Part shown: in pieces, positions 1 through 35,607 of the stretch
Layout of the letters: the number at the start of each line of letters is the position of its first letter
How positions within the stretch are numbered: position 1 is the stretch's first letter
Assembly: GCA_913062845.1 (NCBI GenBank)
Contig: CAJXVZ010000030.1
Span: 1-35,607, forward strand
DNA: 35,607 nt
From: an uncultured Psychroflexus sp.
GTDB taxonomy: Bacteria > Bacteroidota > Bacteroidia > Flavobacteriales > Flavobacteriaceae
Direction: 5' to 3'
The notes under the pieces: generated by a model
Told to the model about the DNA's origin: nothing
The model's database searches: none
The model's input: the letters and a program-made list of their open reading frames with translations, nothing else
Translations under genes and position numbers: made by a program

Positions 1-615
1 TGGACAGTAAATCTTAAAGTTATTCCGTATTCTAATGAAGTAACGTATCCTGTTATCATTAAGATATTTAAGCCATTTTTCTCCCACAAACTCTCTATCG
101 GCTAATAAGCAGTCAATACACTCTTTGCCAAAGCAATCTATAAAATCTTGAACTAATGCAATACGCTCAGAAGTATTGGAGTTTCCTCTTTTGTCAAGCA
201 TTTTGAACATGATTGGAAAAGCTACATTTTTATAACTAACTCCCAACATAAGTATATTGATGTTTTTATCTCCAAACTTCCAGTTGGTTCTATCCATAGA
301 AAGAACTAAACTATCTTTTTCAGGGAGAAGACTAAAAATAAGCTTAGCTACCCAAATCATGGATAAATCTGCAAGTGCCATAAAGCGCTGTATGCGTCTG
401 TAACTGCTTGAAGCATCAGCAGATGTGTCAAATCCAGCAGATAACCTAACATAATTGACAGACTTAACCTTGCATAGAGCGCTTATAAACAAGCAAATAA
501 GTCTGATCCTAGCCAAATTGAGATGTCCTTTGAAATGGGCTTTGAAATGGGCTTTGAATAGCGTTAATAATTCTATATCTTTAGCACTTGTACTGGAGTT
601 CTTATTTAAAGTCAT
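1..615 (-). CDS. IS4-type DDE transposase, C-terminal part cut off by the window edge
   Basis: The frame opens at an ATG at 615 and is still open at base 1, giving 205 codons without a stop. The translation has the two proximal catalytic aspartates of an IS4-like RNase H fold: SMDRTNWKFG (about residue 100) and LLADREFVGEKW (about residue 180), followed by RYFIRIRNNFK. The third acidic residue, normally in a distal Y-R-E-K motif, would lie outside the window. The family cuts and pastes the insertion sequence by a DDE mechanism. Near the N-terminus a 12-bp tandem duplication (529-552 plus a partial third copy) encodes AHFK twice. The element's outer end cannot be placed because its partner end is not visible. 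IS4 family is likely; the subgroup is not determined. Confidence 0.85.
   Translation of the reverse strand, partial: MTLNKNSSTSAKDIELLTLFKAHFKAHFKGHLNLARIRLICLFISALCKVKSVNYVRLSAGFDTSADASSSYRRIQRFMALADLSMIWVAKLIFSLLPEKDSLVLSMDRTNWKFGDKNINILMLGVSYKNVAFPIMFKMLDKRGNSNTSERIALVQDFIDCFGKECIDCLLADREFVGEKWLKYLNDNRIRYFIRIRNNFKIYCP
529..558. repeat. 12-bp tandem duplication inside the transposase gene
   Basis: The unit tttgaaatgggc occurs at 529-540 and 541-552, with a partial third copy at 553-558. It is in frame and adds a four-residue AHFK repeat near the transposase N-terminus, so it does not disrupt the reading frame. Confidence 0.9.
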
Positions 616-916
616 TACTTGAAGGATAATGCTTTAATATACTGAATTCCAGTATTTTAACCAAACAAATATACAACAAAATTTGATTTATTTTATTGAT
701 ATTTAAGGAGTTATGTTAATTTTGTCATGTACTAAATAAAAAAAGACTAAAGGTATTTTTCATAATATTATACTTATCATTAAAAGATGTACAAATTAAA
801 TGCAAAATTGATAAAATATCTAATTTGAATTGTAATTTTTTGCGACATCAAGAAATGCGGAGAACTCAATTCTACTTTATATGAGAAAAGTCATTTTTAA
901 AGGCGAATGTCTCGAC
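616..916. other. AT-rich intergenic stretch between the IS transposase and hemN
   Basis: I see no supportable gene here. The stretch holds a short inverted repeat just upstream of the transposase (atactg 639-644 / cagtat 650-655), which may belong to the insertion sequence end or its control region. It also holds a -7-like box on the minus strand (666-673) and a TAATTTTGTCATG string at 717-729 that is nearly repeated at 917-929. The outer boundary of the insertion sequence probably falls inside this stretch but cannot be fixed. Confidence 0.6.
666..673 (-). promoter_or_regulatory. Possible -7 promoter box for the transposase
   Basis: The minus strand reads TATATTTG, matching the Bacteroidetes -7 consensus TAnnTTTG, about 50 bases upstream of the transposase ATG. 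No convincing -33 TTG was found at the usual spacing. Confidence 0.35.
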
Positions 917-924
917 TAACTTTG
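917..924 (+). promoter_or_regulatory. -7 promoter box for hemN
   Basis: TAACTTTG matches TAnnTTTG. Transcription would start near 928-931, almost on top of the ATG at 934 but with a normal short leader before the ATG at 949. This is one reason for choosing 949 as the hemN start. Confidence 0.5.
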
Positions 925-939
925 TCATGGTAAATGACA
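923..939. promoter_or_regulatory. Palindromic operator candidate at the hemN promoter
   Basis: TGTCAT-N5-ATGACA is a perfect 6+6 inverted repeat. It begins inside the -7 box and covers the predicted transcription start. Position and symmetry suit a Crp/Fnr-family dimer, which would make sense for an oxygen-independent haem enzyme, but the regulator is not identifiable from sequence. Confidence 0.4.
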
Positions 940-948
940 TCAGTATTT

Positions 949-2301
949 ATGCAAGACCTTATTAAAAAATATAACGTGGCAGGACCGAGATATACAAGCT
1001 ATCCTACGGTACCTTACTGGGATGATGAAAGCTTTTCCTACAACCGATGGCAAAATACCATTCAAAACTCTACAAATGAGGATAAAGCAATAAGTCTATA
1101 TATTCACCTTCCTTTTTGCGAAAGCTTATGTACGTTTTGCGCATGCAATAAAAGAATTACAAAGCGGCATAGTGTAGAGTTACCTTATATAAATGCTTTG
1201 CTAAAGGAACTTGATTTATACACTATATTATACGGACATAAACTCACAATTAAAGACATACACCTTGGTGGTGGCACCCCTACATTTTTCTCTCCTGAAA
1301 ATCTTGAATCACTGTTGAAAGGCATTTTTAAAAGAGCCTTTATTGCTGATGATGCATCTTTCAGTTTTGAAGGTCATCCTAACAACACAACCTATGAACA
1401 CCTGAAACTTCTTCACGAGTATTTTTTTGATCGTGTAAGCTACGGCATTCAGGATTACAATCCTGAAGTTCAAAAAGCAATTAACAGAAAACAAAGCTTA
1501 GAGCATGTGAAATATGTCACAGAAACAGCCAGAAAAATCGGGTATAAATCTGTCGGGCATGATCTTATATACGGACTACCTTTTCAAACTGTTGATCATA
1601 TCCTGAACACTATTGAAAAGACCATTGCGCTAAAACCCGATAGGATTGCCTTTTACAGTTATGCGCATACGCCGTGGATTAAAGGTAACGGACAAAGAGG
1701 TTTTAATGATGCCGACCTGCCGGATGCAGAAACCAAACGACTGCAATATGAGCTGGGAAAAACGCTGCTTGAAGAAAATGGCTATCAGGAAGTAGGTATG
1801 GACCACTTTGCACTGGTGGATGACGAACTTTGTTTGGCTTTAAAAGACAAAACACTGCATAGAAATTTTATGGGCTACACGACACAACACACGAGGCATT
1901 TGATAGGTCTAGGTGTGTCATCTATTAGTGACGCCTGGTTTGGGTTTGCACAGAATGAAAAGAATCTGGAAGACTACTACAAACGTTTAAGTGAAAATAA
2001 AATACCTGTATTTAGGGGACATATTTTGACAACCGAAGATTTAGAAATCCGAACACATATTTTAAATTTAATGACAAAATTTGAAACAGATTTAAGTGAA
2101 ACCAGACTAAACTCAAAGGCGCTAAATGCAATTTATGAAAATTTGGAAACGTTCATATATGACGAATTAATCCATATAAAAAAATCAAAAATTACTGTAA
2201 AACAAGAAGCAAAGGCTTTTATAAGAAATATATGTATGGCATTTGACCTCAGGTTACTGAGAAAAAAGCCACAAACACAACTTTTTTCAATGACAATTTA
2301 A
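949..2301 (+). CDS. hemN: Oxygen-independent coproporphyrinogen III dehydrogenase
   Basis: Radical-SAM enzyme that decarboxylates coproporphyrinogen III to protoporphyrinogen IX without oxygen, in the cytoplasm. The N-terminus carries the HemN signature NVAGPRYTSYPT. The iron-sulfur motif HLPFCESLCTFCAC gives the C-x3-C-x2-C cluster ligands plus the extra cysteine typical of HemN. GGGTPTF (SAM binding) follows about 40 residues later, and a HemN C-terminal domain fills the rest. An ATG at 934 would add five residues (MTSVF), but homologues usually begin close to the LIKKYNV motif, and the promoter box at 917-924 leaves almost no leader for 934, so I take 949 (450 residues, normal for the family). 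The tandem universal stress protein starts 16 bases after the stop, suggesting co-transcription. The palindrome at 923-939 suggests redox or oxygen control. Confidence 0.95.
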   Translation: MQDLIKKYNVAGPRYTSYPTVPYWDDESFSYNRWQNTIQNSTNEDKAISLYIHLPFCESLCTFCACNKRITKRHSVELPYINALLKELDLYTILYGHKLTIKDIHLGGGTPTFFSPENLESLLKGIFKRAFIADDASFSFEGHPNNTTYEHLKLLHEYFFDRVSYGIQDYNPEVQKAINRKQSLEHVKYVTETARKIGYKSVGHDLIYGLPFQTVDHILNTIEKTIALKPDRIAFYSYAHTPWIKGNGQRGFNDADLPDAETKRLQYELGKTLLEENGYQEVGMDHFALVDDELCLALKDKTLHRNFMGYTTQHTRHLIGLGVSSISDAWFGFAQNEKNLEDYYKRLSENKIPVFRGHILTTEDLEIRTHILNLMTKFETDLSETRLNSKALNAIYENLETFIYDELIHIKKSKITVKQEAKAFIRNICMAFDLRLLRKKPQTQLFSMTI

Positions 2302-2317
2302 CCTAAAACCTAAAACC

Positions 2318-3148
2318 ATGAAAAAAATACTTGTACCCGTCGATTTTTCTAAACCTGCTGAAAATGCACTTCGTGTAGCTTCAGAACTGGCAAGAAAGAA
2401 TAGTGCTGAATTGCACGTTCTGCATGTTGTAGAAATGGCAGAAACCCTATTCGGTACTGAGCAATTTAATGTAAATGACGAGCAAATCATTTTCTTCCTG
2501 AAAATGGCGAAAAAAAGATTCACAAAATTTCTGGACAAGCCCTATCTTGAAGGCCTTAAAATAATAGACAACGTAGAAGTTGGCTCACCTACAATGGGTA
2601 TCAACGAAATTGTTAAAGAGGAAAACATTGACCTTTTGGTAATGGGTTCTAATGGCGCGAGCGGACTGGATGAGATCCTGATCGGTTCTAATACTGAAAA
2701 AGTCGTAAGACACTCCAAGGTACCTGTACTGGTTGTAAAACAGGAACTTGAAAAACTCGAAATTAATGATATAGTATTTGCATCAAACTTTGAGGCGGAA
2801 AACCTAAAAGCTTTCAAAGATGCCAAAACTTTTGCAGATAGTTTTGATGCCAAACTGCATCTGCTCTATGTCAACCTGCCAGGTAATCAATTTTACAGTT
2901 CTGAAGAAATCACACAGCAAATCAACAAATTCCTGGAGAAAGCAGGGATGAAAGATTTCCATAACATTAAAATCTATAATGATTATACCATTGAACTCGG
3001 AGTGATTAATGGGGCCAAAGCCTTAAACGCTGATATTATAGCCATGCCAACGCACGGCAGAAAAGGCTTGTCACATTTCTTTAATGGAAGTATTGGAGAA
3101 GATGTTGTAAACCATTCAACACTTCCTGTTATCACGTTCAAGATTTAA
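2318..3148 (+). CDS. Tandem-domain universal stress protein (UspA family)
   Basis: Two UspA domains in a row, about residues 1-145 and 150-276. The first starts MKKILVPVDFSKPAENALR and ends with a nucleotide-binding-type loop (MGSNGASGLDE, then IGSNTEKVVRHSKVPVLVV). The second ends PTHGRKGLSHFFNGSIGEDVVNHSTLPV in segments of the same pattern. Proteins of this type are cytoplasmic and linked to stress, starvation or low oxygen; the exact role is unknown. It lies 16 bases downstream of hemN on the same strand and is followed by a strong terminator, so the two probably form one operon. That pairing fits a response to oxygen limitation, which is inference. ATG start is clear. Confidence 0.92.
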   Translation: MKKILVPVDFSKPAENALRVASELARKNSAELHVLHVVEMAETLFGTEQFNVNDEQIIFFLKMAKKRFTKFLDKPYLEGLKIIDNVEVGSPTMGINEIVKEENIDLLVMGSNGASGLDEILIGSNTEKVVRHSKVPVLVVKQELEKLEINDIVFASNFEAENLKAFKDAKTFADSFDAKLHLLYVNLPGNQFYSSEEITQQINKFLEKAGMKDFHNIKIYNDYTIELGVINGAKALNADIIAMPTHGRKGLSHFFNGSIGEDVVNHSTLPVITFKI

Positions 3149-3172
3149 AAATTGAATTGATAAAACCTCTAG

Positions 3173-3196
3173 AGCCTCTTTTTTAAAGAGGCTTTT
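3173..3196 (+). terminator. Rho-independent terminator after hemN-usp
   Basis: Perfect 9-bp stem AGCCTCTTT (3173-3181) / AAAGAGGCT (3185-3193) with a 3-base loop, running into TTT. It lies 25 bases after the universal stress protein stop. Confidence 0.85.
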
Positions 3197-3354
3197 GTTG
3201 TTAAAAAAATTTTTAGGATGCCCCAATTTGATAATGAAGCTATTAATTTTTTTACAATATCTTAATATTTAGCTTAATTATTAAAGTATTGATATTTATC
3301 GATGCCCGATTTAGACTAAGATTTAAATAAACTAAGTTATTGGTAAATATTTTT

Positions 3355-3362
3355 TAAATTTG
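3355..3362 (+). promoter_or_regulatory. -7 promoter box for the putative capnine operon
   Basis: TAAATTTG matches TAnnTTTG about 36 bases before the ATG at 3399. A TTG lies upstream at 3340-3342, but the 12-base spacing is shorter than usual. Confidence 0.45.
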
Positions 3363-3398
3363 CGAATTGCTTTTTAAGGTTCATCCTAAAAGTTAAAT

Positions 3399-4448
3399 AT
3401 GGACAATACTTATTTAAACAAACACGACAACTTACTTTCTTTAATCGGTTGCACCCCTTTAGTCAGGCTAAACACTTTAACCTCGGATTTTCCGGGAAAG
3501 TATTACGTAAAGTATGAGGCTCAAAATCCTGGTCATTCTTCAAAAGACAGAATTGCTGTTCACATCATAGAACAGGCGGAAGAAAAAGGTATTTTAAAAC
3601 CTGGCGACACTATAATAGAAACTACGAGTGGAAATACGGGATTCAGCATTGCTATGACTGCAACGATCAAGGGCTATAAATGTATTTTGGCGGTAAGTTC
3701 CAAATCCTCTCAGGACAAAATAGATCTGCTTAAAACTATGGGAGCTGAAGTTCATGTTTGTCCATCAAATGTTGCGCCTGATGATCCAAGGTCTTACTAT
3801 GAAGTTGCTAAAAGAATTCACAAGGAAACACCCAACTCAATTTATATTAATCAGTATTTTAATGCCTTAAATACAGAAGCACATTACATCACAACCGGAC
3901 CTGAAATCTGGAAACAAACAGAAGGTAAAATAACACATTTGGTCGCATGTAGCGGAACAGGTGGTACAATTTCAGGAACGGCAAGATACCTTAAGGAGCA
4001 AAATCCAGATATTCAAATACTTGGTATTGATGCCTATGGGTCTGTATTGAAAAAATACCATGAGACCGGTAAGCTGGATAAAAATGAAATCTATTCTTAT
4101 CGCATAGAAGGCTTAGGCAAAAACCTGATACCAACAGCTACAGATTTTAATGTAATAGACAAATTCACGAAAGTGACAGATAAGGAATCAGCTTTGATGG
4201 CCAGAAAAATCGCGGTAACAGAGGGCATGTTTGTTGGTTATACCAGTGGTGCAGCTATGCAGGGCACACTTCAGCTTCAGGAAGAAGGTATATTTGATGA
4301 AGAAAGTTATGTCGTTATTATTTTTCCAGACCATGGATCCAGATATACCAGCAAAATTTATAGCGACGTCTGGATGAGAGAGCAAGGCTTTTTGGAGACA
4401 AATGGAAAAAGTGTTAATAACAAATCAAAAGAGTTTCACAGAATTTAA
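3399..4448 (+). CDS. PLP-dependent cysteine/cystathionine synthase-like enzyme, probable cysteate synthase (CapA-like)
   Basis: A 349-residue fold-type II PLP enzyme. The PLP lysine is K49 in NPGHSSKDR, the substrate loop is ETTSGNTG (74-81), the phosphate-binding glycine loop is [11 protein letters not shown] (184-193), and a late serine lies in YTSGAAM (281-287). [10 protein letters not shown] resembles cystathionine beta-synthases, but the C-terminal CBS domains are absent. It lies 44 bases before an alpha-oxoamine synthase. In capnine-making Bacteroidetes a cysteate synthase of this fold makes L-cysteate from O-phosphoserine and sulfite, and a following oxoamine synthase condenses cysteate with a fatty acyl thioester. 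The family is certain from sequence. The cysteate role is inferred from the pairing, and an ordinary cysteine or cystathionine synthase is the main alternative. Confidence 0.85.
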
Positions 4449-4492
4449 TTATTAAATAGTATTTTGGTTATTTGCATCAAAATTTTATAAAT

Positions 4493-5743
4493 ATGAGAGA
4501 TTTATTTTCAAAAATTTACAGAGATAAAGGGCCATTAGGCAAATGGGCTGATCAGGCTGAAGGGTATTTTGTTTTTCCAAAGTTAGAAGGACAAATAAGC
4601 AACAGGATGAAGTTCCAGGGTCGTGAAGTGATCACATGGAGCGTAAATGATTATCTTGGTTTAGCTAATCATCCCGAAGTCAGAAAAGCTGATGAAGAAG
4701 CTGTAAAGAAATACGGAAGCGCTTACCCAATGGGCGCCAGAATGATGAGTGGACATACTGATCTACATGAGAAATTACAGGATGAGCTCGCGAAGTTTGT
4801 TAAAAAAGAAGCGGCTTATGTTTTGAATTTCGGCTACCAGGGAATTCTCTCAACCATTGATGCTTTGGTGGGAAAAGATGATGTTATTGTTTATGACGTC
4901 GATGCCCATGCCTGTATAATTGATGGTGTAAGATTGCATCTCGGAAAAAGATTTACCTATAAGCACAATGATCTGGATAGTATAGAGCTTAATCTGGCTC
5001 GTGCTGAGAAAATTGCACAGCAAACAGGTGGTGGTGTTTTGTTTATATCTGAAGGTGTTTTTGGAATGCGTGGCGAACAGGGTAAATTAAAAGAGATTGT
5101 TGAATTAAAAGAAAAATACAACTTCAGATTACTTGTAGATGATGCTCACGGATTTGGCACATTGGGCGAAACAGGAGCCGGTGCAGGAGAAGAACAGGGT
5201 GTACAGGATGGTATTGATGTGTATTTTGCAACTTTTGCAAAATCTATGGCCAGTACAGGTGCATTTATAGCCGGTGATAAAGAAATTATTGACTACCTTA
5301 AGTACAATATGCGCTCTCAAATGTTTGCTAAATCTTTACAGATGTCACTTGTGGAAGGCGCACTAAAACGCCTGGAAATGATAAAAACAATGCCAGAACT
5401 TAAAAACAAGCTCTGGGAAAATGTAAATGCATTACAAGGTGGTTTGAAAGAACGTGGTTTTGATATAGGCACAACGACCAGTTGTGTTACACCTGTTTAC
5501 CTGAAAGGCAGTATACCTGAGGCTATGGCTTTGGTAAAGGACTTAAGAGAAAATTATGGTATCTTCTGCTCTATTGTTGTCTATCCGGTTATTCCAAAAG
5601 GACTTATTTTGCTGAGAATGATTCCTACTTCTACGCATACTATGGCAGATATTCAGGAAACTTTAGAAGCTTTTTCAGCTATAAGAGAAAAACTAGAAAA
5701 AGGAATCTATAAGCGAATTGCTAAAGAAGTGATGAAAGGATAA
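4493..5743 (+). CDS. Alpha-oxoamine synthase, probable cysteate C-fatty acyltransferase (capnine synthesis, CapB/CFAT-like)
   Basis: PLP-dependent oxoamine synthase of the family that includes serine palmitoyltransferase, 2-amino-3-ketobutyrate CoA ligase (KBL) and AONS. Visible elements are the N-terminal GPLGKWADQAEGYFVFPKLE stretch, NDYLGLANHPEV, GSAYPMGARMMSGHTDLHEK, the ring-stacking histidine in DVDAHACIIDG, LVDDAHGFG (PLP-nitrogen aspartate) and the Schiff-base lysine in TFAKSMASTGAF. A TTG 21 bases upstream keeps the frame open, but the ATG at 4493 gives the family-like N-terminus and 416 residues. Co-directional with the PLP synthase upstream, with a strong bidirectional terminator downstream, so this is a two-gene operon. 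The likely reaction is cysteate + acyl thioester to 3-dehydrocapnine; the next reductase is not here. Serine palmitoyltransferase or KBL are the alternatives, but no threonine dehydrogenase is nearby. Confidence 0.88.
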   Translation: MRDLFSKIYRDKGPLGKWADQAEGYFVFPKLEGQISNRMKFQGREVITWSVNDYLGLANHPEVRKADEEAVKKYGSAYPMGARMMSGHTDLHEKLQDELAKFVKKEAAYVLNFGYQGILSTIDALVGKDDVIVYDVDAHACIIDGVRLHLGKRFTYKHNDLDSIELNLARAEKIAQQTGGGVLFISEGVFGMRGEQGKLKEIVELKEKYNFRLLVDDAHGFGTLGETGAGAGEEQGVQDGIDVYFATFAKSMASTGAFIAGDKEIIDYLKYNMRSQMFAKSLQMSLVEGALKRLEMIKTMPELKNKLWENVNALQGGLKERGFDIGTTTSCVTPVYLKGSIPEAMALVKDLRENYGIFCSIVVYPVIPKGLILLRMIPTSTHTMADIQETLEAFSAIREKLEKGIYKRIAKEVMKG

Positions 5744-5767
5744 AAATTTGCATATAATGCTACAAAA

Positions 5768-5806
5768 CAAAAGAGCTTGGCATCCACCAAGCTCTTTTGT
5801 TTTTTT
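5768..5806. terminator. Bidirectional terminator between the capnine pair and the lipoprotein gene
   Basis: Perfect 13-bp stem CAAAAGAGCTTGG (5768-5780) / CCAAGCTCTTTTG (5787-5799) with a 6-base loop. A run of seven T follows on the plus strand (5800-5806), and on the minus strand the stem is followed by TTTTGTA. It sits between convergent genes and can serve both. Confidence 0.9.
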
Positions 5807-5821
5807 ATTAAAAACTGACAT

Positions 5822-6355
5822 TTATATTTTGACAAAAATAGTTGTCAAGTCTTCCATGTTAGAGTTCCAAGTCATTCCATCATCATTAATAACAGGTACT
5901 GAAAAACCATTTTCCTCAAAGCCGACAAGAGTGTTATTTACTAGTGTTAGTATGGTGTTCGGGAAACCAAATATTTCTATTGTAATCTCATTTCCTGTTT
6001 GTGTCCAATTAAATGGGAGTTCGAAACTACTACCATTATCAAAACACTCGAAAGTATATTCTAACATAAAGTTTGAATCCTGCTCTGTAGTTAATAAAAT
6101 ATTTTCTCCATCATTAAATAAAGTTCCTGTGCCGTCTGTATTAAAAATAAACTGATCAGACTGACTGCATAGCGTTTCTTCAAGCAAATTTTCATTTATG
6201 ACACCATCCCCGTCGTAATCATTTGATGTTTCAACACTTAATACATCTATTAACCATGTTCCTACAATACCATTTTGATTACCAGAGTCATCTTCACTAC
6301 AACTTAAGTTAACAGATATTAATACAAGTAAAAAGAATTTAAATACATTTGTCAT
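5822..6355 (-). CDS. Lipocalin-like domain lipoprotein
   Basis: A 177-residue protein with a lipoprotein signal: hydrophobic FKFFLLVLISVNL then the lipobox-like LSC at about residue 19, followed by acidic EDD. After it comes IVGTWLIDVL, the typical opening of small Bacteroidetes lipocalin-like domains, then beta-strand-rich sequence. An acidic DYDGDGVIN loop (about 47-55) resembles the start of a calcium-binding EF-hand loop but lacks the usual final glutamate. Two cysteines occur in the mature part, and the protein ends VKI. The same layout recurs in the lipoprotein at 34117-34569, so the two are probably paralogues. Function unknown; expected in the outer or inner membrane, facing the periplasm or surface. 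A long frame on the opposite strand (5748-6155) has no family-like features and is rejected. Confidence 0.8.
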   Translation of the reverse strand: MTNVFKFFLLVLISVNLSCSEDDSGNQNGIVGTWLIDVLSVETSNDYDGDGVINENLLEETLCSQSDQFIFNTDGTGTLFNDGENILLTTEQDSNFMLEYTFECFDNGSSFELPFNWTQTGNEITIEIFGFPNTILTLVNNTLVGFEENGFSVPVINDDGMTWNSNMEDLTTIFVKI

Positions 6356-6393
6356 TGTAATTGATTTGATTTAAGGATTGACAATATTAAGAT

Positions 6394-6414
6394 AAAAAAA
6401 TCTAAAAATTTAGA
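6394..6414 (-). terminator. Weak terminator overlapping the ctlX stop
   Basis: On the minus strand TCTAAA-TT-TTTAGA overlaps the ctlX stop codon and is followed by seven T. The stem is A/T-rich and short, so this is tentative. Confidence 0.35.
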
Positions 6415-7342
6415 CTTTAGGATTAAATATTTCTGCCATCATGCAACGTGCGCTGCCTCCACCAAGTGTTTCTATTGTAGGAATCGGGCTGTGTAAAATT
6501 TCCAGATGCTTTTCGATATCCTCTATTTGCTCAGTACTTAATGCATTATAGGCTGTTGTGCTCATCACTAAGTACGATTTACCAGAATTTGATTTCACCT
6601 CGAGCATATTGCCTGCAAACTTGTGCATTTGATCTTCTGTAATGTTAATGATGGTCTTTTCGTCATCCAGAAGGCTTTCAGAAACCAATTGTTTATGCTT
6701 TTTGTCGTCTATGCTGTCAAAACAAACCACTGCGATTTTTTCTCCAACACACATCATCACATTGGTATGGTAAATAGGTAAACGATCTCCATTCACTGTT
6801 TGATTGGCAATAAATGAAATAGGCATGTATTCAAAGTCCTCACAAAACTCAATAAAGAGCTCCTCATTAGCCCTCGGAGACAAGGCGCAGTAAGCCTTTC
6901 TGTTTTCACGGTCTAATATAATACTGCCGGTGCCTTCCAAGAAAACCATTTCATCTTCGGCCCGGGTATAATCATATACTTCCTTAAAAACAAAACCTTC
7001 TTCTTCAAGAGACTCCAAAAGATCCATTCGCCTTTCTCTTCTTCTGTTTGGTGCAAACATCGGGTAAAGAGCAACATTCCCGGAATGATGAAAAGACACC
7101 CAATTATTGGGAAAGATAGAATCCGGCGTGCGGTTTTCTAAAATATCTTCATAAACATAAACATTGATATCACTATTTCGGAGCACTTTGACAAAGTTAT
7201 CAAACTCATTTTGTGCCTTTGTATTAATCTCCTCAGAAGAGAGTTTTAGCTTTTTTTGAAAAAAATTATTGACCGCTGTTTCAGCATTCATCTGAAAATT
7301 AACAGGTCTGATCATTAAAATATTGCTTGTACTTTGTGGCAT
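6410..7342 (-). CDS. ctlX: CtlX-type citrulline/arginine hydrolase (amidinotransferase superfamily)
   Basis: Pentein-fold guanidino-group enzyme. It begins MPQSTSNILMIRPVNF; the substrate-side segment PDSIFPNNWVSFH, the acidic FLEGTGSIILD (E136), the histidine segment PIYHTNVMMC (H192) and the terminal catalytic cysteine in GGGSARCMMAEIF (C300) are all present, so it looks active. The ATG at 7342 gives 310 residues; an upstream TTG would add three. The CtlX group is named for citrulline utilisation, but its real substrate is poorly defined. It lies 29 bases after the related enzyme at 7372-8295 in the same direction, so the pair is probably one operon acting on arginine or a methylated or decarboxylated derivative in the cytoplasm. 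Confidence 0.87.
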   Translation of the reverse strand: MPQSTSNILMIRPVNFQMNAETAVNNFFQKKLKLSSEEINTKAQNEFDNFVKVLRNSDINVYVYEDILENRTPDSIFPNNWVSFHHSGNVALYPMFAPNRRRERRMDLLESLEEEGFVFKEVYDYTRAEDEMVFLEGTGSIILDRENRKAYCALSPRANEELFIEFCEDFEYMPISFIANQTVNGDRLPIYHTNVMMCVGEKIAVVCFDSIDDKKHKQLVSESLLDDEKTIINITEDQMHKFAGNMLEVKSNSGKSYLVMSTTAYNALSTEQIEDIEKHLEILHSPIPTIETLGGGSARCMMAEIFNPKV

Positions 7343-7371
7343 ATCAATCAATTAAATTATTTCACTAAATA

Positions 7372-8295
7372 TCATTTAGCGATCCTTTCTCTTTTTAGAG
7401 GCACGGTAGAACATCTTAGTAATCCTTCCTGCTTGGCGATCTCCCGGTAATGAACCTCTTCGACTGTAATACCTCTTGCTCTGAGCCATTCGTTAAGCCT
7501 CACAAAAGATGCATCTGAAATAACCACCTTTTCAGAGATTGAAAAGATATTTGAATACATTTCATACATTTCGTTGGCATCAATTTCGAAAACATTTTCC
7601 TGACCAAATAAATTTACCAACCAATCGTATTCCGATTCGTCCAGAAACCCGTTTTTATGCAAAATAGCGTACTTATCTCCTACCGGCTGAAAGCAACAAT
7701 CAAGATGCAATGCGTTGGCTTTAGGATCTGTATTGCTTTTTCTCAGGTTAAAAGATTTGACAATTTTATCGGGAAAATGCTTTTGAATTTCTTCTACAGC
7801 CTGCATGTTTGTCCTTGCAGTGATATAATCAGAATAATCTTTTCCCCTGTAAGTTCCAACAAATATATACTCATGATGAGGCATAACATCTCCACCTTCC
7901 ATATGAGCATCTTCAGGAAGTTTAATGAGCTTTTCCTGAGGAATTTGATTTAGGATATAACGTATGGCTTCAATTTCTTTGTCCCGATCTGGTAGTATAT
8001 TGGACTTAACAATTTTATCTTCAATCACAAAACAGATGTCTCGGGCAAAAATTTGGTTATAATCTTCAATCAGTTCCGGTCTAAAAACTTCAACATCGTA
8101 TTTTTCAAAAACCTTCAAGACCTCATCCATTTCTCTTTTCATATCTTCTTCCTTTGGATAGGTGCCTTTTTTGATATGCTCTATAGATTTAGGGTCGTAA
8201 GCTTCGTCTAAGGAAGGCGTTGGGCCATTGCTATCTGCCCTGCCCAGAATTACCTGTCTAAGAGGCGCCGTTTCATTTTGAATATTCAGTTCCAC
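7372..8295 (-). CDS. Arginine deiminase / dimethylarginine dimethylaminohydrolase-like amidinohydrolase
   Basis: A 307-residue pentein-fold protein. Visible active-site pieces are IFARDICFVI (84-86 ARD), HMEGGDV (E133, D136), the histidine in NALHLDCCF (H197) and a near-terminal cysteine in LLRCSTVPLKR (C295). Family members hydrolyse arginine or N-methylated arginine to citrulline, or transfer amidino groups. The sequence alone does not separate these. The start is a GTG at 8295: a stop lies just upstream in frame, the next in-frame ATG is more than 50 codons in, and MELNIQNETAPLRQVILG resembles homologue N-termini. It is first in an operon with ctlX. A -7-like box TATTTTTG lies 18 bases upstream. 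Confidence 0.87.
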   Translation of the reverse strand: MELNIQNETAPLRQVILGRADSNGPTPSLDEAYDPKSIEHIKKGTYPKEEDMKREMDEVLKVFEKYDVEVFRPELIEDYNQIFARDICFVIEDKIVKSNILPDRDKEIEAIRYILNQIPQEKLIKLPEDAHMEGGDVMPHHEYIFVGTYRGKDYSDYITARTNMQAVEEIQKHFPDKIVKSFNLRKSNTDPKANALHLDCCFQPVGDKYAILHKNGFLDESEYDWLVNLFGQENVFEIDANEMYEMYSNIFSISEKVVISDASFVRLNEWLRARGITVEEVHYREIAKQEGLLRCSTVPLKRERIAK

Positions 8296-8313
8296 TATTT
8301 CATTTTAAGTTTG

Positions 8314-8321
8314 CAAAAATA
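8314..8321 (-). promoter_or_regulatory. -7 promoter box for the amidinohydrolase-ctlX operon
   Basis: The minus strand reads TATTTTTG (TAnnTTTG) 18 bases before the GTG start. The nearest upstream TTG is only 12 bases away, so the -33 element is unclear. Confidence 0.45.
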
Positions 8322-8350
8322 GGAAATCTTCATCAAGTTTGATATAAAAA

Positions 8351-8989
8351 TCACAACTCTAAAAAATCGACCGGGTTAATGGTATTATTTTTATAAAATT
8401 CTAAATCTGAAAGGTGACAAACCCCAGGATAGTCACCTTTATAATCTCCCATATTCTTAATCAATTGAAAGTGAAGATGTGGCACATAACCTCCGTTTTC
8501 GCCTGGCTTACCAAGACGACAGAATTTATGATTTCTCTTAATGATTTGTCCTGTTCTGATGCTATCAAGGCTTTTTTTACTTAAATGCCCGTAAAGCGAA
8601 TAAAAAGTGTTTTGTTGATCCTGATGCTTTAAAATTATACATGGTCCGTAATTGCCAAAACCTTCATTATCTGCAAAACTGTGAACAATACCATCTAAAG
8701 GCGCTACAATGTCCTGCCCTGCATCGGCCCAAAAATCTGCACCAATATGAATATTACGTTGCTTATGATCAGAATTGAAAAGTGACTTATTATTGTACAA
8801 AGAGCGTTCTTCCAGATAACCGCCGTATAGAACTTTGGTATTAAGGCTTTTTTTTATTTGATTGAGGTAATTGCTGAGTTCATCGTGATCCTGAGGATTG
8901 ATGCCAAGTCTATCCAAGTTTGTCTTTGACAGATCTACCGGTTTGTAATCTGCTTTGTGTCGAAAAAAATTAAATATTGGTTGAAACAT
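8351..8989 (-). CDS. M23 (LytM-type) metallopeptidase domain protein without an obvious signal peptide
   Basis: A 212-residue protein. The zinc ligands of M23 endopeptidases are all present: H-x3-D in NIHIGADFW (H81, D85), YSLYGHLSKK (H135) and the HxH pair in VPHLHFQL (H171, H173). The family usually cleaves peptide cross-links in peptidoglycan. The N-terminus MFQPIFNFFRHKADY is hydrophobic only briefly and then basic, so I see no classical signal peptide and the location is uncertain. An in-frame GTG precedes the ATG at 8989. The stop of the upstream zinc-ribbon membrane protein lies 6 bases before this start, so the two are translationally close. Confidence 0.85.
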   Translation of the reverse strand: MFQPIFNFFRHKADYKPVDLSKTNLDRLGINPQDHDELSNYLNQIKKSLNTKVLYGGYLEERSLYNNKSLFNSDHKQRNIHIGADFWADAGQDIVAPLDGIVHSFADNEGFGNYGPCIILKHQDQQNTFYSLYGHLSKKSLDSIRTGQIIKRNHKFCRLGKPGENGGYVPHLHFQLIKNMGDYKGDYPGVCHLSDLEFYKNNTINPVDFLEL

Positions 8990-8995
8990 CACTTA

Positions 8996-9340
8996 TTATT
9001 TTTGCCTTCTTGGGATCATTGACCGGTTAAATGCATTAATACTTTTCTGTTGACCAAAAGTTATAAGAACAGGAACAGAGATAAATACAATTCCTATTCC
9101 ACCAATTATAAAAAATAAAAGTATGCTTAGCAGCACACTAATCCCAAAGCTAATCAACACCCAAAACCATTCGGATTTGGCAAAAATTCTATTGACATGT
9201 TTGGTGTTTGACGTTCCACAATGATTACAGTTTAGTTCTATTTCCTCTCCAAAATTTCTTTGAAATTCAAATTTGGTGGTTGCCTTTTGCTTTAGTTTAA
9301 TATTCTTGTAGCAAGAAGAACAGGTGGTGTAGAGTTTCAT
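8996..9340 (-). CDS. Small zinc-ribbon membrane protein, function unknown
   Basis: A 114-residue protein starting MKLYTTCSSCYKNIKL. Two CxxC pairs (C7/C10 and C38/C41) form a likely zinc ribbon, followed by a hydrophobic region of about 40 residues (roughly 57-96), probably two membrane spans with a GGIGI turn, and a basic tail. I do not recognise a named family. An in-frame TTG lies just before the ATG at 9340. It precedes the M23 peptidase by a few bases in the same transcription unit, so the two may work together at the membrane; this is inference. Confidence 0.75.
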   Translation of the reverse strand: MKLYTTCSSCYKNIKLKQKATTKFEFQRNFGEEIELNCNHCGTSNTKHVNRIFAKSEWFWVLISFGISVLLSILLFFIIGGIGIVFISVPVLITFGQQKSINAFNRSMIPRRQK

Positions 9341-9360
9341 CAAGGTGTTATTAATTTATC

Positions 9361-9368
9361 CAAAGTTA
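9361..9368 (-). promoter_or_regulatory. -7 promoter box for the zinc-ribbon / M23 unit
   Basis: The minus strand reads TAACTTTG (TAnnTTTG), which leaves a leader of roughly 15-20 bases before the ATG at 9340. Confidence 0.45.
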
Positions 9369-9658
9369 TGAAAAAATCGTATTAACCTTATTTCTTTTAA
9401 TCCTGAAAACTCTTGATTTAAGTCGAATAAACAAATGGACTGAAAATCAAAACCATAATACTCAAGACATTAAAGAGTTTGTCCCATTGAGCTATTTGAA
9501 GCCCTGAGCTATGCGAAGTTTGCAACTATTAAACTATTGAGCTATTGAGCTATTGAGCTATTGAGCTATGCGAAGATTGCAACTTCGCATTCAAAATAAC
9601 ACTAATGGTTGTTTTACACGCAATACCAAACGTAATTCAAAAATTGTATAGCTCAGGG
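9369..9658. other. Repeat-rich intergenic stretch between the zinc-ribbon gene and icmF
   Basis: No gene is supportable here; both strands are interrupted by stops and nothing resembles a family. The notable content is the AGCT-rich repeat cluster at 9505-9590, described separately. The remainder is plain AT-rich sequence. Confidence 0.6.
9505..9590. repeat. Repeat cluster: duplicated 23-mer flanking an 8-bp tandem array, ending in a hairpin
   Basis: The 8-base unit ctattgag occurs four times in tandem (9534-9565) plus a partial copy. A 23-base segment beginning tgagctatgcgaag occurs at 9505-9527 and again at 9562-9584 with one mismatch. The second copy continues into an 8-bp stem ATGCGAAG (9568-9575) / CTTCGCAT (9583-9590) with a 7-base loop; the first copy lacks the closing arm. 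This looks like a slippage-expanded intergenic repeat element rather than coding sequence. Confidence 0.85.
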
Positions 9659-9707
9659 TAAGCAGTCTGCACAAATTTTTCTATTGAAAAATTTGGCGAT
9701 CTGCTTA
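9659..9707 (-). terminator. Long two-part hairpin across the icmF stop codon, possible terminator
   Basis: Outer arms TAAGCAG (9659-9665) / CTGCTTA (9701-9707) enclose inner arms CAAATTTTTC (9672-9681) / GAAAAATTTG (9686-9695) with loop TATT. The outer arm includes the icmF stop codon. There is no T run after it on the minus strand, so it may be a 3'-end stabilising structure rather than an intrinsic terminator. Confidence 0.45.
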
Positions 9708-12700
9708 CATATTCCTCCTATACTGGCCGCCTACTTCAAACAATGCGTTGGTAATTTGACCCAAAGTACAATACTTGGTGACTTCCATAAGACTTTCAAA
9801 AATATTTTCATTTTGGATAGCTGTATTTTGTAAATCCTCCAATAATTGCTCAATCTTGTCTTCAAAAGTTTGATGCTGGTTTTTCAAATTTGAGATTTGA
9901 TTCTCTTTTTCTTCCTGAGTGGCACGAATTACTTCTCTAGGTTTTACTGTTGGAGAACCTTTACTGCTCAAAAAGGTATTAACACCAATTATCGGGAAAT
10001 CACCGTTGTGTTTCAGGGTTTCATAATACAAGCTTTCTTCCTGTATTTTACTGCGCTGATACATGGTTTCCATAGCGCCAAGCACTCCACCACGTTCTGT
10101 CAATCTGTCGAATTCGAGTAATACGGCTTCTTCAACCAAATCTGTCAATTCTTCAATAATGAATGAGCCTTGAATTGGATTTTCATTTTTAGCCAGACCT
10201 AATTCCTTGTTAATAATCAACTGAATGGCCATGGCACGTCTTACCGATTCTTCGGTTGGTGTAGTAATGGCTTCATCGTAGGCATTAGTATGCAGAGAAT
10301 TACAATTGTCATAAATAGCATACAGGGCTTGTAAAGTTGTTCTGATGTCATTAAAGTCAATCTCCTGTGCGTGTAAAGAACGTCCGGATGTTTGAATATG
10401 ATATTTTAGCATCTGAGCCCTTGGATTAGCATTGTATTTTTCTTTCATCGCTTTTGACCAGATTCTTCTTGCTACACGACCAATAACGGCGTATTCGGGG
10501 TCTATACCATTTGAGAAAAAGAAGGACAAATTCGGACCAAAGTCATTAATGTCCATTCCGCGGCTAAGATAATATTCCACATAGGTAAAACCATTTGAAA
10601 GTGTAAGTGCTAACTGTGTAATCGGATTCGCGCCGGCTTCAGCAATATGATACCCGGAAATAGACACCGAATAGAAGTTCCTAACCTTATTTTGTATGAA
10701 ATATTCCTGAACATCACCCATCAATCTTAAGGCGAATTCTGTTGAAAATATACAGGTATTCTGTGCCTGGTCTTCTTTTAAAATATCAGCCTGGACCGTA
10801 CCGCGAACTACAGCTATAGTTTCAGCCTTAATCTTATTGTAGACTTCTTCAGGTAAAACCATATCGCCGGTAACACCAAGCAGCATCAAGCCTAAACCAT
10901 TGTTACCTTCGGGTAAGAGCCCATTTTCTTTTTTATCAAAGGGAAGATATGCTTTGCCGTTTTGGCAAATATATCTCGGTATTGAAGTGCCTTTATCTTT
11001 ATAGATCTTTTCTATTTTAGCCTCAACTTCTTTTTCAAGTCCGTTATCTTTGATGTATTTTTCACACTGCTGGTCAATGGCAGCATTCATGAAGTATCCC
11101 AATAACATTGGTGCAGGACCATTTATAGTCATACTTACAGACGTCATTGGGTTTGCCAAATCAAATCCTGAATATAACTTTTTAGCATCATCCAGACAGC
11201 AAATAGATACACCGGCATTTCCGATTTTTCCATAGATATCAGGGCGATAATCGGGATCACTACCATAAAGGGTGACTGAATCGAAAGCTGTTGATAATCG
11301 TTTTGCCGGTAAACCCTGACTCACGTAATGGAACCTTCTGTTGGTTCTTTCAGGACCGCCTTCACCGGCGAACATTCTGGTTGGATCTTCACCTGTGCGT
11401 TTAAACGGATACAAACCAGCCGTATAAGGAAACTGACCCGGAACATTCTCTTGTAGTAACCATTTCAGTAAATCTCCCCATGCTTTATACTTAGGTAAAG
11501 CAACTTTTGGGATCTTAGAGTGTGAAAGTGATTCTGTATAAGTTTCTATTTTTATTTCTTTATCTCTGACCTTAAAGGTGTAAAAATCATCGGTATACTT
11601 TTTTATGGTGTCCTCCCATTCCAAAAGCTTTTCCCAGTTGTAGGGATCAAGATTCATTTTCACACGGTCAAACTCACTAATCAGTAACTTCAAAAAATCT
11701 TTGGAAGACTCACTGCCTGGATTTACGCTTTCTAATATCTTATCTTCACTTAAACCGTTTTTGTCAATATAATACAGCTCCTTATCTTCAGGAGCTTCTA
11801 TCACAGACAAGATTGTCTTGTATATTCCATAAAGTTTTTGAGCTACTTTTACCTGGCTTTCAGCTGTTTCATCATAAGACCTGTTGTTTTCCGCTATCTC
11901 AGACAAGTAGCGGGTTCGTTTAGGTGGTATTATGAATATCTTTTCAGACATTTCATCAGTAATATTATAACTACTTTTTAGATTTACACCTGATTTCTCT
12001 TCTATAGCGTCCATTACTTTTTTGTAGAGAACATTCATTCCCGGATCGTTAAATTGAGAGGCTATTGTTCCATAAACAGGTAGTGAGTCTAAATCGGCAT
12101 CCCAAAGGTTGTGATTTCTTTGGTATTGTTTCTTGACATCTCTTAAAGCATCGAGTGCGCCACGCTTATCAAATTTATTTATAGCTACCAAGTCTGCAAA
12201 ATCGAGCATATCAATTTTCTCCAATTGTGTGGCAGCACCAAATTCAGGTGTCATTACATATAATGACGCATCCGAGTGATCTAAAATTTCGGTATCACTC
12301 TGGCCAATTCCTGATGTTTCAAGAATTATCAAATCAAATTGAGCTGCTTTCAACACATTTACAGCATCCTGAACGTGTTTAGAGAGCGCAAGATTAGACT
12401 GTCTGGTCGCCAGAGAACGCATATAAACCCGTGGTGAATTGATGGCATTCATTCTAATCCTGTCCCCGAGTAAAGCGCCACCAGTCTTACGTTTGGAAGG
12501 ATCTACAGAAATGATGCCCAAGGTTTTGTCTTTAAAATCAACTAAAAAACGGCGCACCAATTCATCTACTAAAGATGATTTTCCTGAGCCGCCTGTTCCT
12601 GTGATGCCCAAAACAGGAACTTCTGATGTTGGTTCTATAGTATTGAAATGTAATTTAAATTCTTCCTGTCTGTTTTCAGCTAAAGAGATCAACCTGGCAA

Positions 12701-13202
12701 TTGTATTGACGTCCTTAGATTTTACAAGACTTTCTACTATACTGGATTGATTTAGCTCCGGAGTTTCATAATCTGATTGCTCTACCAAATCATTGATCAT
12801 ACCTTGCAAACCCATTTCTCTTCCATCATCCGGTGAATAGATTCTGGTAATTCCATAATCCATAAGTTCTTTGATCTCTTCTTCCAGGATGACGCCGCCA
12901 CCGCCGCCAAATATTTTTATGTGACCGGCTCCTTTTTCATTGAGTAAATCGAACATGTACTTAAAATACTCATTATGTCCACCCTGATAAGACGTCATTG
13001 CAATAGCATTGGCATCTTCCTGAATAGCGCAATTAACAACCTCATCTACACTACGATCATGCCCGAGATGAATGACTTCAACACCGGTAGATTGAATAAT
13101 TCTTCTCATGATATTAATAGCCGCATCATGTCCGTCAAAAAGTGAAGCCGCTGTGACTATCCTTACTTTATGTCTGGGTTTGTAAACTTCTGATTTTTGC
13201 AT
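9705..13202 (-). CDS. icmF: Fused B12-dependent acyl-CoA mutase with GTPase chaperone (isobutyryl-CoA mutase, IcmF type)
   Basis: An 1165-residue three-part enzyme. Residues 1-140 are a B12-binding domain with FDGHDAAI (lower-ligand H25) and the glycine-rich IFGGGGGVI. Residues about 195-400 are a MeaB-like G-protein with Walker [19 protein letters not shown] and NKFD (342-345). Residues about 560-1100 are the mutase TIM barrel, with [21 protein letters not shown] in overlapping segments and the motif [11 protein letters not shown]. At the two positions that set substrate choice it has F600 and Q814 (QAQNTCIF), where methylmalonyl-CoA mutases carry Tyr and Arg. This points to isobutyryl/butyryl-CoA rather than methylmalonyl-CoA. 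The G-protein domain gates cofactor loading. It is monocistronic, with a -7 box TAATTTTG at 13235-13242. Confidence 0.93.
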
Positions 13203-13234
13203 ATGTATTTAAGATTTATCAAAAAAAAGCCTTG

Positions 13235-13242
13235 CAAAATTA
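13235..13242 (-). promoter_or_regulatory. -7 promoter box for icmF
   Basis: The minus strand reads TAATTTTG (TAnnTTTG) 32 bases upstream of the ATG. No clear -33 TTG at 17-19 bases was found. Confidence 0.45.
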
Positions 13243-13469
13243 AGAATTTGCAAATTAATAATGCCTAATGCAATGTGAAAGTATAGGATTTATAAATACA
13301 GATTAAAATTCAATATCACTTTCATAATAAATTGTCATTGAAATGATTAAAACATTTAATGCTTAATGATAATAGTGTTAACATTTTATTTTGAATTATT
13401 TGATTAAATTAGTGCCACTTTTAAATACAAAATATGGTATAAAATTACTTAACTTTAAATCTTTACATT

Positions 13470-13667
13470 ATGGCAAGAGCAATGTTTGAATACACTAAAG
13501 AAGTTCTTCGAAAAGTGTCATTTGATGTGAAATTGTTTTGCAAGGAAGTTGAAAAGGCAGTTAAAAGATTATTGCCTCATGAATTGGACGAGTTGAGGAT
13601 TTTTATTGAGAATTTAATATCTGAAAATCCGCAACTTAACAAATGCAGGATTTATTTTAGTGCATGA
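13470..13667 (+). CDS. Small conserved-looking basic protein, function unknown
   Basis: A 65-residue protein rich in charged residues and predicted mostly helical: MARAMFEYTKEVLRKVSFD, then EVEKAVKRLLPHELDELRIF and a C-terminal CRIYFSA. It has no signal peptide or membrane span. I do not recognise a characterised family, but it has the marks of a real gene: ATG start, coding-like codon use, a long upstream region, and its own strong terminator immediately downstream. A TAACTTTA string just upstream (13450-13457) is one base off the -7 consensus. It stands alone, so context gives no role. Confidence 0.7.
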   Translation: MARAMFEYTKEVLRKVSFDVKLFCKEVEKAVKRLLPHELDELRIFIENLISENPQLNKCRIYFSA

Positions 13668-13675
13668 TTAGTTTT

Positions 13676-13703
13676 AAAACCGCTTTTTTTAAGCGGTTTT
13701 TTT
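13676..13703 (+). terminator. Rho-independent terminator after the 65-residue gene
   Basis: Perfect 10-bp stem AAAACCGCTT (13676-13685) / AAGCGGTTTT (13691-13700) with a 5-T loop, continuing into further T bases. Confidence 0.88.
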
Positions 13704-13720
13704 ATACCTTATAAATAACG

Positions 13721-13728
13721 TATTTTTG
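13721..13728 (+). promoter_or_regulatory. -7 promoter box for the FMN reductase-pabB unit
   Basis: TATTTTTG matches TAnnTTTG 18 bases before the ATG at 13747. Confidence 0.45.
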
Positions 13729-13746
13729 TATCATTAATTTTAAAGA

Positions 13747-14277
13747 ATGAAAAAAATATTGGCTTTTGCGGGTTCAAATAGTTCTACATCCATCAATAAG
13801 GAATTATTGGAATATACTATAAACAAAATCCCGAATAGTGTTTCATTGATTGATCTTATAGATTTTGAAGCACCCATGTATAGCATTGACCAAGAAAATG
13901 ACAAAGGAATACCAGAAAATATCATAAAACTAAGTCAAAAAATAAGAAATACGGATGTACTTATCATTACTGTAAATGAGCACAATGGAAGTGCTTCCGC
14001 CTTTTTTAAAAACCATATAGACTGGTTAAGCAGACATGACAGGAACTTTCTAAAAAATACAAAAGTAGCTCTCCTGAGCACATCGCCTGGCCGTGGTGGC
14101 GCAAAAATGGCTTTGAAATGGGCAGCAGAGGTCTTACCGAGATTTGGAGCTGAGATCATCTGCGAATTTTCTTTGGCCTCTTTCAATCATGCCTACTCTA
14201 AGGAAAAAGGCATTTTTGATCCGGATCAAAAGCAGGTATTTGATGCTGCAATTAAACAACTTTCTGCTCATATTTAA
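13747..14277 (+). CDS. NAD(P)H-dependent FMN reductase family protein
   Basis: A 176-residue flavodoxin-like fold protein. The phosphate-binding start is ILAFAGSNSSTSINKELL, then a segment TVNEHNGSASAFFKNHIDWL in the position where the family has its FMN-contacting E-x-N-G-S/x-P loop, and LLSTSPGRGGAKMAL later. Such enzymes reduce free or bound FMN, quinones or azo compounds with NAD(P)H; the physiological substrate is not readable here. It is cytoplasmic with no signal. It is separated by only 7 bases from the TTG start of pabB and shares its direction, so they are probably co-transcribed, although no functional link is evident. Confidence 0.87.
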   Translation: MKKILAFAGSNSSTSINKELLEYTINKIPNSVSLIDLIDFEAPMYSIDQENDKGIPENIIKLSQKIRNTDVLIITVNEHNGSASAFFKNHIDWLSRHDRNFLKNTKVALLSTSPGRGGAKMALKWAAEVLPRFGAEIICEFSLASFNHAYSKEKGIFDPDQKQVFDAAIKQLSAHI

Positions 14278-14284
14278 CTTTGTA

Positions 14285-15595
14285 TTGAGGACAAAAATTA
14301 TAAAACATATTAAGGATATTGATCTTATCGTTTCAAAGCTATTGGAGTGGTCAAAATCATTTGATGATGTTGTATTCTTAGATTCTAATGAAGGTAAGGA
14401 CCCAGACTCAAGTTTTGAAAAAGTTCTCGCCTTTGATGCTATAACAGCACTAAAAACTAATTCAGGAAACGCTTTTGAACAGCTGGAAGCGTATCAAAAA
14501 ACCACAAAAGACTGGATATTTGGATATTTAGCCTATGATTTAAAGAATGAGACTGAGGACCTGAGTTCTAACAATACAGATAATCTTGAGTTTCCTGACT
14601 TGTTTTTTTTCCAACCTAAAAAAATCATATTCCTGGAAGAAAATCAACTTATATTCTCTTACCTCAGAATGGTTGATGATGAAGTAGAAGAAGATTTTCT
14701 GGCCATCATGAATCAATTACCAAAAAATGGTGATTACACAGAACCTGTAAAGATTAAAACGAGAATTAGCCGTAATGAATATATTGATAAAGTCCAACAA
14801 GCTCTTGCACATATTCATCGTGGCGATATTTATGAAATGAATTTCTGTCAGGAGTTTTATATTGAAGACCATACATTTGATACTATTAATTGTTTTAAGG
14901 CATTAAATAAAAAAGCTAAAGCACCTTTTACATGTTATTTTAAGCACGAAAACCTGTTTGCAATAGGCTCCAGTCCAGAGCGATTTATTAAAAAAGAAGG
15001 CCGTAAAATCCTTTCCCAACCTATCAAAGGAACAGCAAAACGAGATGAAGATCATCAGACCGACAACTATCTGAAATCTCAACTAAAATCAAATCCTAAA
15101 GAAATTTCAGAAAACATCATGATCGTGGATCTTGTGAGAAACGATTTATCAAAAATTGCCAGGAAAGGCAGCGTGAATGTCGATGAATTGTGCGGCATCT
15201 ATTCCTTTAAGCAGGTTCATCAAATGATATCAACCATTTCTGCACAATTGAAAGATGACATCAGCTTGTCTGAAATAATGGAAGCTACCTTTCCGATGGG
15301 CAGTATGACCGGTGCGCCTAAAGTTTCAGCTATGCAGATCATAGAAAATCTCGAATCAACAAAAAGAGGTTTATACAGCGGCTGTATAGGATACATTTCT
15401 CCCGAATTTGATTTCGATTTTAATGTAGTCATAAGAAGCATATTACATAATTCCAGTCAAAAATATACGAGCCTTATGGTAGGTAGCGCAATTACGCAGG
15501 CAGCGGTTCCTGAAGCCGAATACGAAGAGTGTTTAGTTAAAGCCAGGGCTTTAATGGAAGTGTTGACTTCCAATGCAGAAACCAGATCGATTTAG
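14285..15595 (+). CDS. pabB: Aminodeoxychorismate synthase component I
   Basis: A chorismate-utilising enzyme of p-aminobenzoate (folate) synthesis: chorismate + ammonia/glutamine to 4-amino-4-deoxychorismate. Visible motifs are HRGDIYEMNFCQEF, GSSPERFIK, the QPIKGTAKR segment whose lysine separates PabB from anthranilate synthase (which has PIAGT), IVDLVRNDLSKIA, and FPMGSMTGAPKVSAM. The start is a TTG at 14285 (LRTKIIKHI). The longer frame from 14144 lies inside the previous gene and encodes non-homologous sequence, and no in-frame ATG occurs until deep in the protein. That gives 436 residues, normal for flavobacterial PabB. The glutamine amidotransferase partner PabA is not in the window. 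Confidence 0.92.
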   Translation: MRTKIIKHIKDIDLIVSKLLEWSKSFDDVVFLDSNEGKDPDSSFEKVLAFDAITALKTNSGNAFEQLEAYQKTTKDWIFGYLAYDLKNETEDLSSNNTDNLEFPDLFFFQPKKIIFLEENQLIFSYLRMVDDEVEEDFLAIMNQLPKNGDYTEPVKIKTRISRNEYIDKVQQALAHIHRGDIYEMNFCQEFYIEDHTFDTINCFKALNKKAKAPFTCYFKHENLFAIGSSPERFIKKEGRKILSQPIKGTAKRDEDHQTDNYLKSQLKSNPKEISENIMIVDLVRNDLSKIARKGSVNVDELCGIYSFKQVHQMISTISAQLKDDISLSEIMEATFPMGSMTGAPKVSAMQIIENLESTKRGLYSGCIGYISPEFDFDFNVVIRSILHNSSQKYTSLMVGSAITQAAVPEAEYEECLVKARALMEVLTSNAETRSI

Positions 15596-15640
15596 AGCAG
15601 GTTTACTTTGAAATTTAAATATTATCAATAAATATTATGT

Positions 15641-15648
15641 TAGTTTTG
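15641..15648 (+). promoter_or_regulatory. -7 promoter box for tilS-dsbD
   Basis: TAGTTTTG matches TAnnTTTG 25 bases before the tilS ATG at 15674. No -33 TTG was seen at the usual distance. Confidence 0.45.
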
Positions 15649-15673
15649 TTTCAAAAATAAACCCTAATCATCA

Positions 15674-17002
15674 ATGCTGACAGGATTTCAAAATCAGCTT
15701 AAAAAGCTCGCTTTAGATTATGAAAACAAGAGGTTTCTTGTAGCCGCAAGTGGTGGTTTGGATTCAACAGTTCTCATTCATCTTTGCCATCAATTGAAAC
15801 TGGATTTTGGTATATGTCATGTAAATTTTCAATTGAGAGGTGAGGAAAGCGATGCAGACCAGAGATTTTTAGAGGAGTTAGCTGAAAACCTGAATTCTCC
15901 AATCTTTATTTTAAAAGAAAATGCTAAAGATTATGCTGTTAAGCATCAACTTACTACCCAAACTGCCGCAAGGCAAATACGTTACGCCTGGTTCAAAAAA
16001 TGCCTGATCAATGAAAAATACCAATGCCTTCTTACAGCGCATCACGCCGATGACAACCTTGAAACGTATTTGATAAATAGCTTCAGGGGAACCGGGATTA
16101 AAGGACTGACCGGCATTCCTGAGCATAGAGATCACATTTTAAGACCACTGATTCAATTCAGTAGAGATGATATAAAAGCCTTTGCTAAAAGCCATAATAT
16201 TACATGGCGTGAAGACCAAAGCAATAGCAGTGATAATTATCTCAGAAATGTCATCCGACATCATCTCCTGCCCTATTTTCAGAAAAGACAAGACAATTTA
16301 CATGCCCGGTTTGAGACAACACAGAAGAATTTAAAACGTCAGGAATTGTTACTTGAAGATTACCTGAACCTAGTTTTTAAACAAGTTGTTGAAGAACGTG
16401 AAGCTTCCTATCGGATAAATATAAAGTCTTTAAAACAATTTCCAAATTACTGGCACATCTTAATTGAACTCTTAAAAGGTTTTGGGTTTACTGATTGGAC
16501 AAGCCTTACAGGTTTAATTGAGGCACAAACCGGTAAATTCATAACCTCCTCAACGCATAGAATTGTAAAAGAACGCGAATTTCTGGAGTTGTTTGAGTTA
16601 CAAGATCATTCGGTTCAGCCCATTCATATTACTTTAGACGACCTGCCAAAAACGATTAAATACGAGGAAGGTGTTCTTCAAATAGAAACTTCTAAATCAT
16701 TTAAAAAAACACCTCAATATATCGCTTTTCTTTCTAAAGATTTGCTTAAAACTGATATTTGTCTTCGCCCTTATCAAACCGGTGATTATTTTTGCCCCTT
16801 AGGAATGCAGGGCAGGCGAAAACTCAGTGACTTTCTTAAAGATGAAAAATTAAGTACTTTTGAAAAATCAAAAATTTGGGTACTTACGCATCAAAATGAA
16901 ATCGTTTGGGTGATAAACCACAGAATAGATAACCGCTACAAAATAACAGAAAACACTCAGGAATGCTTAAAAATTCATTACTCTCCACACTCTTCTTCTT
17001 AA
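15674..17002 (+). CDS. tilS: tRNA(Ile)-lysidine synthetase
   Basis: N-type ATP pyrophosphatase that attaches lysine to C34 of the CAU-anticodon tRNA-Ile, so that it reads AUA. The PP-loop SGGLDS is at residues 26-31, followed by ICHVNFQLRGEESDAD, TAHHADDNLETYLI, FRGTGIKGLTGIP and DQSNSSDNYLRNVIRH, all TilS hallmarks. The C-terminal domain (about 340-430) includes LRPYQTGDYFCPLGMQGRRK, the usual tRNA-binding TilS-C region. At 442 residues it is full length. Its last 40 bases overlap the start of the DsbD-like gene in another frame, implying translational coupling. Confidence 0.95.
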   Translation: MLTGFQNQLKKLALDYENKRFLVAASGGLDSTVLIHLCHQLKLDFGICHVNFQLRGEESDADQRFLEELAENLNSPIFILKENAKDYAVKHQLTTQTAARQIRYAWFKKCLINEKYQCLLTAHHADDNLETYLINSFRGTGIKGLTGIPEHRDHILRPLIQFSRDDIKAFAKSHNITWREDQSNSSDNYLRNVIRHHLLPYFQKRQDNLHARFETTQKNLKRQELLLEDYLNLVFKQVVEEREASYRINIKSLKQFPNYWHILIELLKGFGFTDWTSLTGLIEAQTGKFITSSTHRIVKEREFLELFELQDHSVQPIHITLDDLPKTIKYEEGVLQIETSKSFKKTPQYIAFLSKDLLKTDICLRPYQTGDYFCPLGMQGRRKLSDFLKDEKLSTFEKSKIWVLTHQNEIVWVINHRIDNRYKITENTQECLKIHYSPHSSS

Positions 17003-18969
17003 TCGCTTTTGGATTTAAGGCCAATGCACAATTTGGCAACCCATCCGGCGATGTTTTAAACCCGATTGAATGGACAGCCAATGTTAACAAAACAGATGAT
17101 ATTTATACCATTTCGTTCATTGCTATCCTGGAGGATGGATGGCATATACCATCGATAAGACCTCTACCTGAAGATGCCATAGGTCCGATTGCGACAGAAT
17201 TTACTTTTTTAAATCCCGATAACTATGAACTTATTGGAGGAATTAATGAACCTGAAGGCATAGAAACTTATGATGAAACATTTGAACTGGATATTAAATA
17301 TTTTGAAGAAAAAGTAGCTTTTAAGCAAGACCTAAAAATTTCAGAATTTGACCAACCTGTAAAAGCAGAAGTTTACTTTAATGTTTGTGATGAAACCAGG
17401 TGCTTACCACCGGAGGTAAAAACGTTCAACCTAAAAATTCAAGAGAACGGAGACTTCATGATCCTGGCAGATAACTTAAGTGTAGACAAAAAAGACCAAA
17501 ACCTGACCAATTCTTTAAAATTAGACATTAAAAATCCTGAACTGATCGCTGATGATAACACCAAAAAATCATTTTTCACTCTTTTTTTACTGGGGTTTGT
17601 AGGTGGACTGCTTGCGCTCTTAACACCATGTGTTTTCCCCATGATTCCGCTTACTGTATCCTTTTTCACAAAAGGCGCAAGAACACCAAGGCTTGGAAAG
17701 ATCAATGCGATTCTATACGGCCTTTTTATATTTGGAATATACATACTATTGAGTATTCCATTTCATTTGCTGGACAGTGTTGATCCTGAAATTTTGAACA
17801 ATATTTCTACCAATACCTACCTCAACATATTTTTCTTTGTGGTATTTATAGTATTTGCCATATCATTTTTCGGGTATTTTGAAATTACTTTACCTCAATC
17901 CTGGAGCAATCGCATGGATCAAAAAGCTTCAAGTATTGGTGGTATAGTTGGTATTTTCTTTATGGCACTAACTTTAGCCATTGTATCATTTTCCTGTACC
18001 GGACCGATCCTGGGTTCACTTTTGGGAGGTTCACTAACGGCAGACGGTGGCGCCATGCAATTAAGCTTTGGTATGGGTGGCTTTGGCCTCGCCCTGGCTT
18101 TACCTTTTGCCTTGTTTGCTCTCTTCCCTAACCTGCTTAAATCACTGCCTCAAAGCGGTGGCTGGTTGAATACAGTAAAAGTTGTTCTTGGGTTTTTAGA
18201 AGTTGGACTTGCTTTTAAATTTCTGTCAAACGCCGACCTGGTTGAAAACTGGGGGCTTTTAAAAAGAGAGGTCTTTATCGGAATCTGGATTCTTGTAGGT
18301 ATTGGACTGATTCTTTATCTTTTAGGTAAAATTAAATTTCCTCATGATGCTAAAACCATAAAAATTGGCAAAGGCCGAATCATTAGTTCAACGCTTATCC
18401 TGGTTTTTGTTTTGTATTTGCTGCCCGGCTTAACCAACACTGCCTATGCTAACTTGAAATTAATTAGCGGTTTTCCGCCACCTTTAAATTACAGTATTTA
18501 TGACAAAGGTGATGATGGACTGCTAGGTCTGGAAACGTATCATGATTTTGACGAAGGTCTTAAAAAAGCAAAAGCAACCGGAAAACCTATTTTAATTGAT
18601 TTTACAGGAATGGCCTGTGTGAATTGCAGAAAAATGGAAGAAAATGTCTGGAGTGAGCCTCAGGTATACGACATTTTAGAAAATGAAGTTGTTTTGATTT
18701 CCTTATATGTTGATAAAAGGGTCAATTTGCCAAAAGACAAACAATTTAATTACGAAAAACCCAATGGTGAAATCAAGCAAATCAGAACCATAGGTGACAA
18801 ATGGGCGACTTTCCAGACTGTAAATTTTCAGAATAACTCACAGCCCTATTATGTCATGATGGATACTGAGTTTAAGCTGCTCAACAGACCAACAGGCTAC
18901 GAACCAGATGCAGATGAATTTCTGGCCTGGCTTAATGAAGGTTTGAAAAAAAATGTAAGCATTGAATAG
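16963..18969 (+). CDS. DsbD-like protein-disulfide reductase (thiol:disulfide interchange)
   Basis: Membrane electron carrier moving reducing equivalents from cytoplasmic thioredoxin to the periplasm. There is a signal peptide at 1-22 (cleavage after KANA), then a periplasmic N-domain with the redox pair C142/C147 in FNVCDETRC. The membrane domain (about 203-490) carries C223 in LLTPCVFPMIPLT and C345 in SFSCTGPILG. A C-terminal thioredoxin-like domain holds CVNC (552-555) in GMACVNCRKMEENVW. All three redox pairs are intact. At 668 residues this is the usual Bacteroidetes length. It overlaps tilS by 40 bases. The short AGCT-rich repeat follows the stop. Confidence 0.93.
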   Translation: MLKNSLLSTLFFLIAFGFKANAQFGNPSGDVLNPIEWTANVNKTDDIYTISFIAILEDGWHIPSIRPLPEDAIGPIATEFTFLNPDNYELIGGINEPEGIETYDETFELDIKYFEEKVAFKQDLKISEFDQPVKAEVYFNVCDETRCLPPEVKTFNLKIQENGDFMILADNLSVDKKDQNLTNSLKLDIKNPELIADDNTKKSFFTLFLLGFVGGLLALLTPCVFPMIPLTVSFFTKGARTPRLGKINAILYGLFIFGIYILLSIPFHLLDSVDPEILNNISTNTYLNIFFFVVFIVFAISFFGYFEITLPQSWSNRMDQKASSIGGIVGIFFMALTLAIVSFSCTGPILGSLLGGSLTADGGAMQLSFGMGGFGLALALPFALFALFPNLLKSLPQSGGWLNTVKVVLGFLEVGLAFKFLSNADLVENWGLLKREVFIGIWILVGIGLILYLLGKIKFPHDAKTIKIGKGRIISSTLILVFVLYLLPGLTNTAYANLKLISGFPPPLNYSIYDKGDDGLLGLETYHDFDEGLKKAKATGKPILIDFTGMACVNCRKMEENVWSEPQVYDILENEVVLISLYVDKRVNLPKDKQFNYEKPNGEIKQIRTIGDKWATFQTVNFQNNSQPYYVMMDTEFKLLNRPTGYEPDADEFLAWLNEGLKKNVSIE

Positions 18970-18994
18970 CTTTTAGCTCTTAGCTTTTTAGCTG
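18967..18994. repeat. Short degenerate AGCT repeat after the DsbD-like gene
   Basis: Four AGCT tetranucleotides at 18968, 18975, 18982 and 18990, in tagcttttagct-like units, start at the stop codon of the gene. AGCT is self-complementary, so small hairpins are possible. It resembles the AGCT-rich array at 9534-9569 in flavour but not in exact unit. Confidence 0.6.
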
Positions 18995-19025
18995 AAAATA
19001 AAAAAACAAACTAAAAAATATTTAA

Positions 19026-19550
19026 ATGAAATTATTAGGTATAGGCTCAAGAATAAATCATCCTGTTTACGGGAAAGGTGTTGTTACCAACGTGACAGCA
19101 AAGCATTATTGGGTAACTTTTATAGACAGCGGTTTAGAAACCATAGATATAGACTCAGACTTTGAAGTTATTCAAGCCGTAGAAGATGATGTGGACACCG
19201 TAAGTTTTTATGAAGTAGAAAAAAGCCTGAAAGCTATTCTTCAAAAATGGTCGGATGTCTCAGAAGTGGTGACAATCGCAGATAAATGGAAAGGCGGCAA
19301 GATCATTTTCGAACCTAAAGACACCACCATGGCTGGAAAAGAAATGCCAATTGATACTTTTTTCCATAAAATCACCATGGTCAGAGACAGACTGCGCGTA
19401 TTAGAACAAAAAATCAATTCCAGTAACCTTGAAGAGCAGGAAAAAATAGACCTGCAACAATACATTACCCGCAGCTATGGCAGCTTGACCAGCTTTAATG
19501 TTTTGTTTAAATTGAAAACACAACAGTTTAAGGGTCAAGGGAAGTCTTAG
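19026..19550 (+). CDS. Conserved hypothetical protein with an N-terminal SH3/Tudor-like barrel
   Basis: A 174-residue cytoplasmic protein. The N-terminal 55 residues (IGSRINHPVYGKGVVTNVT, then YWVTFIDSGLETI) resemble the small beta-barrel found in CarD- or UvrD-C-like proteins. The C-terminal part is acidic and helical, with KIIFEPKDTTMAGKEMPID and a predicted helix around VRDRLRVLEQKINSSNLEE. I do not recognise a characterised function. It lies 56 bases downstream of the DsbD-like gene on the same strand and may be the last gene of the tilS unit. Confidence 0.78.
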   Translation: MKLLGIGSRINHPVYGKGVVTNVTAKHYWVTFIDSGLETIDIDSDFEVIQAVEDDVDTVSFYEVEKSLKAILQKWSDVSEVVTIADKWKGGKIIFEPKDTTMAGKEMPIDTFFHKITMVRDRLRVLEQKINSSNLEEQEKIDLQQYITRSYGSLTSFNVLFKLKTQQFKGQGKS

Positions 19551-19685
19551 ATAAATATAGATATTTAGGATTTCAGATGTACATATTTTTATTTTCTCAA
19601 TTTGTATTTTCACTTTTCAAGGAAACTTATTTATAGAATTCTAAAAATTAAGGTTTTTGATTTATATCAACTTTGATTTAAAAGA

Positions 19686-20855
19686 TCAAAAAACTTGAAC
19701 GGCATCAACTGTTCCTATTTCTGATAAATACCTCACGCCCACTTGTACCATGTTGTTCTTTAAATCATCCTTCAGAATATTACAGATATGGTCACCTCCA
19801 TATTTACCAAGTGCAGAAACCCCGTAAATAAATGGCCGACCTAAAAAGACAAAATCTGCACCTAAATACAAGGATTTCATGACATCTAGACCTGTTCTGA
19901 TTCCACTGTCAAAGAGTACGGGGACTTTGCCTTTTACAACCTCAACAATTTTTGGTAAGGCATCTATGGCAGATATAGCACCATCAAACTGTCTTCCTCC
20001 ATGATTAGAGACATAAACCGCATCCAAACCAATGTCGATGGCTTTTTTAGCATCTTCGGGGTGAAGAACGCCTTTCAAAACCACGGGACCTTTCCATGCT
20101 TTTTTTAATTCTTCACAGTAGGACCAATCCAAAGTGCCGCCTAAACGGTTACCTACAAAACCACTGGTGAATTTTAAATCTTTTGTTCCGGAATAATGTT
20201 CTACTGTTCTTAGTCTGGGTATGCCATGCTTTAGCGTTTCCCAACTCCATAGCGGATGGGTGATGCCGTCCCAGATAAGTTTTGTCGTAATTTTTGGAGG
20301 AATGGTCAAACCCGCTTTTTTACTTCGCTCTCTTCTACTCGCCATGGGCACATCTGCAGTGATTACTAAAGTCGTGAAGCCTTCATCCTGAGCTCTTTTT
20401 AACAGCGATGCTCTTACATTTTTATCTTTAGGGGGATACAATTGAAACCATCCATTATTTCCAACTAACTTTCCGATGGTCTCAGGCGTTTCAGTAGCCA
20501 CTGTACTTAAACAAAATGGAATATTATGACGCTCTGCGGTTTGTGCCAAATACTGTTCAACTTTTGGCCACATGAGACCGGTTAAGCCAACAGGTGCTAT
20601 GCCAATAGGGCAGTCATATACTTTGTTAAATAATTTTGTTTTGACATCGGCATTTAGCTCTCCTTTGCAAAAACGAGGTATAAATCTGATATTTTTAAAG
20701 CTATTTTGATTTTGCGCCAATAATTGTTCTTTTCCTGTACCTGAATTCAAATATTCCCAGGCTACATGTGGAATTCGCTTTTTGGCCTTATCTGCCACAT
20801 CTGATATGCGTGGGAATTTATTCTGATAGTTATTGAGCTTTTTTTCAATATTCAT
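19686..20855 (-). CDS. FMN-dependent alpha-hydroxy-acid dehydrogenase (L-lactate dehydrogenase LldD-like)
   Basis: A 389-residue FMN TIM-barrel oxidase. The key residues of the family are visible: APVGLTGLMWP (FMN loop), FQLY (137-140), ITADVP (165-170), K261 in VVLKGVLHPEDA, the catalytic histidine H285 and R288 in SNHGGRQFDG, and DSGIRTG (316-322) followed by GRPFIYG. Family members oxidise 2-hydroxy acids such as L-lactate to 2-oxo acids. Lactate is the likeliest substrate, but glycolate or mandelate cannot be excluded. It probably works at the inner face of the membrane, delivering electrons to quinone. It appears monocistronic, with its own -7 box at 20897-20904 and a terminator-like hairpin separating it from the ferredoxin gene upstream. 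Confidence 0.92.
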   Translation of the reverse strand: MNIEKKLNNYQNKFPRISDVADKAKKRIPHVAWEYLNSGTGKEQLLAQNQNSFKNIRFIPRFCKGELNADVKTKLFNKVYDCPIGIAPVGLTGLMWPKVEQYLAQTAERHNIPFCLSTVATETPETIGKLVGNNGWFQLYPPKDKNVRASLLKRAQDEGFTTLVITADVPMASRRERSKKAGLTIPPKITTKLIWDGITHPLWSWETLKHGIPRLRTVEHYSGTKDLKFTSGFVGNRLGGTLDWSYCEELKKAWKGPVVLKGVLHPEDAKKAIDIGLDAVYVSNHGGRQFDGAISAIDALPKIVEVVKGKVPVLFDSGIRTGLDVMKSLYLGADFVFLGRPFIYGVSALGKYGGDHICNILKDDLKNNMVQVGVRYLSEIGTVDAVQVF

Positions 20856-20896
20856 GAGATAAAAGTAGTAATAATTGATAAATCCTTAATATCAAC

Positions 20897-20904
20897 CAAA
20901 TTTA
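20897..20904 (-). promoter_or_regulatory. -7 promoter box for the lldD-like gene
   Basis: The minus strand reads TAAATTTG (TAnnTTTG) 41 bases before the ATG at 20855. Confidence 0.45.
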
Positions 20905-20950
20905 CATAACTACCAGAGATGGCCGTAACAAGAAAATTCATCGCTTTTAA

Positions 20951-20987
20951 ATAAGAAAGCCCACTGCTATATCAAGAAGTGGACCTT
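20951..20987 (-). terminator. Terminator-like hairpin after the ferredoxin gene
   Basis: On the minus strand AAGGTCCACT and AGTGGGCTTT pair over 10 bp, two of them G-U, with a 12-base loop, followed by CTTATTT. It lies between the ferredoxin and lldD-like genes. The loop is large, so this is moderate evidence. Confidence 0.5.
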
Positions 20988-21010
20988 GTCATTAAAATTT
21001 AAGTTAAGAA

Positions 21011-21361
21011 CTAGTCTTTGTGCATAAAAGATTGTTTTCCAAGCAATTCTTCTTCTGTCTCCACATTATCCTCGTCAGGCACACAACAATCTACCGGGCA
21101 CACCGCTGCACATTGCGGTTCTTCGTGAAAGCCCATACATTCAGTGCATTTATCTGTAACTATATAATAAAATTCATCACTTACCGGCTCCTGCACTTCT
21201 TCTGCATTTGCCTGTTTACCATTTGGGAGTACAATATCGCCTGTTAAATCAGTGCCATCAGAATAACGCCAATCGTCTGCTCCTTCGTATATCGCGGTGT
21301 TTGGGCACTCAGGCTCACAAGCTCCACAATTTATACATTCGTCTGTAATCTTAATCGCCAT
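21011..21361 (-). CDS. 2[4Fe-4S] ferredoxin with an inserted loop
   Basis: A 116-residue electron carrier. The first cluster motif is C9-x2-C12-x2-C15-x3-C19-P in [12 protein letters not shown]. The second is C72-x2-C75-x8-C84-x3-C88-P in [18 protein letters not shown], plus C92/C93. The 52-residue stretch between the motifs and the long x8 spacing place it with the bacterial-type ferredoxins that carry an insertion in the second cluster motif. It is divergent from the luxC-like gene, with overlapping promoters in a 60-base gap; that arrangement suggests coordinated expression and possibly a redox link. It has a full-consensus promoter at 21387-21414. Confidence 0.93.
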
Positions 21362-21376
21362 GTTTTTCTTTTATTG

Positions 21377-21384
21377 TAATTTTG
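21377..21384 (+). promoter_or_regulatory. -7 promoter box for the luxC-serC-serA unit
   Basis: TAATTTTG matches TAnnTTTG 37 bases before the luxC-like ATG. It lies immediately next to the oppositely oriented -7 box of the ferredoxin gene, so the two promoters face each other and overlap. Confidence 0.5.
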
Positions 21385-21386
21385 TT

Positions 21387-21414
21387 CAAAATTAAGCATA
21401 AAAGAAAAAAACAA
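21387..21414 (-). promoter_or_regulatory. Full-consensus promoter for the ferredoxin gene
   Basis: The minus strand reads TTG (21414-21412), exactly 17 bases, then TAATTTTG (21394-21387). This is the best match in the window to the Bacteroidetes consensus TTG-N17-TAnnTTTG. Confidence 0.7.
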
Positions 21415-21421
21415 CAAGTTA

Positions 21422-22492
21422 ATGCCCACTTTTGAAGAACGAAAAGCAGCTTTTATTGAGTTAGGTCAGTATATTGGAAGCCTGATTGATGAAAGCTCCC
21501 TTAATTCTACTCATAAAGACCAAAAATTCGATCAGGTATTGAGATTGGCTCAGGCAGAAAACCAGTGGTTTACCGAAAGTAATATCTGTTTTGCATTGAA
21601 GGAGTGGTCTAAAGCGCTTGATGCGTCTTCAATTGAACAATGGTTATCCGGCTATAAGCTTGAGCAAATGCAGCATAATAAGATTATAGGAGTAGTGATG
21701 GCCGGTAATATTCCTATGGTAGGATTTCATGATTTTCTTTCAGTTCTGATTTGCGGACATGATCTAATGGCTAAATTGTCATCAAACGACAAGAGACTTT
21801 TGCCATACCTTGCCGAAAAATTGAGCAAGATAGAGCCCGGATTTAAATCTAAAATTAATTTTGAAGAAAATCAATTGAAAAATTTTGATGCTGTCATCGC
21901 CACCGGTAGCAATAATACAGCGAGATATTTTGAGTATTATTTTAAGGATAAGCCACATATTATAAGGAAAAACAGGAATGGTGTAGCTGTTCTTACAGGG
22001 CGTGAAACCCATGAAGACTTTGAAAACCTTGGCAAAGACATTTTTCAGTATTTTGGTTTAGGTTGCAGAAATGTTTCAAAAATCTTTGTCCCTGAAGGTT
22101 ATGATTTTGATCATTTTTTTAAAGGTATTTCGAATTATGAACATTACATAAATCACCATAAATACGCTAACAATTATGATTACAACAAAGCGGTTTATCT
22201 CATGAGCGACATAAAATTTCTGGACAATGGCTTTGTTATGCTAAAAGAAGATGAGAGCTTCTCATCTCCAATTGGTGTTGTGAATTACGAGACCTACGCC
22301 AACGATATGGATTTAGAAAAATGTTTAAACCAACAAAAAAATAACATTCAGTGTACAATCGGTAAACATAAGCTTTGTAGCTTTGATTTTGGAAAAGCCC
22401 AACATCCAAAATTAACCGATTATGCGGATGGGATAGACACAATCAATTTTTTAAAAAATATAGATCATCATTATGAAAAAACACAATTTTAG
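21422..22492 (+). CDS. LuxC-like acyl-CoA reductase
   Basis: A 356-residue aldehyde-dehydrogenase-fold protein of the LuxC acyl-CoA reductase family, which reduces an acyl thioester to the aldehyde with NAD(P)H. Visible are GVVMAGNIPMVGFHDFLSVL (nucleotide-binding region), ATGSNNTARYFEYYF, IIRKNRNGVAVL and the catalytic cysteine C215 in FGLGCRNVSKIF. No luxA/luxB or other light genes are present, so bioluminescence is not implied; aldehyde or wax/alcohol formation, or another acyl reduction, is possible. Its last 20 bases overlap serC. It is divergent from a ferredoxin gene. This gene order is familiar from Flavobacteriaceae, but its meaning is not established from sequence. Confidence 0.88.
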   Translation: MPTFEERKAAFIELGQYIGSLIDESSLNSTHKDQKFDQVLRLAQAENQWFTESNICFALKEWSKALDASSIEQWLSGYKLEQMQHNKIIGVVMAGNIPMVGFHDFLSVLICGHDLMAKLSSNDKRLLPYLAEKLSKIEPGFKSKINFEENQLKNFDAVIATGSNNTARYFEYYFKDKPHIIRKNRNGVAVLTGRETHEDFENLGKDIFQYFGLGCRNVSKIFVPEGYDFDHFFKGISNYEHYINHHKYANNYDYNKAVYLMSDIKFLDNGFVMLKEDESFSSPIGVVNYETYANDMDLEKCLNQQKNNIQCTIGKHKLCSFDFGKAQHPKLTDYADGIDTINFLKNIDHHYEKTQF

Positions 22493-23537
22493 CGCAGGCC
22501 CTTGTATTCTTCCTCAAGAAGTATTTAAAAAAGCTTCTGAAGCTGTCTTGGATTTTAATGGCTCAGGACTATCAATTCTTGAAATTTCACACAGAAGCGC
22601 TGCTTTTGTAGATGTCATGGAAGAAGCCAGAGCGCTTTCTTTAGAGTTGCTTGGTCTTAATGACAAAGGTTATAAAGCATTATTTCTTCAAGGAGGTGCC
22701 AGTATGCAATTCATCATGGCTGCGTTTAACCTTATGGAGAAAAAAGCTGCTTATCTGGATACAGGCACCTGGTCTGCAAAAGCCATAAAAGAGGCAAAAT
22801 TGCTTGGAGAAGTAGAAGTTGTTGCAAGTTCCAAAGACAAAAATTATAATTACATTCCAAAAGACTACAGTATTCCTTCAGATGTAGATTACTTTCACTG
22901 CACCAGTAATAATACCATTTTTGGGACATCAATACAGGAGTTCAAAGAGACTAAGGTGCCAGTAGTTTGTGATATGAGTAGCGATATTTTTTCACGTCAG
23001 CTGGACTTCAGCAAGTTTGATCTCATCTATGCGGGTGCACAAAAGAATATGGGACCGGCCGGAGCAACTTTGGTAGTAGTAAAAGAAGATATTCTGGGCA
23101 AAGTGAGCAGAAACATTCCTTCTATGCTGGACTATAAGGTCCACATTGGTAAGGACAGTATGTTTAACACACCACCGGTTTTTGCTATTTATACCTCTCT
23201 GTTGAACCTGAGATGGTTAAAAGAAAAAGGTGGTATTGAAGCCATCGAAAAGATAAATAAGAAAAAAGCAGAATTGATCTATTCTGAAATAGATCTGAAT
23301 CCACTGTTTAAAGGATTTGCCAATAAACCGGACCGCTCTAATATGAATGCCACATTCAATCTGGTAGATGATACCCTTAAAGAAAGGTTCGACGCTCTGC
23401 TGAAAGAAGCCGGTATCAATGGATTAAACGGCCACAGAAGTGTCGGTGGATACCGTGCATCAATGTACAATGCCTTACCAAAAAAATCAGTTGGTGTTTT
23501 GGTTGAAGTCATGGATGAATTAGAAAGAAAATCTTAA
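22473..23537 (+). CDS. serC: Phosphoserine aminotransferase
   Basis: PLP enzyme converting 3-phosphohydroxypyruvate + glutamate to O-phosphoserine (serine synthesis; also used in pyridoxal phosphate synthesis). It has the SerC start NFSAGPCILPQEV, SILEISHRS, LFLQGGASMQF, TSNNTIFGT, the PLP lysine K191 in YAGAQKNMGPAG and a C-terminal GGYRASMYNALP. At 354 residues it is full length. It overlaps the luxC-like gene by 20 bases and is followed after 22 bases by serA, so synthesis is coupled. Its product would also be the substrate of the proposed cysteate synthase at 3399-4448. Confidence 0.96.
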   Translation: MKKHNFSAGPCILPQEVFKKASEAVLDFNGSGLSILEISHRSAAFVDVMEEARALSLELLGLNDKGYKALFLQGGASMQFIMAAFNLMEKKAAYLDTGTWSAKAIKEAKLLGEVEVVASSKDKNYNYIPKDYSIPSDVDYFHCTSNNTIFGTSIQEFKETKVPVVCDMSSDIFSRQLDFSKFDLIYAGAQKNMGPAGATLVVVKEDILGKVSRNIPSMLDYKVHIGKDSMFNTPPVFAIYTSLLNLRWLKEKGGIEAIEKINKKKAELIYSEIDLNPLFKGFANKPDRSNMNATFNLVDDTLKERFDALLKEAGINGLNGHRSVGGYRASMYNALPKKSVGVLVEVMDELERKS

Positions 23538-23559
23538 TCTTAAATAAAATAACAATACG

Positions 23560-24507
23560 ATGAAAATATTAGCAAATGATGGCATTTCTCAGGCCGGTGT
23601 AGATATGCTGGAAAAAGCAAGTCATGAAGTTATACAAACCAAAGTGGCTCAGGAACAACTTTCAAATTACATGAATGAAAATCACGTGGAGGTTCTTCTC
23701 GTGCGAAGTGCTACTAAGGTCAGAAAGGATTTGATTGATTCCTGCCCTGACCTGAAAATTATTGGCCGTGGTGGTGTTGGCATGGATAATATAGATGTTG
23801 ATTATGCAAAATCTAAAGGTTTGCATGTCATCAACACTCCTGCAGCCTCATCCGATTCTGTTGCAGAATTGGTGATGGCTCATGCACTGGGAGGTTTTAG
23901 ATTTTTGCACCAGGCGAATCGCGAGATGCCGCTTGAGGGCGAATCAAAGTTTAAAGACCTCAAAAAGGCTTATGCTAAAGGGGTAGAATTAAAAGGTAAG
24001 ACCATTGGTATTGTTGGCATGGGACGAATTGGTCAGGCAGTGGCCAAATGTGCTATAGGTTTGGGCATGAACGTAGTCGCCCATGATAAATTTATGGAAG
24101 AAGCTGATGTGAAAATTGAGTTTTTTGACGGACAACATTTGACATTTAAACTGAAAAGCATAGATTTTGATGACTTGCTTTCACAGGCTGATGTTATTAC
24201 CTTCCATGTTCCGGCACAAAAAGACTATATCCTGGGTAAAAGTGAAATTGAAAAAATGAAAGACGGTGCTGCTGTCATCAACACGGCTCGCGGTGGTGTG
24301 ATTGATGAAAAAGCCGTGGTTGACGCACTAGAAAACGGCAAATTAAAATTTGCAGCTATCGATGTTTTTGAAAAAGAACCAACACCCGAAATAAAACTGC
24401 TTATGCAGTCAAAACTTTCATTAAGTCCGCATATTGGCGGCGCAACTAATGAAGCACAAAGCAGAATTGGAACCGAACTCGCACAACAAATCATAGAATT
24501 AAGCTAA
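23560..24507 (+). CDS. serA: D-3-phosphoglycerate dehydrogenase, short form without ACT domain
   Basis: First step of serine synthesis: 3-phosphoglycerate + NAD to 3-phosphohydroxypyruvate. The NAD-binding loop GMGRIG is at 153-158, the catalytic arginine is R244 in NTARGGVID, E273 lies in FEKEP and H291 in LSPHIGGAT. The substrate-side motif VRSATKVRKDLID is near residue 50. At 315 residues it lacks the C-terminal ACT domain, so serine feedback of the usual kind is not expected. It follows serC closely and ends one base before the RlpA-like gene. Confidence 0.93.
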   Translation: MKILANDGISQAGVDMLEKASHEVIQTKVAQEQLSNYMNENHVEVLLVRSATKVRKDLIDSCPDLKIIGRGGVGMDNIDVDYAKSKGLHVINTPAASSDSVAELVMAHALGGFRFLHQANREMPLEGESKFKDLKKAYAKGVELKGKTIGIVGMGRIGQAVAKCAIGLGMNVVAHDKFMEEADVKIEFFDGQHLTFKLKSIDFDDLLSQADVITFHVPAQKDYILGKSEIEKMKDGAAVINTARGGVIDEKAVVDALENGKLKFAAIDVFEKEPTPEIKLLMQSKLSLSPHIGGATNEAQSRIGTELAQQIIELS

Positions 24508-24508
24508 A

Positions 24509-25144
24509 ATGCAGAGGTTTTTAGTCTTTATATTAATTCTGTTTGCAAATTACAATTTGTTAAATGCTCAATCTCAAACAGGTATTGCTTCTGTGAGACA
24601 TTTAGCTCATGAGGGCACGCTCACCAAATCCGGAGAGTTTTTCTCGCATGATAGTCTCGTAGCATCTCACAGAAGCATACCATTTGGGTCAATTGTAAGG
24701 ATTACCAACCTCAAAAATCAAAAAACTGTCGATGTTAGAATAAATGACAGAGGTCCATTTATAAATGGATTAATAATAGACTTATCTGAAGTCGCAGGAC
24801 AGCAAATAGGTCTTTCCGTGAAAAGTAAAGCCAAAGTTAAACTTGATATCATCCATTTAGAAGATGAATTTCAGTTAAATAAATTTGACAGTAATCTGGC
24901 AGAAGATGGCGAATTTTCGATTAAAATAGGAAGTTTTGGAGAAAAAGAAAACGCCACAAGATTTGCCAGGAAGCTCTTTACAGATTACAATTTGAAAAAC
25001 ATCAGTATGAAGATTGATGATTATAACGGAAGTCCAAGCTACAATGTCTTTATTGGTCGTTTCCCAACAAGAGCAATCGCAGAACAATATCTTGCTCAAC
25101 TCCCTGAGAATCTTCAAAACGGTTACGTCACTACTTTTGATTAA
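24509..25144 (+). CDS. RlpA-like double-psi beta-barrel protein with C-terminal SPOR domain
   Basis: A 211-residue exported protein. A signal peptide at 1-20 ends LLNA before QSQTG. Residues about 24-115 form the RlpA double-psi barrel: GIASVRHLAHEGTLTKSGE, IPFGSIVRITNLKN and VRINDRGPF, the conserved aspartate motif of septal lytic transglycosylases. Residues about 130-205 form a SPOR domain (FSIKIGSFGEKENATRFA ... YNVFIGRFPTRAIAEQYL in segments), which binds denuded septal peptidoglycan. A role at division or cell-wall turnover is expected. It begins one base after the serA stop, so it is read in the same operon although unrelated in function. Confidence 0.9.
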   Translation: MQRFLVFILILFANYNLLNAQSQTGIASVRHLAHEGTLTKSGEFFSHDSLVASHRSIPFGSIVRITNLKNQKTVDVRINDRGPFINGLIIDLSEVAGQQIGLSVKSKAKVKLDIIHLEDEFQLNKFDSNLAEDGEFSIKIGSFGEKENATRFARKLFTDYNLKNISMKIDDYNGSPSYNVFIGRFPTRAIAEQYLAQLPENLQNGYVTTFD

Positions 25145-25190
25145 GCCTTTTTTATTCATTTCCAAATATATTTATGCTTATATTTAAGGG

Positions 25191-25616
25191 ATGAAAAAAT
25201 TAGCATATTATATTATTGTCTTTACGCTTGCACTGATATTTGCATGTAATTCGGTGAAGACAGATTCAGCATTAAAAAGCAAGAGCCCGACCAAAAATTC
25301 TAAACTGGATACCATTGAAATTGTAAACGACAGTTTGGAATATAAGGTCATTATCCTCGAAGTTGGTTTCAATGCATGGCTTCAAACCCAAAGGCCACGT
25401 GGTTTTTATTCTCAGCAATACTTAGAGCTAAAAAACAGGCAATATGTGACTACTTATAACAATCGTTTTTTGGAGCCTTTTAAATATTCAAGAGATTTGT
25501 ATCCGTTTTTCATTGATTATGACTTTAAAACAGATTATGGTTATGAAGTAAATTATCTGCTATACCATTATTTTTTGTTCTTTGAGGAGCGTTATAATCA
25601 AAATCTAAAATTCTAG
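25191..25616 (+). CDS. DUF6146-type lipoprotein, function unknown
   Basis: A 141-residue protein with a lipoprotein signal: hydrophobic AYYIIVFTLALIF then ACNS with the acylated cysteine at residue 19. The mature part contains LEYKVIILEVGFNAWLQTQR, FYSQQYLELKNRQYVTTYNN and a C-terminal aromatic-rich DYGYEVNYLLYHYFLFFEERYN. This matches a small family conserved in Flavobacteriaceae; my assignment to DUF6146 is by recognition, not by search. It converges on the T9SS cargo gene with only 5 bases between their stops and no visible terminator. Confidence 0.8.
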   Translation: MKKLAYYIIVFTLALIFACNSVKTDSALKSKSPTKNSKLDTIEIVNDSLEYKVIILEVGFNAWLQTQRPRGFYSQQYLELKNRQYVTTYNNRFLEPFKYSRDLYPFFIDYDFKTDYGYEVNYLLYHYFLFFEERYNQNLKF

Positions 25617-25621
25617 GCCAA

Positions 25622-27934
25622 TTATCGCTTTAAGGTGAGATGTCCTGAAATAGAATTGCCTGAATTCAATACTATTTTATACCAGTAATCCTGCGGTGGC
25701 AGTAATTTTCCGTTGTAAGTACCATCCCAGCCAACAAGTTCCGGTGAACTTTCAAAAATGAGCTTACCATACCTGTCAAAAATATAGATGGTCTTGATAT
25801 CATTCTCATTTTGTCTGATACCTTCAATTTGCCAATAATCATTAAAACCATCCCCATTAGGCGTAAAGAAACCGGGGATCCTTAAGGCAATGAAGTCTAC
25901 ACTTACTTCACCACAACCATTTTTATCCCGTACAAAAAAAGTATTTTCGGTTGCTGAGATAGTAAATGTATTTGAATCTGTATAATTGCCATTATTAAGA
26001 GCGTATTCATAATCACCACTGCCTTCTGCTGATATAATAAGTTGATTTTCAATCCCAACAAATCCAGTTTGTGAATAGGTAACGATTGGAGCACTTGAGG
26101 CTATAACATCAAAGCTTTTCGAGTTTGTACAGATCAACTCTTCATTTCCAATTTGTTGCACACTTGTAATATCGACTGAGTAATTGCCGGGTTCAGAAAT
26201 CGTAATGTTTTCAGTAGTTTCGCCTGTACTCCAATCATAAAAAATCTCACCCTGAGGATTAATAACAGAAGCATTTAACGTGATAGATTCCCCGTCATTT
26301 TCACAGAGCAAAAAGTCTGAAGTGTTATCCACAAAAAGCGGTGCATCAATTTTCTGAAGAATTACCGGCGCAATTCCACAGGAATCATCTGAATTTATTC
26401 TTGCATAAACGGTATAGGGTAAAAGTGTCGTTTCAATCTCCAGAAAACCTGAAATGATCTCATTGGACTGACTTATAGCATCACTTTCTGAATCATAAAG
26501 GTCTACCTGACCCGTATTTACGTCGAAGGTATTCGCAACCTGACTTAAAATGGCCTGAAGCGCAAATGAAGTTGGTGATGTTTCCTGAACCGGACAAACT
26601 GCCGAAAAGACCTGTGGCAATTGATTGGTTTGACCGCTTAATGTGACCTCTTGAATTCCAACGCAGTTACTTGGCGCAAGAATACGCGCATAAACTGTCT
26701 CATTTGCAGAAACATTACCGTAATTGCCTGGATTCTCAATTGGATCTGACGCAGTTTCTGCATCTTCAAAAGTATTATAAAAATTCAACACCTGAAGATT
26801 GGCATCTATCTGACCGGAAATATCAAAAAGATTATAAATACCAAGTCCGTTTTCATCTATACAGGTTGAGATCGTCAGATTGTCCGGTAGGTTTATCTCA
26901 TCATAAAATACCTCAATCTCGTCTTCTGCTGTGCAACCACTCGGTAAATCGACCTCAACACTGTAAATGCCACTTCCGAAATTATCCTGTGAGACAGTCA
27001 GGCTGTTTGTCGTATTCGTAATTTGCTGACCATCAAAAAACCATCTAATGGCTAATGCCTCATCATTTTCGATTTGCAGATTGACCACTTCACCTTCACA
27101 AAGCGTTTGATTTTGTCCCAGATCCACACCAACGTTAAAGCTGTTTGCCTCTATAAATACAGCAGAATCAAATCTAAAATTGGTTTCATCTGCGATGACA
27201 AGCTTTATTTCATAAGCCTGCCCTGCTGTAACATCTGTTTCAGCTGTGAGAATTGTGGTTTGGCCATTAAAATTAATAGGTGAAACCAAATCGTTAAACT
27301 GACCAAAATACTCTTCATTTAAAGCGTCACACGCACCCGGAATTTCAGGTCTTACGGTAGTTACCTGTACTGGCGTGTTTGTTCCGGGAACCAAAGCCAG
27401 ATTTTGATACGTGCCACCAACCGGCCTTATCAAAAAGGCAAAAGCATCGGAAAACTGACAGGTTGTGGGTTCATTTTCACGGTATTCTTCTGAAGCAAAA
27501 ATGTATCTGAAATTGATGCTGCTGGCCTGTGGAACAAAAGAGAATTCAAAAATTGTTGCATTAAGCGTATTACTAATGCCAAGTGCATTTTCCAGATCCT
27601 GATCACCATTCCAGTTTGGTGCATCGTCATCACTTAAGCTATTATTTGGTCCCGGAACGTTGCTCAAACGACCTGTAGTTAGCACCAGACCTTCACTAAA
27701 AGGAAAACCTGAAATACCGGCATTAAAGTACCCGTAACTTAATTCTCCATTCGAAAAATTACCGCTTACTGTATTATTAACTATAATATTATCAACGCAA
27801 TTCGTTCCAAATAAAACATCTTCTATCAATTCCTGTTCAGTATAAGTATTAGAATTTACAGAAATATTCTGTGCTAAAATAGAATGACATATTAAAAAAA
27901 GGGTACTAAAAAAACTAAATCTAAATGTTTTCAA
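25622..27934 (-). CDS. T9SS type-B (gliding-motility-type) C-terminal domain cargo protein with choice-of-anchor L domain
   Basis: A 770-residue secreted or surface protein when started at TTG 27934, which gives a clean signal peptide (KTFRFSFFSTLFLICHSILA / Q). An ATG at 28021 would add 29 residues and overlap coaD by 47 bases, which is less likely. The first third is a choice-of-anchor L-like domain (GLVLTTGRLSNVPGPN, NFRYIFASEEYRENEP, AFAFLIRP). The middle holds several Ig/PKD-like repeats. The last 85 residues are the type-B T9SS C-terminal domain: GFFTPNGDGFNDYWQIEGI, IYIFDRYGKLIFES, GWDGTYNGKLLPPQDYWYKI, GHLTLKR. The T9SS would export it and cleave or anchor the tail. No adhesive substrate is predictable. 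The companion membrane protein often seen beside such cargo (PorP/SprF type) is absent. Confidence 0.9.
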   Translation of the reverse strand: MKTFRFSFFSTLFLICHSILAQNISVNSNTYTEQELIEDVLFGTNCVDNIIVNNTVSGNFSNGELSYGYFNAGISGFPFSEGLVLTTGRLSNVPGPNNSLSDDDAPNWNGDQDLENALGISNTLNATIFEFSFVPQASSINFRYIFASEEYRENEPTTCQFSDAFAFLIRPVGGTYQNLALVPGTNTPVQVTTVRPEIPGACDALNEEYFGQFNDLVSPINFNGQTTILTAETDVTAGQAYEIKLVIADETNFRFDSAVFIEANSFNVGVDLGQNQTLCEGEVVNLQIENDEALAIRWFFDGQQITNTTNSLTVSQDNFGSGIYSVEVDLPSGCTAEDEIEVFYDEINLPDNLTISTCIDENGLGIYNLFDISGQIDANLQVLNFYNTFEDAETASDPIENPGNYGNVSANETVYARILAPSNCVGIQEVTLSGQTNQLPQVFSAVCPVQETSPTSFALQAILSQVANTFDVNTGQVDLYDSESDAISQSNEIISGFLEIETTLLPYTVYARINSDDSCGIAPVILQKIDAPLFVDNTSDFLLCENDGESITLNASVINPQGEIFYDWSTGETTENITISEPGNYSVDITSVQQIGNEELICTNSKSFDVIASSAPIVTYSQTGFVGIENQLIISAEGSGDYEYALNNGNYTDSNTFTISATENTFFVRDKNGCGEVSVDFIALRIPGFFTPNGDGFNDYWQIEGIRQNENDIKTIYIFDRYGKLIFESSPELVGWDGTYNGKLLPPQDYWYKIVLNSGNSISGHLTLKR

Positions 27935-27974
27935 GAATAGAATAATTAAATAATTAAGGTGAAATGGAAATTTC

Positions 27975-28427
27975 CTAAACCCTGACAGAATCCGGTACCA
28001 GAACAGTGTAGTCTCCACCATTTCTTATGACATCTCTTACTATTGATGAAGAAATATAACTCTTGCCACTGGATGTCAATAAAAAAACGGTTTCAATTTT
28101 TTCTAATTTACGATTGGTATGGGCAATAGCTTTTTCAAATTCAAAATCGGCCGGATTTCTAAGGCCTCTCAAAATGAAGTCAGCTTTGTTTTTAATACAA
28201 AAATCAACTGTTAAACCCTCGTAAGTGTCAACTATGATCTTAGGTTCATTTTTAAAAGTATCAAGTAAAAACTGAACCCTTTCTTCCAGACTGAACATAT
28301 AATTCTTATTGGCATTCACCCCAATCGCAAGTATGATCTCATCAAATAACGTTAAGCCTCTGTTGATGATATCATAATGCCCTAAGGTAAGCGGATCAAA
28401 GGAGCCTGGAAAAACAGCACGTTTCAT
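27975..28427 (-). CDS. coaD: Phosphopantetheine adenylyltransferase
   Basis: Fourth step of coenzyme A synthesis: 4'-phosphopantetheine + ATP to dephospho-CoA. It has the nucleotidyltransferase motif PGSFDPLTLGHYDII (H17), IGVNANKNYMFSLEER, LRGLRNPADFEFE and the C-terminal ISSSIVRDVIRNGGD. At 150 residues it is close to the usual length. Its start is separated from ddl by 43 bases containing a -7 box (28442-28449), so it can be transcribed independently of the hisS-ddl genes. The T9SS cargo gene follows 40 bases after its stop. Confidence 0.96.
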   Translation of the reverse strand: MKRAVFPGSFDPLTLGHYDIINRGLTLFDEIILAIGVNANKNYMFSLEERVQFLLDTFKNEPKIIVDTYEGLTVDFCIKNKADFILRGLRNPADFEFEKAIAHTNRKLEKIETVFLLTSSGKSYISSSIVRDVIRNGGDYTVLVPDSVRV

Positions 28428-28441
28428 GTTTTAATTTTTTA

Positions 28442-28449
28442 CAAAAGTA
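28442..28449 (-). promoter_or_regulatory. -7 promoter box for coaD
   Basis: The minus strand reads TACTTTTG (TAnnTTTG) 14 bases before the ATG at 28427. Confidence 0.45.
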
Positions 28450-28470
28450 TGAAAAAATAAGAGAGTTGCC

Positions 28471-29433
28471 TTAAGCCTTTTCAATCGCATTGATGAACAA
28501 CTCTTTAATATCTATCCCTGCGGCAGCGGCTTGTTGTGGTAGAATGCTGGCCTCTGTTAATCCCGGGCAGGCATTGATCTCTAGAAAGTGAGGTTTACCG
28601 TTGTGAAAAATAAACTCTGAACGAGTTAAACCTTTCATTTTTAATATTTTAAAGATTTTTACCGCCAAACCCTGTACTTCTTTTGTTATGTCCTGACCTA
28701 AATTTGCCGGTGTGATTTCCTGGGATTTCCCATGATACTTGGCTTCAAAATCAAAAAATTCATTTTCAGAAATAATTTCTGTGATGGGCAAGGCCATCAC
28801 CTCATCATTGTAGTTCACCACGCCTACTGAAACTTCCCTGCCGTCAAGAAAGGACTCTATGATGACTTCATCATCCTCTTTCAATGCATGTTGAATAGCC
28901 GCTTCAATATCTGACTCTTTTTTGACCTTGGTGATCCCGAAACTACTTCCTGCTCTGTTCGCTTTTACAAAACACGGCAAACCAACTGTTTCAACAATTT
29001 CTTTAGCATTGATGGCTTCTCCTTTGTTATAAAAATAATTTTTAGCTGTAGGTATGCCGTAAGCATTTAGTACGCTTATACAGTCTCTTTTGTTGAATGA
29101 TAAAGCTGCATTATAATAATCACTTGCGGTTTGCTTAATGCCGAGGTTTTGAAAATATCCCTGAATAAGGCCATCTTCACCAGGTGTCCCATGTATGGTG
29201 TTAAAAACAACATCAAAATTGATCTTTTTACCATTGAGCATAAATGAAAAATCACCCTTATCTATATCGTATTTTTGACCTTCATGCCAAATGTACCAGC
29301 GGTCTTTTAGAATGTGAGCTCTGTAGGTATTGTAGTCCTCTTTTAAAGTATCGTAAACAAAATTCCCGCTTTTTATGGAAACTTCCCATTCACTGGTATA
29401 GCCTCCCATGGCAATGGCAAGATTCTTTTTCAT
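28471..29433 (-). CDS. ddl: D-alanine-D-alanine ligase
   Basis: ATP-grasp ligase making the D-Ala-D-Ala dipeptide for peptidoglycan, in the cytoplasm. Visible are MGGYTSEWEVSIKSG (N-terminal substrate loop), FNTIHGTPGEDGLIQGYFQ, VKANRAGSSFGITKV, EVIIESFLDGREVSVGV and the metal-binding end LEINACPGLTEASILPQQA. The frame also opens with a TTG, but the true ATG is at 29433 and shares one base with the hisS stop (TGATG), giving 320 residues and tight translational coupling. No vancomycin-resistance-type lactate-ligase features are apparent. Confidence 0.95.
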   Translation of the reverse strand: MKKNLAIAMGGYTSEWEVSIKSGNFVYDTLKEDYNTYRAHILKDRWYIWHEGQKYDIDKGDFSFMLNGKKINFDVVFNTIHGTPGEDGLIQGYFQNLGIKQTASDYYNAALSFNKRDCISVLNAYGIPTAKNYFYNKGEAINAKEIVETVGLPCFVKANRAGSSFGITKVKKESDIEAAIQHALKEDDEVIIESFLDGREVSVGVVNYNDEVMALPITEIISENEFFDFEAKYHGKSQEITPANLGQDITKEVQGLAVKIFKILKMKGLTRSEFIFHNGKPHFLEINACPGLTEASILPQQAAAAGIDIKELFINAIEKA

Positions 29434-30824
29434 CAATTGAGCTTTAATTTTTCCTTCAGAACACCGACCATCTCACTTTGAACGACCTGATACTGATCTC
29501 CGGTTTTCATATTTTTTAAGGCTAATGTCCCATGCTGAATTTCATTACCTCCGACCAGTGCCACATACCAAAATTCATTTTTATCGGCGTAGGTCATTTG
29601 TTTTTTCATCTTTTCTGCGTCCGGATATAGTTCAGCTGATATGCCATTCTCTCTGCAGGTTTTGATCAGTTTCATACAATGTGCAGCTTCCTCCTGACCG
29701 AAATTTATGAATAATAATCGGTTATTTTTCACTAAAGTATCAGGAAACAAGTCGAGGCTTTCCATGACCAGATAAATCCTGTCCAGACCGAAAGAAATGC
29801 CAACACCGCTTAGATTTTTCAAACCAAAAATACCGGTAAGGTCGTCATATCTTCCACCACCACCGATAGAGCCCATTTTAACACCTTCCGGTGCCTGAAC
29901 TTCAAAAATAGCACCCGTGTAATAGTTAAGGCCACGTGCAAGGGTCACATCAAAATCCAGTATCGAGCCATTTAAACCAAGGCTAAGACTTTGATCTATG
30001 ATAAACTTTAGCTCTTCAACACCTTTCAGGCCAATTTCTGAGTTTGAAAGTAAAGTTTTAATATCATCTAACTTTTCCCTGATATGTCCGTCTGATAATT
30101 CAAAAATGGGCTTTAGCTTTTGCACAGCGTCCTGGCTTATACCCTTTTCCAGCATTTCTTCAATAACCTTGTCCTTGCCAATCTTATCCAGCTTGTCCAG
30201 TGCTACGGTAAAATCAATAAGTTTATCTGACTCGCCTATAATTTCCGCGATACCACTAAGGATCTTACGGTTATTCATTTTTATACGACAACCTGTCAAA
30301 CCTAAGGAAGAGAAAACAGCATCGTATAGTTGTATAAATTCAACTTCCTGCCACAGGCTATCGCTGCCCACAACATCCGCATCACATTGGTAGAATTCCC
30401 TGAAACGGCCTTTTTGGGGTCGGTCTGCTCTGTATACCTGTTGAATTTGATATCTTTTGAAGGGGAAATTAAGCTCATGCTGGTGTTGGACTACATAACG
30501 TGCGAATGGAACAGTAAGATCGTAGCGAAGCGCTTTACCTGAAATCTTTGTACTTATTCTGTTTGCATCCTGAGACTGATAGGTTTTGTCATCGACTTTT
30601 TTTAAAAAATCACCCGAATCTAATATCTTAAAAATCAACCTGTCACCTTCATCACCATATTTACCCATAAGGGTTGAGGATTTTTCGAAGCTGGGTGTTT
30701 CGATAGGCTGAAAACCAAATTGATCGAAATGGGTTTTGATGGTATCAAAAATATAGTTTCGTCTGGAAAGTTCAGCAGCATTAAAATCTCTGGTGCCTTT
30801 TGGTATAGCAGGTTTTTGCGCCAT
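29433..30824 (-). CDS. hisS: Histidyl-tRNA synthetase
   Basis: Class II aminoacyl-tRNA synthetase charging tRNA-His. It begins [19 protein letters not shown] (the KGTRD motif), motif 2 is [13 protein letters not shown], the histidine-A loop is [15 protein letters not shown], and motif 3 is [12 protein letters not shown]; a C-terminal anticodon-binding domain occupies about residues 365-460. At 463 residues it is full length. It lies 16 bases downstream of the DUF6495-type gene and overlaps ddl by one base, so the three form an operon. Confidence 0.96.
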
Positions 30825-30840
30825 GGAATCGTGTTTTGTC

Positions 30841-31314
30841 TTATGCTTTAATCAATTGGTTGAAATAGGTAAACAATTCACCTTTGGTAATATTTGCCCC
30901 TTGTTTGATCAGGGCAAAAATATCTTTATTGCGGTCATCACTAATGGCTTTTGTCGCCTGGTGAATTTCGACGTCGTCTTCCAAAAAGTTCTTTTGAAGC
31001 CAGTCATAACCTTCTTTGGTGGTGATGTCTATATTAGGGTGTTTGATTTGGATTTTAATCAATTCTATTTCGGTTTCAGTAAAATAAAACAGGAACATAT
31101 GCTGAGGAGAAATGTGTTCTAAATATTCTACTTTTTTAAGCACACCTTCCCAAACCAGATCACTGAAAATATCCAGTTCTTCTTCTGCCACCTCAGGTTT
31201 ATTTTTTTTGATATCGCTCCACTCTTCAGCAGTAATGGATTGCGTGGCCAAAAAATTGATAAACTCCTGGTGCAACTCTTCAAATTGTTCCTTTGTTAAT
31301 CTTTCGTATTTCAT
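30841..31314 (-). CDS. DUF6495-type cytoplasmic protein, function unknown
   Basis: A 157-residue soluble protein, strongly acidic and helical: [18 protein letters not shown], then [20 protein letters not shown], a central [20 protein letters not shown] and a C-terminal [11 protein letters not shown]. It has no signal, membrane span or catalytic motif that I recognise. The family, conserved in Flavobacteriaceae and often beside hisS, is DUF6495 by recognition rather than by search. It is first gene of the hisS-ddl operon. A -7 box lies only 5 bases upstream of the ATG, implying a very short or absent leader. Confidence 0.8.
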
Positions 31315-31319
31315 GGGTG

Positions 31320-31327
31320 CAAAAGTA
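31320..31327 (-). promoter_or_regulatory. -7 promoter box for the DUF6495-hisS-ddl operon
   Basis: The minus strand reads TACTTTTG (TAnnTTTG), with its last base 6 positions from the A of the ATG. Transcription would start at or within a few bases of the start codon. Confidence 0.45.
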
Positions 31328-31400
31328 AGGAAAAGATGAGTTTTAAAGTAGATTTTCTCATACCTTATGGAAGAAAAGAAATATTAATCGTTTTGATTTA

Positions 31401-32771
31401 TTACCTTATTTCATCTATTAGATTATCAATCTCTGCCCTTAATTGATTGTCTGATAATGATTTGTATTTTGATAAATTTGATTTTTTGATTTTATTACTA
31501 ATAGTAATTTTGTATTCAAAATCATCCTTGCTTACAAACTTTGCCAATAAAGAAAGGTTTGCGTCTAAATCATTTAAATTGACTTTCAAAACTCTGCGAT
31601 CTTCCAAAGCATTAAGTTCTTCTTGAATTTTTTGATTTACATAGTACCAATACCATGCACATTTTGATGTTTGAGATAATTTACTCCATTTTTGTGAACT
31701 CATTACACCTAATCTATCGGCTTGCAACCTGTATTTTGCCCAATCATGTTTATTTACCTCAGGATATTCATTTACTATATACCAATCTCTGCTCAGCATT
31801 GATTTTACAGTTGAATAAATATCTCTTTTAAGGTGTATAAATTTAGAATTCGGAAAATATGTTTCTAAATACGGTACTAGATTCCAAAGTCTTTGATCTG
31901 AGTGAATGATAATTTGATCTTCGGAAAGTGGCCAGATTTTATTTTTAAAAATATCATCTAATTCACTGTAATACAAATCTTTTTTCGATGGAAAATAAGC
32001 TAAATCAGTGCTAATTCTTATCAATTGATGAATATCCTCATGGTATGCTTTACACTTGGGATTTTGATTTAAAATATCAACAATTGAAGTTGTCCCTGAT
32101 CGACCGGTTCCTAAAACAAATACTATATTAGCTTCTTTTTTATCTTCATATTTATATTTGAATTGTTTTATTTCTTCTTTTTTCAAAAGCCTTCCATTAA
32201 TTCCCCCATATCGGTTTTTGTTAATTAAGTCTTTGTAATGATAATCATCTCTGGATTTAATACTTACAAGGGAGTCATTACCAACGATTTCCCTGGGCTG
32301 GATGTTTCTATTTACCACAGAACCCATACCTACAATAGATCCCTCACCAATGGTGACGCCAGGTAGTATTGAAACATTCATACCAATCCATACATTAGCT
32401 GCAATTCTCACAGGTTTATAGATGGTTGAATCATCATACGGTAATGCACTTGAAGTGTAATTGTGATTTACTGTATATATTGTAACATTCCTTGATATAT
32501 GTGTATTATCTCCTATTATTAGACCTCCTTCCCCCGCGATATAAATATTATTGCCGATATGGACATTATTGCCAATGATAATTTTACTATGGCCTCTGAA
32601 AGTATGCTGATCACCATTTAGCCTAAAATTATAACCTACACTCTGAAATTTCTCTATTAATTGTAGTTTTTTATTTTTTAATCTATCGTGTTTGTATTTT
32701 TCTAATTCATTAAAGATTCTACTAATAATGATTCGAATACCTTTTTTTATAAGTCTTTTAATTTGATTCAT
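31401..32771 (-). CDS. Bifunctional hexapeptide O-acetyltransferase - PAPS-type sulfotransferase fusion
   Basis: A 456-residue two-domain protein. Residues about 55-170 are a left-handed beta-helix acyltransferase of the maltose/NodL type: repeated hexapeptide turns (IIIGNNVHIGNNIYI), the catalytic-type histidine in YTVNHNYTS (H103) and VWIGMNVSILPGVTIGEGS. Residues about 212-430 are a sulfotransferase: the 5'-phosphosulfate loop VLGTGRSGTTSIVDIL (219-234) and the 3'-phosphate motif FIHLKRDIYSTVKSM (R316, S320, S324). The N-terminal 50 residues are basic with a short hydrophobic patch and may touch the membrane. It would decorate a glycan with acetyl and sulfate groups in the cytoplasm. It overlaps wzt by 14 bases, so the glycan exported by that system is the likely substrate. 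It is markedly AT-rich compared with hisS. Confidence 0.85.
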   Translation of the reverse strand: MNQIKRLIKKGIRIIISRIFNELEKYKHDRLKNKKLQLIEKFQSVGYNFRLNGDQHTFRGHSKIIIGNNVHIGNNIYIAGEGGLIIGDNTHISRNVTIYTVNHNYTSSALPYDDSTIYKPVRIAANVWIGMNVSILPGVTIGEGSIVGMGSVVNRNIQPREIVGNDSLVSIKSRDDYHYKDLINKNRYGGINGRLLKKEEIKQFKYKYEDKKEANIVFVLGTGRSGTTSIVDILNQNPKCKAYHEDIHQLIRISTDLAYFPSKKDLYYSELDDIFKNKIWPLSEDQIIIHSDQRLWNLVPYLETYFPNSKFIHLKRDIYSTVKSMLSRDWYIVNEYPEVNKHDWAKYRLQADRLGVMSSQKWSKLSQTSKCAWYWYYVNQKIQEELNALEDRRVLKVNLNDLDANLSLLAKFVSKDDFEYKITISNKIKKSNLSKYKSLSDNQLRAEIDNLIDEIR

Positions 32772-34008
32772 ACCAATTGTAATCTACATAAAAGCCCTTT
32801 CGCTTTCCTGGTAACTTACCTGTGCCATAAAAATCACCTTTTTCTGTTCGAATGTGGCCAATACCTTTTTCGTTTTGAATCATAATTTTTTTATGATGTA
32901 CAGCTATATTATAAGTATAAGTCCCTTGACTCAGGGGCCACTTATTGATTTCAAGGTAAGCAGTCCCTTCCTTTTCTTGAACTATAAAATCAATGGTGTC
33001 ACTTCTGCATGCGAAAAGAAAATTCATAAACTCATCAAAAAAACCAACTGAGAGGGATAATTCTTGCAAATTAGGATTTGAGTACTTTGTCTCTAAGATT
33101 ACTTTTTGACCGCTCATCACTCGATTAATTTTTTTAAAATTTTCATCTAAAAACATAATCTGCGTAATTCCAACCTTTACCTCATTTTCACTTAAATAAT
33201 TTATTTGACCAGAAATAGAATTAGATAAGTAAAAATCTATACCCTCATTAACACCGCCTTCAAATGAGACTTTACCGTTATCAATAACCATCAGATTATT
33301 GCACAAATTTTTTATGGCTCCCATATCATGACTGACAAACAACACCGTTCTGCCACCAGTCCCGGAAATGTCTTTCATCTTGCCAAGGGCTTTTTTTTGA
33401 AATTCGGCATCGCCTACGGCAAGTACTTCATCGATAACCAATATATCTGGCTCGAGATGTGCGGCCACGGCAAAAGCCAGACGAACACGCATTCCTGAAG
33501 AATAACGTTTTACTGGAGTATCAATATACATTTCACAACCGGAAAATTCTATAATCTCTTGTTCCTTGGATTTTATTTCGGCTTTGGTCATACCAAGAAT
33601 GGCACCATTTAGAAAAATGTTTTCTCTACCAGTCAATTCCGGATGAAAGCCTGTCCCAACTTCCAAAAGAGAGGCTATTCTGCCTTTCGTCTTGATTTCA
33701 CCGGTAGTGGGTAAGGTCACCCGGGATAATAGTTTCAGTAATGTAGATTTACCAGCACCATTTTTACCGATTATGCCTAAAACTTCGCCTTGTTGAACCT
33801 CAAAATTAATGTCTTTTAGCGCCCAGACATAATTTTCTTTAGCAGATTGACTTCGATCGTTGACAGCACCAACTTTGAGATAAGGATCCTCTTTTCCTCT
33901 GACCTTATGCCACCATCGGTTGAGATCATGGCTTAAAGTCCCTGTACCTACAAGCCCAAGCCGGTATTGTTTGGAGATGTTTGATGCTTTAAGTATGATA
34001 TTGGACAT
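32758..34008 (-). CDS. Wzt-like polysaccharide/O-antigen ABC exporter ATPase with C-terminal glycan-binding domain
   Basis: A 416-residue ATPase. Residues 1-255 are an ABC domain: Walker A GKNGAGKST (81-89), signature YSSGMRVRLAFAVA (169-182), Walker B ILVIDEVLAVGD (189-200), H-loop H227 in FVSHDMG, plus the polysaccharide-exporter insert RWWHKVRGKEDPYLKVG. Residues about 275-416 are a separate beta-rich Wzt-C-type domain, which in the family recognises the terminal modification of the glycan before export. The ABC half is about 40-48% GC in sampled lines, whereas the C-terminal half is about 20-33%, so the C-domain looks exchanged. It overlaps the acetyl/sulfotransferase fusion by 14 bases. 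No Wzm permease gene is adjacent in the window. Confidence 0.9.
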   Translation of the reverse strand: MSNIILKASNISKQYRLGLVGTGTLSHDLNRWWHKVRGKEDPYLKVGAVNDRSQSAKENYVWALKDINFEVQQGEVLGIIGKNGAGKSTLLKLLSRVTLPTTGEIKTKGRIASLLEVGTGFHPELTGRENIFLNGAILGMTKAEIKSKEQEIIEFSGCEMYIDTPVKRYSSGMRVRLAFAVAAHLEPDILVIDEVLAVGDAEFQKKALGKMKDISGTGGRTVLFVSHDMGAIKNLCNNLMVIDNGKVSFEGGVNEGIDFYLSNSISGQINYLSENEVKVGITQIMFLDENFKKINRVMSGQKVILETKYSNPNLQELSLSVGFFDEFMNFLFACRSDTIDFIVQEKEGTAYLEINKWPLSQGTYTYNIAVHHKKIMIQNEKGIGHIRTEKGDFYGTGKLPGKRKGFYVDYNWYESN

Positions 34009-34027
34009 TAGAAATAAAAACTATAAA

Positions 34028-34035
34028 CAAATGTA
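34028..34035 (-). promoter_or_regulatory. -7 promoter box for wzt
   Basis: The minus strand reads TACATTTG (TAnnTTTG) 19 bases before the ATG at 34008, which suggests that wzt is the first gene of its transcript. Confidence 0.45.
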
Positions 34036-34093
34036 ATCAATGAATATCTAATTATTAAAATTTACAGCAACTATAATGATTCAAATTAAATGT

Positions 34094-34101
34094 TAGATTT
34101 G
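34094..34101 (+). promoter_or_regulatory. -7 promoter box for the lipoprotein at 34117
   Basis: TAGATTTG matches TAnnTTTG 15 bases before the ATG at 34117. Confidence 0.45.
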
Positions 34102-34116
34102 TAAAAAAAATGAAAA

Positions 34117-34569
34117 ATGAATAAATTACTTTTGTTTGCATTCATTATGCTTTTAGTTGGTTGTGAAAATGATGATTCTCAACCTAGCAATAATAATACG
34201 CTCGTGGGTTCATGGGAAATTACTACATTAGTTAGTGAAGTAGCATTAGACTTAAACAATGATGATACAGCTTCTCAAAATATACATGAAGAAATAGATT
34301 GTATTATCGAAACTATTAACTTTGAAAGTGATGGCACATGGTCTGGCACGACGGGTTATGGTATTTCATTCTTTACAGAGTTACAAACTATACTTTGTTT
34401 TGATAATTCAGGAAGTGGGACATGGTCTTTAGATGGAAGTACACTTACAATTACTAACGATACTTTTACTAATACCCATACTATAACTTTAACTGAAGAC
34501 ACTCTTAGTTTTGATCAGATGGAAAATTTGATTCCAACTTCAGTTATAGCTACTTATGTAAAAATTTAA
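34117..34569 (+). CDS. Lipocalin-like domain lipoprotein, paralogue of the one at 5822-6355
   Basis: A 150-residue protein with a clear lipoprotein signal (KLLLFAFIMLLVGC, cysteine at residue 16, then acidic ENDD). The mature domain opens LVGSWEITTL, then has an acidic DLNNDDTASQN stretch, an E-E-x-x-C element, DGTWSG and CFDNSGSGTWSLDGSTLTI, and ends YVKI. Order and spacing match the lipoprotein near 6 kb, including the acidic loop, the two cysteines and the VKI end. It has its own promoter and is not obviously linked to wzt, which is divergent. Function unknown. Confidence 0.8.
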   Translation: MNKLLLFAFIMLLVGCENDDSQPSNNNTLVGSWEITTLVSEVALDLNNDDTASQNIHEEIDCIIETINFESDGTWSGTTGYGISFFTELQTILCFDNSGSGTWSLDGSTLTITNDTFTNTHTITLTEDTLSFDQMENLIPTSVIATYVKI

Positions 34570-34610
34570 TACCCATTGAGTTTTATGAAATAAGCTTATA
34601 TTTCAGGGTA
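34570..34610. terminator. Possible AT-rich hairpin between convergent genes
   Basis: Inner arms TGAAATA (34586-34592) / TATTTCA (34599-34605) and outer arms TACCC (34570-34574) / GGGTA (34606-34610) give a two-part inverted repeat between the lipoprotein and the CPxCG gene, which converge here. There is no T run, so termination is only suggested. Confidence 0.3.
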
Positions 34611-34622
34611 ATTTGTAAATGC

Positions 34623-34802
34623 TTACTGGATAGCCTTAGCTTCAAAGTTAATAACTTCTTCGTTTTGTGATTGACAAGATACCTCAATAGGCCGGCAACA
34701 TACTTCGCAATCTTCAATATAGGTTTGTGATGACACTGATGTGTCAATCAACATGCTGATGGTTTCCCAACAATACGGACATTGAAAAAAGTGTTCGTGC
34801 AT
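34623..34802 (-). CDS. CPxCG-motif cysteine-rich small protein
   Basis: A 59-residue protein, found by translating the gap after the TolC-family gene. It starts MHEHFFQCPYCWETISMLID and has two paired-cysteine knuckles, C8/C11 (CPYC) and C32/C35 with C36 (CEVCC), followed by RPIEV and one further cysteine at 43. This fits the small zinc-ribbon CPxCG family of Proteobacteria and Bacteroidetes, function unknown. Its ATG lies two bases after the stop of the TolC-family gene, so they are co-transcribed. In this copy the first motif reads CPYCW, not CPYCG, so the name-giving glycine is replaced. Confidence 0.82.
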   Translation of the reverse strand: MHEHFFQCPYCWETISMLIDTSVSSQTYIEDCEVCCRPIEVSCQSQNEEVINFEAKAIQ

Positions 34803-34804
34803 AA

Positions 34805-35607
34805 CTAAAACTCAATATTTAAAAGTTGACCTGTGAGTTGTAATAACTGTAATTCTGCCAGTTTTGCATCGTATTTGGCAAGATTATAACTCGTTTTTGC
34901 GTTTTGAAGATTCACCTGTGCCTGTCTGAATTCAACTGAGGTGATCTGACCAAGTTCGAATTGATTTTCAGTCCTGTTGAAATTATCAATGTTGGTCTGG
35001 ACATTTTGTTCCTGCAGGTTATAAATGTATAATCTTGTCTTATAAGTATTTAAAGCATTCTGGATATCCCGGTTTACTTCAGTCTGGATTTGCTTTTTCT
35101 GAAGTTCCTGGTTTTCATAATTGATCTTTGCATTTTGAATCCTTACGGCCGTTTGACCACTGTCAAACAAATTCCAATTCAGACTTATACCGGCTGCAAG
35201 TCTATCTGACGTTTGAATGGAACCAGGAAAGAAGGGCGATTCCGGACTTACGTTCCTGTTCCAACCGTAGGATCCTACCAAATCTATAGTGGGTAAATAT
35301 CCTGTTTTACTTATCTTCTGATCGTAAACGCTTAATTCAAGGTTCTTTTCAATTTGTAACAAAGATACATTGTTAAGTTTATAGTCTTCTACAAACTTTT
35401 CAATCTTCAACATAGGTGTAAAAGAAATGGTGGTGTCTACATTAAAATCCTGAAAATCTGTAGAATTAAGGACGACTTGCAAATCACGTTTAGCATTGTC
35501 TAATGTTTGTTTTTCGTTGATGAGATTAATACTGTCGTTGGCCACATCAACATCAGCATTAAGTACCTGTAATTTATTGACCTGCCCATATTCAAAGAGG
35601 TATTCCA
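34805..35607 (-). CDS. TolC-family outer-membrane efflux protein, C-terminal part
   Basis: The frame is open from the right edge (visible N-terminal end EYLFEYGQVNKLQVLNADVD) to a stop at 34805, so about 266 C-terminal residues are present. GQVNKLQVLNADVDVAND and GQITSVEFRQAQVNLQNAK are the two copies of the TolC inner-repeat signature, each followed by a long helix. Between them is the strand-rich YLPTIDLVGSYGWNRN ... ISLNWNLFDSG region. The protein forms the outer-membrane channel of a tripartite pump. The pump and adaptor genes, if linked, would lie upstream beyond the window. Confidence 0.9.
   Translation of the reverse strand, partial: EYLFEYGQVNKLQVLNADVDVANDSINLINEKQTLDNAKRDLQVVLNSTDFQDFNVDTTISFTPMLKIEKFVEDYKLNNVSLLQIEKNLELSVYDQKISKTGYLPTIDLVGSYGWNRNVSPESPFFPGSIQTSDRLAAGISLNWNLFDSGQTAVRIQNAKINYENQELQKKQIQTEVNRDIQNALNTYKTRLYIYNLQEQNVQTNIDNFNRTENQFELGQITSVEFRQAQVNLQNAKTSYNLAKYDAKLAELQLLQLTGQLLNIEF

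Follow-up and report, generated by a model that had tools for sequence, protein, structure and literature searches.

A recurrent acetyltransferase-sulfotransferase fusion encoded beside wzt and its possible role in marking polysaccharides for export

The caps described for polysaccharides of the Wzm-Wzt pathway are methyl, methylphosphate or Kdo groups that are read by the carbohydrate-binding domain (CBD) of Wzt (available part of PMC9445017). WbdD of Escherichia coli O9a is a trimeric kinase-methyltransferase that is required for export (PMC3482155, in extract), and the characterised chain terminators bear a coiled-coil ruler (PMC11231755, in extract). In the accessible portions of the cap literature, neither sulfate nor acetyl is described as part of a cap. 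A sulfotransferase gene directly after wzt is described for the wbsalmo cluster of Aeromonas salmonicida A450, where Wzt (ORF18) is followed by ORF19, a single-domain protein with a sulfotransferase domain; in the accessible portion of that article ORF19 is not read as a cap enzyme and no ORF19 mutant is listed (PMC4483657). In the accessible portion of PMC13390465, sulfotransferases occur as separate proteins only.

The window analysed here is the whole stretch of 35,607 nucleotides from an uncultured Psychroflexus sp. (GCA_913062845.1, contig CAJXVZ010000030.1). The gene directly after its wzt encodes a protein with an N-terminal hexapeptide O-acetyltransferase (AT) half and a C-terminal PAPS-type sulfotransferase (ST) half. 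Like WbdD, this fusion carries two non-sugar transferase activities (here predicted) in one protein of the Wzm-Wzt pathway, is linked to a Wzt with a CBD as WbdD-type terminators are, and may form a trimer, which has been demonstrated for WbdD and is expected for the AT half. It differs from WbdD by its predicted chemistry, acetyl plus sulfate, and by having no extended coiled-coil ruler in its structure model. No WbdD chain is found among the best 60 of the 63 PDB matches to the fusion. On the reading proposed below the fusion would act in the manner of WbdD; with neither a ruler nor a sequence relation to WbdD found, it was not classed as a WbdD-type terminator.

Each half also has relatives of its own. 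The AT half is shared with SACOL2570, LacA, Maa and WbbJ/WcaF, which are single-domain proteins, whereas the fusion adds a YGGxxGxxL tail and the ST half. Hexapeptide acetyltransferases are trimers. The ST half has its PAPS loop, R...S pair and fold in common with Sulfotransfer_3 and the tyrosylprotein sulfotransferases, but it sits behind an AT and in a bacterial polysaccharide locus. A pairing of the two chemistries is known from rhizobia, in which NodL acetylates and NodH sulfates the same glycolipid; these are separate genes of a different pathway from Wzm-Wzt export.

Architecture of the fusion and of the adjoining Wzt

The fusion gene (table 1) is a stop-free frame of 456 codons that runs from 32771 to 31401 on the minus strand; plus-strand frame 1 contains many stops. 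The original prediction of a two-domain protein in a single frame is confirmed by this uninterrupted frame and by two Pfam families that score over their cut-offs, PF00132 (Hexapep, E = 1.1e-12, 47.5 bits against a cut-off of 27, best stretch at residues 121-155) and PF13469 (Sulfotransfer_3, E = 1.2e-9, 39.2 bits against a cut-off of 27, residues 217-327). Among PDB sequences, residues 30-176 match SACOL2570 and galactoside acetyltransferases (best E = 2.5e-20) and residues 208-330 weakly match tyrosylprotein sulfotransferase 2 (E = 0.0058). The top NCBIfam models, galactoside O-acetyltransferase, WbbJ and WcaF, all score well under their cut-offs, and the fusion falls far under the equivalog cut-offs of the galactoside/maltose O-acetyltransferases and of WbbJ/WcaF. 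The NHNY and VLGTGRSGTTS motifs are located where they had been predicted. From their roles in the respective families, we take His103 to be the catalytic residue of the AT, VLGTGRSGTTS to be the 5'-phosphosulfate loop and R316...S324 to be the 3'-phosphate contact. The YGGINGRLL tail is a mark of the AT subfamily and is also present in unfused relatives and in those fused to a kinase and a methyltransferase.

Table 1. Features of the fusion gene and of wzt in the window
Feature	Position	Strand	Basis or remark
wzt, 416 aa, exporter ATPase with C-terminal CBD	32758..34008	minus	translation and Pfam
Wzt nucleotide-binding part, residues 1-262 as used in the comparisons	33223..34008	minus	40.7% GC
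Wzt CBD	32761..33222	minus	31.8% GC; model matches A. aeolicus Wzt CBD
14 bases shared by the end of wzt and the beginning of the fusion gene	32758..32771	minus	exact
AT-ST fusion gene	31401..32771	minus	456 aa; frame, Pfam and PDB sequence matches
N-terminal helix, residues 2-38	32658..32768	minus	structure model and hydrophobic moment
Left-handed beta-helix acetyltransferase domain, about residues 48-165	32277..32630	minus	Pfam, NCBIfam and PDB matches
NHNY, residues 102-105, presumed catalytic His103	32457..32468	minus	H in 12/13 fusions
Linker between domains, about residues 166-205	32157..32276	minus	low model confidence over most
YGGINGRLL tail, residues 188-196	32184..32210	minus	alignment of AT relatives
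Sulfotransferase domain, residues 214-456	31404..32132	minus	Pfam and structure model
VLGTGRSGTTS, 5'-phosphosulfate loop (presumed), residues 219-229	32085..32117	minus	G223, R224 in 12/13
R316...S324, presumed 3'-phosphate contact	31800..31826	minus	each in 12/13

In a single-chain model of the fusion (mean pLDDT 74.8) the ST domain is predicted well, most of residues 156-202 is of low confidence (pLDDT below 50 at residues 156-176, 186-198 and 200-202) and the AT half scores low, perhaps because the trimer state was absent from the modelling. All 50 PDB chains listed by a structure search with this model are described as sulfotransferases (best E = 9.8e-8). The model contains no extended C-terminal helix or coiled coil, as judged from the model itself and not with a coiled-coil predictor. 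The N-terminal helix is positively charged and amphipathic in most fusion homologues (hydrophobic moment, no control run), and a contact with the membrane is possible.

The 14-base overlap with wzt is exactly as predicted. The encoded Wzt scores 29.0 bits against the Wzt_C family, under the cut-off of 30.4, and a search of PDB sequences with its CBD returned no chain up to E = 1. The CBD is recognised by its fold: its model (pLDDT 80.8) gives 12 PDB fold hits at E ≤ 0.001, all of them Wzt CBD or WzmWzt chains, including the Aquifex aeolicus Wzt CBD bound to the cap sugar 3-O-methylmannose (8dky, 8dku), with which sequence identity is low (15-20% in these alignments). The GC content drops from the Wzt ATPase part to the CBD (table 1) and to 29.8% in the fusion gene, as if a module border lay inside wzt.

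No wzm adjoins the wzt of the window; the downstream genes on the strand, named by sight of their translations, are presumably a 157-aa gene, hisS, ddl and coaD. The sole ABC2_membrane match found in the same genome lies on another contig (C19), beside what we take by sight to be wza- and wzc-like genes. A single match is no proof of a single Wzm, since a similar search of this genome with PF13469 missed the window protein. Further sulfotransferase-family matches occur on contigs C88, C31, C68 and C103 (the last at the end of a short contig), and the Psychroflexus genome may make more than one sulfated product. APS kinase, which would supply PAPS, is encoded in this genome (G000, contig C13), as it is in all 14 fusion genomes and in the genome of locus L069, a relative described below; it is likewise present in 11 of 14 control genomes, and as the enzyme is common it gives weak support for PAPS supply. 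APS kinase was not found in the genome of a second such relative, L070, which has no ST half and whose genome may be incomplete.

Occurrence, conservation and neighbourhoods of the fusion

Overall, the AT-ST architecture was found in 15 proteins from 14 genomes of the Bacteroidota, Alphaproteobacteria and Verrucomicrobiota and of one MAG labelled Gammaproteobacteria (locus L060). These numbers are lower bounds, as every scan sampled genomes or was motif-seeded. A search of the family with the ST half identified frames of >400 aa in 3 out of 299 genomes: that of the window, G033 and Neptunitalea sp. Y10 (G244, locus L058). The Neptunitalea fusion is 50% identical to that of the window and has wzt directly upstream; the neighbouring genes, named by sight, are presumably wza-, wzc- and wzm-like. 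A contig scan seeded with a two-row alignment yielded 180 confirmed loci, 80 of which were examined with AT and ST HMMs (12 of them also gene by gene, the others by HMM screening only), and 11 of the 80 contain a single-frame fusion (L054-L062, L066 and L081). An AT profile (E ≤ 1e-38) matched 5 of 395 genomes in a phylum sample and the AT is fused in two of these, the window's genome and G983, in which the frame extends past the contig end. An order-wide ST search (395 genomes) gave 18 matches whose frames, the window's apart, measure 267-323 aa and could not encode the fusion, and a contig scan seeded with a single protein returned 28 stretches with no relative of the fusion among them. The named hosts further include Formosa algae (Flavobacteriaceae), Croceicoccus and Acuticoccus (Alphaproteobacteria) and Rubritalea (Verrucomicrobiota). 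In the 625-aa fusion of Acuticoccus yangtzensis (L081:6565-8442) the AT half is interrupted by a long low-complexity insert built of repeated motifs. The fusion is real and recurrent and, as far as was searched, undescribed: in agreement with the original prediction, to which no such architecture was known, neither an AT-ST fusion nor a sulfate cap came up in searches of the open-licence PMC literature.

In other loci (L063, L064, L074 and L076) the AT and the ST are encoded by two adjacent genes. In L063 the pair follows wzt, and its two genes share a frame with in-frame stops between them; in L071 the AT is followed by an unlike ST, as judged by sight of its sequence. In phylogenetic trees the fused STs group with a split ST of the Pirellulaceae (support 90/88, a weak grouping in trees with many open forks), and the two ATs that are fused to a kinase and a methyltransferase pair with each other (99/93) beside unfused ATs. 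The simplest story would be a single fusion that spread across phyla and was split once; two origins would fit the trees as well.

Residue conservation was assessed in an alignment of 13 fusions (L081 and G983 were left out). H103, G223, R224, R316 and S324 are each retained in 12 of the 13; the predicted motif of R316 with S320-S324 holds for the R316...S324 pair, whereas position 320 is variable (serine in 4/13). Loss of catalytic residues in homologues had been named beforehand as evidence against the two-enzyme reading. Both centres are intact in 11 of the 13 fusions, and the two exceptions are near-neighbour genes of one genome, G033, that have lost opposite halves: copy 1 (L021:10179-11498) still has the AT and lacks the ST loop, and copy 2 (12940-14280 of the same locus) still has the ST and lacks the AT histidine. 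The two genes are separated by one flippase-like gene, and cysC-, cysD- and cysN-like genes lie immediately upstream of the pair. The opposite losses fit a need for both activities and are no proof of it.

The predicted tie to polysaccharide export is borne out by a wzt directly upstream of 8 of the 15 fusions, at gaps of -14 to +72 nt (the window, L047, L054, L055, L056, L057, L059 and G983). The remaining seven have no adjacent upstream wzt (L060, L061, L062, L066, L081 and both G033 copies), and at least four of these come after a flippase-like gene (L062, L066, L081 and the second G033 copy), a setting in which a Wzt cap reader is not expected.

The same AT subfamily is fused to a kinase and a methyltransferase instead of the ST in L069 (9845-11677) and L070 (147-1943). 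Both Pkinase and methyltransferase score over cut-off in L069; in L070 the methyltransferase does so, Pkinase is under its cut-off and RIO1 and APH are barely over theirs. The L069 gene starts 1 base past wzt and the L070 gene comes after a stretch that encodes the C-terminal end of a Wzt CBD. Judged by their domains, these two proteins would combine the enzyme kinds of WbdD in a different order and, as a further likeness to WbdD, they do so right after wzt; no WbdD chain is among the 38 PDB matches to the kinase-methyltransferase part of L070.

Wzt binding domains and the genes that follow them

The ATPase parts of eight Wzts are 59-85% identical to that of the window. Six fusion-linked Wzts share 43-56% identity in their CBDs, and only 28-35% with the CBDs of L057 and L069; L057 has this divergent CBD though its fusion is intact. 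A profile built from the six (A6) scores >200 bits in 2 out of 397 genomes of the family, exactly the two with a wzt-linked fusion, and 92.5 bits or less in the other 29 matching genomes. The fusion-linked Wzts that were not part of the profile reach 101.4 (L057) and 101.0 bits (G983), a small margin over the 92.5-bit ceiling.

The gene after wzt was classified for Wzts without these fusions, taken from 20 of the 28 remaining A6-matching genomes (that of L069 was excluded) and from 20 places of a PF14524 search that had a match in 66 out of 199 genomes. L242 and L256 were dropped (no Wzt ORF >300 bits in the HMM search), leaving 38 of 40 Wzts. In 33 of the 38 the next gene overlaps wzt or starts at most 20 bases away. 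By Pfam class, 28 of the 38 next genes encode an enzyme that transfers a group other than a sugar: sulfotransferase (10), methyltransferase (9, two under cut-off), pyruvyl transferase (4), hexapeptide (4) or kinase (1). The others are nitroreductase (2), epimerase (1), GT56 (1) and proteins of no family (6). The GT2 family PF00535 is absent from all 38 next genes; it is found in at least 11 of 38 second genes among the families listed (25 of 41) and in 18 of 36 third genes.

For pairwise comparison the 38 Wzts were combined with seven linked to AT-ST fusions and with L069 (46 Wzts; L054 and L063, with a partial Wzt, and L070 were left out). Next genes are homologous in 70 out of 1035 pairs. 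CBD identity is 31.8% in these pairs versus 18.8% in the others, at an ATPase-part identity of 75.1 versus 75.5%; for the 38 non-fusion Wzts (24 homologous pairs) the values are 37.7 versus 18.6% for the CBD and 80.9 versus 76.4% for the ATPase part. The excess of CBD identity over a regression on the ATPase part was reached by none of 5000 label permutations in either set. CBD identity correlates with similarity of the next gene at 0.52 (0/3000 permutations as high), of the second gene at 0.34 (0/3000), of the third gene at 0.19 (3/3000) and of the gene upstream of wzt (position -1) at 0.20 (15/3000). The covariation peaks at the first gene yet extends beyond it, so co-inheritance of linked DNA contributes. 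Co-inheritance could also account for the pattern, given that the second gene correlates too and that the ATPase part is likewise more alike in the homologous non-fusion pairs.

All 46 Wzts have a CBD of lower GC content than their ATPase part, and the next gene is close to the CBD in this respect (means of 39.5, 30.8 and 30.9% for ATPase part, CBD and next gene). Third-position GC changes in the same direction (31.6, 22.8 and 24.9%), and amino-acid make-up accounts for part of the difference. As far as sequence comparison goes, the tracking of the CBD by the next gene points to an export-related terminal modification.

Proposed role of the fusion and alternative explanations

We propose, at a probability of about 0.5, that the fusion writes an acetyl/sulfate mark, probably at the non-reducing end, and that its Wzt takes this mark as a ticket for export. 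The fusion would act as a PAPS-dependent O-sulfotransferase and an acetyl-CoA-dependent O-acetyltransferase on a glycan exported by Wzm-Wzt, most likely in the cytoplasm and at the non-reducing end of the lipid-linked chain. The mark would halt chain growth and be recognised by the CBD of the Wzt encoded just upstream, which would license export. Fusion and CBD would be a matched writer and reader, swapped as a pair behind a Wzt ATPase part that stays conserved. For the wzt-linked fusions this is the best-supported reading, at about even odds. The original prediction is supported in part: the two-domain protein and the tie to export hold, and acetyl and sulfate may go on one glycan. Capping is not established, because 7 of the 15 fusions have no adjacent wzt and a WbdD-type ruler is absent.

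It is possible, though less likely, that the fusion instead places O-acetyl and O-sulfate groups on internal residues of the repeat unit and takes no part in termination or export; its adjacency to wzt would then be a clustering of modification genes. The fusions away from wzt, several of them behind flippase-like genes, would suit such a decorating enzyme, as would the missing ruler and the loci with AT and ST as separate neighbours; it is harder to reconcile with a CBD whose strongest covariation is with the next gene, ahead of the second, third and upstream ones, and with a kinase-methyltransferase alternative that occupies the same place after wzt. An unlikely explanation is that the ST works alone as an enzyme and the AT half is a trimer-forming scaffold or an acceptor binder. 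The trimers of WbdD and of the hexapeptide acetyltransferases, and the G033 copy with an intact ST and no AT histidine, lend this idea some appeal, but 12 of the 13 aligned fusions retain the histidine, and in the other G033 copy the AT persists without a functional ST loop, which would be senseless for a pure scaffold. The G033 pair represents a natural test of whether both activities must stay joined. The chance that an assembly or annotation error joined two genes, a concern of the original prediction to which the separate AT and ST neighbours of other genomes might lend colour, is negligible: an assembly join at the domain border was rejected since the same single-frame architecture recurs in 13 other genomes from different projects and unrelated assemblies, that of Neptunitalea with wzt directly upstream, and the fused STs form a cluster in the tree that includes a single split pair.

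If the cap-writer reading of the fusion is true, sulfation with acetylation joins the short list of chain-end signals that govern polysaccharide export. A tentative generalisation, to which we give somewhat less than an even chance, is that the Wzt CBD of flavobacteria and the gene immediately behind wzt make up an exchangeable cassette of reader and writer, of which the AT-ST fusion would be the acetyl/sulfate version. Sulfo-, acetyl-, methyl-, pyruvyl- and phospho-type enzymes would then write distinct chain-end marks, each read by a matching CBD. The adjoining gene would predict what a Wzt CBD recognises, cap recognition could be tested within a single bacterial family on a large number of such pairs, and a swapped pair should redirect export, which makes a use in glycoengineering possible.

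Two nitroreductase-family proteins of about 360 aa directly follow wzt (L201:5926-7008 and L204:5599-6690) behind CBDs that are 59% identical; such a protein would be an unexpected candidate for a chain-end enzyme. Other next genes encode further composite proteins: a radical SAM domain joined to a pyruvyl transferase (L254:2677-4854), a hexapeptide protein with a weak GT1 match (L247:2424-3878) and a kinase-domain protein of 734 aa (L193:4578-6779).
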